A stretch of 64,000 bases of DNA from Levilactobacillus bambusae (GTDB lineage: Bacteria; Bacillota; Bacilli; Lactobacillales; Lactobacillaceae), in assembly GCF_003124125.1 (NCBI RefSeq), contig NZ_QCXQ01000002.1, forward strand, positions 328,747-392,746, read 5' to 3'. The position numbers and the translations under genes are program-made. Positions 1 to 64,000 of this stretch are shown here, in pieces; the first letter of the stretch is position 1, and each line of letters opens with the position of its first letter. The notes beneath the pieces were generated by a model. It saw only the letters and a program-made list of their open reading frames with translations. It did no database searches and was not told the DNA's origin.

Positions 1-230
1 AATTTGCGTTTCATTTCCTTGATTCACTACAGAAGGAAGCCCCTCACGGAGATATCGAGCAGCTAGCCAAGCAGCGATTAGCGGCCTACCTGTCCGCCTA
101 CTACCTCATCGAGGACTTCAATAACCTCGAGAACAAAAGTTTTAACTCAGCGGATAACAATGATGAAACGTTATCCCACCTTTCCTATTCAGCCCTGTTG
201 GAGCGAATTTCACAGCTGAATAAATACTAA
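1..230 (+). CDS. C-terminal end of an unidentified protein (partial)
   Basis: An open frame runs from the window edge to a TAA at 228-230 and encodes about 75 residues. They look like real protein: mixed helical sequence with an aromatic patch AYLSAYYLIEDF, ending QLNKY. I do not recognise the family. The stop lies 19 nt before the LacI-family start, so the two genes may be co-transcribed. Nothing more can be said without the upstream sequence. Confidence 0.55.
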   Translation, partial: FAFHFLDSLQKEAPHGDIEQLAKQRLAAYLSAYYLIEDFNNLENKSFNSADNNDETLSHLSYSALLERISQLNKY

Positions 231-249
231 CCTTCAAGGAGCGAGCGGC

Positions 250-1233
250 ATGAAGTCATTAACCATTTCTGACGTGGCAAAAGCTGCTGGCGTCTCAAAA
301 ACTACCCTGTCCCGCTTTCTAAACGGGAATTATAGTCACATGTCAGAGGCAACCCGTCAGCGAATCGCTCAGGTCGTTGCTGACCTGAATTATCGTCCAA
401 ATCGACAGGCCCAGGCCCTCAAATCCAAGCACAGTCACCTACTTGGAATCGTGGTGGCCGATATGTCTAACATGTATTCCACCCAGTTAATCACCGGAAT
501 CAGTCGCCTTGCACGACAAGAGGGCTACCAGCTGATGATGATGTCCTCGGATAATTCGGAAGCCATTGAGCACGATAATTTGAACCGCCTGCTTGATCAA
601 TCCGTTGACGGCATTATTATGCAGCCGACCCAGCGAGATAGCGCGTCCTACGACTTCTTGATGAGTCAGGTGCCCCTCGTGTTGGTGGATCGGCAAACGG
701 AACCGCTCACGTGGCCAACAGTCAGTTCCGATAACTATTTTTCCACTAAGCAACTAGCAACTTTGATCAAGCAGGCTGAGTATCAGCACATCGTGGTCGT
801 TAGCGAACCCATTCATGAGGTCACCACCCGGGAACAGCGGTTTAACGGAATTCAGGCGGTAACCAACGAATTCGGGTTATCCCTTGACTTAGTTGAGGTC
901 CACGATAGTAATCCCGAGGTTCTCCACAGTGATCTCTTAGCTTACACCACCCAAAAGACTGCCATTGTGGCACTCAATGGCCGGACGCTCAGCTTGGTCT
1001 TAAAGATGCTCATCCGTAACCACGTGCTCATTCCTGATACTGTTGGTGTCTGTGGGTATGACGATTGGAATTGGACCGAGTTGGTTGGGCCTGGAATCAC
1101 AAGTATTGAACAGGACCCAACCCAAATCGGCGTTACCGCAGCCGAGTTGCTCCTTCAAGAAATTCGAAATGGTAAACAGGCGATTCAAAACGTCGTTCTT
1201 CCAGCAGAATTAAAGAATCGTCATTCATTGTGA
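250..1233 (+). CDS. LacI-family transcriptional regulator (KdgR-like)
   Basis: This is a cytoplasmic sugar- or sugar-acid-responsive repressor of 327 aa, the usual LacI/GalR length. Residues 4-50 form the helix-turn-helix plus hinge, with the family signatures DVAKAAGVSKTTLSRFLNG and LNYRPN. A periplasmic-binding-protein-like effector domain follows, starting at the typical HLLGIVVADMSN. The ATG is preceded by AAGGAG. A LacI-type palindrome lies in the next promoter, so it probably represses the GntP/kinase/HPS/PHI operon downstream. Resemblance to KdgR (2-keto-3-deoxygluconate regulator) rests on gene context and general pattern. The effector is not known. Confidence 0.85.
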   Translation: MKSLTISDVAKAAGVSKTTLSRFLNGNYSHMSEATRQRIAQVVADLNYRPNRQAQALKSKHSHLLGIVVADMSNMYSTQLITGISRLARQEGYQLMMMSSDNSEAIEHDNLNRLLDQSVDGIIMQPTQRDSASYDFLMSQVPLVLVDRQTEPLTWPTVSSDNYFSTKQLATLIKQAEYQHIVVVSEPIHEVTTREQRFNGIQAVTNEFGLSLDLVEVHDSNPEVLHSDLLAYTTQKTAIVALNGRTLSLVLKMLIRNHVLIPDTVGVCGYDDWNWTELVGPGITSIEQDPTQIGVTAAELLLQEIRNGKQAIQNVVLPAELKNRHSL

Positions 1234-1249
1234 CCACAAGGTTTTTCCG

Positions 1250-1280
1250 TTCCCCGATCTTTCGATCGGGGAATTTTTTT
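1250..1280 (+). terminator. Rho-independent terminator of the LacI gene
   Basis: A perfect 9-10 bp stem (TTCCCCGATC / GATCGGGGAA) with a tight TTTC loop is followed by seven T residues. It separates the regulator gene from the operon it faces. Confidence 0.9.
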
Positions 1281-1290
1281 AAATAAAAGA

Positions 1291-1345
1291 TTGACGAAGT
1301 ATAAGAAAGCGGATACAATACTCTGTAGATGGAAACCGGTTTACA
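1291..1345 (+). promoter_or_regulatory. Promoter and LacI-type operator of the GntP-kinase-HPS-PHI operon
   Basis: The -35 is TTGACG (1291-1296), followed by a 17-bp spacer and a -10 of TACAAT (1314-1319). Just downstream, TGGAAACCGGTTTACA (1330-1345) is a 16-bp near-perfect dyad with the central CG typical of LacI/CcpA operators. Its place at or after the start point fits repression by the LacI protein encoded immediately upstream. CcpA binding is a second possibility. Confidence 0.8.
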
Positions 1346-1390
1346 AATGTTTTTATCAACTATTTTATTTATCTGAGGGGGAGCACTTCT

Positions 1391-2689
1391 ATGGCGAATA
1401 CAATTATCGGGATTTTGCTATTGCTTTCATTTTTCTTATTTATCGCCTACGTTATTCGTGGTGGTAACTTAATGGTTGGCTTCTTCGTTATGGCGGTTCT
1501 ATGGTGTGTCATTGGCCTAGTTCCGTTCAACGAAGCCGTCAATGACGTGTTTGCAAAGCCAGCACTAAACTATGGACCAACCATTATTTACATTGCGTTT
1601 GGTTCCTGGTTTGGGCGGGTACTCGTCGATACTGGAATTGCGGGGAGCATCAGCATGCAAGCACAGCGGGTTGGAAAAAAGCGGCCGGTGTTGGCATCGA
1701 TTCTCGTCTGTTTGATTACCGCACTGATCTTCGTCAGTGCGTACGGGGTTGGATCAGTTATTGCAATCGGGGTTATCTTACTCCCCATCCTCCATTCCTT
1801 GGGGGTCCCAAAAAACATTGCTGTCTCAGCCTTCACGCTGTCAATTGGAGCTTCGATGTACGTTAACGTTGTGTTATTCAACCAAATCAAGGCCTTTTTT
1901 CCAGCCGTAACTTTTACCGGTCGGTACCTTCAATTTGGTTGGATCGCAATGGGCGTCCAGATCGTTGCTGTCATTATTTTCTTGTTAATTAACAGTCGCA
2001 AAATCCACGCTGGAGCCACGGAAGTTGTTCCACTGGATGATGAAGGCCACAAAACTAAGATTCTTGAAATTCAACACGGTTGGCAGTACTTAACCTATTT
2101 CATTCCCGTATTACCCGTGTTGCTGAACATGGTCTTTCACTGGGATGCCGTTCCGGCATTGCTGCTTTCTACGTTGATCGCAATGCTGCTCACCGGCTAC
2201 TTTACCCATATGAAGAAAGCCATTGCCTTTATGAACGACACCATTCAAACGGCCGTTTCCGACATTGCGGGCTTAATCTTCTTTTTAATGGCCCTAGTTA
2301 TGTTTAGTGCCGCCGCCCAAAAGAACACGGTTCGGTTTGAACCCATCTTTAAGGCAATTTTACCGCACAGTACCCTTGTCTTAGCCGTTGCCATTGGGAT
2401 TTTGGCGCCACTCGCCCTGTTCCGGGGCCCACTTCACGTTTGGGGGGCCGGTGCTGCGACAGCTTCAGTCTTATCAGCTACCCACCTCTTCAGCCCGTGG
2501 TTCATGCTGCCACTACTTTACATCCCAAGTATCTTGGCCGTGTCGGCTGACGTTACCCAATCTTGGAACGTTTGGGCGTTAAGCTACACCAAGCTGGACG
2601 GCAAAAAGTTCATTACCACGGCCGTTCCCGTTGCCTGGGTTGTTGCCATTATTAACGAAGTGATCGCTTGGTCGTTCTTCGGCCACTAA
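1391..2689 (+). CDS. GntP-family gluconate/sugar-acid permease
   Basis: This is a very hydrophobic 432-aa integral membrane protein with roughly ten to twelve predicted membrane segments from residue 5 to the C-terminus. It carries GntP-like blocks such as AFGSWFGRVLVDTGIAGSIS and a VSAYGVGSVIAIGVILLPI segment. GntP members are H+ symporters for gluconate and related sugar acids. The start follows a GGGGGAG ribosome site. It is the first gene of a LacI-regulated operon with a PfkB kinase and HPS/PHI enzymes, which points to uptake of an aldonate or keto-sugar acid. The exact substrate cannot be read from sequence. Confidence 0.8.
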   Translation: MANTIIGILLLLSFFLFIAYVIRGGNLMVGFFVMAVLWCVIGLVPFNEAVNDVFAKPALNYGPTIIYIAFGSWFGRVLVDTGIAGSISMQAQRVGKKRPVLASILVCLITALIFVSAYGVGSVIAIGVILLPILHSLGVPKNIAVSAFTLSIGASMYVNVVLFNQIKAFFPAVTFTGRYLQFGWIAMGVQIVAVIIFLLINSRKIHAGATEVVPLDDEGHKTKILEIQHGWQYLTYFIPVLPVLLNMVFHWDAVPALLLSTLIAMLLTGYFTHMKKAIAFMNDTIQTAVSDIAGLIFFLMALVMFSAAAQKNTVRFEPIFKAILPHSTLVLAVAIGILAPLALFRGPLHVWGAGAATASVLSATHLFSPWFMLPLLYIPSILAVSADVTQSWNVWALSYTKLDGKKFITTAVPVAWVVAIINEVIAWSFFGH

Positions 2690-2728
2690 ACCGTCAATCA
2701 TTGATTTATTTTCTAGGAGGAATTACTC

Positions 2729-3682
2729 ATGAGTGAATTTTTAACCATTGGTGAACCAATCGCATTATTTGCGTCACAGGATCCGGATATGAACTTAGCG
2801 GATGCCGAAAACTTTCATAAGTTCTTAGCGGGTGCCGAAGTTAACGTTGCCGTCGGGGTATCTCGGTTAGGTCACTCTACCGAATACATTACCCGGCTAG
2901 GCGAAGATCCCTTTGGTAAATTCATCAGTAACCAGCTCGCCGACAATAAAATTGGTACTGATTACATCGCTAGTACCCCGGACTACTGGACGGCCTTTCA
3001 GTTAAAGCAGCGGGTTACCCACGGTGATCCAGGCATCTTCTACTTCCGGAAGGGTTCAGCGGCCGCTCACTTTGACCAAAACACCTTAGATAACATTGAC
3101 TTTAACGGGGTTAAATACGTTCACCTATCTGGAATCTTCCCGGCGATTTCTGACCAAGCCGCCGACGCCTTCCAGCACCTGATCGATCTCATTCATCAGT
3201 ACCCCAACATTCGGACCACGTTTGACCCGAACTTGCGGCCTCAGCTGTGGGAATCAGAAGAAAAAATGGTAACCGCCATTAACGCCTTAGCTGCTCAAGC
3301 CAACATTATTTTACCCGGAATTAACGAAGCCGAAATCTTAATGGGTTCCCGTGACCCAGAAGAAATTGCTAATTTCTACCTCAAGAATGGTAAAGTGACG
3401 GATACGGTCATCGTCAAGGTTGGTGAAAAGGGCGCCTACGTGAAGACTGCGGACGGGCACTCCGAAATGGTCCCGGGCTACCACGTTGATAAAGTTGTGG
3501 ATACCGTTGGTGCCGGTGATGGGTTTGCCGTTGGTGTGCTTACCGGACTCATGGAGGGCCTAAGTATTACTGAAGCGGCTAAACGCGGGAATGCAGTCGG
3601 GGCCCTTGGGGTTCAAGCACCTGGTGACAACGATGGTTACCCAACCCCACAACAACTTAAAAATTTCCAGACCAACAATTAA
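2729..3682 (+). CDS. PfkB-family sugar kinase, 2-keto-3-deoxygluconate kinase-like
   Basis: This is a cytoplasmic ribokinase-fold carbohydrate kinase of 317 aa. The N-terminus FLTIGEPIALF and block AGAEVNVAVGVSRLG match the KdgK-type sugar-binding lid. The C-terminal PfkB signature DTVGAGDGFAVGVLTG contains the catalytic Asp and anion hole. KdgK phosphorylates 2-keto-3-deoxygluconate to KDPG, but no KDPG aldolase gene lies in this operon; the next genes are HPS and PHI. The true substrate may therefore be another keto-sugar. The ribosome site is AGGAGG upstream of the ATG. It is the second gene of the operon. Confidence 0.8.
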   Translation: MSEFLTIGEPIALFASQDPDMNLADAENFHKFLAGAEVNVAVGVSRLGHSTEYITRLGEDPFGKFISNQLADNKIGTDYIASTPDYWTAFQLKQRVTHGDPGIFYFRKGSAAAHFDQNTLDNIDFNGVKYVHLSGIFPAISDQAADAFQHLIDLIHQYPNIRTTFDPNLRPQLWESEEKMVTAINALAAQANIILPGINEAEILMGSRDPEEIANFYLKNGKVTDTVIVKVGEKGAYVKTADGHSEMVPGYHVDKVVDTVGAGDGFAVGVLTGLMEGLSITEAAKRGNAVGALGVQAPGDNDGYPTPQQLKNFQTNN

Positions 3683-3698
3683 CGAAGGGATGAGTGAC

Positions 3699-4322
3699 AT
3701 GAAAATTCAAGCAGCGATCGATCGAGTCACCCTAGACGAAGCCCAAGCCTTATCCAAAAAGTTGGATCCCTACGTGGACATCATTGAACTTGGCACATCC
3801 CTGCCAAAGGATTACGGTGTCTTTGCTCTCCAAGACATTCAGGAACAACTAACCCACGCAGAAATGCTATACGACCTTAAAACCATTGACGAAGGCGACT
3901 ATGAATTTACCCAGGGTTACCGGTCAGGTGCCGACATTTTAACGGTTATGGGGGCGAGTTCTAAGGCCACCATTGAGAAGTGTTTGAAAGTAGCTAAGGA
4001 CTGCCATAAACAAGCAATGATCGACCTCATGGAAGTCGATGACGAAAAACTCGCCGAAATTGCTGATTTTCCGGAAGCCATTTACTGCCTCCACCACTCG
4101 CAGGATGCCGGTCGTGATACTAATCCAGCGGGAACGGTAGCGGCGTTTCACGAAAAGTACCCTCACCTGCCCCACATTGCCATTGCTGGTGGGGTCGACC
4201 TAGAGAGTACGCGGGCCCTTGCAGATCAGGGTTTAGCAGAAATTGTCATCGTAGGATCTAAACTGGTTAAGACCCCAGATCCCGTTCAAAGTGCAATTGA
4301 ATTTCAGGAGGCTAAACAATAA
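3699..4322 (+). CDS. 3-hexulose-6-phosphate synthase-like enzyme (OMP decarboxylase superfamily)
   Basis: This is a 207-aa TIM-barrel protein. HPS condenses formaldehyde with ribulose-5-phosphate, and the reverse reaction also occurs. The IQAAIDRVTLDEA start, VDIIELGTSL and the metal-site motif DLKTIDEG (residues about 60-67) match HPS. However, the barrel motif HHSQDAG near residue 135 resembles HRSRDA of 3-keto-L-gulonate-6-P decarboxylase (UlaD) more than HTGYDLQ of HxlA. The ATG at 3699 is preferred over the one at 3690 because AAGGG lies 9 nt upstream. Its stop overlaps the PHI start by one base (TAATG). The name is likely; the physiological reaction is uncertain. Confidence 0.8.
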   Translation: MKIQAAIDRVTLDEAQALSKKLDPYVDIIELGTSLPKDYGVFALQDIQEQLTHAEMLYDLKTIDEGDYEFTQGYRSGADILTVMGASSKATIEKCLKVAKDCHKQAMIDLMEVDDEKLAEIADFPEAIYCLHHSQDAGRDTNPAGTVAAFHEKYPHLPHIAIAGGVDLESTRALADQGLAEIVIVGSKLVKTPDPVQSAIEFQEAKQ

Positions 4323-4891
4323 TGAGCGACAACAATACAACTAATCCAAATCAAATTATTCCCACCGTTTTAAACGAAATCACCACGGTGATGGACGACA
4401 TTAACGCCGACCAATTAGTTGGTGCCATGGATTTCATCACCAAAAGCCGGCGAATCTTCGTGGTGGGTGCCGGTCGGAGCGGTTTCCAAGCGAAAGGCTT
4501 TGCCATGCGGTTGATGCATATCGGCTACACCGATTACGTTTTCGGTGAAACCATCACCCCATCCATTCATGAGGGGGACACCTTGGTCGCCATCTCAGGG
4601 TCAGGGAATACCTCATCCGTTGTTGAGACCGCTGAAAAAGCAAAGAAGTTGGGGCTTGCCATCGTTGCCTTTACGAGCGACCCCGATTCCAAGCTGGCCA
4701 AGTTAGCCGATCGGCTCGTTATTGTTCCGGGAGCTACCAAAACCGGTGCCGGCGTTCAGTCAATCCAACTGCTCAGCACCCTCTTTGATCAAACGGTGCA
4801 CATCACGTTAGACGTTCTCTGCCTAATGCTCAGTCGGCGTGACGGAACGAGTAACCAGGACGCCCTTGGCGAACACGTTAACGTCGAATAA
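4322..4891 (+). CDS. 6-phospho-3-hexuloisomerase (SIS domain)
   Basis: This 189-aa cytoplasmic sugar isomerase interconverts D-arabino-3-hexulose-6-phosphate and fructose-6-phosphate. The SIS fold is visible as RIFVVGAGRSGFQAKGFAMR (phosphate-binding GxGRS) and ISGSGNT. The C-terminal QSIQLLSTLFDQ with LDVLCLML is typical of PHI/HxlB. It is translationally coupled to the HPS-like gene by a TAATG overlap and ends the operon at a terminator. HPS and PHI acting together link pentulose-5-phosphate plus formaldehyde to fructose-6-phosphate, in either direction. Confidence 0.9.
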   Translation: MSDNNTTNPNQIIPTVLNEITTVMDDINADQLVGAMDFITKSRRIFVVGAGRSGFQAKGFAMRLMHIGYTDYVFGETITPSIHEGDTLVAISGSGNTSSVVETAEKAKKLGLAIVAFTSDPDSKLAKLADRLVIVPGATKTGAGVQSIQLLSTLFDQTVHITLDVLCLMLSRRDGTSNQDALGEHVNVE

Positions 4892-4908
4892 TTTCAGTCC
4901 ATACCACT

Positions 4909-4945
4909 AAAAAGCCTAGGCAGATCATCCTGTCTGAGCTTTTTT
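4909..4945 (+). terminator. Terminator of the GntP-kinase-HPS-PHI operon
   Basis: An imperfect hairpin pairs AAAAAGCCTAGGCAG with CTGTCTGAGCTTTTTT around an ATCATC loop and ends in a T tract, 18 nt after the PHI stop. Confidence 0.85.
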
Positions 4946-5012
4946 AATATCAGTCCCATTTCAAACGGGTCAGCGTATAATAAGAGTAAATTACCGGAAA
5001 GGATTTATTCCA

Positions 5013-5678
5013 ATGACAACATTAACCATTGATTTTGTTCGCCACGGTCAAACATTATTTAATACCCTCCACAAACTCCAGGGCTGGTGTGATTCTCCCC
5101 TAACCGAATTTGGAAGGGAAACCGCCCGGAGTACGGGCCAGCACCTAGCGGACACGGCCTACACTGCGATCTATACTTCGGATATGAAACGTAGTATGGA
5201 TACGGCCAGCCTAATTGCCAGCGAAAACCATCATTCGGTCCCAGTCGCGCACCAACTCGTTTCCCTCCGCGAAATTTTCTTTGGTTCCTTTGAAGGAACG
5301 GATAACGACAAGGCCTGGGCGGAAGTGGCCCGGTCACACGGCTACCAAAATCAAAACGAGATTATTCAAGCAGAATCCTTTTCTAACGCCCGCGACTACT
5401 TTAAAAAGCACGATCCCCGTCACTTAGCCGAGGATGGTCAGGAGTTCTATGCCCGTCAAGAACAAGCCCTTCAAACCATGTGGGACCAAAATCCGCAGGG
5501 GGGCCGCCTCTTAGTGGTTACCCACGGGACCTTCCTCAAAGCCCTCATTTTAAAGCATGCTCCCGAACTTTCCCCGCTAAACCACTACCCAGAAAACGGC
5601 TCGGTGACCCAAGTTGAACTGACCCAGGTGCAAGAAAAGTTAACTCTCTCGGTCAACTTCTATAATCAAACTTATTAA
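5013..5678 (+). CDS. Histidine phosphatase (phosphoglycerate mutase family)
   Basis: This 221-aa cytoplasmic protein is of the branch-1 histidine phosphatase superfamily. The catalytic RHG motif is at FVRHGQTLFNTLHKLQGWCD (residues 7-26). The second catalytic His is in VVTHGTFLKALI near residue 170, and REIFFGSFEG supplies the acid. Lactobacilli carry several such paralogues. They are often annotated as phosphoglycerate mutases but usually act as broad phosphatases. It stands alone between two terminators, with AAGGA upstream of the ATG. Confidence 0.85.
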   Translation: MTTLTIDFVRHGQTLFNTLHKLQGWCDSPLTEFGRETARSTGQHLADTAYTAIYTSDMKRSMDTASLIASENHHSVPVAHQLVSLREIFFGSFEGTDNDKAWAEVARSHGYQNQNEIIQAESFSNARDYFKKHDPRHLAEDGQEFYARQEQALQTMWDQNPQGGRLLVVTHGTFLKALILKHAPELSPLNHYPENGSVTQVELTQVQEKLTLSVNFYNQTY

Positions 5679-5704
5679 TAACGGCCATGCCAATTGGCCA
5701 AACT

Positions 5705-5766
5705 AAATAGCGGTATAATCCAAATCCGAGTAACCCTTACTCGAATCTGAATCATACCGCTATTTT
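5705..5766. terminator. Bidirectional terminator between convergent genes
   Basis: AAATAGCGGTAT pairs with ATACCGCTATTT, and the tip carries an inner GAGTAA/TTACTC hairpin. A/T tracts on both ends allow it to serve the phosphatase (+) and the reductase (-). Confidence 0.85.
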
Positions 5767-5795
5767 TGGATATCGTTTAATCGAGCGAACCCCGA

Positions 5796-7424
5796 TCAAT
5801 CATGATGTGCTTCAGTTAAAATAGCGCTTAAGGTCGCCTTAATTGCGCCAACCCCGGCAATTTCAGCCTTAAAATCAGCTTCAATTTGTTCACCAATTCC
5901 AACCCCGTAGAGGTTTTGTCCAAATAGGGTTCGATCTGATAACAACGGTTCTAAGTGGGCGTGGACATCCGTTTCTTCCCCTAACTGAATGTCCGCCACA
6001 TAGGCATGACACTCATTCCAACGGTCATCGGGACTGGGATTAAACGGCCGGCCCTCATCGTTGATTCCCATTAGATACCGAATCCAAGTCGCAATGACCA
6101 ATGAAATATGCGTGAGTTGCTGCGGTGCCACGTTATCTCGGGCATCGTAACGCGAAACCGTTACCCCAAAATTGGTGGCTAAATGGGTTGAGAGTCGTTT
6201 GGCCATGTATTGAGTGGTTGCGGATAAGTATGGATTAGGTAGCCGGCTACTAATTAATTCGGCAAGATAGGCCTCTTCGTCTACCGCCTCGATCGGTTCC
6301 GCAACCGCGACGGATTCCTGACCCACATTTTTAACTAACTGGCTGAGTTCGGGATGCTGAATGGCCTCCGCCAGCGTTTCAAACCCCAGCAGTTTGCCAT
6401 AAATGGCTAGCGTATCTAAGATGGGCCAAAGGGTTGTGGTCACTTTGGATTCATCCACCTGATTTACCGTCGTCCGGTCCGTCATGATGACGCCCACCTG
6501 TTCGAACGGCGGCCGGCCGTTTGGAAAATTATCTTCCACCACTAGATAATGCGCCACTTCTGTATTGACAAAGGGAGCAACCGCGGAGTGTCCGGGACGT
6601 TCTAACATCGTTGTATCGCTGAACCCCTGTTCCTGCAGTTTAGCAGCAACTTCATGACTCGGAGCCAACGTTGTCCGGTCGATTGTAGATATGGGAAAAC
6701 TGACGCAGGCCGAATCCGTTAAGTACTCCGAAAATCCCGGTTCAATAACCCGGTTGGTTTCCCAACTGTCCGCAATGGTTAACACCGATCCCTTTAACCG
6801 GTCACCATTCTGGGAAAAATTATCGGTGCTTAAAAGGGCAATTGGCAGACGGCCCGCTTGATACCGAGCGTATAGCAGCGCTGTAATTCGGCCCATATCG
6901 GATAAGGGTTCATCAGGTCCATTGACCATGTCCTCCTGAATCGTCTGATAGGGTTCCCCCTGCTCATCCACCAAGTTATACCCGTCCTTCGTCACGGTAA
7001 AGGTAACGACTTGCAGTGATGGCTGTTGGAAATAATGCTGCATCGTCCGCCAGGCCTCCAGCCGGTCGGGCGCCACATAGTAAGCACCCGCCACAGAGGC
7101 CAGCAGTGTTTTAGTCAACGTCCCCTCAATGGTAGGTAACACCTGTAAAATTCGGTCTGAGTAGGGATGATATATTTTTTCAATTAACGAGTCATCGTGC
7201 GTATCCATCACAATAATCCCCGTCTCTAAATTCCCTTGCTCAATGAGCGATTGTGCCAGGGCCGCATGGTAGCCGCGAAAAACATTTCCGGGACCAACGT
7301 GAATCCACTGGGGTGTCTGTTTAGTTTTTTCTGACAGCTGCGCCTGAGAAAAAGTTGGGATAAAGATTCCCACGTCCTCAAAATCAGCTGGTTGCCTAAG
7401 ATAATCATCGGTTAATTTAACCAT
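5796..7424 (-). CDS. uxuB: Mannitol dehydrogenase-family oxidoreductase, probable fructuronate reductase
   Basis: This 542-aa cytoplasmic NAD-dependent polyol/uronate dehydrogenase is of the length usual for lactobacillus fructuronate reductases. The N-terminal nucleotide-binding loop is IHVGPGNVFRGYH (about residues 40-52). TFTVTKDGYNL and the later LPIALLSTDNFSQNGDRL block with its downstream Lys-containing region are family features. Fructuronate reductase makes D-mannonate in hexuronate catabolism. UxuA, UxaC and a KDPG aldolase are not in the window. The ATG at 7424 was chosen over a TTG at 7436. The gene faces the sugar-acid operon and lies downstream of gnd. A different polyol substrate is possible. 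Confidence 0.7.
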   Translation of the reverse strand: MVKLTDDYLRQPADFEDVGIFIPTFSQAQLSEKTKQTPQWIHVGPGNVFRGYHAALAQSLIEQGNLETGIIVMDTHDDSLIEKIYHPYSDRILQVLPTIEGTLTKTLLASVAGAYYVAPDRLEAWRTMQHYFQQPSLQVVTFTVTKDGYNLVDEQGEPYQTIQEDMVNGPDEPLSDMGRITALLYARYQAGRLPIALLSTDNFSQNGDRLKGSVLTIADSWETNRVIEPGFSEYLTDSACVSFPISTIDRTTLAPSHEVAAKLQEQGFSDTTMLERPGHSAVAPFVNTEVAHYLVVEDNFPNGRPPFEQVGVIMTDRTTVNQVDESKVTTTLWPILDTLAIYGKLLGFETLAEAIQHPELSQLVKNVGQESVAVAEPIEAVDEEAYLAELISSRLPNPYLSATTQYMAKRLSTHLATNFGVTVSRYDARDNVAPQQLTHISLVIATWIRYLMGINDEGRPFNPSPDDRWNECHAYVADIQLGEETDVHAHLEPLLSDRTLFGQNLYGVGIGEQIEADFKAEIAGVGAIKATLSAILTEAHHD

Positions 7425-7509
7425 TCTCTTAATCAAATCCTTATTAATTCTGAGTTATTTATCTCCATTATACCTGAAATAACCCCTAAAAAGGACAAAA
7501 AACGTGTTT

Positions 7510-7720
7510 GGTACATCAGACCCGTTGCGCTAAAGAGGTTGACTCTTGCAGCATGGCCCGAAAGCCCACCATCCTTAACAGGATACTCTCGGACCTGTAG
7601 TTACGGAACATAAGACAGGCCACAACCAAATAAAGGCAGAGGACCAAATCCGATCATACTACAATCGAATCTGGCCCTCTGCCCTTATTTGACATGGCCT
7701 AAACGTCTTATGTCCCAGCC
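7510..7720 (-). repeat. R3 structured intergenic module, copy a
   Basis: This fills most of the 300-bp gap between gnd and the reductase gene. Read on the minus strand it starts about 20 nt after the gnd stop. Order: GGGACATAAGAC, a long A/T-capped hairpin (AAATAAGGGCAGAGG with CCTCTGCCTTTATTT), the pairing partner GTCTTATGTTCC, an unpaired CCGTAACTAC, a stem-loop (CCGAGAG with CTTTCGG, inner ATCC/GGAT), an AAGAG/CTCTT hairpin, then GCGCAACGG and GTCTGATGTACC. The order and unpaired blocks recur at 26998-27220 with different, compensating stem bases. It may act as the gnd terminator. Confidence 0.75.
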
Positions 7721-7740
7721 GTATTTAAATTAAAATTAAC

Positions 7741-8643
7741 TTACTTCTTCATGTCCATTGCGTGGCCACCAAAACCGTGACGTAAGGCAGAGACAACCTT
7801 ACCTGTAAAGGTGTCTTCTTCCATTGACCGGTAACGGTTCAACAGTGCAGCTGCAATAACTGGAGTTGAAGTTTGTTGGTCAAGTGCTTCTTCAAGTGTC
7901 CACTTACCTTCACCTGAGGAGAACATCTTACCAGAAATATTGTCTAAATTATCATCTTGAGCAAAGGCTTCTTCAGCTAATTCCATAAGCCAACCACGAA
8001 TAACTGAACCGTGTGACCAAACCTTGGCAACGGCTTCGTTATCGTAGTCGAATGGACTCTTTTCAAGTACTTCAAATCCTTCACCGATGGCTTCCATCAT
8101 TCCGTATTCAATACCGTTATGAACCATCTTCATGTAATGTCCTGAACCAGGTTTCCCTGTGTAAAGGTATCCATCTTTTTCAGCAATGCCTTCAAATAAT
8201 GGCTTCAAGTGTTCGAATGCTTCTGCACTCGTTCCACCAATCATGAAGTTCCCATCTTCTAAAGCACCGCTTTGACCACCAGAGGTTCCACAATCGAAAA
8301 AGTTAATGCCTTTGGCTTCGCACATTTCCGCGTGACGTAGTGAGTCTTTGTAGTATGAGTTACCACCATCAATGAGGTAATCACCTGAAGATAACAGGTT
8401 AGTTAATTCCTCAATTGTTGAGTCAGTAGGTGCGCCTGCTGGAACCATCACCCAGACAGTCCGTGGTGCATCCAACTTTGCAACAAGTTCCTGTAGAGTC
8501 GTTGCTGCTTGTGCTCCAGCTGCCTCTGCTTCAGCAATTGCATCGGCGTTTAAGTCATATGCTACAACCTCATTGCCGTTACGAATCATGTTCTTGACCA
8601 AGTTTAGGCCCATCTTACCGAGTCCAACCATTCCGATTTGCAT
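7741..8643 (-). CDS. gnd: 6-phosphogluconate dehydrogenase, decarboxylating (short GntZ type)
   Basis: This enzyme oxidises 6-phosphogluconate to ribulose-5-phosphate plus CO2 and is a key step of the heterofermentative phosphoketolase route. It is 300 aa, the short GntZ/YqeC class rather than the 470-aa Gnd class. The Rossmann start is QIGMVGLGKMGLNLVKNM; the substrate site is FDCGTSGGQSGALEDGNFM and the catalytic Lys region is GSGHYMKMVHNGIEYGMMEA. Its promoter at 8694-8722 is near consensus, consistent with high expression. Confidence 0.93.
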   Translation of the reverse strand: MQIGMVGLGKMGLNLVKNMIRNGNEVVAYDLNADAIAEAEAAGAQAATTLQELVAKLDAPRTVWVMVPAGAPTDSTIEELTNLLSSGDYLIDGGNSYYKDSLRHAEMCEAKGINFFDCGTSGGQSGALEDGNFMIGGTSAEAFEHLKPLFEGIAEKDGYLYTGKPGSGHYMKMVHNGIEYGMMEAIGEGFEVLEKSPFDYDNEAVAKVWSHGSVIRGWLMELAEEAFAQDDNLDNISGKMFSSGEGKWTLEEALDQQTSTPVIAAALLNRYRSMEEDTFTGKVVSALRHGFGGHAMDMKK

Positions 8644-8693
8644 TATCGATTAATCCCTCTTTCAGTTTTTGTCGAAACAAAATCACAAAACGA

Positions 8694-8722
8694 ATTATAC
8701 GTTCTTTTGTGAAAACTTTCAA
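8694..8722 (-). promoter_or_regulatory. Promoter of gnd
   Basis: On the minus strand, TTGAAA (8717-8722), an exact 17-bp spacer and TATAAT (8694-8699) lie about 50 nt before the gnd ATG. This is the best-matching sigma-A promoter in the window. Confidence 0.88.
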
Positions 8723-8878
8723 CCACAACTTTTCATTGTAACTATGGGCCTCCTTGTGAAAATTAAGTAAAATTATTAATTTATTTCACAATCGCAAACA
8801 AAGAAAGTGATAAATAAGCGGTTTCCGTGGTGAAAGATTGAGTTTTAAAGATCTTGGTTTCAAAAAGGACAGCCAAAT

Positions 8879-9865
8879 TTAATTACTTTTCTGAGAAAGA
8901 TAAGCCGCTACCGTTTTCCTCATTCCTTCGGTGTATGAAACCTGAGGCATCCAATGGAGTTCACGGCGGATTTTAGCCCAATTCAATGAGTACCGAAAGT
9001 CATGGCCCGGACGATCTGGAACAAAGGTCATCAGATTTTCAAGGTCGGTCAGATTCGTATTCGTTTGTCGAGCCAGTTCCGCTAACACTGAACGGACAAG
9101 GTTGAGATTTGATTTCTCGCACGTTGCCCCAATGTTATACACTCCTCCGACTTGGCCCCGGTGAATAACCCGCCAGATGGCTTGATTGTGGTCACCGACG
9201 TACAACCAATCCCGGACGTTTTGACCGGAACCATATATTGGGATGGGATCATGATTCAGAGCTCGCTTGATCACGGTCGGAATTAACTTTTCGTCGTTTT
9301 GGTTCGGGCCATAGTTATTGGTACAGTGAGTAATCGAAATCGGCAACCCATACGTTGCGTGGTAGGCCTGAACAAAGTGATCTGCCGCCGCCTTTGAAGC
9401 ACTGTACGGACTCCGGGGCCGGTAAGGCGAAGTCTCGGTAAACGTACCCGTTTCGCCAAGGGTGCCAAAGACTTCGTCCGTACTCACCTGGTGGAATCTT
9501 TTGCCTTCAAACTGACCATCCCAAACGGTGCGGGCTGCATCTAACAGGGTGACAGTCCCCCTGACGTTAGAATGAACAAACTTATCGGGGTTCGTAATAC
9601 TTTGATCAACGTGTGATTCGGCCGCAAAGTTAACGACCACATCCGGCTGAAAGTCGGTAAATACCGCGGAAATAACGGTGGCATCGGCAATATCAGCCTG
9701 AATAAACTGGTAGTTGGCCCGATCGCCCACTTGGACAAACTGATTGTTCCCCGCATACGTTAACAAATCAACGTTTAGAAACTGGTCCTGCGGGTTTATT
9801 GGAACAAACTGATTCAAAAAGTTTGATCCAATAAACCCTGACCCTCCAGTCACTAGATATCGCAT
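8879..9865 (-). CDS. rmlB: dTDP-glucose 4,6-dehydratase (orphan RmlB)
   Basis: This extended SDR of 328 aa converts dTDP-glucose to dTDP-4-keto-6-deoxyglucose for rhamnose or other deoxysugar synthesis. Visible motifs are YLVTGGSGFIGSNF (NAD loop), NFAAESHVDQSI, VSTDEVFG with the catalytic DE pair, YSASK (Tyr/Lys), NNYGPNQNDEKLIP, and GSGQNVRDWLYVGDH. The usual partners RmlA, C and D are not nearby, so the pathway must be completed elsewhere or this is a relic. The ATG is chosen over an adjacent GTG because GGAGG sits 8 nt upstream. Confidence 0.9.
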   Translation of the reverse strand: MRYLVTGGSGFIGSNFLNQFVPINPQDQFLNVDLLTYAGNNQFVQVGDRANYQFIQADIADATVISAVFTDFQPDVVVNFAAESHVDQSITNPDKFVHSNVRGTVTLLDAARTVWDGQFEGKRFHQVSTDEVFGTLGETGTFTETSPYRPRSPYSASKAAADHFVQAYHATYGLPISITHCTNNYGPNQNDEKLIPTVIKRALNHDPIPIYGSGQNVRDWLYVGDHNQAIWRVIHRGQVGGVYNIGATCEKSNLNLVRSVLAELARQTNTNLTDLENLMTFVPDRPGHDFRYSLNWAKIRRELHWMPQVSYTEGMRKTVAAYLSQKSN

Positions 9866-9985
9866 CACTAAAACCTCCTAACTATTCCAAAATTAGTGTA
9901 CCATTCGGAATAAAAAAGCGCTAACAATCTTTAAACAGCTATGCTACTATCATCCTATAAGGTAAAAATTAGGAGGCCGATAAAA

Positions 9986-11005
9986 ATGTACGTCGCAGAT
10001 CCAAATCGTTACGAAAAAATGGTTTATAACTATGCGGGAGCTAGCGGACTTCAACTACCCGCCATTGGATTAGGTTTATGGCACAACTTTGGGAGCGTCG
10101 ATCGCTTAGATAATCAACGGGCAATTGTCCGTCAAGCCTTTGACCTTGGAATTACCTACTTTGACTTAGCCAATAATTACGGTCCCGAACCGGGAACGGC
10201 AGAAGAAAACTTTGGTCAAATTTTAGCGACTGATCTAAAACCTTACCGGGACGAAATTTTAGTTTCTAGCAAGGCTGGGTACGATATGTGGGAGGGGCCC
10301 TACGGAACGTACGGCTCCCGGAAAAGCATCATTAACAGTGCCAATGATAGCTTACGCCGTTTGGGCCTAGACTACGTTGATATTTTCTATTCCCACCGCT
10401 TTGATCCCAACACCGATCTTCACGAAACGGCGGAAGCCCTTGATCAATTAGTTCGTGAGGGGAAGGCCCTCTACATTGGAATTTCTAATTACACAGGCGA
10501 ACAAATGGCAGCCATTACAAAGATTTTCACCGACCTGAAAACTCCGTTCATCGTCAATCAGGTTCGGTATAACATGTTTAACCGTGGTATCGAAACGGAC
10601 TTACTCCCCGTCTTGAAAAAGGAACGTAAGGCTGGCGTTGCATTTAGTCCCCTCTCCCAAGGTCTCCTAACGGACCGGTACCTTAACGGCATCCCACAGG
10701 ACTCACGGGCTAACCGGTCAGATAGTCCCTTCCTCATTGACAGCCAAGTGGATCAAACCTTATCAACCGTCAAAAAACTAAACGATATCGCTAAACTTCG
10801 GGGGCAGACCTTAGCCGAAATGGCCCTTTCTTGGGATTTACGTGATCCTGAAATGGCCTGCGTTCTCATTGGCGCAAGCCGGCCAAGCCAGGTTCTAGAC
10901 AACGTTCATGCGCTTGATCACCTAACCTTTAGTGACGCCGAACTTAAGGAAATTAACCAGATTTTAGCCGCCCAACCTCAAATCAGTTGGGCTGGCACAA
11001 AATAA
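9986..11005 (+). CDS. Aldo/keto reductase (YghZ/Kv-beta type)
   Basis: This 339-aa NADPH-dependent aldo/keto reductase has a TIM-barrel fold. The catalytic tetrad is visible: Asp and Tyr in FDLANNYGP, Lys in VSSKAGYDMWEGPYG, and His in IFYSHRFDPN. ISNYTGEQM and the C-terminal VLIGASRPSQVLDNV are the cofactor-binding blocks. The class reduces L-glyceraldehyde-3-phosphate and other toxic aldehydes. The ATG at 9986 is used because AGGAGG lies 9 nt upstream; a longer upstream frame lacks a ribosome site. A paralogue is at 34168-35163. Confidence 0.88.
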   Translation: MYVADPNRYEKMVYNYAGASGLQLPAIGLGLWHNFGSVDRLDNQRAIVRQAFDLGITYFDLANNYGPEPGTAEENFGQILATDLKPYRDEILVSSKAGYDMWEGPYGTYGSRKSIINSANDSLRRLGLDYVDIFYSHRFDPNTDLHETAEALDQLVREGKALYIGISNYTGEQMAAITKIFTDLKTPFIVNQVRYNMFNRGIETDLLPVLKKERKAGVAFSPLSQGLLTDRYLNGIPQDSRANRSDSPFLIDSQVDQTLSTVKKLNDIAKLRGQTLAEMALSWDLRDPEMACVLIGASRPSQVLDNVHALDHLTFSDAELKEINQILAAQPQISWAGTK

Positions 11006-11020
11006 ATACTGAACGAATTG

Positions 11021-11056
11021 GGGCCGCTATCCAGGAACATTGCTGGATTGGGGCCT
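11021..11056 (+). terminator. Probable terminator after the aldo/keto reductase
   Basis: ATCCAG/CTGGAT forms a hairpin that is extended by GGCC/GGCC across a small internal loop and followed by CTCTTTT. It is weaker than the other terminators here. Confidence 0.5.
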
Positions 11057-11283
11057 CTTTTGACCCGATTATCCGGGCCGTTATGCCGTTTTAATAATAT
11101 TTTTTTATTGTTTATTTACTAATTCGAATCGGTTAAATTCCACCTTTAGCAACGGATTATCACATTCATATAAATTAATTTTATTGATTCACCGAAGTTT
11201 GACTATAAATTGCATTGGTGGTTTACTAACCATTGAAAAACATTGAGCAATCTATTCAAATAACTTTTTTTGGAGGTCACGTT

Positions 11284-12681
11284 ATGACTGAATATCGTGA
11301 AGAATCAGACACATTAGGTCCCGTAAAAATCCCAGTGGATGCAATGTGGGGACCACAAACCGAACGGAGCCGGCAAAACTTTACGGCTGGATCAAAAATG
11401 CCAATCGAAATGATCCGTGCTCTACTTCAAATTAAGAAGGCCGCTGCCCAAGCTAACTTAGCGCTCGGTGAAATGCCCGAAGACAAAGTCAACTTAATCA
11501 TCCAAGCTATTGATCAGTTATTAGCTTTAAGCGACGAGGACCTTCGCAAGGACTTCCCGCTGGTCGTTTTCCAAACGGGTTCCGGAACTCAAACCAACAT
11601 GAATACGAACGAAGTTGTGGCCCACGTTGCCGCTAAGATCAATCCAGCCATTGAAATCTTGCCGAACGATGACGTCAACCACGGTCAGAGTTCCAACGAT
11701 ATCTTCCCAACGGCCATGAACATCACGGCTACCTTAGCCGTCAATCAATTAAAGGCTGCCATTGCCCACATGATTACGGCCTTAGAGGAGAAGGAAAAGG
11801 CCTACTGGAAGGTGGTCAAAATCGGCCGAACTCACCTGCAGGATGCAACGCCATTAACCTTTGGTCAGGAAATCAGCGGTTGGGTTAGCATGTTACAGCA
11901 CGACTTAGACTACTTAACGAGTTTGGAACCCACCCTCTACGGTCTAGCCATTGGTGGGACCGCCGTTGGAACGGGATTAAACGCCGCCCCTCACGTTTCA
12001 GAAAAGATCACGGAAACGTTGAGTACCGTTTATGGTGTTCCCTTTAGTGATAAAGAAAACAAATTCTATGGTTTAAGCGCCCACTCTGGCTTGAACACCG
12101 TCCACGGTGCCATTAAATCATTAGCGAGTGATGTGATGAAAATTGCAAATGACATTCGTTTCTTAGCTAGTGGCCCCCGAGCCGGCTACAACGAGCTAAA
12201 CATTCCGGCTAACGAACCGGGTTCGTCAATCATGCCCGGCAAGGTCAACCCCACCCAGGCCGAAGCCATTACGATGGCGGCCGCTCGGGTATTGGGCAAT
12301 GACGTCACCATTAGTATTGCTGCTAGTCAGGGGAACTTCGAAATGAACGTTTACAAACCCGTTTTGATTCTGGCCTTCTTAGAGTCCGCTAACCTTTTAA
12401 CGGATACGATTACGGGCTTTACCGACCGGTTAATCGCAGGTTTAACGGTCAACCAGGAACGGATGACCGAACTCGTTGATAACTCCCTCATGACGGTAAC
12501 TGCCCTTTCACCACACATTGGTTACCACGATAGTGCCGTTATCGCCCAACAGGCTGAAAAAGAGGGAACGACCCTAAAAGTGGCGGCCTTAAAGTCTGGT
12601 AAGGTAACCGAAGCCCAGTTTGATGAATGGGTTGATCCCTTAAAGATGACCAACCTTGGCCGCGATTCTCTTGATGATTAG
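11284..12681 (+). CDS. fumC: Fumarate hydratase class II
   Basis: This enzyme interconverts malate and fumarate in the cytoplasm. It is 465 aa, the usual FumC length. Visible motifs are MWGPQTERSRQNF, the fumarase signature GSSIMPGKVNPTQAE, the substrate site TGSGTQTNMNTNE, and VNHGQSSNDIFPTAMNI. The ATG at 11284 follows TGGAGGT; an upstream in-frame extension lacks a ribosome site. It leads a unidirectional block with an FMN reductase, a fumarate reductase flavoprotein and a dicarboxylate-type carrier, so it most likely supplies fumarate from malate as an electron sink. Confidence 0.95.
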   Translation: MTEYREESDTLGPVKIPVDAMWGPQTERSRQNFTAGSKMPIEMIRALLQIKKAAAQANLALGEMPEDKVNLIIQAIDQLLALSDEDLRKDFPLVVFQTGSGTQTNMNTNEVVAHVAAKINPAIEILPNDDVNHGQSSNDIFPTAMNITATLAVNQLKAAIAHMITALEEKEKAYWKVVKIGRTHLQDATPLTFGQEISGWVSMLQHDLDYLTSLEPTLYGLAIGGTAVGTGLNAAPHVSEKITETLSTVYGVPFSDKENKFYGLSAHSGLNTVHGAIKSLASDVMKIANDIRFLASGPRAGYNELNIPANEPGSSIMPGKVNPTQAEAITMAAARVLGNDVTISIAASQGNFEMNVYKPVLILAFLESANLLTDTITGFTDRLIAGLTVNQERMTELVDNSLMTVTALSPHIGYHDSAVIAQQAEKEGTTLKVAALKSGKVTEAQFDEWVDPLKMTNLGRDSLDD

Positions 12682-12696
12682 AAAGGAACCTTAACT

Positions 12697-13272
12697 ATGA
12701 CCAAACCAACCTTTGTTGGGATTGTAGGAACGAACGCAAGTTTTTCTTACAACCGCATTTTATTACAATACATGCAGTCCCACTTTGCGGACTACGCTAA
12801 CCTGGAAATTGCAGAGATTAAGGACGTCCCCCTCTTCAACGAAGACCTTTTAAAGGCCAAGGACATCCCCGCTTCCGTTCAAGATTTAACGCAACAAATC
12901 GAAGCTGCTGACGGAGTTATCTTTGCCACCCCCGAATACGACCACGCAATTCCCTCTAGCTTAAAGAGTGTCTTGGAATGGTTGTCATCCTACTCCCATC
13001 CCCTGCAAAGTACCCCGACAATGATCGTGGGTGCGTCGTACGGAATTCAGGGGACTGTTCGGGCCCAAATGAACCTCCGCGACATCATTGACTCCCCCGG
13101 CGTCAATGCAATTACCATGCCAAATAACGAGTTCATGCTGCCCCGGGCCCAAGATCAGTTTGACGATAACCAACAACTGACCGATGCAAAAACAATCAAG
13201 TTTCTTGATCAATGCTTCAACAACTTTATTAAATTCGCTGATCAAATGAAGGAGGATCCTTTCGTTGGCTGA
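12697..13272 (+). CDS. NADPH-dependent FMN reductase-family protein
   Basis: This is a flavodoxin-fold flavin reductase of 191 aa. GTNASFSYN near the start binds the FMN phosphate. ATPEYDHAIPSSLKSVLEW is the family signature, and VGASYGIQGTVRAQMNLR continues the fold. It lies 15 nt after fumC and overlaps the fumarate reductase start by 8 nt, with the reductase's GGAGGA inside this gene. The tight coupling suggests it passes electrons from NAD(P)H to the next protein; in some relatives these domains are fused. Confidence 0.85.
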   Translation: MTKPTFVGIVGTNASFSYNRILLQYMQSHFADYANLEIAEIKDVPLFNEDLLKAKDIPASVQDLTQQIEAADGVIFATPEYDHAIPSSLKSVLEWLSSYSHPLQSTPTMIVGASYGIQGTVRAQMNLRDIIDSPGVNAITMPNNEFMLPRAQDQFDDNQQLTDAKTIKFLDQCFNNFIKFADQMKEDPFVG

Positions 13273-14656
13273 TAAATTCCGCTTTGAACCCACTGCTCAC
13301 GCAGACTTAAAAACTGACTACGACATGGTGATCATTGGTTCTGGAGCAGCTGGTTTAACCAGTGCCATCCAAGCCTTTGAACTTGGCTTACACCCTGTTA
13401 TTTTAGAAAAAATGGACAAGATTGGTGGCAACACTACCCGGGCCTCTTCCGGAATGAACGCCGCTGAAACCTCAACCCAGCTCAGTCACCAGATCGTGGA
13501 CAGCATGGATGCCTTCTACAACGAAACTTTCGTTGGCGGGGGAAAGAAAAACAACCCTGAACTCTTACGCTACTTCACTGATCACAGTGCGTTAGCAATT
13601 GAATGGCTCAAGGATCACGACATTCCCCTTGAAGACATCACCATTACGGGTGGAATGAAGACACCACGGGCCCACCGACCAGCCAGCACGGCACCAATCG
13701 GCGGTTACTTAGAAACCAACTTGCTTAAGGTGGCTGACAAAGACAACCTTGAAATTTTCACCGACGTTACCGCCACTAAGTTAATGACCGATGCATCAGG
13801 TGATATTACGGGGGTTGAAGTTGAGTTGGACGGGACTAAGAAGACCCTGAACAGCCCAATCGTGGTACTCGCTACCGGTGGTTTTGGCGCCAACCCTAAG
13901 TTAATCGGTCAATACCGGCCGGACTTAGAGCACTACAAGACTACCAATCAACCAGGGGCTACTGGAGACGGAATTTCACTGGCGACTCAAATTGGGGCCG
14001 GCGTTGTCGATATGGATCAAGTTCAGGTTCACCCAACCGTTCAGCAGGACTTTGACCACACCTTCTTAATTGGTGAAGCCGTGCGGGGTGAAGGTGCCAT
14101 CTTAGTGAACGCTGATGGTTCCCGGTTCGTTAATGAATTGGATACCCGGAAAAACGTGACGGCTGCGATCAATAACCTACCAGAAAAATCGGCCTACTTA
14201 ATTTTTGACCAAAACGTCCGGGATCGGGCCCAAGCAATCGAATTTTACGATCACGTTGGGTTAGTAACGACCGGTGAAACCATTGACGACTTAGCCGATA
14301 AGCTGAACATGGCCCCTGAAACACTGACCGCCACCATTAACCGTTGGAATAAACTGGTCGAAGAGGACAGCGACTCCGACTTTAGCCGGGATATGGGTAT
14401 GCATCAGTTTGACAAAGCCCCCTACTTTGCCATTCACATTGCCCCAGCCGTTCACTACACGATGGGGGGACTCAAAATCAACGCTCAAACCCAGGTCCAA
14501 AAGGACGATGGAACTGTGATTAACGGCCTGTTTGCTGCCGGGGAAATTGCGGGTGGCCTCCACGGTGATAACCGAATTGGCGGTAACTCCATTGCTGAAA
14601 CGGTTATCTTTGGTCGTCAGGCTGGCCAACAAGCCTACAAATACTCACAAAAGTAG
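13265..14656 (+). CDS. Fumarate reductase flavoprotein (soluble, FAD-binding)
   Basis: This 463-aa member of the flavocytochrome c/fumarate reductase flavoprotein family reduces fumarate to succinate. The FAD loop is DMVIIGSGAAGLTSAIQA, followed by GGNTTRASSGMNAA. Active-site residues can be seen: His in QVQVHPTV, Arg in GEAVRGEGA, His in APAVHYTMGG, and Arg in GDNRIGGNS. There is no signal peptide or heme motif, so it is cytosolic and needs an external flavin donor, probably the preceding gene. The TTG start is supported by GGAGGA 8 nt upstream and overlaps the previous stop. Confidence 0.9.
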   Translation: MADKFRFEPTAHADLKTDYDMVIIGSGAAGLTSAIQAFELGLHPVILEKMDKIGGNTTRASSGMNAAETSTQLSHQIVDSMDAFYNETFVGGGKKNNPELLRYFTDHSALAIEWLKDHDIPLEDITITGGMKTPRAHRPASTAPIGGYLETNLLKVADKDNLEIFTDVTATKLMTDASGDITGVEVELDGTKKTLNSPIVVLATGGFGANPKLIGQYRPDLEHYKTTNQPGATGDGISLATQIGAGVVDMDQVQVHPTVQQDFDHTFLIGEAVRGEGAILVNADGSRFVNELDTRKNVTAAINNLPEKSAYLIFDQNVRDRAQAIEFYDHVGLVTTGETIDDLADKLNMAPETLTATINRWNKLVEEDSDSDFSRDMGMHQFDKAPYFAIHIAPAVHYTMGGLKINAQTQVQKDDGTVINGLFAAGEIAGGLHGDNRIGGNSIAETVIFGRQAGQQAYKYSQK

Positions 14657-14664
14657 GGAACTAA

Positions 14665-16083
14665 ATGACATTAGAAAAAATTGATTACAAAAAGTTTATC
14701 TGGCCGCTGGTCTTTGGAATTCTCATCTGGGCCTGCTCGCCATTTAAACCCGCTTCCGTTTCATTAGCGGCGTGGCACATGTTTGCCATCTTCGTCGCAA
14801 CGATCGTTGGGTGTATTACCCAACCCCTTCCCATTGGTGGGGTTGCCATCATTGGGTTTGTCGTCACCGTTCTCACCGGTGAGGTCAAGATGGATGCGGC
14901 CATTGCCGGATTTGGGAATGACAGTATCTGGTTAATCGTCATGGCCTTCTTCATCTCACGCGGCTTCATCAAAACGGGATTAGGCCGCCGCATTGCGCTG
15001 ATTTTCGTGCGCCTCTTCGGTAAGAAAACACTGGGGCTAACCTATTCCCTCATTGGGGTGGACCTGATCATTGCACCTGCGACGCCGAGTAACACGGCCC
15101 GAGCCGGGGGCATTATGTATCCCATCATCGAGTCACTTGCCCGGGCGTTTGGATCCTCACCTGCTGATGGGACCCAGCGAAAAATCGGATCATACTTGAT
15201 CTTTTCGGAGTTTCACGGGAATATGATTACCGCCGCAATGTTTTTAACCGCCATGGCGGGCAATCCCTTGGCTCAATCGTTGGCTAAGGGTTATCACGTT
15301 AACATCACGTGGATGAATTGGTTTTTAGGTGGCTTGGTACCAGGCATTTTATCCTTAATCTTAGTTCCCTGGATTATTTACAAACTTTATCCACCTGAAA
15401 TTAAGGAAACCCCTAACGCTAAACAATGGGCTGACGATGAGTTAGACCAAATGGGCGCCTTTTCCCTTCCCGAAAAGCTAATGGCCGTCGTGTTCGTAGT
15501 GGCCCTCCTACTTTGGATTTCGGGGAGCCTGCTGCACATTGATGCCACCTTAACGGCCTTTATTGCGATTGCACTGCTCTTACTCTTCGGGGTTTTGAAT
15601 TGGTCAGACATTCTGCATGAAACGGGCGCTTGGAACACCTTGGTTTGGTTCTCGGTTCTTGTGATGATGGCCAACCAATTAAACACTTTAGGCTTTATCC
15701 CTTGGTTGAGTAAATCCATTGCCAGCTCACTGCACGGATTAAACTGGATGATCGTTCTTGTGATCTTAATCCTCGTTTACTTCTACAGTCACTACCTCTT
15801 TGCGAGTGCGACAGCTCATATTAGTGCCATGTATAGTGCATTGCTAGCCGTAGCCCTTTCAGCCGGTGTCCCTCCTCTCCTGGGGGCCCTCATGTTAGGC
15901 TACTTTGGGAATTTATTTGCTTCAACCACCCACTACAGTTCAGGTCCCGCCCCAATTCTCTTTGGCTCCGGCTACGTCGCCCAAAAAGATTGGTGGCGTC
16001 TAAACGCTATCCTAGGTGTCTTCTACTTAGTCCTCTGGCTAACGGTCGGCACACTATGGATGAAGGTGTTGGGAATGTGGTAA
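14665..16083 (+). CDS. DASS-family anion/dicarboxylate transporter (CitT-like)
   Basis: This 472-aa integral membrane protein of the divalent anion:Na+ symporter family has about eleven to twelve hydrophobic segments. Family features are the ITQPLPIGGVAIIGFV block, VDLIIAPATPSNTARAGGI (SNT substrate motif) and the second half-repeat FASTTHYSSGPAPILFG. It starts 8 nt after the fumarate reductase stop. Context points to malate, fumarate, citrate or tartrate uptake, perhaps in exchange for succinate. The substrate is inferred, not read from sequence. Confidence 0.87.
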   Translation: MTLEKIDYKKFIWPLVFGILIWACSPFKPASVSLAAWHMFAIFVATIVGCITQPLPIGGVAIIGFVVTVLTGEVKMDAAIAGFGNDSIWLIVMAFFISRGFIKTGLGRRIALIFVRLFGKKTLGLTYSLIGVDLIIAPATPSNTARAGGIMYPIIESLARAFGSSPADGTQRKIGSYLIFSEFHGNMITAAMFLTAMAGNPLAQSLAKGYHVNITWMNWFLGGLVPGILSLILVPWIIYKLYPPEIKETPNAKQWADDELDQMGAFSLPEKLMAVVFVVALLLWISGSLLHIDATLTAFIAIALLLLFGVLNWSDILHETGAWNTLVWFSVLVMMANQLNTLGFIPWLSKSIASSLHGLNWMIVLVILILVYFYSHYLFASATAHISAMYSALLAVALSAGVPPLLGALMLGYFGNLFASTTHYSSGPAPILFGSGYVAQKDWWRLNAILGVFYLVLWLTVGTLWMKVLGMW

Positions 16084-16205
16084 TAGGTCGTGAACCTTTG
16101 TGTCTAGACCCACTAAAATAAGGAACGATATCTTAAATCGGCGGTTTTTCCGATTTTGGATATCGTTCCTTATTTTGGAGGGGTCTGCAAAGGTGAACGT
16201 AGTTA
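16084..16205 (+). repeat. R2 structured module, copy a
   Basis: It begins at the base after the carrier's TAA. TAGGTCGTGA is followed by ACCTTTG and AGACCC arms, a long A/T-capped hairpin (AAAATAAGGAACGATATC with GATATCGTTCCTTATTTT), then GGGTCT and CAAAGGT closing arms and GTGAACGTAG. The arms are complementary to each other but differ from those of copy b. Confidence 0.8.
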
Positions 16206-16322
16206 TAGGTCGTGAACCTCTACGTTTAGGTCCGACTAAATAAGAGTCCCAATCTTTAACTGGTGAATTTCCAGTTGGAGATTGGGACTCTTATTTAGGG
16301 CTGGACCTGTAGAGGTGAGTCA
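16206..16322 (+). repeat. R2 structured module, copy b
   Basis: This tandem unit starts 122 bp after copy a with the same TAGGTCGTGA head. The arms are ACCTCTAC/GTAGAGGT and AGGTCC/GGACCT. They enclose the hairpin AAATAAGAGTCCCAATC with GATTGGGACTCTTATTT and an inner AACTGG/CCAGTT tip. Every stem differs from copy a yet still pairs, which is a covariation pattern. Confidence 0.8.
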
Positions 16323-16415
16323 GAAGTGCTCAGTGTTCTTAGTGGTTGTTGCGTTGCCTTATTCACTCATTGGCTCAACAAACACTAATCAGGACAACAA
16401 GCAGCCACAGGCAAC

Positions 16416-16448
16416 AAAAAAGGGAACCCCCGCCAGGGTTCCCTTTTT
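16416..16448 (+). terminator. Terminator downstream of the R2 tandem
   Basis: AAAAAAGGGAACCC pairs with GGGTTCCCTTTTT across a CCGCCA loop. No gene lies between the R2 modules and this hairpin. The roughly 90 bp in between contain a weak TTGTTGCGTTGCC / GGCAACAA pairing and nothing else I can name. Confidence 0.85.
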
Positions 16449-16583
16449 CTGTGCAGCAAATATGCTCAAATATTTTCTGACAACATTATAACATTCTTTT
16501 TTCAAAAAGTAACTTGTACTAAGCAAGAACATTAAGATCCTGCGACTACTCACTGAATTCTTTATTACTCTCACTTATTACCC

Positions 16584-16636
16584 TTATCATAATAATAATG
16601 TTCATTAATTCACTTTTTCAGTTATAATTGTGATAA
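16584..16636 (+). promoter_or_regulatory. Promoter with two LysR-type boxes before the LysR gene
   Basis: Two copies of TTAT-N7-ATAA (T-N11-A class) lie at 16584-16598 and 16622-16636. A -10 of TATAAT (16623-16628), with TTCATT 17 bp upstream, overlaps the second box. This arrangement fits autoregulation by the LysR protein at 16664. The rest of 16449-16663 is A/T-rich without other visible features. Confidence 0.6.
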
Positions 16637-16663
16637 TAATTAAGTTGATAAAGAAGGGACACC

Positions 16664-17554
16664 ATGAATACACGTGATTTAGAGTATTTCTTAAGTTTAA
16701 CCGAACTCAAAAATTTCACTGCCGTTTCTAAACGGTTTGGCGTCAGTCAGCCAACGATCACGACGGCCGTTAAACGTTTGGAAGAACATTACCAAACCAA
16801 GTTAATTAACCGGACCACCAACCAAAAGGAGATGGAAGTCACCCGCGCAGGTGAAATTCTTAGCAACCGGGCTAAGGAAGTTTTACAGACGCTTCGGGTG
16901 ACGGAAACTGAACTGGAACACCTCCAACACGCCAACATTCGCTTCGGGTTGCCCCCCATCATTGGTAACCTCTACTTTTCCCAGGTTTCCGGCCAGCTTT
17001 TAGAGGAAGGGCTCTTACCGCACCTTAAAACAACCGAAACGGGCTCCAACCTCCTTTTACCAGCCCTCAAACGGGGTGAAATTGACGTGGCGCTCTTAGC
17101 CTCCTTGCATCCCCTGCACGACGACCAGGTGAAAAGTTTACAGCTGGCTAGCCGCCCCTTCAACCTGATTGTCAGCCCCGAAAATCCCCTGGCGAACCGG
17201 CAAACCGTCTCATTCAAGGAACTGCAAGCCGAAAACTTTATTAGTCTCACAGGTCGCTATATTCATCCCCAAGCCCTAAAGGCCTACAGTGACTTTTCGG
17301 GTATTACCCCCCACATTATTTATAGCACCCCAGATTACGCGATTTTAAAGGCTTTGATCGCCCAAAATCTCGGGGTTGGTTTACTAGTGGGCGATGCGGT
17401 GACACCCGATGATCACTTAGTTAAGCTAACGCTAACGGATGAGGTGGCCGTGAAATTCAACATTGCACTCGCAACGCGGAAGGGCTATGTCACCACCCCG
17501 ATGGAACAGGAACTGATTGACACCCTTAGCCACATCAAGGAACTGTATCAGTAA
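16664..17554 (+). CDS. LysR-family transcriptional regulator
   Basis: This 296-aa LysR protein has a winged helix-turn-helix in residues 1-60 (DLEYFLSLTELKNFTAVSKR, VSQPTITTAVKRLE) and a two-subdomain effector region after residue 90. It follows the fumarate reduction genes in the same direction with its own promoter. Regulating the malate/fumarate block is plausible but unproven. An AAGGGA ribosome site precedes the ATG. Confidence 0.85.
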   Translation: MNTRDLEYFLSLTELKNFTAVSKRFGVSQPTITTAVKRLEEHYQTKLINRTTNQKEMEVTRAGEILSNRAKEVLQTLRVTETELEHLQHANIRFGLPPIIGNLYFSQVSGQLLEEGLLPHLKTTETGSNLLLPALKRGEIDVALLASLHPLHDDQVKSLQLASRPFNLIVSPENPLANRQTVSFKELQAENFISLTGRYIHPQALKAYSDFSGITPHIIYSTPDYAILKALIAQNLGVGLLVGDAVTPDDHLVKLTLTDEVAVKFNIALATRKGYVTTPMEQELIDTLSHIKELYQ

Positions 17555-17582
17555 GCCCAAAAATACAAGCCCGCTGACAACC

Positions 17583-17647
17583 AAATAGAGGCCGTTCCCC
17601 CATTCGATTAAAAGGTACCGAATCGGGAAAGGGCCTCTATTTTTTTA
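17583..17647. terminator. Bidirectional terminator between LysR and thioredoxin genes
   Basis: AAATAGAGGCC pairs with GGCCTCTATTT and the inner ATTCG/CGAAT extends the stem. Poly-A and poly-T ends suit both convergent genes. Confidence 0.88.
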
Positions 17648-17652
17648 TCGTT

Positions 17653-18000
17653 TTAATCCTCAGGCTCGCTTGATGCATCGACCTCATCAAGCTTCTTATC
17701 TAAATACTTTTTTAGTGCGCCTTCGGGGTGAAATCCAACCACCCGTTCAACGGGGTGCCCGTTTTTTAAAATGAGCAGAGCTGGGATACTCATGATCCCA
17801 AATTCCTTAGCAATGTCTTGATGCTGATCAACATCTAAAGCGGCAAACGCTACCCGGTTTCCGTAATTAGCCGCTAAGTGTTCAATGACTGGGGTTTGCA
17901 TCTTACAGGGGCCGCACCAATCCGCCCAAAAGTCGATGACGGCTACCGGCTGATCGTGACCAAATTCATGAAAAGTTTCAGTCGTTAATTGTTCTAACAT
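17653..18000 (-). CDS. Thioredoxin
   Basis: This cytoplasmic thiol-disulfide reductant of 115 aa has the canonical redox motif WADWCGPCKM (residues about 26-35) and the cis-proline loop MSIPALLIL. It has a slightly extended acidic tail (DASSEPED). It is monocistronic between a bidirectional terminator and a LysR gene. A second, WCPDC thioredoxin-like protein is at 48046-48366. Confidence 0.92.
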   Translation of the reverse strand: MLEQLTTETFHEFGHDQPVAVIDFWADWCGPCKMQTPVIEHLAANYGNRVAFAALDVDQHQDIAKEFGIMSIPALLILKNGHPVERVVGFHPEGALKKYLDKKLDEVDASSEPED

Positions 18001-18063
18001 CTTCTTCGTCTCCTGTTACATCGTTATGGGGATAGAATACGCTACTTCTTACTTTTTGTACAT

Positions 18064-18948
18064 CTATTCTTTAACCGCCATATGGTCTTGGATGAGTTGG
18101 ATCAGCGTTGATTCGAAGGGACTACCTTTGAGCCATACTAAATCCATATCGTGAGCCAACTTAAAGTTGGGCATCGGGAGCCGCGCCAGCTGGCCGGATG
18201 CTAGATCGGCCTTAACCACGGATTCGTAGAGAAAACTAATCCCAGCGTCCCGCAACAGAAGTTCGCGAATTGCCGTTGGATCGGCAATGGTAATCACCTG
18301 TTTGAAATCAGGCAGGCTAAGGTTCTGGGCGGTGGCAATACTTCTAAAGATATCACGGGTTCCGGAGCCCTCTTCACGGAGCAGCAGCGTCATGGCCGTA
18401 AGATCCGTTAAGCCTAGGTCGGGGTTTCGGACCACTGGATTAGCCGAAGACGCTACCCCAACGAACGGTTCCCGCCGCAAAAGCCGGTAACCGAAACGCT
18501 GCTTATCAAAGTTACCTTCAATCAGCGCAAACTGACTGGTGCCAGAACTAATTTCCTCTAACGCCGTTTGGGTGTTCACAACGTGGCAGTCAATCTGTTG
18601 ATACCCTTGCTTTTTTAGTACCATCATTAACTCCGGAACTAAAATTTCGCTGGTTGACATGGTTGCTGAAAATACGAGGGTTTGATTTGTAACGGGTACC
18701 CGCAGACTATCCAATAGTTGTTGCGACTGAACTTCAGCCTTAGAAATAAATTCGGCTAGTTTCTGTCCTTCCGGTGTGATCTCTAGAATCGGTCGGCGGT
18801 AAGTCACCAGCTTAAACCCCACTTCCTTCTCCAAACTCTTAATCTGCTGGGTGACAGCGGGTTGGGTAATAAAAAGTTCATCCGCGGTTTGCGTATATGA
18901 CCCCGTCCGTGCCAGGGTTAAAAACGTATGGTACCGGTGATCAAGCAT
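18064..18948 (-). CDS. LysR-family regulator (YeiE/CysL-like), divergent from a YeiH permease
   Basis: This is a 294-aa LysR protein. The helix-turn-helix is FLTLARTGSYTQTADELFITQPAVTQ in overlapping blocks at residues 8-35, and the ligand-binding domain includes LLREEGSGTRDIF, typical of CysB/CbbR/YeiE types. The ATG at 18948 has GGGGGA 6-7 nt upstream; a longer frame has no ribosome site. In enterobacteria, YeiE-type regulators sit divergently from yeiH, exactly as here, and respond to sulfite. The shared 113-bp A/T-rich region should contain both promoters. Confidence 0.82.
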   Translation of the reverse strand: MLDHRYHTFLTLARTGSYTQTADELFITQPAVTQQIKSLEKEVGFKLVTYRRPILEITPEGQKLAEFISKAEVQSQQLLDSLRVPVTNQTLVFSATMSTSEILVPELMMVLKKQGYQQIDCHVVNTQTALEEISSGTSQFALIEGNFDKQRFGYRLLRREPFVGVASSANPVVRNPDLGLTDLTAMTLLLREEGSGTRDIFRSIATAQNLSLPDFKQVITIADPTAIRELLLRDAGISFLYESVVKADLASGQLARLPMPNFKLAHDMDLVWLKGSPFESTLIQLIQDHMAVKE

Positions 18949-19061
18949 GGAAATCCCCCTTTGATTAGCAATATTGATGAAAACATAATGAACCATAATT
19001 TTATTTTATCATAAAAATTTGATACGCTTATCTTATCACTTTTTGGGAGGAATTTGTTTTC

Positions 19062-20099
19062 ATGAAAGCAGCACTTGAATTAATGAAGACCCGGTCATTT
19101 TGGCTAGCCGTTCTCATGACCCTGGCGTGTGCCATCGTCGGATCAGTTCTAGCCGGATTTCCCGGTTTTTCAATTATTGGTTCCTTAGTTATTTCACTTC
19201 TATTAGGGATGGTCATGCAGCTATGGCGGCCCGGTGTTAACGAAGCGATGAGCGGAATTGGGTTTATTTCCAATAAATTTTTGCGTCTTGGTATTATTCT
19301 TTTAGGCTTTAAACTCAACTTAATTGATTTGGCTCGGGCTGGTGTTAAAACCATTACCCTTGCCATCTTTGTGGTAACGGGTACCATCATCTTAACCTAC
19401 TGGATCGGCCGTAAATTAGGGGTTGACCGCCAACTCTCTATTTTAACTGCTAGCGGAACTGGAATTTGTGGGGCCGCCGCCGTAATGGGAATTTCACCCC
19501 AAATTACGGTTCCAGCCAACGAAGAAGAAAAGAAGCGGGAGGATGAAGTTCTTGCGGTTGCCATCGTCGCCATCATGGGAACGATCTTTACCCTGATTGA
19601 AATCGGGATCAAACCCCTGCTTCACATGACGCCCATTCAGTTTGGGGTCATGACCGGTGGTTCACTTCATGAAATTGCCCACGCAGTTGCAGCTGGTGGC
19701 GCAGACGGTCCCGTCAGTTTGGATACGGCCATCATTACCAAGTTGTCTCGGGTTTTACTTTTAGCCCCCGCAGCCTTTATCATTGGTGCCTGGTACCAAC
19801 GGGCCACTCGGAAAGACGGCACCTATACGGAAGGTAACGGCAAGCTGCCCATTCCTTGGTTTATGGCCGGATTTCTGTTAGCCAGTGTCATTGGGACGTT
19901 CGTTCCCCTTGGTGCCACTGTATTAGCTTGGTTAGTGAAGTTGGCTTACATCTTCTTAGGAATGGCGATGGCCGCCTTAGGAATGAGCGTTAACTTCAAG
20001 GTCATCTTAACTCGGGGCCGGAAACCATTCTTAGCCTCAGCGATTGCTTCCGTTATTCTTCTCGTGTGTGTGGCGACGGCAAGTAAATTATTCTTCTAA
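19062..20099 (+). CDS. YeiH/YadS-type putative sulfate/sulfite exporter (UPF0324)
   Basis: This 345-aa membrane protein has about nine to ten hydrophobic helices. The family blocks are GFISNKFLRLGIILLGFKLN, TASGTGICGAAAVMG and GGSLHEIAHAVAAG. The biochemical role of the family is not firmly established; it is annotated as a sulfate exporter. Divergence from a LysR gene supports a sulfur-oxyanion role. The start follows GGGAGG. Confidence 0.83.
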   Translation: MKAALELMKTRSFWLAVLMTLACAIVGSVLAGFPGFSIIGSLVISLLLGMVMQLWRPGVNEAMSGIGFISNKFLRLGIILLGFKLNLIDLARAGVKTITLAIFVVTGTIILTYWIGRKLGVDRQLSILTASGTGICGAAAVMGISPQITVPANEEEKKREDEVLAVAIVAIMGTIFTLIEIGIKPLLHMTPIQFGVMTGGSLHEIAHAVAAGGADGPVSLDTAIITKLSRVLLLAPAAFIIGAWYQRATRKDGTYTEGNGKLPIPWFMAGFLLASVIGTFVPLGATVLAWLVKLAYIFLGMAMAALGMSVNFKVILTRGRKPFLASAIASVILLVCVATASKLFF

Positions 20100-20316
20100 T
20101 TCATTCTTGTCCACATTTTTAGATTCGTCACAAATTCACTTGAAGTCATTCCACGCAAGTTCTAAACTATTAAATAGTTAGTTGAACCCCTATGCGCAAC
20201 TAGCCGAACATCCCAAATGGTTGGCTTAACAATGATCGTTTTCCACACTCCCCCCAATCCTGTGTGAGTCATTGTTAACTTCAATCATTTCAGCAATTGT
20301 TTTATACTTTTACTGG

Positions 20317-20356
20317 AAAAGCCGCAATGACCATCCCGATCACTGCGGCTTTTTTT
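20317..20356. terminator. Terminator between yeiH-like and hydrolase genes
   Basis: AAAAGCCGCA pairs with TGCGGCTTTTTTT. About 45 nt upstream, another hairpin (AACAATGA...CACAC with GTGTG...TCATTGTT, 20228-20276) occupies the gap; its role is unknown. Confidence 0.85.
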
Positions 20357-20361
20357 GTGCG

Positions 20362-21276
20362 CTAATTTTCCACTGCTTGTTCCACTTCTGGTTGAGGGGC
20401 TTCAGCAATTGGCGTGGCTAAAAACTGCCTTACCAGTCGCATCACTTCATGGTTATCATGAAGCTCTGAGTGCTCAGCATCGTCACCCCGGAACCGAATT
20501 TCATGGTAGCTTTGCGGTTGATCCCCTAATAAATAGCGGAGCGACCTAGCGGAAGCAGTCGAAATATACTTATCAGAATGGCTGCCATCCCCGATATCCC
20601 CGTAAATGTTTAATACATCGACGTTGGTTGGAAAGGCCGCCTGATTTTCTAAGAGGCTGGCGTAAGAGGGGAACCAAAAGTTGGCGGGGTAAATCACCAC
20701 CGGACATCCCATCTCGTCTAGCTGATTAGTATTATAACTTTCGTTCATGCCGAGTACCCCGTTAAAGGGGCCGGCAATGGTCACTAACCGGCGTAGACTT
20801 GGAAGTTTACGATCGTCATTGTAGGTTTCCGCAAAGTCCACTAAGGTAACACACCCCGCGGAATGACCAACGGCATCGTAATTTTGAACTCCGTGTTGGG
20901 TCCGCAGATAAATGAGGACTTTTTTGAGCCATACCATTTGTAGGGTGGTTCGGGCCTGGTTATTGCCAAAGTTAATTTGGACTAACGGGTGGGCGTCCGC
21001 TGGGTTCCACTCGCCCGTAATTTTTAATTTGCCGGCATGATTAACGTGAATTACCAATACGTGCTCGTGCCAGCTTTTTTTAACGGCTTGAACCATTTGC
21101 GTCATAGTCTGGGCCCCGCCCCGTAATCCGTGTAGAAAAAGGATGGGAACCTGATCGGAAACCTGTGACCGATTCTTACGCCACCGGGTGACCTGCCGCC
21201 GAGCTCGGGCATGGCCAATTAAGCTGGCGGCTCCAGAAGCGAGTACAAGCTCCACTAAACTTAAATCCACGGTCAT
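20362..21276 (-). CDS. Alpha/beta hydrolase, DUF915 type
   Basis: This 304-aa hydrolase is of the DUF915 class common in lactobacilli. It has a hydrophobic N-terminus (residues 5-22), then PILFLHGLRGG and the nucleophile elbow GHSAGC (Ser near residue 140). The acid is probably in IYGDIGDGSHSDKYIS and the His in HSELHDNHEV. Substrate unknown. It lies 58 nt downstream of ktrA and could share its transcript. Confidence 0.8.
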   Translation of the reverse strand: MTVDLSLVELVLASGAASLIGHARARRQVTRWRKNRSQVSDQVPILFLHGLRGGAQTMTQMVQAVKKSWHEHVLVIHVNHAGKLKITGEWNPADAHPLVQINFGNNQARTTLQMVWLKKVLIYLRTQHGVQNYDAVGHSAGCVTLVDFAETYNDDRKLPSLRRLVTIAGPFNGVLGMNESYNTNQLDEMGCPVVIYPANFWFPSYASLLENQAAFPTNVDVLNIYGDIGDGSHSDKYISTASARSLRYLLGDQPQSYHEIRFRGDDAEHSELHDNHEVMRLVRQFLATPIAEAPQPEVEQAVEN

Positions 21277-21334
21277 TCCCCTCCCTTACATAATTCACTC
21301 ATTATTATACCGAAAAACGACTCAAAGTCTCATT

Positions 21335-22021
21335 CTAAGCTTTAACGGCCGTTCCAGCAACCTCGTTGAAATTATCGACATCAATCGTTTTACCCACGAC
21401 CGTAATGGTATCATCGAGCGCAATCTGCGTTTGTTTCGACGGCGAGACCGTCACCTGATCATGATGACTAATGGCAATCACCGTCACGTGATAGCGTTCT
21501 AATAGGTTAAGCTGGGATAACGACTGGCCCAATAAATCGGGATTTTCAACCCGCACATCAGACAGCGAAACATCCTTGTTTAGCATGAGGTAATGTAAAA
21601 TATTAGGTTCGAGAACCCGATCAGCAACCCGCTGGCCCATATCAACTTCGGGCTGAACCACGTGGTCTGCCCCCACCCGGTTTAACACCCGGGCGTGTAA
21701 CGGTGATTCAGCCTTACAGATCACATCTTTAGCCCCCAGTTCTTTAACGATAAGGGTGGCCATGATACTGGCCTGCATATTTTGACCGATACAAATAAAA
21801 ACGTGGTCAAAACTACCAAGGGCCAAATTATTCATTGCGGTTTCATCCGTGGCATCCGCAATCACCGCTTGCGTTACCATCGGCGCATAGGTATTAACCT
21901 GGGTTTCATTAATATCAATTGCCAAAACATCTTGGCCGCGATCCGTTAGCGTTTTACAAACACTTCCGCCGAATAGTCCCAGCCCGATCACCGCATAATT
22001 ATTTGATGGTTTTTTAGCCAA
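21335..22021 (-). CDS. KtrA/TrkA-type K+ uptake regulatory subunit
   Basis: This 228-aa cytoplasmic RCK protein gates the K+ channel subunit KtrB. The RCK-N Rossmann motif is VIGLGLFGGSVCKTL with DINE at the ribose-binding acid, and the RCK-C domain follows residue 140. Its TTG start overlaps the ktrB stop by 8 nt, and GAGGAG within ktrB is correctly spaced, so the TTG is well supported. The overlap implies equal translation of the pair. Confidence 0.92.
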   Translation of the reverse strand: MAKKPSNNYAVIGLGLFGGSVCKTLTDRGQDVLAIDINETQVNTYAPMVTQAVIADATDETAMNNLALGSFDHVFICIGQNMQASIMATLIVKELGAKDVICKAESPLHARVLNRVGADHVVQPEVDMGQRVADRVLEPNILHYLMLNKDVSLSDVRVENPDLLGQSLSQLNLLERYHVTVIAISHHDQVTVSPSKQTQIALDDTITVVGKTIDVDNFNEVAGTAVKA

Positions 22022-23351
22022 TTAACACACTCTCCTCTGGGTATCGATAACCGTCGTTTGGATGGTTAGAATTTAGGATGGCGTACATAACAGTGTACAA
22101 GCCAACCCGACCAATAAACATCATGACCATAATAATCCCCTGACCTAAAAGGGTTAAGTGGGACGTCAATCCTAAGGTGGCCCCGGTTGTTCCAAACGCC
22201 GTTAAGACCTCGAACATAATGTACTCCAATCCCTCATTTTTCGGAATGGTTTCAGTCGCTGCCATGACAATTACCGCTGTTACAACGAGGGCCAACGCGA
22301 CAAAGAACAGGGTCATGGCCCGAGCGACGTTTTCTCTGGTAAACCGCCGGTGAGCAAAGGTAGCGTCCTGTCTGCCACTTAGGGTGGCAAAACCTTGCAA
22401 AACCAATACTCCCAGCGTCGTGGTCTTAATTCCGCCCGCAGTCGATCCGGGGGTTCCCCCGATGAACATCAGGAGCATCGTAAAGGCGATCCCCGCCATC
22501 GAAAGGTGACCGTAAGGCATCGTATCAAATCCAGCCGTCCGGGGAGTAACCGCCAAAAACAGGGTATTGACGATCCGCTGAAACGGCGTCAATCCGCTCA
22601 TTTGATGAACGTTTTGCTCCGTTAATAAGTAAACCACGAAACTAAAGACTAATAAAAATCCTGACGTTGATAACGCCAATTTAGTATGTAGGGTCAAGTG
22701 ATGACGTTCCCGGTAGAGGAGAAGATCCTCCAGCACGAGGAACCCAAACGAACCGGCTAAAATTAACAGCATAATCACAATTAAGACGTAGGGGTCACTG
22801 GCAAATCCTTCCAAACTATTGCCAAAAAGATCGAATCCAGCGTTACAAAACGCGGAAATGGCGTGAAAGAAACTATACCATATTCCGGTTAGCCAGCCGT
22901 AACGGGGAACAAAATCAATGGCTAATAACGCTGCCCCGACCAGTTGGACCCCCACCGACATACTCACAATCCATCGAATCAACCCAATCTGGGATAGACT
23001 TTCAAGGCTAAGAGCCTGCTGGGCCATCAACTGCGCCGAAAGATTAACGTGGTGCCGGGTTGACATGAATAAGAGAACCACAAAGGTCATAAACCCCAGT
23101 CCCCCAACCTCAATGAGTGCTAAAATAACGATCTGCCCAAACAAAGACCAGTGGGCCGCGGTATTAACAACGGTCAGCCCTGTCACACAGGTCGCAGACG
23201 TTGCCGTAAAAAGTGCCTGCATAAACGTCGTCTGCGTTCCCGCAGCAAACGGAAGCAACAGCAATCCCGTTCCAATTAAAATAATGCCAATAAAGCCTAA
23301 CGTCAGCCCCTGAGCCAGGGTGAACCGATGCGGGGTTAATATTTTAAACAT
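22014..23351 (-). CDS. KtrB/TrkH-type K+ transporter membrane subunit
   Basis: This 445-aa membrane protein has four M1-P-M2 repeats. Selectivity-filter loops are visible: TATSATCVTGLTVV, AISAFCNAGFDLF, TPRTAGFDTMP and AFGTTGATLG. With KtrA it forms a Na+-dependent K+ uptake system. A GGAAGGG site precedes the ATG. Confidence 0.93.
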   Translation of the reverse strand: MFKILTPHRFTLAQGLTLGFIGIILIGTGLLLLPFAAGTQTTFMQALFTATSATCVTGLTVVNTAAHWSLFGQIVILALIEVGGLGFMTFVVLLFMSTRHHVNLSAQLMAQQALSLESLSQIGLIRWIVSMSVGVQLVGAALLAIDFVPRYGWLTGIWYSFFHAISAFCNAGFDLFGNSLEGFASDPYVLIVIMLLILAGSFGFLVLEDLLLYRERHHLTLHTKLALSTSGFLLVFSFVVYLLTEQNVHQMSGLTPFQRIVNTLFLAVTPRTAGFDTMPYGHLSMAGIAFTMLLMFIGGTPGSTAGGIKTTTLGVLVLQGFATLSGRQDATFAHRRFTRENVARAMTLFFVALALVVTAVIVMAATETIPKNEGLEYIMFEVLTAFGTTGATLGLTSHLTLLGQGIIMVMMFIGRVGLYTVMYAILNSNHPNDGYRYPEESVLIG

Positions 23352-23499
23352 CTGACGACCCTTCCTTCTACCTTCCTATTTTACAAAACCCGCTTATGAA
23401 TCTCAACGACAAGCTTTCAAGCCCTTCGGCTAGCATATTTCCCAATTTCAGTTAAGATAAGCTTAAACCATTAAATGCTGAATAACAAAGGAGGAGAAA

Positions 23500-23691
23500 A
23501 TGATGGATGCCCACGATGGATTAAAACACCTCCAGGACTTAGTCGGTCAAGGCAAGTACAAGGATGCCCGCGAATTCTTAAAAACGCACCACGACGATCT
23601 AGGCGACTTCTATGCGCAAGCCACGGATCTACTAGACGGTGACGCAACGGAAATTATTGCTGCACTCGAAAAAATGAAGAATAACGATTAA
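23500..23691 (+). CDS. Small hypothetical protein upstream of metF
   Basis: This 63-aa soluble, acidic protein is predicted to be mostly helical and is rich in Asp, His and Lys. It has no motif I can name. A GGAGGAG site supports translation, and the MetF-like gene starts only about 10 nt after its stop, so they are co-transcribed. Confidence 0.7.
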   Translation: MMDAHDGLKHLQDLVGQGKYKDAREFLKTHHDDLGDFYAQATDLLDGDATEIIAALEKMKNND

Positions 23692-23701
23692 GGGAGTTAA
23701 T

Positions 23702-24538
23702 TTGAACATGCCAACAACATCATTTTCACTTGAAATCGTTCCCCCCAGTCGTCCCGAAGCCATTTCCGCCTACCAAGAAATGTTAGTGGAACTACCTGCC
23801 TTAGCACCTGAATCAGTGGCGGTTACCTTAGGAGCCGGTCAAGCTGAAACAACTAAGGAGGCAAGCTTAACAGCCCTCGGGATTATTCAAAATCAGCTGA
23901 TGCTGCCGGCGGTGGCTCACCTGCCGGGGCTATACGAAACCAAGGCGTCCATTAGCCAGTTCCTGGATGAGCTCGCAAGTCGCCGGGTAACTAAAGTGAT
24001 GGCACTACGGGGCGAAGTTCAGCCCGAAAAGGCCATTGGCGATTTTCCCCACGCGAGTGATTTGGCAAACTTTATCAATCGGTTTGGGTCCTTTGATATC
24101 GTTGGGGCTAGTTATCCCGCTCGGCATCCCGAATCTTCCAGTTGGGTGGCCGAACTGCTGGGGCTGCAGCACAAGGTTGATGCCGGAATGAGTCAGTTAA
24201 TCACGCAGGTTTTCTTTGACAACCAGATTTACGATAACTTCATTCACCGGATTCGTCAGGCCGGCATTAACATTCCCGTTACCGTTGGGGTTATGCCGCT
24301 ATTAAGCCAGCACCTTGTGGATAACCTCACCCATAATATGGGCATTCCGTTATCCCACCGGGTCAATCAGCTAATAACGAAGTATGGTAATGATCCCCAG
24401 GCGTTTCGGCAAGCTGGAATTCAGTATGCCATCGATCAGATCAACGAATTGCTGGCAATGGGTGTCGAGGGAATCCACCTCTTTACCATGAACGATGCAG
24501 ATGCGACAAAACAAATAAAGTCAGCGACTTTCGGATAG
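23702..24538 (+). CDS. metF: Methylenetetrahydrofolate reductase (MetF family)
   Basis: This FAD-dependent TIM-barrel enzyme of 278 aa reduces 5,10-methylene-THF to 5-methyl-THF for methionine synthesis. Recognisable MetF blocks are FSLEIVPPSRPEAIS, VAVTLGAG, VMALRGEV, VGASYPARHPES, HKVDAGMSQLITQVFFDNQ, and GIHLFTMN. It is slightly shorter and more divergent than typical MetF. No methionine synthase gene is nearby. The start is TTG at 23702 (5 nt from GGGAG) or ATG at 23708 (11 nt). The end of the coding region is inside the terminator. Confidence 0.85.
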   Translation: MNMPTTSFSLEIVPPSRPEAISAYQEMLVELPALAPESVAVTLGAGQAETTKEASLTALGIIQNQLMLPAVAHLPGLYETKASISQFLDELASRRVTKVMALRGEVQPEKAIGDFPHASDLANFINRFGSFDIVGASYPARHPESSSWVAELLGLQHKVDAGMSQLITQVFFDNQIYDNFIHRIRQAGINIPVTVGVMPLLSQHLVDNLTHNMGIPLSHRVNQLITKYGNDPQAFRQAGIQYAIDQINELLAMGVEGIHLFTMNDADATKQIKSATFG

Positions 24539-24558
24539 AAGGTCGCTGACTTTATTTT
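24513..24558. terminator. Terminator overlapping the metF 3' coding end
   Basis: AAATAAAGTCAGCGAC pairs with GTCGCTGACTTTATTTTT around the metF stop codon. The opposite gene's stop also touches it, so it can end both convergent transcripts. Confidence 0.9.
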
Positions 24559-25511
24559 TACAAAAATTTCCCCAGGAAACGATCAACCTTATGGGTATAG
24601 GTCTTCGGTTGATACATGTAGGATTGAGCGTGGCCCGCTTTCTTAACGACCCAAATCTGTTTATAGCCCTGAGTGGCTTTGTAGTTTTGGTAGACCATCT
24701 TGGTGGGAACAAACTGATCATTTCCCCCGTGAATGAAAAATACCGGCAACTGGTTTTTTGACAGCGCGGTCGTTGATTTTGCATCCATGAAATTATAGTG
24801 GATGTGCATGGCCGCCACTAACTCTGCGGCGTTAAGCAGGGGGAACTTAGGCAAGTGGAAGTAGTGATTCAACTCATACCCCAGTTCATCGCCAACCCCA
24901 CTGTAACCGCAGTCCTCAACCACGGCCTTAACTTGCGATGGCAGCTTTTCTCCCGCCGTCATCATAACGGTTGCGCCTCCCATTGACACACCAAATAACG
25001 CGATTTTACTCTTTGACCCGTTTCTTGCAATTACCTGTTTGGTCCACTTCACGTAATCTAACCGATCCGACCAGCCAAACGTAATATATTTTCCCTGACT
25101 TTTACCCGAAGCCCGATCATCGGGTGCGAGTACGTTATACCCCAAATTATGAAACATATGAATGTACTGTGCCATGTCTTCTTTTTGGTTCATATACCCG
25201 TGGGCCACCACAATGGTTTTATCGGTGGTCCGCTTGGCCGGCACGTACACGGCATCTAACTTAAGGTGGTCGGTAGCGGACGTTTCCGTCCACGTCTGCT
25301 TCTTAACGGAAGCCAGCCACCTCTTATTTTTGGCCGTTAGTTCATCGCTCTTGGTCGATTTTTTAGACAGTTGCTTTGGCACCGGCTCAAAAGCAAAATG
25401 AAACATGTAATACGCTCCGCCCGTGAGCCCCACGCAAACGAGCAGAACGAGGCTAATTAGAATTCCAATTAACCCTTTTTTTCTTCGTGTCACACCATCA
25501 CTCTTCTCCAA
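24558..25511 (-). CDS. Membrane-anchored alpha/beta hydrolase
   Basis: This 317-aa protein has a single N-terminal membrane anchor (residues about 13-33, LIGILISLVLLVCVGLTGGA) and an extracytoplasmic hydrolase domain. The oxyanion block is VVAHGYMNQKEDMAQY, the nucleophile elbow is FGVSMGGATV, and the C-terminal acid and His are near GGNDQFVPTKM and KKAGHAQSY. It overlaps the DegV gene by 14 nt, as the third gene of that operon. Substrate unknown. Confidence 0.83.
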   Translation of the reverse strand: MEKSDGVTRRKKGLIGILISLVLLVCVGLTGGAYYMFHFAFEPVPKQLSKKSTKSDELTAKNKRWLASVKKQTWTETSATDHLKLDAVYVPAKRTTDKTIVVAHGYMNQKEDMAQYIHMFHNLGYNVLAPDDRASGKSQGKYITFGWSDRLDYVKWTKQVIARNGSKSKIALFGVSMGGATVMMTAGEKLPSQVKAVVEDCGYSGVGDELGYELNHYFHLPKFPLLNAAELVAAMHIHYNFMDAKSTTALSKNQLPVFFIHGGNDQFVPTKMVYQNYKATQGYKQIWVVKKAGHAQSYMYQPKTYTHKVDRFLGKFL

Positions 25512-26376
25512 TTTCGTCTAACACTTGAACGACGATCCCCACGAGACCTGGCCCTGTATGCACCCCTAACGCTGGTGAAATATCACCCGTATAGAGGTGT
25601 TCAGCAGTGGGATACTGGTCCACCAACTGATCGGCAATCTTGGTCGCTAGCGGCCGATTAGCCCCATCTGCCACGGCTAAGTTAAAGCGGTTAGCCGACC
25701 CGATTTGATCTTCCACCAGTTGCCTCATTTGTTTCAGGGTTCGTTTTTCTCCCCGACCCTTGGCTGCTGAGTAAAAACCGCCATCGGCATCGGTTGAAAT
25801 CACGGGCCGAATATCTAAGACAGAACCCGCAAGCCCGGCCATTTTGCCAATTCGTCCGCCCTTAGCCAGGTAACTCAGCGTTGGAACGTAAACAAACACG
25901 TGCGTCTGGGGAATAATCCGATCGAGTTCTTCCAAAATAGCTGAGTACTCCCACCCCGCTTCAATTAGTTGGGCAGCGTAGATCGCAACTAGTCCGCTTC
26001 CAATGCCAATGTTCTTCGTATCCACAACGGTAACGTCTAACTCGTCATGCATCTGGGCAATCAACCGAATTTCCTGGTTCGTTCCCGATAGCGCCGAAGA
26101 AATGGTAACCACAATCACGTGGTCATACCCACTGGCAGCCACCCGGTCAAACGCGTTATCGATCACCTTACCGGTGGGACTGGCCGTCATCGGAATCTCG
26201 GTTTCTAACCGCTGATAAAATTGCTCGGGCGAAATCGTTATCCGATCTTGGTAGACCCGATCCCGAAAACTAATGGTCATTGGAATTAAGACCATATCGT
26301 ACTTAGCCATTAAATCATCTGGAACATCAGAACACGAATCTACAATCACAGCAATTCGATTAGACTTGTTCACCAT
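25498..26376 (-). CDS. DegV-family fatty-acid-binding protein (FakB-like)
   Basis: This 292-aa cytoplasmic protein starts with IAVIVDSCSDVPDDL, the DegV signature. TASPTGKVIDNAF and VVTISSALSGTNQ form the fatty acid/phosphate site. DegV/FakB proteins present fatty acids to the kinase FakA. It lies between a DUF1836 gene (17-nt overlap) and a hydrolase (14-nt overlap). Confidence 0.9.
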   Translation of the reverse strand: MVNKSNRIAVIVDSCSDVPDDLMAKYDMVLIPMTISFRDRVYQDRITISPEQFYQRLETEIPMTASPTGKVIDNAFDRVAASGYDHVIVVTISSALSGTNQEIRLIAQMHDELDVTVVDTKNIGIGSGLVAIYAAQLIEAGWEYSAILEELDRIIPQTHVFVYVPTLSYLAKGGRIGKMAGLAGSVLDIRPVISTDADGGFYSAAKGRGEKRTLKQMRQLVEDQIGSANRFNLAVADGANRPLATKIADQLVDQYPTAEHLYTGDISPALGVHTGPGLVGIVVQVLDEIGEE

Positions 26377-26899
26377 CCTGTTGCTCCTCCTTAATGTTCA
26401 TTAAGAGAACGTGCGTCGTAATCCGAAAGAGACTACTTTGGACGGACATCTTTTGAACCTGGTAGGCCGCTGAATCAGTGGGTTCAATTGTGATTGACAG
26501 ATTAACGGGAACCGTTAACCGCTCAAATTGACTGTTGAACAGCTCAATAAACCGGTCGTAGGCCTCGCTTACTCGAACGTCATCCATTTCAGCTTCGAAC
26601 GCGCGACCGATCGCAGCCAGCGTAAAGGTATTCTTCATCAACCCAATGACAAACAATTCCCCAATCTGCAGTTTCTCGTAGCGTTTTCGAACTGGTTTTG
26701 TAATAAAGCCTTTTTTAATGTAATTCGCCACCATTGCGGCGGTCAGTGGTTCCACCGGCAGCGGAGCAAGTGTCTCGTTGATCAAGCCGATGACCTGTTC
26801 TTGATGAAGTGGAATAGTCGGCAGTTCCGCCCATAACGGTAAATGAAGTCGCCGTAACGGCTCAAGCAATGCCGTCTGTTGGAGCAAATCTTGTGGCAA
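26360..26899 (-). CDS. DUF1836 protein, probable DNA-binding regulator
   Basis: This 179-aa protein contains the DUF1836 core TAAMVANYIKKGFITKP followed by KRYEKLQIGELFVI, which resembles a MerR-like winged helix. It is first in the operon with DegV and the hydrolase, as DUF1836-DegV pairs often are in lactobacilli. Function unproven. Confidence 0.75.
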   Translation of the reverse strand: MPQDLLQQTALLEPLRRLHLPLWAELPTIPLHQEQVIGLINETLAPLPVEPLTAAMVANYIKKGFITKPVRKRYEKLQIGELFVIGLMKNTFTLAAIGRAFEAEMDDVRVSEAYDRFIELFNSQFERLTVPVNLSITIEPTDSAAYQVQKMSVQSSLFRITTHVLLMNIKEEQQDGEQV

Positions 26900-26997
26900 A
26901 CGTAACCCTTCCTTCTTTCAATTTCAAATTATTATAACTCATCAATCTAGTTTTGAAAACCAGATAAATGAATTATTATAATTTATTCGGGCAAAAA

Positions 26998-27220
26998 GGC
27001 GATGCCGGGACATAAGTCCGCTTCGCTCAGCAGACACAAATCTGCAACTTGCCACGAAGTCCCACATCCCAAATGCGGATGCCTTCGTGCCAGTAGTTAC
27101 GTGACATTAGTCAAGCCAAATCAAAATAGGAATCATCCCAAAACACGAACACAGAACGTTCGTCTTACGGGATGATCCCTATTTTGCCAGATTTAGACGA
27201 CTAATGTTACAGCCTCGCCT
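26998..27220 (-). repeat. R3 structured intergenic module, copy b
   Basis: This fills the gap between lepB and the DUF1836 gene and starts about 13 nt after the lepB stop on the minus strand. It matches copy a in order: AACATTAGTC with GACTAATGT, a long hairpin (AAAATAGGGATCATCCC with GGGATGATTCCTATTTT), unpaired ACGTAACTAC, a stem CACGAAG/CTTCGTG with inner ATCC/GGAT, a GCAGA/TCTGC hairpin, then GCGAAGCGG and GACTTATGTCCC. GGCGAGGC and GCATCGCC close the element before TTTTT. Confidence 0.75.
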
Positions 27221-27232
27221 GGTTAAAACCTA

Positions 27233-27835
27233 TTATTTACTTGGATCGAAATGGTTGACCTTAGCAGCGTCGCTTTCCCAGAAACCGACTTTGGCAACCC
27301 CGATAATTTTATCTTCGGGAACGTACCCCCAGTATCGACTATCGTAAGAAACACTCCGGTGGTCCCCCATGACAAAGACCTTGTTCTTCGGAACCTTAGT
27401 CACCCCAACGTCCCGTTTCCAGTGTTGTTCCTTGCTAAGTGAAGCCAGATCAAAGGCCCCGGTTACTGACGTGGTTCCCGCCTTACGTTCCGTTTGGCTG
27501 ATGTAAGACTGCGACTGCAGCTTATCGTTGACGTATAACTTGCCATCCGTCGTGTAACGAACGGTATCGCCAGGTAAGGCAATGACCCGCTTAACGAATT
27601 GCGTGTTGGTTCCTTGGTTTGGCGCCACATCGTGGGCATTAAAAATAATCACGGAACCCCGCTTAACCTTGGACTGCTTAAAGACGTACATATGCTCAGA
27701 CGACTGCAAGTTTGGCTGCATGGATGTTCCGTCCACGTTCACGGGGGTCACCCAGAAGGTTTTAATGGCAAGTGCCAACAGTATCCCCACTACAATGGGA
27801 ATGACCCAGGAAAGTATTGACTTAAGTTTATTCAC
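27233..27835 (-). CDS. lepB: Type I signal peptidase
   Basis: This 200-aa membrane-anchored serine/lysine protease removes signal peptides on the outer face of the membrane. There is one N-terminal anchor (residues 8-28). Box B DGTSMQPNL carries the catalytic Ser, FVKRVIALPGDTV the catalytic Lys, and VMGDHRSVSYDSRYWG is box E. The GTG start has AGGTGA at good spacing. Confidence 0.93.
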   Translation of the reverse strand: MNKLKSILSWVIPIVVGILLALAIKTFWVTPVNVDGTSMQPNLQSSEHMYVFKQSKVKRGSVIIFNAHDVAPNQGTNTQFVKRVIALPGDTVRYTTDGKLYVNDKLQSQSYISQTERKAGTTSVTGAFDLASLSKEQHWKRDVGVTKVPKNKVFVMGDHRSVSYDSRYWGYVPEDKIIGVAKVGFWESDAAKVNHFDPSK

Positions 27836-28004
27836 AATTAATCACCTGTTAGTTTATTTTGTTCACCTGCTAAAAGTATAGCATTTTCCCTTGCTAATGT
27901 CGCTCAATGCGCTACAACCTTAAGTTTTAATCGACAAGACAGCATCCTGGGCTGACTTCGGGTATACTAAAGGAAGTGTAACTATGGATACAGGAGGTCT
28001 TGTC

Positions 28005-28715
28005 ATGGAAAACCCAATCTTCTCTGTGATCATTCCGGTCTATAACCTAGAGGACCATTTGGCCCAGTGCCTGCGCAGTTTGCAGCATCAAACAGTTTCA
28101 AACTTCGAGGTCTTAATCATCGACGATTGTTCCACCGATCAAAGTTGTGCAGTCATTGAATCTTGCATTAACCAGGATCCCCGGTTCTCGTTGAAAAAGC
28201 GGTCTACTAACCACGGTGTCTCCGCTGCCCGAAACATTGGCCTAGACAACGCCCGCGGAACATACATCTGCTTTGTCGATGGTGATGACTGGCTTGAACC
28301 CGATTTTTTAAGCCAGTTCTTAGCCGCCTTTCACCAGGCCGAACCAACGGAACTGGCCATTTCGGGCCACTACGGTTATTTATCGGTACCCGGCCGCAAC
28401 CGGGACTACAACCAGCACGCTCTGCTTTCTTCCATTAACTTCGGAATCGTGGGCGGGTTCGTGTGGAATAAGTGCTTTTTAAAACGCATTATTGATGATC
28501 ACCACTTACGGTTTAACGAGAAATTTACGTTCTTAGAGGATCAGCTTTTCTCCTTCGAGTATGCGGTCCACATTAAAAATGCTCACTACAACCACCACAA
28601 AACCTATCACTACCGGTGGCAGTCGAACACCGAGTGGAAGCGCATGGGGTTTGAGTTCTTTTCGGCCCGCAAACGACTTAACCAAAAGTTAAAGAGTGAG
28701 GGCATAAAATACTAG
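28005..28715 (+). CDS. Family 2 glycosyltransferase
   Basis: This 236-aa GT-A enzyme has FSVIIPVYNLEDHLAQCL at the N-terminus, the donor-binding EVLIIDDCSTDQS, and the metal-binding FVDGDDWLEPDF. ED in FLEDQLFSFEY is the likely base. There is no membrane segment. The ATG at 28005 has AGGAGG 8 nt upstream, favoured over an upstream ATG at 27984. It is 16 nt before the UbiB gene. Acceptor unknown. Confidence 0.85.
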   Translation: MENPIFSVIIPVYNLEDHLAQCLRSLQHQTVSNFEVLIIDDCSTDQSCAVIESCINQDPRFSLKKRSTNHGVSAARNIGLDNARGTYICFVDGDDWLEPDFLSQFLAAFHQAEPTELAISGHYGYLSVPGRNRDYNQHALLSSINFGIVGGFVWNKCFLKRIIDDHHLRFNEKFTFLEDQLFSFEYAVHIKNAHYNHHKTYHYRWQSNTEWKRMGFEFFSARKRLNQKLKSEGIKY

Positions 28716-28731
28716 GAGGGGGTAATCGGTT

Positions 28732-30498
28732 ATGACAGAGTTAAATTTTAACGGGCTGCCCCCGGTGGAAATTACCGGACGTGAGAAGCGGGCCCGGTTC
28801 AAGCAAATCATCAGTATTTTCCGCCGGTATAACGTGTTAACCAACCTCGCCAGACAAAAGCATCCGGAACAGGTTCGGCAAGCGTTCGAAGAGCTCGGAC
28901 CGACCTTCATTAAAGCTGGCCAGATTTTATCGTCACGACCGGATATCGTTTCCCCCGCCTATATTAATGAACTAAAAAAGCTGCAGGATCACGTTCAAAC
29001 GGATAATTTTTTAACCGTTCGGCAAACCATTGAAACGGCCACTGGCAAACCAATCGCAGCCATGTACGCCAGTTTCGATGAAACCCCGTTCGCCTCGGCC
29101 TCCATGGGTCAGACCCATCACGCTCGGCTTAAAAGCGGTCAGGACGTCGTGGTTAAGGTCCAGCATCCCGGGATTGAAAAGGAGGTCGCCCTCGATATTT
29201 CGCTCTTTGAAGAGGCCCTGCCCCTCCTCAAACTCATCCCGGAGGCGCGCGTCGTCAACCTGCAAAACCTCGTCACCGAACTAAAAAATTCCATGTTTAC
29301 CGAAATGAATACGAAAAACGAGATGACTAACGGTGAACGGTTTTATAACCTGAATAACGGTGACGACCTGATTACCGTTCCCCGTGTGTACCCGGGCCTC
29401 TGCGCTGAAAAGGTGTTAGTCAACGAATTCATGCCCGGCAAAAGTATTAAGCATCTCTTAGACCGGGTCGAACACGCTAACCAAGTCGCGGATCACGAAC
29501 TTGATCCCGCCCGGCACAAAATTGCTAAAACCATTGTCACGAACTTTATGAAACAGGTCTTCGTTGACGGATTCTTCCACGCTGATCTGCACCCCGGAAA
29601 CATTCTGGTTCATGAGTTAGATCCCGGAGAAGACGGCTATTTAACAGCCCAGACGGGCCACGGTACCTACCAAGTCGGGGATGATGTTCCACTCCAAACC
29701 GACAACCAACTGCCTGATTACCGGTTAGTCTACTTGGACTTTGGAATGATGGGCACCATTAGTCAGGGTCTGCGCAACAACCTGGCTAACGTCATTGTTG
29801 CGGTTGCTTCACAAGATACCCGGGCAATTGGTCGCAACCTGCTCGCAATCTCCACGCGGACGGGTCCCGTTAACGAAGAGGAGTTTTACAGTGAACTGGG
29901 ACCATTTTTAGAGCCCTACTATAACTCTGGACTAGGTGAAATTGACTTTCAAAATCTCATTTTCAGTATCGTCCGTGTTTGCCGGGACAATAATATTCAA
30001 CTTAATTCCGATATCACCATGCTGATTCGGGCCTTTGGGGTAATTGAAGGAATTGTTCAGGTTCTCGACCCTGATTTGTCGATGATTGAAGTTGCCCAAC
30101 CCTTCGCTAAGCGTTACATGAACGAGCAGTTCAATCCCAAACAAGTTCTAAGCCAAACGGCCCTAGCCTGGTATAAAAGCGCTGAAAACGCCCCAAAGGT
30201 AGTCACAAAGCTGTCGAATGTCCTGTCACTCTTGGAAAACGGCGGGACCCGGCTGAACGTTAACTTTCCCCACCGGGTGGAGCTGCTGCGATCCGCGGAA
30301 TCCATGGTTAACCGGTTAGTGACAGCGCTTATCTTAGCCGCCCTCATTATTGGGTCCTCCCTACTCGTCCAAAGTCACCCCGAAAACGCCTTTATTACTG
30401 ACATTGGTATGGCGGGCTACTTGATCTCCTTTTTAATCATCGCCGGAATGCTGATTTCCGGAATTATTCGGTGGATTAAAACCCGACACGATCGTTAA
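28732..30498 (+). CDS. UbiB/ABC1 (ADCK) family atypical kinase
   Basis: This 588-aa protein has the family's KxGQ motif FIKAGQILSSRPD (about residue 60), the Ala-rich loop FASASMGQTHHARL, VVVKVQHPG, the catalytic HADLHPGNILVH and the metal-binding LDFGMMG. Two C-terminal membrane segments follow residue 530. UbiB proteins support quinone or lipid metabolism. The partner here is unknown, and the upstream neighbour is a glycosyltransferase in the same transcript. Confidence 0.88.
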   Translation: MTELNFNGLPPVEITGREKRARFKQIISIFRRYNVLTNLARQKHPEQVRQAFEELGPTFIKAGQILSSRPDIVSPAYINELKKLQDHVQTDNFLTVRQTIETATGKPIAAMYASFDETPFASASMGQTHHARLKSGQDVVVKVQHPGIEKEVALDISLFEEALPLLKLIPEARVVNLQNLVTELKNSMFTEMNTKNEMTNGERFYNLNNGDDLITVPRVYPGLCAEKVLVNEFMPGKSIKHLLDRVEHANQVADHELDPARHKIAKTIVTNFMKQVFVDGFFHADLHPGNILVHELDPGEDGYLTAQTGHGTYQVGDDVPLQTDNQLPDYRLVYLDFGMMGTISQGLRNNLANVIVAVASQDTRAIGRNLLAISTRTGPVNEEEFYSELGPFLEPYYNSGLGEIDFQNLIFSIVRVCRDNNIQLNSDITMLIRAFGVIEGIVQVLDPDLSMIEVAQPFAKRYMNEQFNPKQVLSQTALAWYKSAENAPKVVTKLSNVLSLLENGGTRLNVNFPHRVELLRSAESMVNRLVTALILAALIIGSSLLVQSHPENAFITDIGMAGYLISFLIIAGMLISGIIRWIKTRHDR

Positions 30499-30558
30499 TT
30501 TGTTTATAAAAAGGATAATAAATTTCTAATTTTTGTGAAGCGATTGCAAATCTTAATG

Positions 30559-30580
30559 GAGCGCGGTTCCGCGCTTTTTT
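30559..30580 (+). terminator. Terminator of the glycosyltransferase-UbiB operon
   Basis: A GC-rich hairpin, AGCGCGG-TT-CCGCGCT, is followed by six T residues. Confidence 0.92.
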
Positions 30581-30628
30581 AGGTTTCAAGCGGAAAATTT
30601 CACAAGTAATTTTGGCTTGTTAAATAGG

Positions 30629-30912
30629 TTGACATCAGTTTAAAACGGAGTATATTACTTACTGTTGGTCAAATGAAGATCGTGATTGACGCTATTAATA
30701 CATACCGGTTAATGCTTCATAGTCTCTCATGTTGACCTTTGAATTAGGTTCGCCATTGCTGGCGGATGTCTAATCTAACCCGCACCGTTACTACCAACCA
30801 AAGTTCATGGCAGATGGACGATATTGTAACACCGCCAGCCAAGATTAGACCCCTTAACTGAAAATCCGACTGCAATAGACAGCGAACGAATTTATTGAAG
30901 AGGTGATCAGGT
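30629..30912 (+). promoter_or_regulatory. Promoter and long structured leader of the ElaA-like gene
   Basis: TTGACA (30629-30634), a 16-bp spacer and TATATT (30651-30656) form a good promoter about 250 nt before the gene, which is unusually far. The leader can fold: GGTCAAATGAAG pairs with CTTCAT and TTGACC; TTCGCCA/TGGCGGA forms a hairpin. GTCTAATCT can pair with AGATTAGAC, and TGGCGG can alternatively pair with CCGCCA further on, so two exclusive folds are possible. It could be a regulatory leader or a separate RNA. It matches no riboswitch class I know. Confidence 0.45.
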
Positions 30913-31380
30913 ATGGAATGGAAAGTAAAGGATTTTGACGATTTCACTGCCCGCGAATGGTATGCGGTAACGCAAGTTCGCGAATCTGTCTACATCGTAG
31001 AACAGGAACGGATATATCCGGAACTCGATGGTGTAGATCTAGAAGCCAAACATCTTTTAGGCATTGATGGTGATGGTAAAATTGCCACCTATGCTCGTAT
31101 TTACGAAACCGAACACGGCGTCTCATTCGGCCGGGTTCTCGTTTCACCTGATTTTCGTGGAAAAGGTCTCAGCAAACAACTTGTTGCACACATCCTTCAA
31201 GTCATTGCCCGTGACTACCCCGACAAAGACATTGTGATTGATGCCCAGGAATACATTCAGCGACTCTACGCTAGCTTCGGCTTTGAAGCCATTAGCGGAG
31301 TTCACGAACACATTGGGACACCACACGTTACGATGCGCCTTGCCGCGGCTGACAACCCAGAAATTGTCAACGCTCGGTAG
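30913..31380 (+). CDS. ElaA-like GNAT acetyltransferase
   Basis: This 155-aa GCN5-related N-acetyltransferase begins with the ElaA pattern FTAREWYAVTQVRESVYIVEQ. The acetyl-CoA loop is VLVSPDFRGKGLSKQLV, and YIQRLYASFGFEAISG ends the fold. Substrate unknown. It has a long structured leader and a strong terminator, so it is a single-gene unit. Confidence 0.87.
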   Translation: MEWKVKDFDDFTAREWYAVTQVRESVYIVEQERIYPELDGVDLEAKHLLGIDGDGKIATYARIYETEHGVSFGRVLVSPDFRGKGLSKQLVAHILQVIARDYPDKDIVIDAQEYIQRLYASFGFEAISGVHEHIGTPHVTMRLAAADNPEIVNAR

Positions 31381-31382
31381 CC

Positions 31383-31427
31383 AAAAAGGTGCCCAATCAA
31401 GCATATGCTTGATTGGGCACCTTTTTT
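31383..31427 (+). terminator. Terminator of the ElaA-like gene
   Basis: A long perfect palindrome (AAAAAGGTGCCCAATCAAGC and its complement) is centred on ATAT and ends in a T tract. The lower stem is the same as in the terminator at 47995-48041. Confidence 0.92.
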
Positions 31428-31435
31428 ATTAGTTA

Positions 31436-31547
31436 GGTTCCAAGCCTCAACTCTTTCCGGTTAACCCAAGCAGCAAATAATACTAAAGCCCAGTATTTTT
31501 TGCTGCTTACGTTAATCCTCGAGAGTTAACGAGGCTTTCCACACCCT
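31436..31547 (-). repeat. R1 structured module, copy c
   Basis: Read on the minus strand it starts AGGGTGTGGAA, then arm AAGCCTC, AACTCT, GAGGATTAACG, an inner hairpin (GCAGCAAA...ATACTGGGCTTTAGTAT...TTTGCTGC), GGTTAACC, AGAGTT, GAGGCTT, and GGAACC. The arms pair with each other and differ from the other copies. Its first ~22 bases are the last codons and stop of the acetyltransferase at 31526-32062. Confidence 0.85.
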
Positions 31548-32062
31548 AGCCCTATTAAATCATAGGCCAGCCGCAGATCATCCGGATGGTGATTCATTTG
31601 AACGATCCCACAGTAGGTAAATCCCGCTTTTAAAATAATATGCTGCATCCGTCGATTCATCTCATGTGTATCAATCCGCACCGTCTTAAATCCAAGGCGA
31701 ACGGCCTCCGAGACCAGTAGCGCAAAGAAGAAATCAGCTAAATGCAGGCCGTGGAACTCCCCCGAAATCGCAATTCGGTGGATAACAGCGTAGGGTCCGT
31801 CAGAATGCCACCGGCCCTCAATATTCTCATAGTTGGGGTCTGGTTGCTGCATTAATGCAGCGGTACCTGCAACGTGTCCGTCAACGACTAAAACATAGCT
31901 GATACCGGCCTGTTGATCCCGTTCCAACTGTTGGCGGTCTGGATGACCATCCTGCCACTGCGGGCTGCCATCACGTTTTAATAGTGCCTTCGCTTCATTA
32001 ATAATAGCCATTTGGGTTGGTAAATCATCTGACGTGGCTAACCGACAGTAAATTGATGCCAT
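31526..32062 (-). CDS. GNAT-family acetyltransferase
   Basis: This 178-aa acetyltransferase has AVIHRIAISGEFHGLHLADFF as the acetyl-CoA region (shown across residues about 95-115) and a downstream FKTVRIDTHEMNRRM. The start shares one base (TAATG) with the SDR stop, so the two are coupled. The last residues (LGCGKPR) and the stop are encoded by the R1 module, so the natural C-terminus may have been altered. Substrate unknown. Confidence 0.83.
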   Translation of the reverse strand: MASIYCRLATSDDLPTQMAIINEAKALLKRDGSPQWQDGHPDRQQLERDQQAGISYVLVVDGHVAGTAALMQQPDPNYENIEGRWHSDGPYAVIHRIAISGEFHGLHLADFFFALLVSEAVRLGFKTVRIDTHEMNRRMQHIILKAGFTYCGIVQMNHHPDDLRLAYDLIGLGCGKPR

Positions 32063-32811
32063 TAAGCCCGCTGAGCCCCATCAATCGTGAATTCTGCGCC
32101 ATCGGCAAACTTAGATTCATCGCTGCCCAAGAAGACACAGACTTCACCAATGTCCTTGGGTTCGCCCATGTGACCAACTGGAATGGTCTTCACCACTGCT
32201 TCACGCATGTTGTCCGGAATAATTGCGGTATCAATCCAGCCGGGGTGGACGGAGTTAACCCGAATGTCAATGTGACGTTGGGCCAAGTTCAAGGCCGTCG
32301 CATGGGTTAACAAACGGGTCCCCCCCTTGCTAGCCGAGTATTCTGGTACGGATGGCAACCCGATTAATCCCGCAACCGAAGAGATGTTAATGATTGATCC
32401 CTTACTATCGTTGTGGGCCTTCATGGTCTTAATCGCAAATTTTTCGCCTAAGAAGTTCCCGGTTAAGTTAATGTCAATAACCTTTTGCCAGTCTTCCAAT
32501 GAAAGGTCTTCAATGGGCCCTGATTGGCCACCAATTCCGGCATTGTTAACCATAATATCTAACTTGCCGAATTTAGCGATTGTGGCATCCATGACCTTTT
32601 TCCAGTCGTCTTCCTTTGAGACGTCCTGTTGAACGAATAGGGCGTTATCTTCGCCAAACTTATTAACGGCATCCTGGCCGCCTTCCACGTTATGGTTGGC
32701 CGTCAAAACAACTTTAGCGCCTTCAGCAACGTAACATTCAGCGATTCCAAGTCCAATCCCGGCAACCCCGCCAGTAATTACCGCAACTTTATCCTTTAAT
32801 CGATTTGTCAT
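32062..32811 (-). CDS. Short-chain dehydrogenase, (R)-alcohol dehydrogenase-like
   Basis: This 249-aa classical SDR is close in pattern to the Mg-dependent (R)-specific alcohol dehydrogenases of lactobacilli. The cofactor loop is [15 protein letters not shown], followed by NNAGIG, the catalytic Ser in INISSVAG, and YSASKGG (Tyr/Lys). [11 protein letters not shown] and the C-terminal [12 protein letters not shown] are typical. The ATG at 32811 follows GGAG; an upstream in-frame ATG lacks a proper site. It reduces ketones or oxidises secondary alcohols; the natural substrate is unknown. Confidence 0.88.
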
Positions 32812-32880
32812 GTGATCCACTCCTTCATCCATTGATGGGTCAAGCGTAGCATGAAACCCCCACCAATTCAATTGATTGAA

Positions 32881-33261
32881 TTAGGGTGAAGTCAGGTCGG
32901 CCAGTTTCAGGTATTCCTCACTTCCGTTTTCTCCTTGCTTCACCAACCCATTAGCTTCCAACCGGTCAAACACCAGTGGCAATACCGGCAAAATTCGGTC
33001 GCTCACCGCATCCGCTAGTTCCGGCCGTTCGGTTTTTTGGTCGGCAATCCAGGTCGCCAGTTCGGATAACGTGACCGTTTCGCCCACCAAAAGCGTATCA
33101 AAATAAACCACAATAAACCCGGCTTCTAAGGGGGCCAGATACGGTTGATCCTCGTGGGATTTAAAATCCATTCCCGATACGTAAGGACCCAACCGCCGCC
33201 AACCGTCCATTGCAAGGGCCTGCCGGTGTTTAAACCCGGTAAGCCACTCCAAATGAGTCAT
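32881..33261 (-). CDS. Hypothetical protein, 126 aa
   Basis: This soluble protein has a Trp/Arg-rich N-terminus (HLEWLTGFKHRQALAMDGWR) and a helical second half. I do not recognise it. A GGGGAGGGG site lies upstream of the ATG. It precedes the SDR-GNAT pair on the same strand with a 69-nt gap, so it may be co-transcribed. Confidence 0.65.
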   Translation of the reverse strand: MTHLEWLTGFKHRQALAMDGWRRLGPYVSGMDFKSHEDQPYLAPLEAGFIVVYFDTLLVGETVTLSELATWIADQKTERPELADAVSDRILPVLPLVFDRLEANGLVKQGENGSEEYLKLADLTSP

Positions 33262-33322
33262 CGTTAACCCCTCCCCTTCAGGTTCTCATTTAAAATTTTC
33301 TCTTCGTACTGAGTATAAATGA

Positions 33323-33351
33323 TTGCGTCTTGGAATTACACCGATTAGAAT
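33323..33351 (+). promoter_or_regulatory. Promoter of a candidate small RNA
   Basis: TTGCGT (33323-33328), an exact 17-bp spacer and TAGAAT (33346-33351) lie in a gene-free stretch, about 85 nt before a strong terminator and with no gene in between. Confidence 0.6.
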
Positions 33352-33357
33352 AAGGGG

Positions 33358-33472
33358 TGAGTATAAGTGATCCCCACTTCACTTACACTCTTCATCAACC
33401 TCTCCTAAGGACGCCATCATCGACGTCCATATCCACGAGACTGTGCTATCTTAAGGGCCAGTCTCTTTTTTA
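33358..33472 (+). ncRNA. Candidate small RNA (about 115 nt)
   Basis: A promoter upstream and a terminator at the end (GAGACTG with CAGTCTC plus six T, 33437-33472) bracket a sequence with no credible gene. Its 5' end folds as GAGTATAAGTG with CACTTACACTC (33359-33390). A C/T-rich unpaired linker follows (TTCATCAACCTCTCC), which is complementary in character to G/A-rich ribosome sites. This is the layout of a trans-acting sRNA. A short peptide is less likely because the AAGGGG site would lie upstream of the start point. Confidence 0.5.
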
Positions 33473-33590
33473 GCCCTAATTTTTAAATTTTACTTTTCCT
33501 GTTTACGTCTAAAGCATTATTGGTTATTATATGTAGAATAGGTATAAACAATTTAGACCATTCTATAAAATGAATGAGAGGAGAAACAGT

Positions 33591-34094
33591 ATGAATCGGA
33601 TCACAACGCCCATGATATATTTTGATGGAGACGCCCGTGACGCCATCTCTTTTTACATGAGTGCCCTCGACTTTCAGATGGTCTTCATTGAAACCTTCTC
33701 GAACTACCACTTTCACGATCCTAGCTTCCCTCTCAACCCCGCGGATCGAAATAAAATTGCCTACGCCGTCTTAACCGCGGATGGCAACAGTGGCAATGGC
33801 GATGGCATCATCGTTGCTGACCGAACTATTGATGAGGGGCTTGAAGATGGTAGCGGAGCCGTTGAACTGAACTTACAGGTCAATAACCGGCGGGAAGTCT
33901 TACATATCGAAAATAAGTTTCTGGCGGATGACCGCACCCAAATTATTGATGACCTCTATCCAACCGCTTACTCCAGTAGTATCGTCCGCCTGATGGATCC
34001 CTTTGGAATTACCTGGCGGATTATGAGTAACGACCGGGTATCACCCTTTAATTGGTTTGCTGGGAGTAACCGCCGGCCCAAAAATAAACCCTAA
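33591..34094 (+). CDS. VOC/PhnB-like (glyoxalase fold) protein
   Basis: This 167-aa protein starts with the PhnB pattern MIYFDGDARDAISFYMSAL and has the paired beta-alpha-beta-beta-beta modules of the VOC fold. RLMDPFGITWRIM is the characteristic second-module ending. PhnB-like proteins have no agreed activity. The ATG at 33591 follows GAGAGGAG. Confidence 0.82.
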   Translation: MNRITTPMIYFDGDARDAISFYMSALDFQMVFIETFSNYHFHDPSFPLNPADRNKIAYAVLTADGNSGNGDGIIVADRTIDEGLEDGSGAVELNLQVNNRREVLHIENKFLADDRTQIIDDLYPTAYSSSIVRLMDPFGITWRIMSNDRVSPFNWFAGSNRRPKNKP

Positions 34095-34111
34095 TTTTTT
34101 CGAATTGTGCT

Positions 34112-34153
34112 TTGCCTTTTTCACATACCCTCAGTATACTGAGGGTATGTGAA
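34112..34153 (+). promoter_or_regulatory. Promoter overlapped by a perfect 34-bp palindromic operator
   Basis: TTGCCT (34112-34117), a 17-bp spacer and TATACT (34135-34140) form the promoter. A perfect 34-bp inverted repeat (34120-34153, half-site TACTGAGGGTATGTGAA, centred on GTATAC) covers the spacer, the -10 and the start point and ends at the GGAGG. A bound repressor would block transcription directly. Confidence 0.85.
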
Positions 34154-34167
34154 GGAGGTTTTTTATT

Positions 34168-35163
34168 ATGGTATACGTTGCAGCAGACAATCGTTATGAA
34201 CAACTCCCAATAAGGCGGGCTGGCCACACTGGCATGCAGCTCCCCCTCTTTTCACTGGGACTCTGGCGCAATTTTGGCAGCGAGGCAGATTACGATAACT
34301 CCCGCCAAACCGTTTTAACCGCGTTTGACCACGGGATTTTCAGCTTTGATCTCGCTAATAATTACGGACCCAAACCCGGGTCCGCTGAAGAAACGTTCGG
34401 TCAGATCATGAGCCATGATCTTCGGCCCTACCGCGATGAACTCGTCGTTTCCACCAAGGCTGGTTTCCCTATGTGGCCCGGTCCTTACGGTAGTGGGGGT
34501 GGCACCCGGAAATATCTGATGAACAGTCTGGACCAAAGTTTGACCCGGCTCCATATGGACTACGTTGATATTTTTTACAGCCACCGGCCAGACCCGGACA
34601 CGGCGTTTGAAGAAACGGCGGAAGCCTTGGCGGACATCGTTCGAAGCGGCAAGGCCCTCTATATCGGAATTTCCAACTACGATACCGATCAAACGAAGGC
34701 CATGGTCAACCTGCTCAAGGAACGTCGGGTTCCCTTTGTCCTCAACCAGTTCTCTTACAACATGCTAAATCAGGAAGCTGAAACCACCGGGCTGTTAGAT
34801 ACCCTAGCTCAAGAAGACGCCGGCTTAATCGCCTACGGACCACTTGCTGAAGGGTTGCTTTCCGACCGTTACTTGGATGGCATCCCATCTGACTTCCCGG
34901 TTCACCGGACCAATAAACGGCTCTTTGAAAACGGGTCAGACGCCCTCGTTAAAAAGCTGAACCAGTTAAACGACTTAGCTAAGAACCGGGGCCAAAGCCT
35001 TTCGCAACTTGCTGAGGCCTGGTTGTTAAAGAGCCACACCGTTACCAGTATCATCCTAGGAACTTCACACACCAACCACCTGTTAGACGACTTAAAGGCC
35101 GTAAATAACCTCGACCTGAGCCAAGACGAACTAACGGAAATTAACCACATTATTAACGACTAA
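34168..35163 (+). CDS. Aldo/keto reductase (YghZ type), palindrome-controlled
   Basis: This 331-aa paralogue of the gene at 9986 has the tetrad in FDLANNYGP (Asp, Tyr), VVSTKAGFPMWPGPYG (Lys) and IFYSHRPDPD (His); ISNYDTDQTK and IILGTSHTNHLLDD bind NADPH. It probably reduces reactive aldehydes or keto compounds. The promoter lies under a 34-bp operator, so it is probably inducible, unlike its paralogue. The regulator is not adjacent; a TetR or MerR protein elsewhere is likely. Confidence 0.9.
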   Translation: MVYVAADNRYEQLPIRRAGHTGMQLPLFSLGLWRNFGSEADYDNSRQTVLTAFDHGIFSFDLANNYGPKPGSAEETFGQIMSHDLRPYRDELVVSTKAGFPMWPGPYGSGGGTRKYLMNSLDQSLTRLHMDYVDIFYSHRPDPDTAFEETAEALADIVRSGKALYIGISNYDTDQTKAMVNLLKERRVPFVLNQFSYNMLNQEAETTGLLDTLAQEDAGLIAYGPLAEGLLSDRYLDGIPSDFPVHRTNKRLFENGSDALVKKLNQLNDLAKNRGQSLSQLAEAWLLKSHTVTSIILGTSHTNHLLDDLKAVNNLDLSQDELTEINHIIND

Positions 35164-35165
35164 CT

Positions 35166-35215
35166 AAAGAAACCGAGTTGCCATCATCATCGATCGGCTA
35201 ACCCGGTTTTTTCGA
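35166..35215 (+). terminator. Terminator of the second aldo/keto reductase
   Basis: AAACCGAGTTGCC pairs with GGCTAACCCGGTTTTTT with one bulge across an ATCATC-rich loop. Confidence 0.8.
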
Positions 35216-35219
35216 TGCC

Positions 35220-35774
35220 TTAAATCCGATTAATGGCATCATCTGCTGCATGGTAACTCTTTCCGGTCTGTTTCATGAACTGCCCGTAACTTCCCGTGGG
35301 ATCACCTACTTGATACCGATAGGTCTTCATTGCCTTCATAAATTTCTGGGCGTTCCGGTAAGTTTTTTGGTCAACGGGGGTGAGATTGACCTTCATTGTC
35401 TTCATGGCTTCCTCGCACCGAGCCCGGTTCCTGGCCTCCTTATCTGTTGTACCGTTGGCTTTTAACGCCATTTTCTCCGCCCGGTAAGCGGCTGTGAGAG
35501 TCCGATACTCCTTCCCGCTAACGGTAATGAGTTGGTGGTTTTTCAGCTGCTTTCTCATCTTAATTGTACTTGTCCCGAGTTGGTTCGAGTAGTCTAAGTA
35601 TCGGATGCCATACTTTTTAAATTGCATTTGTGCGGTTCTAAACCGGTTCCTTTTGGGGGTCATCTGCGTTTCTTGACGGGTTGGTGTCGTTCGTTGCCAA
35701 AAATTATGAATCCCAAATGCACCACCAATAATAAGCACCAGTGCGATTCCAAAAAGAATTCCCTTCTTCATCAA
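35220..35774 (-). CDS. Hypothetical membrane-anchored or secreted protein, 184 aa
   Basis: It has an N-terminal signal/anchor (GILFGIALVLIIGGAFGI, about residues 5-22) followed by a highly basic, Lys/Arg/Gln-rich extracytoplasmic region with a pattern of helical repeats. No lipobox Cys and no domain I can name. The first codon is TTG at 35774 or ATG at 35771. Confidence 0.7.
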   Translation of the reverse strand: MMKKGILFGIALVLIIGGAFGIHNFWQRTTPTRQETQMTPKRNRFRTAQMQFKKYGIRYLDYSNQLGTSTIKMRKQLKNHQLITVSGKEYRTLTAAYRAEKMALKANGTTDKEARNRARCEEAMKTMKVNLTPVDQKTYRNAQKFMKAMKTYRYQVGDPTGSYGQFMKQTGKSYHAADDAINRI

Positions 35775-35841
35775 ACTTTCATCCCCCTAAAGTAGTCATC
35801 CCTATTCTACCAAACTTCCTGTGTTTCTGACGCTAGACAAC

Positions 35842-35894
35842 AAAATCGGGCCGCTAAACTTTGGTTGTTCACCATCGTTTAGCGGCTCGATTTT
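35842..35894 (-). terminator. Terminator of the small two-helix membrane gene
   Basis: AAAATCGGGCCGCTAAAC pairs with GTTTAGCGGCTCGATTTT and directly follows the small gene's stop on the minus strand. Confidence 0.85.
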
Positions 35895-36070
35895 TACCGT
35901 CTGACTAATTCTACCACTGCAATAATTGCCCCCACGACAATGCAGGCAATGGCGCCACCAAGGACGATAGACGATACCTTTAGCGCCTCCATCGACATGA
36001 GTTGTTCGCTTAATAGGCCGAGCAAAATTCCTACCGCCCCAATTCCTAACGGCCACCGAAATCGATTCAT
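35894..36070 (-). CDS. Small two-helix membrane protein, 58 aa
   Basis: The ATG at 36068-36070 follows a perfect GGAGG with 8-nt spacing and opens a 58-codon frame. The product has two hydrophobic segments (PLGIGAVGILLGLL and IVLGGAIACIVVGAIIAVV) joined by a short SEQLMSMEALKVSS loop, with basic ends (MNRFR, LVRR). It has its own terminator, so it is very likely a real gene. Function unknown. Confidence 0.75.
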   Translation of the reverse strand: MNRFRWPLGIGAVGILLGLLSEQLMSMEALKVSSIVLGGAIACIVVGAIIAVVELVRR

Positions 36071-36165
36071 AACTACGGCCTCCCTATTTTCTCAATAGTC
36101 TTAGTATACGAGAAAACGGGATGGGGTGTTGGAATCATGCACCGAATTTAAGAAGAACTTTGGTT

Positions 36166-38763
36166 TTAGTCCACCGACTTTAAGGCCCCGAGCATATCAA
36201 TCCGGCGAATTTGTTTTGCCATCACAACCATCACCAGAACTAAAAACAGCAGGGTAATGACCGTTGACACCATGAAATTAGCGGGGTGGAGGGATAATTG
36301 CGCCATGGCCATTTCGGGTGGTAACACCGTCATAATGTAGGCGTGCAACCAATCCCCTAGACCGTAACCAATCAAAATCCCGACTAGGGTTAAGATAATC
36401 GTTTCCCTGAAGATGTACAGGTCAACTTCATTTGGATAAAAGCCTAAGACCTTTAACGTCGCTAACTCGCGAATCCGTTCCGATACGTTGACGTAGGTCA
36501 AGGTAAACAGAACCACAAACGCCAAGACGGATGACGCCACAATCAGGATCAAAACCACCTGATTTAAGCCCGTTAACACGGTTTCAATCATTTGTTTGGC
36601 GTCGTTGGATTCCACTACGGTTTCGGAAGCCGACTGGCGGGTTAATCGTCGGGCCATCTGGTTAATTGTGGCCGACCGGCGGTTCTTCAGCTGAATCATC
36701 TGGGCGTTAGGGACGAATTTCTGGTCAAAAATCCGGCGATATTCATGCGGCCCCATCACGAGATCATGGCCCATGTACATTTCCGCAATCCCAGCGACCT
36801 TAACGTGGTAGGCATGCCCCGTAGCTGATTTGAACGTGAAGGTATCGCCTTGTTTGAGGTTAAACAGTTTCGCCAGCTTCTGCGTCACAATCACCCCATT
36901 TTGCGGAATGGTTAACTGACGGTGAGTGGTGGCCGAACGAAGCGACAGCTGTTGACTAAACTGCTGCTCATTTTGGGGAACTAAAAGTGAAATGCTTTGA
37001 TTATCAAGCAGGGTCGAATTTTTAGCGGTCACCGTTTCCGTATATAGACCGGTCGATCGTTTAACCTGACTCGATTTTTGAGCCGTCTTAAGGTACTGAT
37101 CCTTAGCCGAGCTATCGGGATTATAGACCCCAATCAAATCATAATGGACGATATCACGGTATTGAACCGTCACAATGTTATTGAGTGAATCCCGAATCCC
37201 AAAGGCCGTAATCAATAGAGCAACGCAGGCCGCCACCCCGGATAGCGTCATCAGCATCCGACCCTTATACCGGAAGAGGTTCCGAGCGGTTACCTTGTGG
37301 GAAAAGGAGAGGCGCCGCCAAAACCAAGTCCACCGTTCCAATAAAATTCGTGAGCCACCCTTCGGCGGTTTCGGCAGCATGAGTTGGGCGGCCTGCTCCT
37401 TCAGTGCCGGATAAGCACTCGACCAAATGGCAGCCAAAATGCAGCCCAGAGCCAACAGACCGGCAACTCCGATGACGCCCCAGTGAGTCTGCAATTGGAG
37501 CGAACCGTAGTTAAAGTCCGCCGTGTAGGCCCGGTAAATCGCCCGCGGTAAGAAGGTGCTCCCTAGGTAGGCCCCGACAACGGTTCCCAGGACGGCGCTC
37601 AAAATTCCGTAGGTCAAAAAGGAAAAGACTGATTCTGATTTAGAGTACCCCAGGGCCCGGAACGTGCCCATTTCCGTGCGTTTCTCGGCAACCATGTGCT
37701 GCATGGTCGTGAAGCAGACCAGAATGGCTACCGCAAAGAAGAAGATGGGAAAACTGTCTGATAAAACGTCAACCCGTTGGGCGTTGGCCCCCATCGCACT
37801 GTATCCCGCATTATAGTCATTCCGACTCTTAATGGGGTAGGTAATCGCCCGAATGCTTTGGCGTTGTGATGTCGCTGATTTCAGACCCTTCTGAAGCTGC
37901 TTGATCTGTTGATTTTTGGCTGGTTGTTGCCCCGCTAACGTTAGCTGCTGCGTCAGCAGAGTTAACTGCGTTTGCCCCTGTTTAACCTGTTGATTCACGT
38001 CAGACAGTAACTGATTTCGGCGCAGCTTAGCCCGATGGTTCAAAAAGGGCTGAATTTCTGTAATTTGGTGATTAACACCGTCTTCATAGGTCTTAGAGTA
38101 TGCCTGCCCCGTGACGGGCTTAAAGTTCACGCGAGCTAAGTTCGGGGTTTGGGACGTAAAACTACCCTTAGGAACGACAGCAAACGTTGTGAGCTGCCCC
38201 GTCGAAAGACTGGTTGTCCCCAGGTTCTCCTTCCGGGTAAACTCACTTGACTTGACGAATCCCGTTACCTTAAACCGGCGTTGTGCTAGTCGTGCCGGCT
38301 TGCTGTTCTTCGTTTTACCGTCTAGCGTAATCGTTTGGCCCACCCGATAAGTCTTTTCCAGCTGGGTTCCAAGCGCAATTTCATTTTGCTTTTTGGGGAG
38401 GTGACCCGAGACCACCGTTACCGTGGACAATGTTTTAGGGGTTGAGAGGACCCGAACCGCCCGGCCCTTAAGTTGGACATCCGTCATTTGACCAAATCGC
38501 ACCGTCTTCACGCTGCTTCTTTGCCGGATTGCCTTCTGATCGGCCCCTGTAAAGCCGACTGGTGAGGTTATTTGAGCGTCCGCCAGATTCTCCTTTTGGT
38601 ATTCAGAAATGGCCGTTTCCCGCATGTCGGGCCCAGTTGATTTAAGGCCGACAATCACGAAAACCCCCAGCCCAAGTAGAATTGCAATGGAAAAAAACCT
38701 GGCCAGTGAACCCTTAAGTTCACGCCACGTATTGAGTAAAAGCAATCTTTTCGTCATTTTCAT
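36166..38763 (-). CDS. ABC transporter permease, FtsX/MacB type (large)
   Basis: This 865-aa permease has an N-terminal membrane helix (FFSIAILLGLGVFVIVG), a large extracytoplasmic domain (residues about 50-330) with a coiled-coil-like Gln-rich stretch (LLTQQLTLAGQQPAKNQQ), an FtsX core (about 335-465), a second extracytoplasmic domain, and a C-terminal FtsX core (about 735-860). It is a double-FtsX permease of the kind that exports peptides or lipids. It begins 3 nt after the ATPase stop. A divergent TetR regulator suggests an inducible efflux or stress system. Confidence 0.9.
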   Translation of the reverse strand: MKMTKRLLLLNTWRELKGSLARFFSIAILLGLGVFVIVGLKSTGPDMRETAISEYQKENLADAQITSPVGFTGADQKAIRQRSSVKTVRFGQMTDVQLKGRAVRVLSTPKTLSTVTVVSGHLPKKQNEIALGTQLEKTYRVGQTITLDGKTKNSKPARLAQRRFKVTGFVKSSEFTRKENLGTTSLSTGQLTTFAVVPKGSFTSQTPNLARVNFKPVTGQAYSKTYEDGVNHQITEIQPFLNHRAKLRRNQLLSDVNQQVKQGQTQLTLLTQQLTLAGQQPAKNQQIKQLQKGLKSATSQRQSIRAITYPIKSRNDYNAGYSAMGANAQRVDVLSDSFPIFFFAVAILVCFTTMQHMVAEKRTEMGTFRALGYSKSESVFSFLTYGILSAVLGTVVGAYLGSTFLPRAIYRAYTADFNYGSLQLQTHWGVIGVAGLLALGCILAAIWSSAYPALKEQAAQLMLPKPPKGGSRILLERWTWFWRRLSFSHKVTARNLFRYKGRMLMTLSGVAACVALLITAFGIRDSLNNIVTVQYRDIVHYDLIGVYNPDSSAKDQYLKTAQKSSQVKRSTGLYTETVTAKNSTLLDNQSISLLVPQNEQQFSQQLSLRSATTHRQLTIPQNGVIVTQKLAKLFNLKQGDTFTFKSATGHAYHVKVAGIAEMYMGHDLVMGPHEYRRIFDQKFVPNAQMIQLKNRRSATINQMARRLTRQSASETVVESNDAKQMIETVLTGLNQVVLILIVASSVLAFVVLFTLTYVNVSERIRELATLKVLGFYPNEVDLYIFRETIILTLVGILIGYGLGDWLHAYIMTVLPPEMAMAQLSLHPANFMVSTVITLLFLVLVMVVMAKQIRRIDMLGALKSVD

Positions 38764-38766
38764 CGC

Positions 38767-39471
38767 CTACCATTCCAATGTTTCAACGGATACGGGATGG
38801 GCATTGAAGGACTCTTCCTTGATCTTTCCGTCCACAATTTCTAAGACGTGATCCGCCATCGGTTTAATCAACCCGTTGTGCGTCACGATGATCGCATTCT
38901 TTCCCGACTGATGGGCAAAGTCCTGAATCAACTTTAAGACGTGCTTCCCCGTTTGGTAGTCCAAAGCCCCAGTCGGCTCGTCACATAACAGCAGGAGTGG
39001 ATTCTTCGCAATTGCCCGCGCAATGGCAACCCGCTGCTGTTCGCCCCCGGAAAGCTGGGCCGGAAAGTTATTTAACCGCTCTCCCAGCCCGACGTTTTGC
39101 AATGTTGTGACGGGATCCAAAGCATCAGGGGCAATTTCAGACGCCAACTGAACGTTTTCAACGGCAGTCAAATTAGGCACCAAGTTATAAAATTGAAACA
39201 CAAAACCAATTTCATGCCGCCGGTACGTCGTGAGCTGCCGGTTAGTAGCGTGGGATAAATCTTGGCCAGCTACGACTACCTGACCGCTTGTAGCGGTGTC
39301 CATGCCGCCTAAAATATCCAGGAGCGTCGATTTCCCGGCCCCCGATTCCCCCACAATAATGGTCAATTCGCCCTTGGGAATCGTGAAACTGATGTCCTTG
39401 TTAGCCGTGACCGCGTTTTCGCCGCTTCCGTAAGTCTTCGTCAAATCCTTAACTACAATAAAATCACTCAT
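38767..39471 (-). CDS. ABC transporter ATP-binding protein (MacB/LolD type)
   Basis: This 234-aa ATPase has Walker [11 protein letters not shown]-loop [18 protein letters not shown], signature [14 protein letters not shown], and Walker [13 protein letters not shown] with a downstream His switch (IIVTHN). It pairs with the FtsX permease immediately downstream. All catalytic motifs are intact. Confidence 0.94.
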
Positions 39472-39544
39472 TCTTTCACCTCATTAACTCAGTCTTTACC
39501 CACTAGGATAAAACCGGGAGCGGGGTAAAAACAATCATCAAAAA

Positions 39545-39559
39545 GCAACAAAGTGTTGC
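39545..39559. promoter_or_regulatory. Candidate TetR operator in the divergent ABC/TetR region
   Basis: GCAACA-AAG-TGTTGC is a 15-bp dyad in the 132-bp divergent region and overlaps a possible -35 (TTGCAT) of the TetR gene. It could control both directions. Confidence 0.5.
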
Positions 39560-39603
39560 ATTAAAAAATAAATTTGGCAAAATGAAGTAAAGGAGTGGTG
39601 ACA

Positions 39604-40242
39604 ATGGCCCCCAATAATCGGAAAGTCGAAAAAACTCAAGCGGCAATTCAAGCCGCCCTCATCCAGATCATCGATACCCAGGGGTTAAACAAACTCACCG
39701 TGGCAGGAATTACCCATCTAGCGCACATCAACCGAAGTACGTTTTATCATCACTACATTGATAAATATGATCTCGTTGAAAAAACGGAGCAGGGCTACCT
39801 TACCCTACTGAATGACTCACTTGATCGTTACCTCACTGAACCCCTCAACCTCTTAGTCCTTGATTCAATGAACAGCGACCGGCTAACCCACCTGATCCTT
39901 CAAATGACCACCTATATTGATCAGGGGCAAAATTTTGATTTAGCGCGGGTTCTCACCGGGCCTAAGGGCGATCCCGCATTTGTGGTCGAGATTAAGACGA
40001 TGATCCAACGGCACTTAGCCCTGCCCATGGAAACCCAAACTCCGGAGGGTGTTCCGGCTAGTTTTATTCAGGACTACATCCTCGATGGCATCCTGAGTAT
40101 CGTTTTAACCTGGTTGCAATCGGTCCCCCGTTTACCCGTCACGACCGTCACTAATATGCTGCTGATCACCCGGTTCCAATCAACTTCCAGCATTCTGGCC
40201 CGTTTGCAAGCTAACCAAAAGCCCCACAAAAATCAGGGTTAA
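39604..40242 (+). CDS. TetR-family regulator, divergent from the ABC exporter
   Basis: This 212-aa protein has a TetR helix-turn-helix in residues 8-55 (ALIQIIDTQGLNKLTVAGIT, INRSTFYHHYIDKYDLVE) and a helical effector domain. The ATG at 39604 has AGGAG 8 nt upstream. Divergence suggests it represses the ABC exporter and itself. Confidence 0.85.
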   Translation: MAPNNRKVEKTQAAIQAALIQIIDTQGLNKLTVAGITHLAHINRSTFYHHYIDKYDLVEKTEQGYLTLLNDSLDRYLTEPLNLLVLDSMNSDRLTHLILQMTTYIDQGQNFDLARVLTGPKGDPAFVVEIKTMIQRHLALPMETQTPEGVPASFIQDYILDGILSIVLTWLQSVPRLPVTTVTNMLLITRFQSTSSILARLQANQKPHKNQG

Positions 40243-40391
40243 ACGGGTCCGTCATGTTTTCATAATCTTTCACTGGATTTTGAAACAATGTTGTAAATTG
40301 GTCGTTACCGGTTTGCCACACAAACATGGCATACTATCCCTCGTTGCTTATTTATATTATGAATTAATCAAATAGGGGGATTTTTATCTTA

Positions 40392-41078
40392 ATGAAATTA
40401 TCAATCCGTAACACCTTCGTAGGTTTTGCTACCGCCTTGACTTTAACTGCCGTTGGTTTCAACACCACAACGGAAAACGCCGAAGCTGCATCCTATAAAA
40501 AGTCTGCGGACGTTTCAGAGTTCCAGGGGGATATTAACTGGAAAAAGGCTGCCAAGCAGCTTGATTTTGTCATTACTCGGGTTCAAGCTGGTAACCCAGG
40601 GGATACCAACTACCACTATGATACGAAGTCCAAGGAAAACGCCAAGGGTGCCCGCGATAACGGGCTACCATTAGGTCAATATGAATACTCACAATTTACG
40701 AGCGTTAAAGACGCTAAGCAGGAAGCCAAAAGTTTCTATCAGCACGCCGATAAAAATGCAAAATTCTACGTTTTAGATAACGAAAGTCGGTCGACCGATA
40801 ACGGAAGTGAACGTGACTTCGTTAAGGCCTGGGCCGCTCAAATGAAGAAATTAACTGACAAACCGCTGGTCTACTACTCCAGCGAAAGCTTTGCCAAGGA
40901 TAACAACATTGATACGAGTGCCTTTAACGGTAACTGGATCGCAAACTACTCCGAAAAGCCCAGCAGCAAGACTGATCTGTGGCAGTATAGTAGCGAGGGA
41001 ACCGTTGATGGAATTGACGGTAACGTCGATATGGATACCACGCTAAACACTAAGACGGTTAACAGCTGGTTCAAGTAA
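40392..41078 (+). CDS. Secreted GH25 lysozyme-like muramidase
   Basis: This 228-aa secreted protein has a Sec signal peptide (residues 1-33, basic MKLSIRN start, hydrophobic core, probable cleavage after AEA). A GH25 domain fills the rest: DVSEFQGDINW, ITRVQAG, GQYEYSQF, FYVLDNES (catalytic Asp/Glu pair) and the closing WQYSSEGTVDGIDGNVDMD. It cleaves muramyl bonds of peptidoglycan. No separate wall-binding domain is present. Confidence 0.92.
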   Translation: MKLSIRNTFVGFATALTLTAVGFNTTTENAEAASYKKSADVSEFQGDINWKKAAKQLDFVITRVQAGNPGDTNYHYDTKSKENAKGARDNGLPLGQYEYSQFTSVKDAKQEAKSFYQHADKNAKFYVLDNESRSTDNGSERDFVKAWAAQMKKLTDKPLVYYSSESFAKDNNIDTSAFNGNWIANYSEKPSSKTDLWQYSSEGTVDGIDGNVDMDTTLNTKTVNSWFK

Positions 41079-41087
41079 TCAAAAAAT

Positions 41088-41137
41088 AAAAAAGGTCACA
41101 ATAGTTCCCTCATGGGAAGCATTGTGACCCTTTTTTT
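41088..41137. terminator. Terminator between GH25 and GNAT genes
   Basis: AAAAAAGGTCACAAT pairs with ATTGTGACCCTTTTTTT; it ends the convergent genes and touches the GNAT stop. Confidence 0.9.
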
Positions 41138-41684
41138 ATTGGACCTTACTCCAAATGACGTCATCGACGAAATCGCCTTGGAAGTACCGGTGATTTCTCA
41201 AAACGCCCTCTTCTTGCATCCCAACGTGTTGAAGCACGCGTCCTGATGCAGCATTGCGTACATCGTATCGGCCTTGCACCCGAACTAGCTTCAGTTCATT
41301 CATTCCTAAGTCTAACACACACTGGGCCGCCTCCGACGCGTATCCCTGGTGCCAAAAATCACGGTTAATTAAATAACCAATTTCCCCCGAAACATTGTAA
41401 TCATCAACTTGAAGTTCCACGTAACCAATCAATTGATGGGTCGCCTTTAACTCGACTCCCCACTTCCCCGCTGGATCATCCACAAAATAGCTTGAGATCA
41501 TCCGTAAGACTGGTTCCTGTGACGGATACGGTAAAAAACTGTATTGCACGGTTTCCGGGTCGCTTGCAAACTGATAAAAATCAGCGACGTCCCGTTCCGA
41601 AATGGTCACCGGCCGTAAAATCAACCGATCCGTTTCTAATTCCGTAAAGTGTAGCAACGTGGTTCTTAATGGTTGTGATTTCAT
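41136..41684 (-). CDS. RimJ/RimL-type GNAT acetyltransferase
   Basis: This 182-aa protein has ELETDRLILRPVT at the start, GEIGYLINRDFWHQGYASEA (acetyl-CoA loop, split over residues about 100-119) and VQGRYDVRNAASGRVLQHVG, the pattern of ribosomal-protein or aminoglycoside-like acetyltransferases. The ATG at 41684 follows GGGGGAGG; an upstream in-frame ATG is unsupported. Confidence 0.86.
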   Translation of the reverse strand: MKSQPLRTTLLHFTELETDRLILRPVTISERDVADFYQFASDPETVQYSFLPYPSQEPVLRMISSYFVDDPAGKWGVELKATHQLIGYVELQVDDYNVSGEIGYLINRDFWHQGYASEAAQCVLDLGMNELKLVRVQGRYDVRNAASGRVLQHVGMQEEGVLRNHRYFQGDFVDDVIWSKVQ

Positions 41685-41793
41685 ATTTTCCTCCCCCTTT
41701 GATTCCATTGTACCCCGGTTTGAAACCAAATTGCGTGCGTTTTCTAAAAAAATTGACTATTCTAAGGTAATAAGACGAATGGAGGTTTTTTTC

Positions 41794-42441
41794 ATGAAAA
41801 TATTTGTGATTGGCGCACATGGTCAGGTCGGTCAGCTGCTGACTCAAAAGCTGGCTCACCTCGGTAATGACGTCTATGCTGGCATTCGAAAGGCTGATGA
41901 AGCGGGAACCATTGAAAAGTTAGGCGGCATTCCCGTTCAGTTTGATCTCATGGGATCCATTCAGCAAATGGCAACCACCATTGCTGGGACCGGCGCCCAG
42001 GCGATTATTTTTACTGCGGGTTCCGGTGGTAGCACGGACGGGGACGCGACCCTCAACATTGACTTAGACGGTGCCGTACGAAGCATGGAAGCAGCAGAAC
42101 TTGACGGCATCAAGCGCTACCTGATTGTTAGTGCCATGGGGACCGACGACCGGGAGTTCTGGGAAAAATCGGGCATCCGTTCCTACTACGTTGCCAAGTA
42201 CTACGCCGACCAGTGGTTAATGCACCGTACCGACCTGGAATACACCATTCTGCGGCCCGGGATTTTAACCAACGACGCCCCAACGGATAAGATTGAAGTG
42301 GATCCAGCTCCGGACGCTGATAAACACGTCACGAGAAGCGACGTGGCCTCCGTAGCTGCAGCAGCCCTCAACGATCCTAACACAATTGGTAAAATCATTA
42401 CGTTTGCTAACGGGAACGTTCCAATTAGCGAACTCATCTAA
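41794..42441 (+). CDS. NAD(P)-binding atypical SDR (YwnB/NmrA-like)
   Basis: This 215-aa Rossmann protein has KIFVIGAHGQVGQLLTQKLA (GxxGxxG) at the N-terminus, FTAGSGGSTDG, YLIVSAMGTDD and TILRPGILTND, all typical of the SDR_a5 group. No known substrate. The ATG at 41794 follows GGAGG. Confidence 0.87.
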   Translation: MKIFVIGAHGQVGQLLTQKLAHLGNDVYAGIRKADEAGTIEKLGGIPVQFDLMGSIQQMATTIAGTGAQAIIFTAGSGGSTDGDATLNIDLDGAVRSMEAAELDGIKRYLIVSAMGTDDREFWEKSGIRSYYVAKYYADQWLMHRTDLEYTILRPGILTNDAPTDKIEVDPAPDADKHVTRSDVASVAAAALNDPNTIGKIITFANGNVPISELI

Positions 42442-42457
42442 TTGAAATTAGTAACTT

Positions 42458-42505
42458 AAAGGGGCCTACCCAAAATGGAAATTTCCATCTTGGGCAGGCC
42501 CTTTC
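42458..42505. terminator. Terminator between SDR-like and usp genes
   Basis: AAAGGGGCCTACCCAAAATGG pairs (one mismatch) with CCATCTTGGGCAGGCCCTTT across an A/T loop; suits both convergent genes. Confidence 0.88.
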
Positions 42506-42516
42506 TAATTAATCGA

Positions 42517-42951
42517 CTATTTCCGAATCACCATGACGGATATCGGAGCATATTTTGACATATAAGCGGCTTGACTTCCCAACCGTTTTGAAATGCCGGT
42601 TTTTGATTCGGAGCCAATGACAAGCAGATCGGGTTGGATGTGGGGAATGACTTCCTTCACGATGGTTTCGCCTGCGTTCCCTTCGGCAACCACGGTGCTA
42701 ACCTTCTTAACCCCAGCCTCCTCGGCTTGTTTTTGGTAGCTTTGGACGTGTTCAACTAAATCATCACGTTTACCATGAATATAGTCATCATCCAAAACCT
42801 GAAACACATTCATCTCGTCGTTTTCTAGTACCGATACAATGACTAATTCGATATCATCGCGGATTGCCCGATGAATCGCATATTTAAACGCTAGAATTGC
42901 ATCTTCTGAATCATCGACACCGACTAAAACTCTCTTAAAGTATGGTTCCAT
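42517..42951 (-). CDS. Universal stress protein (UspA family)
   Basis: This 144-aa cytoplasmic protein starts KRVLVGVDDSEDAILAF and ends with the ATP-binding VIGSESKTGISKRLGSQAAY. The ATG at 42951 has GAGGAG 8 nt upstream. It follows mntH by 16 nt and is probably co-transcribed, linking a stress protein to Mn uptake. Confidence 0.9.
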   Translation of the reverse strand: MEPYFKRVLVGVDDSEDAILAFKYAIHRAIRDDIELVIVSVLENDEMNVFQVLDDDYIHGKRDDLVEHVQSYQKQAEEAGVKKVSTVVAEGNAGETIVKEVIPHIQPDLLVIGSESKTGISKRLGSQAAYMSKYAPISVMVIRK

Positions 42952-42967
42952 CTTCTCCACTCCTCAT

Positions 42968-44560
42968 CTACTTAGCGTCTTCGTCCAACGTAGCAGCAAT
43001 CTCGGCCTCGTGCCGTTTATTGCCCCGGTACAGTTCGATAATGGTCCAAGCTAACAAGGCCAAGACAAGTACAATCAAAACGTACGCAATGTGATCCGCA
43101 GTCGCCAGTTCATTCGTCGTTGGATTAGCGCCAAAAAATCCTTCAATGGATCTTGGTAGACCAATCATATTAAGGTAGGTTAATCCGATGACAGAAATCC
43201 ACCCAAGCGCCTTAACCCAAGTTGAGTTTTTAAACCGGTCCCCCATTTCTACTGAACTATCCGTCATCATTAGTAATGGTAGCATTGAAAAGGGTAGGGC
43301 AAAGGCCAAGAAGACCTGAGAGTTATTCATTAAGTCATTTAAAGCTCGGTGTTCATCAATGGTACTCTGGCCACTCGTCATTGCTACACAGATAAGAACA
43401 GGGACCACGGAGATTAACCGGGTCACTAAACGGCGGAGCCAAAGCGGCATCTTCATGTGGACGAAACCTTCCATGATTACCTGCCCGGTAAGGGTTCCAG
43501 TAATCGTTGAGTTTTGTCCGGATGCCAATAGGGCAACGGCAAATAGCGTTGAAAGGGCTCCTGATTTAGCTACCGAAATTAACACTGGGTTGCTTAGCAT
43601 ACTGCTGTCAGATAGGGCCTTATACAACCCAAAGAACGACGGATCATCGACGGATCCCGTCTTAAATACGGCAACCCCCATAACCAGAAGCAACGCATTA
43701 ACAACGAATGCTGCTGATAATTGAATATTTGAATCCCACGTTGTAAAGCGAACGTTTTGAGCCACTTCATCTTCGTTGTTGTGGTCAATATCACGAGTTT
43801 GTGAAATTGCGGAGTGCAGGTAAAGGTTATGCGGCATAACCGTGGCCCCAATGATCCCGAGGGCCCCGGATAATGGGGTGTCACCGGCAACCACGGGGTG
43901 AGAAGCAAACGTGCCAGCGGTTGGAATAAAGCCCTTCATCATTTCTGAGATGTTAGGGTTAGATAGGGAAACCTGGTAAACGAAAACCAGTAGGATCACA
44001 ATAATTAAACAAACCACAATGGCTTCAATCTTCCGGAACCCAATCTTCGTTAATAATAGCAAGACCAAAACATCTAACACGGTAATAAAGACTGCAATCA
44101 TGAGCGGGATTCCGAATAACAGGTACAAGGCAATGGCCGCCCCGATAACTTCAGCAATATCCGTTGCCATAATGGCCAGCTCGGTCAGCAACCAGAGAAT
44201 AATCCCTAACGTCTTACTCGTCCGGGCCCGAATCGCTTGAGCCAAATCCATTTGTGTCACAATGCCCAGTTTAGCTGCCATGTATTGTAACAACATCGCG
44301 ATTAAACTCGACATTAAGATCACTGACATGAGGAGGTAGCCAAAATCTTGACCACCCGTAATGGAAGTCGACCAGTTACCTGGATCCATGTACCCCACTG
44401 CGACTAATGCCCCGGGGCCAGAGTAAGCAAGTAATGTCCGCCAGAACCCCTTCCCCTGCGGAACCTTAACCGTTCCGTTAATTTCTTCGAGTGAGCGCCC
44501 GTTCGCATATGAAATCAGCTTATGGGAACGGTGCTTGTTCGTATCATTTCTATCTGCCAT
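42968..44560 (-). CDS. mntH: Nramp-family Mn2+/divalent metal transporter
   Basis: This 530-aa protein has about eleven membrane segments. The metal-site motifs are intact: DPGNW in helix 1 ([11 protein letters not shown]) and MPHNLYLHS in helix 6. It is an H+-coupled Mn2+ (Fe2+) importer; lactobacilli rely on high Mn for oxidative defence. It is divergent from a P-type ATPase gene across a 412-bp gap. Confidence 0.94.
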
Positions 44561-44592
44561 GAAATGACCTCCTTCTACTTTTGAACAACCGA

Positions 44593-44621
44593 ATTATAGC
44601 CCAATTATTGGCCTTTGAAAA
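44593..44621 (-). promoter_or_regulatory. Probable mntH promoter with an internal dyad
   Basis: On the minus strand TATAAT (44593-44598) is preceded by a 17-bp spacer and a weak TTTTCA. The spacer contains the dyad CCAATAATTGG (44601-44611), a possible metalloregulator site. A second perfect dyad, GGTGCACC, lies at 44724-44731. Confidence 0.5.
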
Positions 44622-44794
44622 CCCCTTGGCGCCGGACAAAGACGGCCTTTTTGTAATATGGAATCGTTGCCAACACCGTTAAATAGTGATTCATCTAAAT
44701 TAAATTCATTCAAAAATATTTTTGGTGCACCTGAACTTTTAGTTTCCCGACTCAAAAATGCGGGATTAAATAGTGTGGCCTATGTACAAATCGG

Positions 44795-44823
44795 TTGAAT
44801 TCAGATTAACATTTCTGTAGAAT
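44795..44823 (+). promoter_or_regulatory. Promoter of the P-type ATPase gene
   Basis: TTGAAT (44795-44800), an exact 17-bp spacer and TAGAAT (44818-44823) lie about 145 nt before the ATG. The leader contains no yybP-ykoY-like sequence I could recognise. Confidence 0.65.
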
Positions 44824-44972
44824 TCTTCCTACTATACCGCTCAATTTCCGGATAACTTTATTAGGAACGAGCCGGCAGAAAGGCTATGATTAAATTGGAC
44901 GATCGACTCCGACACCGTCGGAACCACCCAAAAGTACATTAATCTAACTATCCAAAGGAGAGCGACACCTAA

Positions 44973-47672
44973 ATGTCAGACAAACCATCGGCCCCAACTG
45001 ATCAGAAAGTTCCACTCTGGGAGCTATCCGAATCCGAACTGGCCAATCGATACGAAACTAACCCAACTACTGGATTAAGCCCAGCTGAAGCCCAACGCCG
45101 GTTAGTTCAAAACGGCCGTAATGAATTGACGGCTAAGAAGCAATCCAACCTGCTGCGGTTCCTCAAACAATTCAACAACAGTATCATTTACATTCTGGCT
45201 GCCGCAGCCATTTTGACGTTCTTTATGCACCACTACTCCGATTCAATTGTCATCTTCCTGGTCATCATCGCGAACGCCTTTATCGGCTACTTTCAGGAAC
45301 GCCAGGCTGATAATGCCCTTGATGCCATCAAGGAAATGCTGGTCACGACCAGCTTTGTCATCCGGGGCGGCCAAAAGCTGGAGCTTGATGCCCGTGACAT
45401 TGTGACGGGTGACCTCGTCAACCTTGAGGCCGGGGATGCCGTTCCAGCTGATATGCGGTTAATCTCGGCCGATAACTTCAACGTTCAGGAATCTGTCTTG
45501 ACCGGGGAAACCAACTCCGTTGAAAAAATTGAGGAGCCCATTGACCAGCGCACCCTTCCGCTAGCCGATCGCCAAAACATGGTGTATGCCTCTACCGCCG
45601 CCACAAGCGGTTCGGCGATGGGAATTGTCACGGCCACCGCGGAGGATACTGAGATTGGGCAAATCCAAGAATCCGTTCAGGACGTTAAGGAAAACGTCAC
45701 TCCGCTCATGAAGAACCTGAATTCCTTAGGGTTGGGCCTTTCCTTAGCCATCGTGGCCATTGCCGTCCTTCTCTTTATTATTGGGCTATTTACCCACGTC
45801 TACAGCCTGCCCACTCTAACCATTGCCATTATTACCATGGTAGTGGGGTCAATGCCTGAAGGCCTCCCAGCTAGCACTTCAGTCGTTCTAGCCATGGGGA
45901 CCAGCCGAATGACGCAACAAAACGTCATCGTCAAGTCTCTGCCAGCGGTCGAAACTTTGGGGGCCGTTGACATCGTTAATACCGATAAAACCGGGACCTT
46001 GACGAAGAATGAAATGACCGTAACAAAGATCGTAACAACCGGTGGCACCTACGACGTCACGGGGGTTGGTTACGATAGTCACGGCGGAATCGATTTTAAC
46101 GGTTCCTTGTTGTTAAACGGCGAACCCGTTAACTGGGTGAAGGAACCAGACATTGCTGAAATTGTTAACATTGCGGGTCAAACCACAGACGCTGAACTAC
46201 ACGAAGAAGACGGTAAGTGGATTCTGACGGGTGAACCAACCGATGGCGCCTTAACCACTCTCTTTCGGAAGATGGCAGGCCAGGACCCCGAGGTTCATGA
46301 AATCGACTCCCTGCCGTTTGATTCAGCGTTCCGGTACTCCGCTCGGTTAGTGGACGACCATGGTCAAACCCGCTTGTTGGTCAAGGGGGCTCCGATGGCC
46401 TTGATGGACCTTGCGGAAAAACACGGTATGACCGTTGATTCAGATTACTGGATCGAAAGTACTTCAAAGCTGGCTAAGCAGGGCCTGCGAATCGTTGCCT
46501 TGGCTGCCCAGCCCGTTCCCGAGGGTACGGACACGATTGAACCCGATATGATCGGGGATAATCTGACGATCTTTGGAATGGTTGGAATTATTGATCCTCC
46601 CCGTGAAGAAGCATCCCGGGCCATTGATGATCTCCGCCGGGCCGGTATTCAAGTTAAAATGATTACCGGGGATAACCCTGATACCGCTGGAGCAATTGCC
46701 AAACAGCTCCACTTAGCGAGTGAAATTAAGGTCGTTACGGGACCTGAAATTGACGCTATGGGAGATGCTGAACTAAAGGCCCACGTTGATGATTACAACG
46801 TGTTTGCCCGGACAACTCCAGCTAATAAACTACAAATTATTCAAGCCCAACAGGCTAACGGTCACGTTGTTTCAATGACCGGGGACGGGGTTAATGATGC
46901 CCCATCCCTGAAACAAGCCGATATTGGTGTCTCCATGGGGATCAAGGGAACGGAAGTGGCTAAGGAATCTGCCAATATGGTACTAGCGGATGATAACTTT
47001 GCCGATATCGTTTCGGCCGTCCGTGAAGGGCGCCACGTGTTCGATAACATCCGTAAAACCATCCGATTCTTACTCCCAACCAGTTTTGCCGAAGGATTAA
47101 TTGTCGTGATTAGTATGATTCTGGGACAGGAACTACCACTATATCCGACGCAGCTGCTGTGGATTAACATGGTTTCAGCTTTAACTATCCAGTTTGCCTT
47201 CATCTTTGAGCCGCCAGAAGCCGGAATTATGTCGCGACCACCCCGTAACGTCCAAGAGGGAATTTTAAAGCGCTCCGACATTATTGAGATCTTTTACGTT
47301 TCCCTCCTCATTTCCGGCCTTGGAATTCTAGCCTACGACCTGCTCACGGGCGCTGGTCTCTCTAACGTTATGGCGTCCACGATGACCCTTAACATTGTGA
47401 TCTTCGGAAAGATTTTTTACCTGTTCAACCTCCGGAGTCCCTATCCCGTGGTTTCCAAGCACTTCTTTGAAAACCGCATGGCCTTCATAATCGTTGGGTT
47501 GCTAATTGTCCTGCAAATCGGCATTATCTACCTGCCGTTCATGCAGGAAATCTTCCACACGGCCTCCATTAACTTCTGGTACGGCTGGGGAATTCCTACG
47601 CTAGCCGGATTTGTCGTTCTAGTGGTTACCGAATGCGTTAAATTAATCCACATTCGCCGGGCCCTACGATAA
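44973..47672 (+). CDS. P2-type cation-transporting ATPase (Ca2+/Mn2+-like)
   Basis: This 899-aa pump of the P2 class has about ten membrane helices. Motifs in order: actuator TGE (SVLTGETNS), PEGLP in helix 4 (GSMPEGLPASTS), phosphorylation site DKTGTLTKNEM, P-domain MITGDNPDTA, and TGDGVNDAPSLKQADIGVSMG. PEGLP and domain order match bacterial Ca2+-ATPases and CtpF-like pumps. Divergence from mntH suggests divalent metal export. The ion cannot be read from sequence. Confidence 0.92.
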   Translation: MSDKPSAPTDQKVPLWELSESELANRYETNPTTGLSPAEAQRRLVQNGRNELTAKKQSNLLRFLKQFNNSIIYILAAAAILTFFMHHYSDSIVIFLVIIANAFIGYFQERQADNALDAIKEMLVTTSFVIRGGQKLELDARDIVTGDLVNLEAGDAVPADMRLISADNFNVQESVLTGETNSVEKIEEPIDQRTLPLADRQNMVYASTAATSGSAMGIVTATAEDTEIGQIQESVQDVKENVTPLMKNLNSLGLGLSLAIVAIAVLLFIIGLFTHVYSLPTLTIAIITMVVGSMPEGLPASTSVVLAMGTSRMTQQNVIVKSLPAVETLGAVDIVNTDKTGTLTKNEMTVTKIVTTGGTYDVTGVGYDSHGGIDFNGSLLLNGEPVNWVKEPDIAEIVNIAGQTTDAELHEEDGKWILTGEPTDGALTTLFRKMAGQDPEVHEIDSLPFDSAFRYSARLVDDHGQTRLLVKGAPMALMDLAEKHGMTVDSDYWIESTSKLAKQGLRIVALAAQPVPEGTDTIEPDMIGDNLTIFGMVGIIDPPREEASRAIDDLRRAGIQVKMITGDNPDTAGAIAKQLHLASEIKVVTGPEIDAMGDAELKAHVDDYNVFARTTPANKLQIIQAQQANGHVVSMTGDGVNDAPSLKQADIGVSMGIKGTEVAKESANMVLADDNFADIVSAVREGRHVFDNIRKTIRFLLPTSFAEGLIVVISMILGQELPLYPTQLLWINMVSALTIQFAFIFEPPEAGIMSRPPRNVQEGILKRSDIIEIFYVSLLISGLGILAYDLLTGAGLSNVMASTMTLNIVIFGKIFYLFNLRSPYPVVSKHFFENRMAFIIVGLLIVLQIGIIYLPFMQEIFHTASINFWYGWGIPTLAGFVVLVVTECVKLIHIRRALR

Positions 47673-47746
47673 ATTGACGAGCGTTATCACCCCCCTTTTT
47701 TTCCGCAACGAGTATGATGAAGAAAAGCACAGGGGGAGATATTAAT

Positions 47747-47989
47747 ATGACAAAACACAAAAAGGTGCAATCAGTAAAACTTCACTTAGACCCAAAAACA
47801 AAGAAACAGGCCAGTAAATTAATGGCCGAATACGGTATGACCCTAGAGGACTACCTCAAAATGACACTGAGTGCCTCCATCATGCTTAACCAGCCGCTCG
47901 GGATTGGTAACGCAGATACATCCCGGTTAAGTTCGACCCAGCAAAGTCAGGTCACGACTGAAAAACCAGAGGAAGATGACCCTAAGTAA
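47747..47989 (+). CDS. RelB/DinJ-like ribbon-helix-helix protein without a toxin partner
   Basis: This 80-aa protein has a DinJ/RelB-type N-terminal half (VKLHLDPKTKKQASKLMAEY, then GMTLEDYLKMTLSAS), a ribbon-helix-helix DNA-binding pattern. The acidic, Ser/Thr/Gln-rich tail (EKPEEDDPK) is unlike usual antitoxins. No YafQ/RelE toxin frame follows; a terminator comes 5 nt later. The ATG at 47747 follows GGGGGAG. It is either an orphan antitoxin or a small regulator. Confidence 0.7.
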   Translation: MTKHKKVQSVKLHLDPKTKKQASKLMAEYGMTLEDYLKMTLSASIMLNQPLGIGNADTSRLSSTQQSQVTTEKPEEDDPK

Positions 47990-47994
47990 GGGGC

Positions 47995-48041
47995 AAAAAA
48001 GGTGCCCACCAACGAATAACTCGTTGGTGGGCACCTTTTTT
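47995..48041. terminator. Terminator between RHH and thioredoxin-like genes
   Basis: AAAAAAGGTGCCCACCAACGA pairs almost perfectly with TCGTTGGTGGGCACCTTTTTT. The lower stem GGTGCCC/GGGCACC matches the terminator at 31383-31427. Confidence 0.92.
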
Positions 48042-48045
48042 ACAT

Positions 48046-48366
48046 TTAGGCTACCGTATCAATAAAGGTTTCAACTTCTTGCCGTGTCTTCCGGTCACCG
48101 TTAACAAACCGACCGACTTCGTTGCCATGATCGTAAGCGATAAAGCTTGGAATTCCCATGACCCCTAATTCACCCGCTAGATCGATGTTTTCATCCCGAT
48201 CAACTAAAAGGAAGTGGTACTGTGGGTACTCCGCTTCAATCTCAGGCATTACCGGTTTAATGAAGTTACAGTCTGGGCACCAATCTGCGCTAAAGAAGAG
48301 CATGTAGTGGCCGTCCTTAATTCGGTCCTTAAGTTCGGCCGCCGTCATTTGTGGTAATTTTTCCAT
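48046..48366 (-). CDS. Thioredoxin-like protein (WCPDC)
   Basis: This 106-aa thioredoxin-fold protein has the active-site variant FFSADWCPDCNFIKPV and the cis-Pro loop VMGIPSFIAY. WCxDC proteins are common as accessory thiol reductases in lactobacilli. Target unknown. Confidence 0.9.
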   Translation of the reverse strand: MEKLPQMTAAELKDRIKDGHYMLFFSADWCPDCNFIKPVMPEIEAEYPQYHFLLVDRDENIDLAGELGVMGIPSFIAYDHGNEVGRFVNGDRKTRQEVETFIDTVA

Positions 48367-48628
48367 TTATATCCCCCCAGAAGGTTTACTGACTTCGATT
48401 AATTAATGAGGTAAGTATACTCAAATCAGAATGGAATTGCAATCATTTTACTTATTTTTTATCAGTAAAATGATTCGTCACAAAAACTTCACGAATTTGG
48501 GCAAACTTCGGTCACATTTACCCCGTATGATAAGACTTATTAAGATACCAATGAATTCGTAAAAGCGCTAGACAAACCGCTTGATCGATTCTGTTAGCCT
48601 CATTTTGGTTATGAAGGGAGTGGCCTGC

Positions 48629-49372
48629 TTGCTATCGTTGCCTGATGAAATTCTGCAACTAAACCGGGTTGCCCGTAACTTACACGGGGAACCACTCTTT
48701 TTGGACGTTAATTTATCCGTTCGACGCGGCGAAACCGTTGCAATTATTGGATGTACCCCCGCCATGAGCCACGCACTGGACCAGCTTCTTTTAGGTCAGT
48801 GTCAACCCCACTTCGGAAGAATTCTGTTCGACGGGCGGGAGTTAACCCAAACTAATCCCCGAATCAGTTTAATTGACGGCCACGGCCGACTGTCGGGTTG
48901 GGCATCCACCGTCAAAAATATTTTAATCAAAACGGGGCACCGAAAACGGGAAGATGCCTTCTCCGCCCTCTCAAAAATCAACGCGGAACCGCTTATTCAA
49001 CAGTCGGTTAACCAGTTGACCGTTCCTCAACAACTGCAAATTAAAATTGCCCACGCCTTGGTGACCGCCCCCAAACTGCTAGTGTGGGACCATCCCTTTA
49101 CCGGCCTGACTAGCGAGGACCGGTTCGAACGTCAGATTCGACTGCGCTTTTTAGGCCGGCAGGAATCTCTCACCCAAATTTTAATGACGGACGATTTACA
49201 CGAGGCCATCCACGTGGCCGATCGAATTGTTCTATTTGCTCATCAAACGGTCCTCTTTGAGGAACCTGGACTATCACTGGCTGACCGGGAAAACCCGATT
49301 AAGGTCACCCAGCTGGCTAACCGGCTGACCACGATTCTGAACGGCGATACGGTGACCTTTCAAACACCCTAA
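48629..49372 (+). CDS. Catalytically degenerate ABC ATPase-like protein
   Basis: This 247-aa protein aligns along its length with SsuB/TauB-type ABC ATPases but has lost every catalytic motif. Walker A is GCTPAMSHA (Lys replaced by Ser). The signature LSGGQ is LTVPQ. The DE of Walker B is DH (LLVWDHPFTGL), and the His switch is MTDD. The frame is intact and the ends are normal (ADRIVLFAHQ). No permease is adjacent. The TTG at 48629 has AAGGGAG 8 nt upstream. It probably cannot hydrolyse ATP; a regulatory or structural role is possible. Confidence 0.8.
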   Translation: MLSLPDEILQLNRVARNLHGEPLFLDVNLSVRRGETVAIIGCTPAMSHALDQLLLGQCQPHFGRILFDGRELTQTNPRISLIDGHGRLSGWASTVKNILIKTGHRKREDAFSALSKINAEPLIQQSVNQLTVPQQLQIKIAHALVTAPKLLVWDHPFTGLTSEDRFERQIRLRFLGRQESLTQILMTDDLHEAIHVADRIVLFAHQTVLFEEPGLSLADRENPIKVTQLANRLTTILNGDTVTFQTP

Positions 49373-49395
49373 TCCTTAACTGGTTAGGGTGTTTT
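49362..49395 (+). terminator. Terminator overlapping the degenerate ABC gene's stop
   Basis: ACACCCTAA pairs with TTAGGGTGT and is followed by TTTTC. The stop codon TAA is inside the 5' arm. Confidence 0.8.
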
Positions 49396-49431
49396 CGTGC
49401 TACACTGAAGCTACCAAAGGAGGGATCGTTA

Positions 49432-50223
49432 ATGCCGCCATACTTGGTTTTTTCAGATATTGATGATACGTTACTCGTTCGGCAGCACGAAGTTACCCCG
49501 TTCACGAAGGCCGCGGTTGACCGATTGAACGGCCGCAACGTCCAGTTTTATGTGGCGACCGGACGTTTCTATCCGCTTGCGCAACATGTCGCCGACCAAT
49601 TTCAGTCCCCCGTGCGAGTTCTCTGTTCCAACGGAGCAGTCTATCAGCTCGGTAATCAGCTAATCACCCACGAAATTCCCAGCGAAACCGTTCGGCAGGT
49701 GTTGGCACTCATACCTAATTCTCGGTGCCGACTCTTTTTCTTCTCCGTCACGACCCTCTACTATACGGGTCAGGAACCACCCTACGCTGATCAAGCCAAC
49801 ATCATCCGCCTTTCTTCGCTGCACACGGTTCCGGTCACCCACATGATCCCCGCCATGCAAACGGGGATTACGAACGGTGTTATTACGGGCGACCCCATGG
49901 ATTTAAAGGCCCTCGCAACTCAAATAAGACTGACAACGAACCTGCACCTATCGAGTTCCGGCGATCATAACCTGGAACTCATTCCAAACGGAATCGACAA
50001 AGGCACCGCCGTAAAGGCCATTCAAAAAGCCACCCGCATTGACGCTGCGCATACGTTTGCTTTCGGAGATGGGTTAAATGATTTGGGGATGTTTCAGGCC
50101 GCCGATCTCAGTGTCGCCGTTGCCAACGCCAAACCAGAAGTCAAAGCCGCCGCGAAGTTCATTGCCCCCGCCGTTACTGAGAACGGGCTAGCTAAGTTTC
50201 TGCTTAACTATTTTCATCTATAG
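49432..50223 (+). CDS. Cof-type HAD-superfamily phosphatase
   Basis: This 263-aa enzyme has motif I VFSDIDDTLL (nucleophile Asp), motif II YVATGR, motif III Lys in NGIDKGTAVKAI, and motif IV FGDGLNDLGMF, the Cof/type IIB HAD pattern. It dephosphorylates sugar phosphates or nucleotides; substrate unknown. An AAGGAGGG site precedes the ATG. Its TAG stop leads directly into the R1 tandem. Confidence 0.9.
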   Translation: MPPYLVFSDIDDTLLVRQHEVTPFTKAAVDRLNGRNVQFYVATGRFYPLAQHVADQFQSPVRVLCSNGAVYQLGNQLITHEIPSETVRQVLALIPNSRCRLFFFSVTTLYYTGQEPPYADQANIIRLSSLHTVPVTHMIPAMQTGITNGVITGDPMDLKALATQIRLTTNLHLSSSGDHNLELIPNGIDKGTAVKAIQKATRIDAAHTFAFGDGLNDLGMFQAADLSVAVANAKPEVKAAAKFIAPAVTENGLAKFLLNYFHL

Positions 50224-50341
50224 GGTGTGGAACTTCTCGCTTACTTTCGAGGATTAACGGGGCACCCCAAAAATACTGGGTTTTAGTATTATTGGGGTGC
50301 TTGGTTAACCGCAGAAAGTTGAGAAGTGGAACCCGACTAAA
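50222..50341 (+). repeat. R1 structured module, copy a
   Basis: It begins inside the stop codon of the HAD gene. AGGGTGTGGAA, arm CTTCTC, ACTTTC, GAGGATTAACG, inner hairpin (GCACCCCAA...ATACTGGGTTTTAGTAT...TTGGGGTGC), GGTTAACCGC, GAAAGT, GAGAAG, GTGGAACCCGACTAA. All arms pair. Confidence 0.85.
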
Positions 50342-50461
50342 AGGGTGTGGAATCACTCGGGAGATCTTGAGGAATAACGTAAGAAACAAAATATGCTGGG
50401 TTTTAGCATAATTTGTTTCTTGGGTTATCCGCAGAGAGCTGAGTGACGGAACCCGACTAAA
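50342..50461 (+). repeat. R1 structured module, copy b
   Basis: This is an exact 120-bp tandem partner of copy a. Same unpaired blocks, different arms: TCACTC/GAGTGA, GAATAAC/GTTATC, GAAACAAA/TTTGTTTC, and ATGCT-GGGTTTT-AGCAT at the tip. It ends GGAACCCGACTAA. Confidence 0.85.
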
Positions 50462-50518
50462 TAAGGCCAATGACCAATCCGATCAAAATAGAATCGGACC
50501 TGATCATTGACCTCATTT
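50461..50518 (+). terminator. Hairpin closing the R1 tandem
   Basis: AAATAAGGCCAATGA pairs with TCATTGACCTCATTTT, with an inner TCCGAT/ATCGGA stem. The junction CCGACTAAATAAG is identical to that in R2 copy b. The remaining 50 nt to the next gene hold nothing I can name. Confidence 0.7.
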
Positions 50519-50570
50519 TGCATGGGCATAATGGCTCACATTTCATCTTATTAATTGCGCTCTATTATCA

Positions 50571-52001
50571 TCATTCTTCGTACCACCGTCGAACGTCATC
50601 AACGGTCGGCTTAGGTAAGTAGCGGAATATCCGCCGTACCGGCCGGCCGCTGGTTTCAAGGTAGATTACTAAATCTGCCATCTGACGGTTCGAGAACGCC
50701 GTATGAATCGTTTCTAGCTGGTGGATGTTGGCTTTGGGGTAAAATTCCTGTTCCGTGGTCAGCCACCGGGTAGTCTGCGTCACAATCAACCGGTCATTTA
50801 ACAATTGAACGTTCGTGTGCCGCCCCCGTAAGATCGCTGAGGGGACTAAGAAGGCAAATAAAATGGCGGACAGCAACCCCCATAGTCCATTTAACATCAC
50901 CAAGGGAATCATGACGAGCATACCCGCAATGACCACGTTACGAACGTTACACCCCAACGTTTGCCGGTCAACGGGGATTTGTTTGACCCGTTGAAACGGA
51001 ATCTCAGGGAAGAAATTTGTTAGGAACAACGGCAATTCGAGTCCGCTAATAACCGGCATAATGAGAACGGTATGGGTTCTTTGCCGCGTTTGATCGGCAA
51101 CGATTAGCTGCACGGAAGCCATGTGGCGAATTCGTCTGATCAGTGGACGTTTAACCCGAATCGCTACAATCTGATCCAGGGGGATTTGAACGGATTTACG
51201 CCGAAAGAACCCCCGGGTGGTAATCATCATGGTCTCCCGCTTTTCGAGCCGAAACCCGTAGTAACGGCTGACCATGGTTAACGTCGCCACCACGTAAACC
51301 ACCAAGAAGATACCTAAGCTCATCAGCAGAGCCAACGTTGTGCCAATGGTCCCCATGTACCGGCTTAAAAAGGTCATCATCCACGCTCGCACGGGGTGGC
51401 TGAGCCGACTAGTCACTAAGGCAATAATTGCAAGAATGAACAAAAAGGACGGGGACGTCATGGCGTACCGCCACAGTTCCATGGGGTGAATTAAGTAGGT
51501 AGGCTGATTAATGGACTTTGACCGAGTTGTAACGGGAGATTTAATGGCTAGTCGCTTGACGACTGCTCCTAGCTGGGCCTCGGGAATCCCTGGTAGCGTA
51601 AAGTTATCGTCCTCATCCGTCTGACTTTCAATGGTCAGCGTCAAAATGACCGTGTGAAACGGTCGCATGTACCACGGCTGCCGGGTCGAAAAGCCCGTGA
51701 TCCGATCATACGAAATATCCGTCACATCCTGTAAAATCAACCCCGTATTAATCATTAAGGCATCCCGCTTAAAGAGGTACCACAACGAGAAGTACTTCTC
51801 GAGGGGCCCTAACAACAGAACAATTCCCACGGCAATAGCTATGACCCAGGCTAACCACGCAGGAATTAAATGCTGAACCGTTAGGGGAATTAATGAAATT
51901 AACCCAAAGATAATGGGAATGGTCCAGTTCGTCACCTGATCCTGAATAAAACTCAGGAGGGCAACCGGACTTAGTCGGTGTGGAACTTGTTCCTCTGGCA
52001 A
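50571..52001 (-). CDS. PH-domain membrane protein (YdbT-like)
   Basis: This 476-aa membrane protein of the bacterial PH (bPH2) class has hydrophobic segments near residues 28-70, 180-240 and 365-400, alternating with PH modules (LINTGLILQDVTDISYDRIT-like, TTRGFFRRKSVQIPLDQIVA). YdbS/YdbT proteins are linked to resistance to other species' antimicrobials in Bacillus; the role here is unknown. Its usual YdbS partner is missing. The TTG start lies 2 nt after the previous gene's stop, with GGAGAGGGGG upstream. Confidence 0.8.
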   Translation of the reverse strand: MPEEQVPHRLSPVALLSFIQDQVTNWTIPIIFGLISLIPLTVQHLIPAWLAWVIAIAVGIVLLLGPLEKYFSLWYLFKRDALMINTGLILQDVTDISYDRITGFSTRQPWYMRPFHTVILTLTIESQTDEDDNFTLPGIPEAQLGAVVKRLAIKSPVTTRSKSINQPTYLIHPMELWRYAMTSPSFLFILAIIALVTSRLSHPVRAWMMTFLSRYMGTIGTTLALLMSLGIFLVVYVVATLTMVSRYYGFRLEKRETMMITTRGFFRRKSVQIPLDQIVAIRVKRPLIRRIRHMASVQLIVADQTRQRTHTVLIMPVISGLELPLFLTNFFPEIPFQRVKQIPVDRQTLGCNVRNVVIAGMLVMIPLVMLNGLWGLLSAILFAFLVPSAILRGRHTNVQLLNDRLIVTQTTRWLTTEQEFYPKANIHQLETIHTAFSNRQMADLVIYLETSGRPVRRIFRYLPKPTVDDVRRWYEE

Positions 52002-52003
52002 TG

Positions 52004-53473
52004 TTATCTTTCCCCCTCTCCGTTAATGATGCGGGGCGGAAGGACCTCAATGGCCCACTGCCGGCAATTGTAGGCATGCTCAAACCGGGATTCTGGGACC
52101 CAACGGGCGCCATTTAGCGGATCATTCAAATGGAGCAAGGATCCTGAAATGCCGTCCACTAACACCGCCTGTCCGTTCTTAACCTGGGTACCAAACGGTG
52201 TCGTCACATATTCTGGTGACCGTAAGTTAGCGGTCACGTACGCAATGACCGGGTGACCCAGCTGAACCCGCTGCCGAATGAAGGCAGTAGTAGCCCCGTG
52301 GAGATTTCGTAGGTCGCCAAACTGATCGCCCCAGTCAATTAACGCTGCAGGAGTGATCGTAACGGATTCAATCTCGGGACGTAAGGCAGGATCGCCAGAA
52401 AAGCCGCGGTTGGGATTCCCATTGGGCGAAATCGGCATGCGGGTCAGCCACTCCGTAAAGCTTATGTGGGCTAAGCTGCCAACCGTTTTTAACCCTAAGA
52501 AGAGGGCGGCAGCTTCTGATCCTTGGGGGAGTTGCCATAACCGCTGATTAATATCCGGGCTGGCTAGGTGTAGAATCTCCTTTTTATTCGGCTGCCAGGC
52601 CTCGCCCCTTTGCAGGGCAACACAGGCGGTCATTGCTAGCCACCGGTCGCCCCCAACGTCAATAAAGTAGCGGCCAAAAGCATCCACCGCACAGTGGTGA
52701 ACATCAAATGCGGTTCCCGTTCGAACGGCGTGCAGTGGGCGGCCCAGGCGATTGATAGGGGTGGTATCTTCAACCGTAATGACCCCGATGTAATCCCCCG
52801 ATCCAGTAACCCGTTCAAACAAGGATTGGCCGTCCTGCCAGACACTATCAAGGGGCAGGTAGGTGTCATCCGTAGTATGTAAATAAATCTGGCCCACATC
52901 ATCCTTTGCCGTCCCAACGAGGGTTACGGTCGCTCCTAGCGGGTAAAAATGGTGGTCCTGACCATCTTGAGTCTGGCCTGTAATCCCCTTGGCCCGCTTA
53001 ACTTTCCCCCGTTTTGGCATGGCAAACTTACCGGGATGCTGAAATTTGTGGTGCCCAGCCAGAAAGGCCGTATTCGCCTTTAACCATCCCGACGTCGTTT
53101 TATACCAGGCGTCCCCGAAAATATCAACGGCTTGATCCGTTACCGGAAAACTCGCCCCAAACTCGGCCACCGTTAAGACCACGCCCGCATCTGAAAGCAG
53201 CGTGGTGCCATGGGGATCTTGAACCACCGCTAACTCAGAGGATAACGGCGTTGGTCGGTTAAAAAAGGGCTCACCTTCAAGGTAGATCGCACTAGATGGC
53301 AGCTGGTCGCCGTTGTCTAACTGGAAAAAATCGTTTCCCGCCGGATCAATTAAGCGGGAAGCCACGTGATATCGGGATCGGACAGGATAGTAACGGCCCC
53401 CTTCGCTCGTAACCCCCGCTGGATTTACGACCCACCCAAACCGGTTCAACGATTCAATTGTCATCATTGCCAT
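52004..53473 (-). CDS. Large protein with an inactive C39-like peptidase domain
   Basis: This 489-aa protein has no signal peptide. The first 300 residues are beta-rich with short repeats I cannot assign. The C-terminal ~170 residues follow the C39-like (PF13529) pattern: LPQGSEAAALFLGLKTVG where active members have PTGCE, GFSGDPALRPE, GHPVIAYV, and GQAVLVDGISG where the catalytic His is expected. Both Cys (Ser here) and His (Gln here) appear lost. The ATG at 53473 follows GGAGG. It precedes and is coupled to the PH-domain gene. Confidence 0.7.
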   Translation of the reverse strand: MAMMTIESLNRFGWVVNPAGVTSEGGRYYPVRSRYHVASRLIDPAGNDFFQLDNGDQLPSSAIYLEGEPFFNRPTPLSSELAVVQDPHGTTLLSDAGVVLTVAEFGASFPVTDQAVDIFGDAWYKTTSGWLKANTAFLAGHHKFQHPGKFAMPKRGKVKRAKGITGQTQDGQDHHFYPLGATVTLVGTAKDDVGQIYLHTTDDTYLPLDSVWQDGQSLFERVTGSGDYIGVITVEDTTPINRLGRPLHAVRTGTAFDVHHCAVDAFGRYFIDVGGDRWLAMTACVALQRGEAWQPNKKEILHLASPDINQRLWQLPQGSEAAALFLGLKTVGSLAHISFTEWLTRMPISPNGNPNRGFSGDPALRPEIESVTITPAALIDWGDQFGDLRNLHGATTAFIRQRVQLGHPVIAYVTANLRSPEYVTTPFGTQVKNGQAVLVDGISGSLLHLNDPLNGARWVPESRFEHAYNCRQWAIEVLPPRIINGEGER

Positions 53474-53564
53474 GTTAATTCCTCCGTTAATAAAGGACTG
53501 TGACAACAGATGCTTGTCACAGCCCCAAATTTGCGTCTTTATCGTCTATCAATCCACGAATGCC

Positions 53565-54056
53565 TCAGTAGCTCATGGCCTTATGTGCGGCCCGTTGCCA
53601 ACTGGCTTCGAATTTATGCTTTGGCAATGAATCCTGCCGTGCTGTCCAAGGTTCATTGAAGTAAATGAAATCATCGTCATAACCCGTGACTAGCAACGCG
53701 TGAGAATCAAACCCGTCAAAGTTGCCCATCCAGACCACCACCGGTTTGCCCGTTGCAATGGTCGCTTCCAGCTCAGTTAAATCAGCACCCGTTAGATCAA
53801 CTGCCGCGCCGATATACTGACTAACGAGGGGTAAGAGTCCCTTCGGATCAATCCCCTGTCCGTCCGGTTTGGCCGGATCCCCGACAAACCCATCATTGGG
53901 GTTAGCTGCCCGATTCATTTCATCTGCCAAATTCATCTTGTCCACCTTTGCTCCCGCATACTGCAGCATCATCGTGACGGCAGTAATAGCGCTTCCCGTT
54001 GGTAATTCAGGTCGTTGCGTAACTAACGGGACAGTTAGCTTTGTGGTTGGTTTCAT
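53565..54056 (-). CDS. C39-like peptidase domain protein lacking the catalytic Cys
   Basis: This 163-aa single-domain C39_2-like protein has the canonical VPLVTQRPELPTGSAITAV with Ser in place of the nucleophile Cys (active members have PTGCE). GFVGDPAKPDGQGI, GKPVVVWMG and the His in DSHALLVTGYDD are retained, as is YFNEPW. There is no signal peptide. It lies 90 bp upstream of a second C39-like gene with the same Cys-to-Ser change. Confidence 0.8.
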   Translation of the reverse strand: MKPTTKLTVPLVTQRPELPTGSAITAVTMMLQYAGAKVDKMNLADEMNRAANPNDGFVGDPAKPDGQGIDPKGLLPLVSQYIGAAVDLTGADLTELEATIATGKPVVVWMGNFDGFDSHALLVTGYDDDFIYFNEPWTARQDSLPKHKFEASWQRAAHKAMSY

Positions 54057-54128
54057 TAGATAATCGAATCCCCTTGTTCATGACTTTATGGCTCTATTGT
54101 ATCTCATGACGAGGTTTGTGAAAAGAGG

Positions 54129-55046
54129 CTACATCATATTCCGCCGGCGGAAAACCCAAATCATCCAGACAATAAAGAACACGGATAACGCACACACCAA
54201 GATCCAAGCCAGATTGAAATTTTCAAATGGTAGTTTGACGTTCATCCCAAAAAAGCCGGTAACAATCGTTGGGATCGCTAAAACTAACGACCAAACCGTC
54301 ATAAACTTCATGGTACCGTTCAGGTTATTGTTTAACACGTTATTAAACGTGCTGGAAATCCGATCAATAACGTCCATTTCCGTAGCCGTCATTTGAGCCA
54401 CCTGCCCTGCTTCCACCAAAACATCATCCAGATGTTCCTGACCCTGTTGGTCTAAATCCTTACCAAAGTGGCTTTTAGGTACGGCCTTAAGCAACGTTTC
54501 ATTATTTGCCGTAGCACTCGTAAAGTATGCCAAACTTTGTTCAAGATGGGAAAGACTCTGGAAGTTATCATTGGTGGGTCGTTGGTTTAGTGTTCTATCC
54601 AATCGGTTTCGCGTCGCATTAATTTGTTCAATGGCGGGTAAAAATTCGTCACTCAGTTTTAACAGGGCGAGCAAAATAAAGCTTTGGTAGCTTTTGACCA
54701 TTGAATTTTTTAAGAGCGTTTCTAAATCCCGGTTAACTAATGGAATATCCTGCATATTAAAGGTAAACAAGTATGGGGATTGATAGATTAAGCTAATTGG
54801 GCGCGTCACATAACGAAGGTGGGTGCTATCTACCTGATAAGGCACATGGTAGACAAACAACTCCGACTTATTAAAGAAGTCATAGTCATAGTTCGTCCGT
54901 TCATTTTTATCCAGGGCGTAACCAAGAATTTCCTGTGACAGGCCGTAAAAGGACTTCAATTCCTTCACTTCATCGTCCGTGGGGGTCTGAGCCTCTACCC
55001 AAACGGCCTGGTCGCTAATTTGACTTAAATGGTGTATCTGTAACAT
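54129..55046 (-). CDS. CorA-family divalent cation transporter
   Basis: This 305-aa protein has an N-terminal cytoplasmic domain, a long helical region and two C-terminal membrane helices with the selectivity motif GMN (VTGFFGMNVKLPF). The C-terminus is basic (FRRRNMM). It transports Mg2+ or Co2+/Ni2+. The ATG at 55046 follows AGGGGGA; a longer upstream frame lacks a ribosome site. Confidence 0.9.
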   Translation of the reverse strand: MLQIHHLSQISDQAVWVEAQTPTDDEVKELKSFYGLSQEILGYALDKNERTNYDYDFFNKSELFVYHVPYQVDSTHLRYVTRPISLIYQSPYLFTFNMQDIPLVNRDLETLLKNSMVKSYQSFILLALLKLSDEFLPAIEQINATRNRLDRTLNQRPTNDNFQSLSHLEQSLAYFTSATANNETLLKAVPKSHFGKDLDQQGQEHLDDVLVEAGQVAQMTATEMDVIDRISSTFNNVLNNNLNGTMKFMTVWSLVLAIPTIVTGFFGMNVKLPFENFNLAWILVCALSVFFIVWMIWVFRRRNMM

Positions 55047-55157
55047 CCTAGTTCCCCCTATTATCGGTCTCAAAGCTTGGTGCTTTTCTTTAGTATACCG
55101 GCAAACCAACGAATGTCCTAGAGAAGCGACTGGAGAATCACCCGTTTTGGGCACGAT

Positions 55158-55196
55158 AAATAAGACCGATGACCAGATTTGGTCATCGGTCTCATT
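55158..55196 (-). terminator. Strong hairpin downstream of R1 copy d
   Basis: AATGAGACCGATGACC pairs with GGTCATCGGTCTTATT around AAATCT (minus-strand reading). It lies after R1d in the same order as the hairpin at 50461, so it probably terminates the PH-domain gene's transcript. Confidence 0.7.
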
Positions 55197-55220
55197 AGAT
55201 GTTGGGGTGGATTTAGCTAG

Positions 55221-55333
55221 GTCCCACCTTTCCACTCCCAGCGGTTAACTCTGTCATCGAATAATGCCCAAGACCAGCATTTTCCGATGCCTCAGTTAAT
55301 CCTCCAGATCTACCCGAACGGTTCCACACCCTC
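55221..55333 (-). repeat. R1 structured module, copy d (divergent)
   Basis: On the minus strand it starts right after the PH-gene stop: GAGGGTGTGGAACC, then GAGGATTAAC, a hairpin (CATCG...ATGCTGGTCTTGGGCAT...CGATG), GTTAACCGC, and GTGGAA. The conserved head, GGATTAAC/GTTAACCGC blocks and tip loop identify it; the outer arm is less perfect than in copies a-c. Confidence 0.7.
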
Positions 55334-55335
55334 AT

Positions 55336-55707
55336 TCACAAAATTTTTCCCGCCAAACGACGTTCTAATTCGGCTAGTGGGCCGCCATTATCAAGTTGAA
55401 TCATTTCGGGTTCGGTCTGGCCCGATGTCCAGATTCGGAGAACACCTTCAAACTCAAAGTGGCCCGCCGTTTCAAGGCTGAACTTTGTGACGGCATAGTA
55501 CGGAATGCTCCGGTACTCCACTTTTTTTCCCGTTCCCTGCCGGTTGGTCAACAACACACGTTTGTTCGTTAACACAAACCAATCACGAATGGTTTTCATG
55601 GCAAACTCAACCTCTTCGCCCGGAATAAGAAGCGGAGCCAAGTCTTGCTGCGCCTTTTCTGGGTTAGCGGATGAGGCGTTCCCAATAATACTGTTAAACA
55701 ATCCCAA
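55336..55707 (-). CDS. Small bacterial PH-domain protein
   Basis: This 123-aa cytoplasmic protein has the bPH_1 pattern LLIPGEEVEFAMKTIRDWFVL, TNKRVLLTN, YRSIPYYAVTKFSLETAG and FEGVLRIW. It is usually annotated as a PH or YvbH-like protein; function unknown. The TTG at 55707 has GGGGAG 6 nt upstream. Confidence 0.83.
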   Translation of the reverse strand: MGLFNSIIGNASSANPEKAQQDLAPLLIPGEEVEFAMKTIRDWFVLTNKRVLLTNRQGTGKKVEYRSIPYYAVTKFSLETAGHFEFEGVLRIWTSGQTEPEMIQLDNGGPLAELERRLAGKIL

Positions 55708-55780
55708 TGCGATCTCCCCTTTTGGTCCCATTATACGCAAGTCATTCGGTAAAAATCATAACGTTTCCCTAAGTTTTCGA

Positions 55781-57418
55781 CTATCCCTTAGCCCGTAAGT
55801 GATAGAGCCGGGCCTCCCACGGTAATAGGATGGGGTCATCCGAAATGGGATCCGGGGTCGCGTTCGTAAAAATCAGTTCACTGGGCGCTAACTTTAAGTC
55901 ATCGTACTCGACTTCATGACTACTCAGGTTCGTCACCACCAACCACTGATCCCCGTTTAAGGAGCGGCGGTACACATACAGATGATCGTCAGCAGCTTGA
56001 ATGAGGTCATATTTCCCCCAGGAGAGGGCCGGCGTCTGTTTCTTCAACCGAATCATCGTTTCATAAAAAGTGAGCACCGAGTACGGGTTGTTTTGTTCGT
56101 CCTCGACGTTGACGGTCGGATAATTCGTATTTACCGGAAGCCACGGCTGCGCTTTTGAAAAGCCCCCGTTTTTTTCGTTATTCCACTGCATGGGGGTTCG
56201 GGCGTTGTCCCGGCTGCGTTTGGCAAGCACGGTCAGGATTTGTTCCTCATCCACGCCAGCGGCCCGCTCCACGTCATAGTAGCGCAGCGAATCAAAGTCC
56301 CGGTAATCGGTAATCGACTGAAACTTAGCGTTCGTCATTCCCAATTCCTGCCCCTGATAAAGAAATGGGGTTCCCTTCATCATAAAGTACATGAGGCCAA
56401 TCGCCTTCGCACTCCGACGCCGGTACACCCCATCGTTACCAAACGAAGAAACCGCCCGGGGTAAATCATGGTCCTCAATAAACAGAGCGTTCCAACTGTC
56501 CTGACCCAGGTGATTTTGCCAGTTGCTTAGTGCTGACTTCAACCGTTTCGGCCCTAATTCCCTCATGTCAAAACTGTGCCAGGAACCTAGGTGGTCAAAC
56601 TGGTACAGCATATCAAAAATTCCGTTTTGGCCGTCAATTTGCTTAGCGGCCGACTCCATCGGGACCGAACTCGCCTCCGCAATAGTCATTAGTCCCGTTT
56701 CATCAAACACGGCCTTTAGTTCATCAAAGTACCGTTCAATCCCTGAAACGTTTTGGTACGCCTGGTTCGGTTCCATCACATTTTCAAACGTGGTTAATTT
56801 TTTAATGTTAAAAATATTATCTAGTCGCAGGCCATCAATTCCCTTGGCCGCCCAAAATCGGATAACCTCATAGATTTCCTTCCGAACACGCTGATTCTCC
56901 CAGTTCAAATCGGGTTGGGCGTCCGTAAACAGGTGGTAGTAATACTCCCCCGTTAACTCATTAAACGCCCACGCTGAGCCGCCAAACTCCGACTCCCAGT
57001 TATTAGGCTCGTGACTGTTAACCGGGTCGCGCCAAATGTAGTAATCGTGGAAGGGGCTCGACTTAGAAGTCCGCGCCTGTTCAAACCACGGGTGTTGGCT
57101 TGAGGTATCGTTAAAGGAAACGTCTAATACTAGCCGAATATCGGCCTCGTGGAGGGCCGTAAGCAGGGCTTCAAAATCCGCCAGCGTTCCATAAGCTGGA
57201 TCCACGGCGGTAAAATTCACAACATCATAACCGTTATCAATCTGAGGCGACTGAAAAATGGATGACAACCAGACAAAGTCAATGCCCATCTTCTGCAAGT
57301 AGGGAATCTTCGCTTGAATCCCCCGTAAATCGCCAATGCCGTCCCCGTTCGTATCTAAAAAACTTTTGGGATAGATTTGGTAGCCAATGGCATTTTTCCA
57401 CCAATTTTCCGTTGGCAT
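55781..57418 (-). CDS. GH13 alpha-glucosidase / oligo-1,6-glucosidase-like
   Basis: This 545-aa cytoplasmic GH13 enzyme starts WWKNAIGYQIYPKSFLDTNG, the usual start of subfamily 31, which hydrolyses isomalto-oligosaccharides. The nucleophile Asp (GIDGLRLDNIFN), acid Glu (MTIAEASSV) and transition-state Asp (FIEDHDLPR) are present. Region I normally reads D-x-V-x-N-H; here it is DVSFNDTSSQHPWF, with the conserved His replaced by Asp. This may alter specificity. Promoter and cre site are at 57457-57485. Confidence 0.83.
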   Translation of the reverse strand: MPTENWWKNAIGYQIYPKSFLDTNGDGIGDLRGIQAKIPYLQKMGIDFVWLSSIFQSPQIDNGYDVVNFTAVDPAYGTLADFEALLTALHEADIRLVLDVSFNDTSSQHPWFEQARTSKSSPFHDYYIWRDPVNSHEPNNWESEFGGSAWAFNELTGEYYYHLFTDAQPDLNWENQRVRKEIYEVIRFWAAKGIDGLRLDNIFNIKKLTTFENVMEPNQAYQNVSGIERYFDELKAVFDETGLMTIAEASSVPMESAAKQIDGQNGIFDMLYQFDHLGSWHSFDMRELGPKRLKSALSNWQNHLGQDSWNALFIEDHDLPRAVSSFGNDGVYRRRSAKAIGLMYFMMKGTPFLYQGQELGMTNAKFQSITDYRDFDSLRYYDVERAAGVDEEQILTVLAKRSRDNARTPMQWNNEKNGGFSKAQPWLPVNTNYPTVNVEDEQNNPYSVLTFYETMIRLKKQTPALSWGKYDLIQAADDHLYVYRRSLNGDQWLVVTNLSSHEVEYDDLKLAPSELIFTNATPDPISDDPILLPWEARLYHLRAKG

Positions 57419-57456
57419 CCGGGTCGCACCTCCTTAATTTTCACATAATTGAGTTC

Positions 57457-57485
57457 ATTATCTTAGAATCTGACAGCGATTACAA
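57457..57485 (-). promoter_or_regulatory. Promoter of the GH13 gene with overlapping cre site
   Basis: On the minus strand TTGTAA (57480-57485), 17 bp, and GATAAT (57457-57462). TTGTAATCGCTGTCA overlaps the -35 and matches the CcpA cre consensus WTGNAANCGNWNNCA, so glucose repression is expected. Confidence 0.72.
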
Positions 57486-57527
57486 CTCATAACAAGCAAA
57501 ACTTGTGAAATTTACTAAAAAAATTTT

Positions 57528-57580
57528 AAAAAAGCCGGTTTCAACCGCACGAACCGTGCTAAGTTGAAACCGGCTTTTAA
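57528..57580 (-). terminator. Terminator of the pyruvate oxidase gene
   Basis: AAAAGCCGGTTTCAAC pairs with GTTGAAACCGGCTTTT, directly 3' of the oxidase stop. Confidence 0.9.
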
Positions 57581-57591
57581 ATTAAGGCTGC

Positions 57592-59349
57592 TTATAGGGT
57601 ATCACCATCGTTACGGAGGAGTTCCCCTAACGACGGCTGCTTAGCCAAGTTAATATGGTACTTTTCAGCGTAAGCATTGACGGTGTCCTGCCCGTAAAGT
57701 TGCGGGTCAAACGGCATGAACTGGGTGTCAATGGGATCGGCATTTTGAATCTGGGCCTCAATCACAATCGGCTTCTTATTGCCCTGCTTTTGAAGTTCGC
57801 TAATTTGTTTGAAGGCTGCCTCAACTTCGGCCTTATTAGCAACCTTAAAGGCAATGGCGCCCATGCCCTCACTAATCTTAGCGTAATCGGCAGGTGTCAG
57901 GTCAACCCCGTAGAGATCCTGATTATCAACTACCTGTTCGTGGTAGATGAACCCGAAGAGTTCATTCACAAAGACCACGTTGATAACCGGCAATTGGTAC
58001 CGATTCTGAGTAATGATATCTTGCATCACCATGGAGAATCCCCCATCACCAGAGAAGGACCATGCCTGTCCCTTGGTATCTAAGGCAGCGGCAATTCCAG
58101 CTGGAACCCCGTATCCCATCGTTGCAAAGAGACCAGAAATGGCAAACCGCTGATTCTGGGTCATTGGTAATCCCCGCACGGCCCATTCCGAAACGTTTCC
58201 GGTGTCAACCCCAAAGAAGTCATCCGGGCCCGACATCTGAGCGACCTGATCCATTACGGTCTCTGCGTTTAGCCCCCGACTATCATCGGTTGCCCGGTGC
58301 TTGAGCAAGGCCTCCCAGTTCACTTTATTTTCCTGGTTGGCTTTAATCCATGCGTCTTCGGGCCGGGATTCCCCGGTCGCAATCATTGCCTGAAGATAAC
58401 TCTTGCCGTCCGCAATAATGGCGTAATCAACGGGGACTTCCTTCCCGATATCATACGGATTCAGGTTGACTTCAATCACTTTAATCCCCTTCGGCCAGAA
58501 GCGGGCAAACGGAAATTCTGATCCCATAAAGAGAATGAGATCCGTGTGCTGTAAGGCTTCAAATCCGGTTTTGCTCCCTAACCGGCCGAATGTCCCGACC
58601 GCATTCGGATGATCGGTTGGGATGACTCCCGTTGCAGGCACGGTATTCATGACGGGAAGGTTAAACTGTTCTGAGAATTGAACGAGTTCGTCTCGAGCCC
58701 CTAGTAGTCCCCGACCGGCGTAGACTAATGGGTGTTTGGCTTCCTTAATCATCTTGACTGTATCCTGAACGGCTTGAGGATCAACCGTTTGTCGGTAGGT
58801 ATTCGCCACGGTATCCGGCGTCTTTGCCTTCTGGTAATCAATCTCTTCGGCTGCTAAACTATCCGGAATAATAACCACTGCCGGGCCACTTTGCTTGTAC
58901 GCCTGCCGAATGGCCTGATTAATGACGTAGGGTATTTGATCTGCCGTTGTAACCGTCCGATTGTAGACGGCCACGTCGTTAAACATGGGATCCTCATCCA
59001 TTTCTTGGAAGAAGTTCGTATTCATTTGTTCCTGAGCTACTTGGCCAACCAGTGCTAATACTGGCACGTGATCCATCTTGGCATCGTAAAGCCCCTGGAA
59101 GAGGTGAGTGGCGCCGGGGCCCGCAGAACCAAAGGATACCCCGATTTTACCGGTAAACTTGGCGTCAGCGGTAGCCGCCATCGCCCCGACTTCTTCATGC
59201 CGAACCTGAATGTATTGAACCTGATCCCGTTCCAGGTACAACCCTTCAATCGTGTGATTGATAGAACCACCGGGTAAACCGTATACATGATCAACGCCCC
59301 AATCCTCGAGCGTTTTAACGAGTGCCTGTCCAGCTATCATTTTTGTCAT
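57592..59349 (-). CDS. Pyruvate oxidase
   Basis: This 585-aa TPP/FAD enzyme converts pyruvate, phosphate and O2 to acetyl-phosphate, CO2 and H2O2. The catalytic Glu is in VRHEEVGAMAA, and the thiamine motif is GDGGFSMVMQDIITQNRY. Length and domain order (Pyr, FAD, PP) match SpxB/PoxB of lactobacilli. The ATG at 59349 follows GGGGAA; a longer in-frame start is unsupported. It is monocistronic. Confidence 0.92.
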   Translation of the reverse strand: MTKMIAGQALVKTLEDWGVDHVYGLPGGSINHTIEGLYLERDQVQYIQVRHEEVGAMAATADAKFTGKIGVSFGSAGPGATHLFQGLYDAKMDHVPVLALVGQVAQEQMNTNFFQEMDEDPMFNDVAVYNRTVTTADQIPYVINQAIRQAYKQSGPAVVIIPDSLAAEEIDYQKAKTPDTVANTYRQTVDPQAVQDTVKMIKEAKHPLVYAGRGLLGARDELVQFSEQFNLPVMNTVPATGVIPTDHPNAVGTFGRLGSKTGFEALQHTDLILFMGSEFPFARFWPKGIKVIEVNLNPYDIGKEVPVDYAIIADGKSYLQAMIATGESRPEDAWIKANQENKVNWEALLKHRATDDSRGLNAETVMDQVAQMSGPDDFFGVDTGNVSEWAVRGLPMTQNQRFAISGLFATMGYGVPAGIAAALDTKGQAWSFSGDGGFSMVMQDIITQNRYQLPVINVVFVNELFGFIYHEQVVDNQDLYGVDLTPADYAKISEGMGAIAFKVANKAEVEAAFKQISELQKQGNKKPIVIEAQIQNADPIDTQFMPFDPQLYGQDTVNAYAEKYHINLAKQPSLGELLRNDGDTL

Positions 59350-59454
59350 AATCCAATTCCCCATTTCTAGAACTGATTGAGTGATGATTTACTTCCTAAA
59401 TGATAGTACGCACCGGTCAAAATAACCAGCGATTCACCTTAGCATTTTTAATAT

Positions 59455-59469
59455 TGGTAGCGGTTTAAA
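59455..59469 (-). promoter_or_regulatory. Possible cre site upstream of the pyruvate oxidase gene
   Basis: On the minus strand TTTAAACCGCTACCA matches 14 of 15 cre consensus positions. It lies about 105 nt before the start codon. Catabolite control of pox genes is common, but the promoter itself is not clear. Confidence 0.35.
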
Positions 59470-59615
59470 GTAGATTAGCTCTCCGTTTACTTTCCTCGAA
59501 TCACCCTATAAAACGGCAAAAATCAGAAAGTTTTATGAACAATTCGTGAACTCTCCCATTTTAAAACGATTGTCTGTTAAACTAGTCACAACTTCAAGTC
59601 AGGGAGGTTTTACTT

Positions 59616-59900
59616 ATGCAACCACATCAATATCACTTATCGTTTAAAGCCTTGGTTCTTGCTGCATCACGGTTTGGCAGCTTGGTGGTTATTTTTACAA
59701 CGAGTTTAATGCTGATTTGGTTTGGCGTGCTGACGTTAGCAAACGCTCCCCAGATAAATCTATTAACCTACTTCGACCTTAGTTTTTTAAATGACATTAT
59801 GATTCGGACGCTATTAATGCTTGGACTCATGTGTTTATCCATTCAGGGGGGCTACCTCAGTTCCAGGGTCCTCAGCAAAGCGACAAAATTATTCCGGTAG
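59616..59900 (+). CDS. Small membrane protein, 94 aa
   Basis: It has two predicted membrane helices (about residues 20-45 and 63-82) and basic ends. No motif I recognise. GGGAGG precedes the ATG and a terminator follows. Confidence 0.7.
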   Translation: MQPHQYHLSFKALVLAASRFGSLVVIFTTSLMLIWFGVLTLANAPQINLLTYFDLSFLNDIMIRTLLMLGLMCLSIQGGYLSSRVLSKATKLFR

Positions 59901-59939
59901 AATAAATCCTCGGCCGAGACAGCCGAACACTCCTAACCT

Positions 59940-59997
59940 AAAAGCTGCCTTCATCACTTCCCGATTAATTAGGGAACCAATGAAGGCAGCTTTTTTA
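59940..59997. terminator. Terminator between small membrane protein and lipid kinase
   Basis: AAAAGCTGCCTTCAT pairs with ATGAAGGCAGCTTTTTT and abuts the kinase stop; usable on both strands. Confidence 0.88.
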
Positions 59998-60885
59998 TTA
60001 CTCATTGTTGATTGGGACATAAAGGGGTAAAAACCGGGGCAAAAACTGAAGTTTAAGGGGCAGCTCTGGTCCCCGATCGCCGTCGATGTGCGTCGTAATA
60101 GTTTCAGTCGACTTTCCCACTAAAAGAACCTGACGGGGAGTGGCATAGGTAATGGACTTCGAGTGGTCTAAGCGGCCCGTCCACGCAAAGTAAAGGTAGG
60201 GAACGACCTGCTTTAAATGAATGTTGTGCAGGATACTGAAGTGGAACCGATTCGGGGTGGGATCCGTATACCGATGTCCCCCCACATCAGCGGTGGTCGT
60301 CAGCATGGCAAACCACGTATTATAACGCCGCGGTTTGTGGTGATCCATCGTAATCTGTACCTGATAGGAATGGTGCCGCCCCACTTGCTGCAACGCCGTT
60401 TTAAGGTACACTAATTTGCCTAACCGCTGCTTATCCTTTTGGCGGACGTCATTTGAAATATCCGCCAGATTGCCAAACGTCAGCGAACTGACAATGGCCC
60501 GGTGGGTTTGCGTTTCCCCGATCCCCACCCGAATTTTCCGGCCCGCTAAAATAACTTGGACGGCTTCATCCACATCTTCTGGCAGCCCCCAGCGGGTCGC
60601 AAAGTTGTTAATCGTTCCACCGGGAATGATCCCGAGTGGAATTGCCAGCTGTTCCTCCGTCATGGCTGAAATGGCCGCGTTTAAGGTTCCGTCGCCGCCA
60701 ATCACAATTAGGTCATCCAAATGATGGAGCTTCCGTCTTAGGGTCGCAACGACCTGATCTTTTTTAGCCACGGTAATGGTCTCCGTCGCACGCCCTGCTT
60801 GCTGCATTAACAGTTCAACCCGGTGGGCCTTATCCGCATTGCTGCCCCCACCCGCAGTTTCATTATAAAAAATACCGTACATCAT
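59998..60885 (-). CDS. Diacylglycerol/lipid kinase (YegS/DgkB-like)
   Basis: This 295-aa soluble DAGK-catalytic-domain protein has NETAGGGSNADKAH, the nucleotide loop LIVIGGDGTLNAAISAM and GIIPGGTINNFATRWGLP. It phosphorylates diacylglycerol or a related lipid for membrane lipid turnover. The substrate assignment is by family only. Confidence 0.87.
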   Translation of the reverse strand: MMYGIFYNETAGGGSNADKAHRVELLMQQAGRATETITVAKKDQVVATLRRKLHHLDDLIVIGGDGTLNAAISAMTEEQLAIPLGIIPGGTINNFATRWGLPEDVDEAVQVILAGRKIRVGIGETQTHRAIVSSLTFGNLADISNDVRQKDKQRLGKLVYLKTALQQVGRHHSYQVQITMDHHKPRRYNTWFAMLTTTADVGGHRYTDPTPNRFHFSILHNIHLKQVVPYLYFAWTGRLDHSKSITYATPRQVLLVGKSTETITTHIDGDRGPELPLKLQFLPRFLPLYVPINNE

Positions 60886-60896
60886 TCTTCACCACC

Positions 60897-60921
60897 AAAA
60901 AAACGGCCAATCAGGGCCGCC
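60897..60921 (-). terminator. Terminator of the small Ala/Lys-rich gene
   Basis: On the minus strand GGCGGCC-CTGATT-GGCCG is followed by seven T residues. Confidence 0.8.
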
Positions 60922-60926
60922 TAATT

Positions 60927-61094
60927 TTAATTCTGGTTCTTTAGATCGGCTGTCTGGTGTTTAGCCCGTTCATTTTCAACCGCTTCCTCAGCTTTATCCT
61001 TGGCGCCGTTCACTTGCACCTTCGCATTGTCCGCCGCTTCCTTTGCCTTATCGGCTGCTGCGTTAGCATCGGTTCGTAATCGATCAAAATCCAT
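60927..61094 (-). CDS. Small Ala/Lys/Glu-rich hydrophilic protein, 55 aa
   Basis: This helical protein (NAAADKAKEAADNAKVQVNG-type repeats) has the composition of LEA-like or CsbD-like stress proteins. The ATG at 61094 has GGGGGGA nearby. Function unproven. Confidence 0.7.
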   Translation of the reverse strand: MDFDRLRTDANAAADKAKEAADNAKVQVNGAKDKAEEAVENERAKHQTADLKNQN

Positions 61095-61170
61095 CCCAAT
61101 TCCCCCCTGATTCGTTTTCACCATTATCTCGATTCTCCGCTGAAAGGGCAATGATTTTGCCTCCCCGAGA

Positions 61171-61737
61171 TTAGGCGGCTCCCTGGTTCAAATCACCCAC
61201 TAAATCTGTAATCATTGCCGGATGCTGGGTGGTCGCATGTTGAAGCCGACCATCAGCAGACCCGTAGCTAACAATGGCCTGGCCGTCGCTTTGAAACCCT
61301 TGCCAGTAAGTAAAGTTAATTTCCCCATTGGTCAGTTGCTGCATAACTTGCTGCCACTCCACACTCGTCTGCTGGTTGCGTCTTCTATTAAACCAGTGGA
61401 CCTGCCCTTCTAATTCCTGTTGAACACAACCGTTAACGTAAACTTGATTCAATTCAGCACCCTGCATCGCTGATAGCAGGTGGTGAACTTGCCACGCTGG
61501 CATCTCGGGTGCTAAATCTACGTATACTGCCTGCTGACCCAACATACTTGCGGTTAGTGCCCCAGCATCATCAATTGTCCCCTCAATAAAGGTTAGCCGA
61601 TCAACCGTTAACCCATATAATTCAGGCGTTTTTGGGGCGTAGACGGTAATTTGAATTTCAGTCGTTTGACTCAAAATTTCCGTTGCCCGGCGAACAAGGG
61701 CCTGGACGTTTTGTCCGACCATTAAAATTGTTTTCAT
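61171..61737 (-). CDS. Rossmann-like protein with a degenerate nucleotide loop
   Basis: This 188-aa protein starts KTILMVGQNVQALVRRATEI, which resembles atypical SDR/NmrA folds but lacks the second and third glycines of GxxGxxG. Later regions (YVDLAPEMPAWQVHHLL, FTYWQGFQSDGQ) keep SDR_a5 order. It may not bind NAD(P). No partner is evident. Confidence 0.55.
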   Translation of the reverse strand: MKTILMVGQNVQALVRRATEILSQTTEIQITVYAPKTPELYGLTVDRLTFIEGTIDDAGALTASMLGQQAVYVDLAPEMPAWQVHHLLSAMQGAELNQVYVNGCVQQELEGQVHWFNRRRNQQTSVEWQQVMQQLTNGEINFTYWQGFQSDGQAIVSYGSADGRLQHATTQHPAMITDLVGDLNQGAA

Positions 61738-62126
61738 TATTGGTTACACTCCTTTACAGACTCGTTCAGGATCGTTTTATCATTAGAGGCTATCTTACTC
61801 CCTTCGAGTTAGTCGAAGGCAACCTTTTTTTGCTTATTTTTTCCTATGCATCAAAGTTGACGTCATAAGCTAGCAAGTATAGAGTTCAAGTAGGTTAAGC
61901 ACGGCCAACCAAACCAAAAAGCCGGCTCCTGATCATCTAAGGAATCCGACGTTAAAAAGAGCTGGCTCGCTAACTTATTTTGAATTCATAACTAACTTGT
62001 GAATCTTACCACCACAATCTAACCAGTCTAAATAAATTGGTTAAGTTCAATATACCTTCGTGACAACAAACTTAGTTATACTTAGTCTTGTAGAATAACA
62101 CAGTTTTTAAGGAAGGTACGTCATCT
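61738..62126. other. 389-bp intergenic region with two hairpins
   Basis: It lies between divergent genes. CCTTCGA/TCGAAGG (61801-61819) is followed by seven T residues. AGCCGGCTC pairs with GAGCTGGCT around 61920-61960. It should contain the promoters for the 188-aa and TetR genes, but none matches consensus well. No small frame with a good ribosome site was seen. Confidence 0.4.
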
Positions 62127-62678
62127 ATGAAGAATGGGAAACTGGACCAGATACTAGAGGGATTTCGTCAGATTGTTCAAAAGGAAACATTCGACAAAAT
62201 TTCTGTGGTTGAAATTGCCAGAGTAGCAAACGTGCACCGAAAAACCGTGTACTACTACTTTACCGATAAATATGACATTCTCCGGACGGTATACACCCTT
62301 GGTGCCTTACGTCATGTTGACCCTGCCAACCTAACGTTAGATAATTTTACTACCCAACTTGACCGTCTGCTCAATGAATTAAAGGATAACCTCGTACTTT
62401 ATCAGCATACGGTCACCTATGATGATGGCCTATGGGATGATTTATCCTCACGATACTTTAGCGAGGGTCTTGCACGCTTACGAAAAGAGCAGGATACGTT
62501 AGCAGCCGATCCTGATATTGCCCATTACGAAAGCTATCTTTACGCGGGGGCCCTCAATAAAATGATTATTGAATGGCTGCAAGCCGATGGTGATGTTCCA
62601 CCAGAAAAGCTCATCCTCGCCTTTCAGCACGTGGCTGGATACCCCTTGTTCGATAAAAATGGTTTACCCCTATATTGA
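62127..62678 (+). CDS. TetR-family regulator (DhaS-like)
   Basis: This 183-aa protein has a TetR helix-turn-helix (ISVVEIARVANVHRKTVYYYFTDKYDIL in overlapping blocks, residues 25-52) and a C-terminal helical domain. TetR proteins of this shape control dihydroxyacetone or stress genes, but no target is adjacent. It is monocistronic. Confidence 0.83.
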   Translation: MKNGKLDQILEGFRQIVQKETFDKISVVEIARVANVHRKTVYYYFTDKYDILRTVYTLGALRHVDPANLTLDNFTTQLDRLLNELKDNLVLYQHTVTYDDGLWDDLSSRYFSEGLARLRKEQDTLAADPDIAHYESYLYAGALNKMIIEWLQADGDVPPEKLILAFQHVAGYPLFDKNGLPLY

Positions 62679-62717
62679 AAGAAGAGATCGAGATCAACAT
62701 TCTCGGTCTCTTCTTTT
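62678..62717 (+). terminator. Terminator of the TetR gene
   Basis: AAAGAAGAGATCGAGA pairs with TCTCGGTCTCTTCTTTT around ATCAACAT; it begins at the stop codon. Confidence 0.88.
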
Positions 62718-62730
62718 GGTCTAACATGAC

Positions 62731-63321
62731 CTACCGCAACCGTTCCGTCCAACTATCAACAAAGAACTCTGCTAACAAGTCATTGACCGTGGTCTGATTA
62801 AAATCAGAGCCGGCAATGCCTAAGTGACCCGCTTCCTTAGCCGGCCGCCCGTTTAAAATGGTCGCCTGCATATCCGCAGTCACTTCCTTGGGGGTTAGCC
62901 CCCGAGTATTTTCTAATACGTTAGCGCCCTCGCCACTAAGACAGAATGGAATTTGGTGGGCGGTTAAGTCCGCCATCGGCACAATCTGTTCTAACTCAAT
63001 GTTATGTTCCCAGCTATCGCCAAAGTCATAGGTGTATGTAATGGGTCCCTCAACTAAATCCTTGTAGGGAAAGTTCATATCGACCAGTTCATTAGGTTCA
63101 GCATCGTCATCTAAATCGGCTGAAACATATTCGTGGTGACCGGCCGTTAAAAAATTATATAAGTGGCTATTGTTCCAGTCAAAGATGACCTGGATGACCG
63201 CATGTAGTTGGTCATATCGGATACTAGTTGGAACGAGGATTCGCCGCCAAATAGCGGGTTGACTATCATTTAACGTTACCCGGATTTGCATCACACCCTG
63301 GTTTCCTGCTTCGGTTGTCAT
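62731..63321 (-). CDS. Plasmid pRiA4b ORF-3-like protein
   Basis: This 196-aa protein of the PF07929 family has SQPAIWRRILVPTSI, HAVIQVIFDWNNSHLYNFL, and YTYDFGDSWEHNIELE. The biochemical role of the family is unknown. The ATG at 63321 follows GGGGGG. Confidence 0.88.
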   Translation of the reverse strand: MTTEAGNQGVMQIRVTLNDSQPAIWRRILVPTSIRYDQLHAVIQVIFDWNNSHLYNFLTAGHHEYVSADLDDDAEPNELVDMNFPYKDLVEGPITYTYDFGDSWEHNIELEQIVPMADLTAHQIPFCLSGEGANVLENTRGLTPKEVTADMQATILNGRPAKEAGHLGIAGSDFNQTTVNDLLAEFFVDSWTERLR

Positions 63322-63497
63322 TATTGTGCCCCCCATAATCTGTTCTTGATAACCCTATTGTCACCTTTTTTAAAAAGATTGTCACGTTCTAACGCTCAGT
63401 TTTTATAATTTGATCCGCAAAGTGAAGTCCAGGAAATTTTCGGCCATTTGCGCTATGCTAAGAGACAATCGCATTAAGTTTTCACGGAGGTGGCAAA

Positions 63498-64000
63498 TTG
63501 TTACGTACACTTGCAAAATCAGTTCGTCAGTATAAATGGCCGTCCATTTTTTCCGCGGTCTGCGTCCTGATTGAAGCGGCCGCTGAAACCCTCATTCCCT
63601 TCTACATGGCCACGATGATTGACCAAGGCATTAACGCCGGTCGGTTATCCGTCATCTATCAAATGGGGTGGCTCTTACTCACGCTCGCCGCAATTTCATT
63701 AACCGCCGGTGTTTCGGCCAGTTGGATATCGTCCTATGCCTCAGCCGGATTCTCTAAGAATTTGCGCCAGGACATGTTTTATCACGTTCAGGACTTCGCG
63801 TTTGCAGATATTGATAAATTCTCAACTTCAAGTCTGATCACCCGGATGACCACGGACGTGACAAACATGCAGCTCGCCTATCAGGTCCTCATTCGAACCG
63901 CGTTTCGGGCGCCGGCCGTTCTCATTTTTTCCGTTATCATGGCCTACACGGTTAACGCCGAAATGGCAACCATTTTTGTAGTGATCATCCCCATCTTGGC
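63498..64000 (+). CDS. ABC transporter permease/ATPase, N-terminal part (multidrug exporter type)
   Basis: A TTG start at 63498 follows GGAGG and opens a frame to the window edge. It encodes about 167 residues of a type-1 ABC exporter membrane domain: LRTLAKSVRQYKWPSIFSAV, then ETLIPFYMATMIDQGINAG, and LRQDMFYHVQDFAFADIDKF, typical of the heterodimeric YfiB/YfiC or MsbA-like class. The ATPase domain is beyond the window. Substrate unknown. Confidence 0.85.
   Translation, partial: MLRTLAKSVRQYKWPSIFSAVCVLIEAAAETLIPFYMATMIDQGINAGRLSVIYQMGWLLLTLAAISLTAGVSASWISSYASAGFSKNLRQDMFYHVQDFAFADIDKFSTSSLITRMTTDVTNMQLAYQVLIRTAFRAPAVLIFSVIMAYTVNAEMATIFVVIIPIL

Follow-up and report, generated by a model that had tools for sequence, protein, structure and literature searches.

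R1, a dispersed, covarying hairpin at gene 3' ends in Levilactobacillus bambusae and other Bacilli, as the probable core of a mobile 3'-UTR cassette

A 64,000-nt stretch of Levilactobacillus bambusae DNA (the window) carries modules of about 120 nt, here called R1, whose arms differ from copy to copy and still pair. What keeps them complementary: selection on an RNA structure, as an earlier note on this DNA had proposed, or mere repetition of DNA? The note had placed four copies in the window, two of them in tandem on the plus strand and two on the minus strand, and all four are confirmed there, together with the following genes and hairpins.

50222..50341, plus strand: R1 copy a, imperfect hairpin of about 120 nt (model R2 match 50220-50341, 121.9 bits)
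50342..50461, plus strand: R1 copy b, in tandem with copy a at a 120-bp period (found by BLAST and model R1)
31436..31547, minus strand: R1 copy c (model R2 match 31428-31549, 116.0 bits)
55221..55333, minus strand: R1 copy d (model R2 match 55212-55334, 85.6 bits)
50463..50520, plus strand: terminator-like hairpin 3' of array a-b, read from the sequence; repeated in the same genome
31381..31427, minus strand: terminator-like, strong inverted repeat flanked by runs of A and T, 3' of copy c
55160..55193, minus strand: terminator-like hairpin 3' of copy d, read from the sequence
49432..50223, plus strand: 263-aa gene whose stop codon abuts array a-b
31526..32062, minus strand: 178-aa gene whose reading frame ends within copy c
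55336..55740, minus strand: 134-aa gene whose stop codon adjoins copy d

The outer, middle and tip arm pairs that the note had named are all present. Its claim that the same unpaired blocks run through the four copies does not hold to the letter: copy b has GAGGAATAAC and GTTATCC, copy c GTTAACCGG and CTGGGC.., and copy d CTGGTCTTGGG and GGGACC. Against dinucleotide shuffles, copies a, b and c folded with z-scores of -7.7, -8.0 and -6.9, and none of 200 shuffles did as well in each case. Copy d folded more weakly (z -2.4; 2 of 200 shuffles as good) and, with 85.6 bits against 121.9 for copy a and 116.0 for copy c, is indeed the most diverged. Copy b does not appear in the window list of model R2, an omission probably due to its overlap with the copy a match. 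All three arrays in the window have a co-oriented gene before them and a terminator-like inverted repeat after them, the one at 31381..31427 lying between convergent genes. The TAG stop codon of the 263-aa gene (50221-50223) is completed by the AG of copy a. Within its own genome R1 is part of larger composites, at loci such as L002-L010, L029 and L030: a second repeated hairpin (type GACCARRTYCGATC..AAAATACAATCG; 50463-50520 in the window) stands near R1 in 10 of 30 partly overlapping loci, and a CCGAAAG hairpin does so in 3.

Read from its foot, the hairpin begins with a terminal stem of 2-4 pairs, GGGT/ACCC in L. bambusae and GTGY/RCAC in many relatives, above which lies a loop, often with GGA opposite GGA. 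A variable stem of 6-8 pairs follows and ends in C-G and then G·U; next come a one-sided TTAG-type bulge beside the conserved G·U, a variable stem of 5-7 pairs, a GA-rich loop, and then GC, a bulged A and TTAAC/GTTAA-type pairs. The top is a long variable stem with a GGTTTT-like loop. Double changes were found in 22 of 41 pairs among 22 copies of L. bambusae, in 30 of 39 among 38 copies, and in 38 of 39 among 147 distinct copies across families (150 rows minus three identical ones). In the 38-copy set 97.4% of cells were paired, against at most 46.2% when slid; for the 147 copies, whose alignment was fitted to the covariance model and hence leans towards it, the values were 94.8% and at most 46.7%. 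One core pair, CG in 23 and GC in 13 of the 38 copies, splits the relatives from L. bambusae. Among the 5688 cells of the 147 copies G·U far exceeds A·C (482 vs 62), and therefore the strand as given is the folding strand; one G·U pair is retained in 130 of the 147. A conservation of 80% was reached by 17 of 45 unpaired columns and by 12 of 78 paired ones, and mean identity in unpaired and stem columns was 0.71 vs 0.60 in alignment A4 and 0.88 vs 0.78 in A5; the conservation of the loops is relative to the stems, not absolute. Tandem downstream partners often keep the core and the 3' arm, with a 5' arm that is different or decayed (L059-L061, L063, L065, L078, L315, L317 and L322).

That the family is dispersed, as the note had said, is borne out far beyond four copies. 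In the 1.97-Mb genome (39 contigs), BLAST with copy a gave 63 matches and covariance model R1, built from 22 copies of this genome, gave 72 at E<=1; some are partial in both sets, and many lie in tandem at about 120 bp. Given these genome-wide numbers, the family is not a product of chance. Model R1 also had matches in 33 of the 59 genomes of a search among relatives (L. bambusae included), 32 of them among the 36 of the genus. Model R2, built from 38 copies, matched 166 of 301 genomes of the family, in 24 of 40 genera; 57 of 295 genomes of the order, 37 of which lie outside the family; and 7 of 299 genomes of the class. Enterococcus faecalis is one of the carriers in other families of the order. 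Three of the seven genomes in the class lie outside the order and represent two further families, and one copy of each, when folded, had the same architecture. Since few candidates per genome passed the first-look filter to be scored in the large sweeps (60 for the relatives, 11 for the family, 12 for the order, 11 for the class), these counts are lower bounds, and a miss is no proof of absence. Fuller scoring of three other genomes gave 46, 95 and 115 matches. Four genomes of the genus (G016, G022, G025 and G006) yielded no copy with model R1; G006 is 72% complete, and G016 gave no match with model R2 either. A pattern scan of named genomes returned at least 116 stretches, and most of the 80 listed fell in unrelated phyla. 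On those 80 loci cmsearch at E<=0.1 found 31 matches; two lie in one Paucilactobacillus locus and the others in Levilactobacillus.

The note had not recognised the family, and Rfam 15 at the gathering score gave no match in the window or in 20 loci of other genomes; at E<=10 there were two sub-threshold matches in the window, neither convincing. Covariance-model searching, on the other side, brought in many further homologues with compensatory changes. Many compensated homologues, no Rfam match and strand-specific folding thus support selection on a single-stranded fold.

The position and orientation of R1 relative to genes were examined in 98 arrays from three genomes, taken from the best-scoring listed copies (of 46, 95 and 115 matches); 119 of 147 matches were used, weak, partial and opposite-strand rows being omitted, and genes were placed with a purpose-written ORF caller. 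A gene 3' end adjoins 95 of the 98 arrays, and a divergent promoter region holds the other 3. The upstream gene is co-oriented in 81 arrays. In 64 the array starts between -45 and +20 nt from the co-oriented stop, and in 51 between -5 and +7, whereas an intergenic null for stop abutment gives 3.7%, an approximate figure computed from non-coding positions alone. In the 14 arrays at a distance of -4, the gene stops at the TAG of the element itself in 13 cases and at a TAA in the remaining one. Between tandem gene pairs 39 arrays lie in sense and 14 in antisense (p = 8e-4). If coordinate 1 is taken as the origin and the halfway point as the terminus, lagging-strand genes carry 6 sense arrays and 1 antisense array, and arrays between convergent pairs divide into 22 leading and 20 lagging; it follows that the gene, not the replication fork, sets the orientation. 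This gene-sense, fork-independent orientation points to RNA as the folded strand. The note's claim of selection on RNA structure therefore stands as far as a single-stranded fold is concerned, and RNA rather than single-stranded DNA is what the orientation suggests.

Within 110 nt downstream of the 64 stop-abutting arrays, a terminator-like hairpin was found in 31 (2 in shuffled sequence) at a cut-off of -12 kcal/mol and in 33 (5 shuffled) at -8 kcal/mol. Among sense arrays that start 21-200 nt past the stop, 5 of 10 lie behind a terminator. Antisense copies score about as well as sense copies (median bits 102 vs 104, 94 vs 95 and 77 vs 79 in the three genomes), which a purely cis-acting RNA role would not predict. 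R1 itself was rejected as an intrinsic terminator: the copies inspected end in ..CCCGACTAA or ..CACGTTTC, without a direct T run, and a T run, where present, follows a separate hairpin downstream of R1.

Does the fold persist when a copy stays in one place? Among 35 congeners the 263-aa gene had two matches at 29% identity and nothing closer, and the 134-aa gene had no match at E<=1e-8. Since two of the three upstream genes in the window thus have no close orthologues in the genus, an L. brevis gene was used for the empty-site test, one that we take, by eye from its sequence, to be aldo/keto-reductase-like. It has 27 orthologues in the genus at E<1e-150. R1 follows the stop codon in 13 of them and is absent from 14, as judged on 230 nt 3' of the stop. 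Two of the 13 filled sites lack the inner hairpin and one is decayed, leaving 10 intact copies in 10 species. In these 10, both sides have changed in 26 of 41 pairs and 99.0% of cells remain paired; among unpaired columns 20 of 38 do not vary, among paired ones 28 of 82, and the GGA loop has turned into paired bases in two copies. The L. brevis copy resembles its orthologues in two species (0.93 and 0.92) more than it does any paralogue among the 35 sampled (at most 0.85), and gene conversion is therefore not needed at this site. Among the orthologues the distance from stop to R1 ranges from an overlap to a spacer of 6 nt, so that abutment need not mean exact insertion at the stop. With 14 of 27 sites empty and 3 of 13 filled ones deleted or decayed, the host can evidently do without R1 there.

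Signs of movement are seen as well. Of 35 copies sampled in L. brevis, 23 at different sites belong to a single cluster with links at 90% identity or more, which suggests, from their sequence similarity, a recent spread. A linker and a terminator hairpin beyond R1 are common to 19 of the 23. This unit of hairpin plus terminator hairpin measures 168-171 bp in L. brevis (8 copies) and 170 bp in E. faecalis (2 copies). Candidate terminal inverted repeats match at 13 of 16 positions in three of the 8 L. brevis units (0 of 300 shuffles each), at 8-12 of 16 in the other five (1 to 87 of 300 shuffles), and at 9-10 of 16 in the two E. faecalis units (25 and 4 of 300). No consistent target duplication was found in the 20 of 23 cluster copies with a right end, where flanks matched over 1.25 nt on average against 1.02 nt for shuffled flanks; a single cluster copy has a 9-nt flank match. 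Several arrays close with an incomplete further copy of which the 5' part is present. R1 copies with longer common flanks occur at the L. brevis loci L282, L283 and L286, and the flanks of L283 carry inverted ends of the type GCCAAATATGGG..CCCATATTTGGC. A REP-associated tyrosine transposase (RAYT) was rejected as mobiliser: the Y1 transposase domain PF01797 is absent from the L. bambusae genome, and 5 of 14 control genomes have it. The note's phrase "rather than mere DNA repetition" is to be qualified: selection on the fold is supported, and the module is a mobile DNA repeat as well.

Several known systems resemble R1 in part. EFAR elements are reportedly palindromic repeats of enterococci described by De Gregorio in 2009. 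Efa-1/EFAR elements share with R1 the host E. faecalis, an interspersed intergenic position and many copies. According to the cited parts of PMC2267715, Efa-1 of E. faecalis is 163 bp long, has 65 copies and is predicted to form a pair of adjacent stem-loops; the R1 unit measures 170 bp and likewise consists of two adjacent stem-loops. EFAR is counted among the MITEs in the cited section of PMC3733652. In the portions of this literature drawn on here, the elements are published for enterococci and an order-wide spread is not described, nor are in-place compensation, strand asymmetry and stop-codon abutment, which are features of R1. Likened by host, size and description rather than by sequence, Efa-1/EFAR is very probably the enterococcal branch of the R1 family. 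In titles and abstracts, our search found no paper on such an element in lactobacilli.

The E. faecalis record NZ_CP143580.1 (747 kb) matches the unit wholly or partly at 15 places, one of which is scored by model R2. It is labelled as a plasmid; with nhaC, pcp, murQ, dapF and a superoxide dismutase gene, it resembles a chromosome fragment. The E. faecalis loci L403 and L405 are 170-bp two-hairpin units. One E. faecalis unit lies directly after a TAG stop and ends in a terminator hairpin with a T run, occupying almost precisely the space between two convergent genes. Complete or partial matches to an E. faecalis unit occur in 71 plasmid records, 59 of Enterococcus and 6 of Lactiplantibacillus. 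BLAST of L. bambusae, L. brevis-type, other-family and other-Bacilli copies gave no match in plasmids and none in phages, and a pattern scan of viral contigs gave none. Two PLSDB records, NZ_CP151545.1 (labelled P. aeruginosa) and OL539428.1 (labelled E. coli), carry an E. faecalis-type unit at 92-95% identity, beside which OL539428.1 has predicted efrA and efrB genes; both are possibly enterococcal DNA in mislabelled or mis-assembled records.

REP and GTAG REP sequences with their RAYT are, like R1, high-copy palindromes, and in the cited section of PMC3733652 the ends of GTAG REPs can supply TAG stop codons. R1 differs in its length (120 nt, not 20-40 bp), in a 5' end that is not GTAG/CGTC-tagged, in its other motifs and in the lack of a Y1 transposase in the L. 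bambusae genome. Bacterial MITEs include RUP, NEMIS, Bcr1 and Nezha, as given in the same section (PMC3733652). The MITE size of 70-300 bp, the lack of coding capacity and, in some L. brevis units, imperfect candidate terminal inverted repeats also apply to R1; in contrast to MITEs, however, it has no consistent target duplication and a specific fold that evolves by compensation. BOX elements of the pneumococcus are modular, repeated and hairpin-forming as R1 is, and probably differ in sequence and architecture. The middle of the R1 hairpin has a loose resemblance to the integron attC motif. Inspection by eye found no defining feature of a group II intron, retron, ribozyme, kink-turn or attC site.

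The best explanation, in our view, is that the R1 hairpin is under structural selection and forms the structured core of a mobile, non-autonomous 3'-UTR cassette; we give this reading a probability of roughly 0.55. It builds on the computed fold, folding strand, dispersal, compensation, sense placement at 3' ends and, at one site, in-place evolution; from these we infer transcription, a role at the RNA level and a recognising factor. The cassette would land at the 3' end of a gene, be transcribed as the 3' UTR of the gene it abuts, and often supply the stop codon and the terminator. A putative factor would recognise the hairpin through its more conserved loop positions, and would stabilise or process the 3' end, or copy the element.

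The leading alternative is a purely selfish MITE, in which the fold would be needed for mobilisation alone: a transposase or reverse transcriptase acting in trans would recognise the hairpin, either in single-stranded DNA or in an RNA intermediate, and gene 3' ends would merely tolerate insertions. The 23 similar L. brevis copies at different sites agree with it, as do the imperfect candidate inverted repeats at the ends of L. brevis and E. faecalis units, the presence at 13 and absence at 14 of 27 orthologous sites, antisense copies folded as well as sense ones, and the low number of arrays in divergent promoter regions (3 of 98). Compensation that continues at a fixed orthologous site is, however, unexpected of dead copies; the sense bias tracks the gene, stop abutment reaches 64 of 98 against the approximate intergenic null of 3.7%, the L. 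bambusae genome has no Y1 transposase, and the L. brevis copies show no consistent target duplication. We regard a purely selfish element as rather unlikely. Next to the reading in which a mobile element spreads a useful 3'-UTR RNA, it is nevertheless one of the two leading ones, and both can be partly true.

Two further explanations were weighed. A single-strand DNA site, comparable to attC or to the ends of IS200/IS605 and REP elements and acting on the lagging-strand template, would account for a strand-specific fold with conserved unpaired bases, for tandem arrays, and for a 5' TAG usable as a stop codon, as in the GTAG REPs of the cited section of PMC3733652. Such a site should follow the replication fork, of which the orientation of R1 is independent (22 vs 20 between convergent pairs); its length of 120 nt instead of 20-40 bp and the absence of a Y1 transposase from the L. 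bambusae genome tell against it as well, and we think it very improbable. Quasi-palindrome correction, in which template switching during replication rewrites one arm from the other, could produce covariation without selection. Stem blocks do differ wholesale between copies, few cells are unpaired (1% among the orthologues), and the GGA loop that became paired in two orthologues is what rewriting would do. The same process would tend to erase internal loops and G·U pairs, whereas unpaired columns are more conserved than stems, one G·U persists in 130 of 147 copies, and wobble is strand-asymmetric at 482 vs 62. Of all the readings we find this one the least probable.

If the cassette reading is extended, R1 may be one class of 3'-UTR RNA that reaches beyond the Lactobacillales, its loops read by a single conserved putative factor, and thus a global post-transcriptional network spread by transposition; we put this forward tentatively and think it on the whole doubtful. 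If this is true, the network would be made up of the tens of hairpins in each genome and would protect or process 3' ends close to the stop codon. It is common to regard structured repeats at the ends of genes as debris peculiar to one species. In the present case a single fold has been traced from the window to 24 of 40 sampled genera of its family, and on to enterococci and a few other Bacilli, with up to 115 matches per genome. The covariance model can be used by annotators, and the family offers a testable case of a mobile element that would distribute a functional 3'-UTR RNA.
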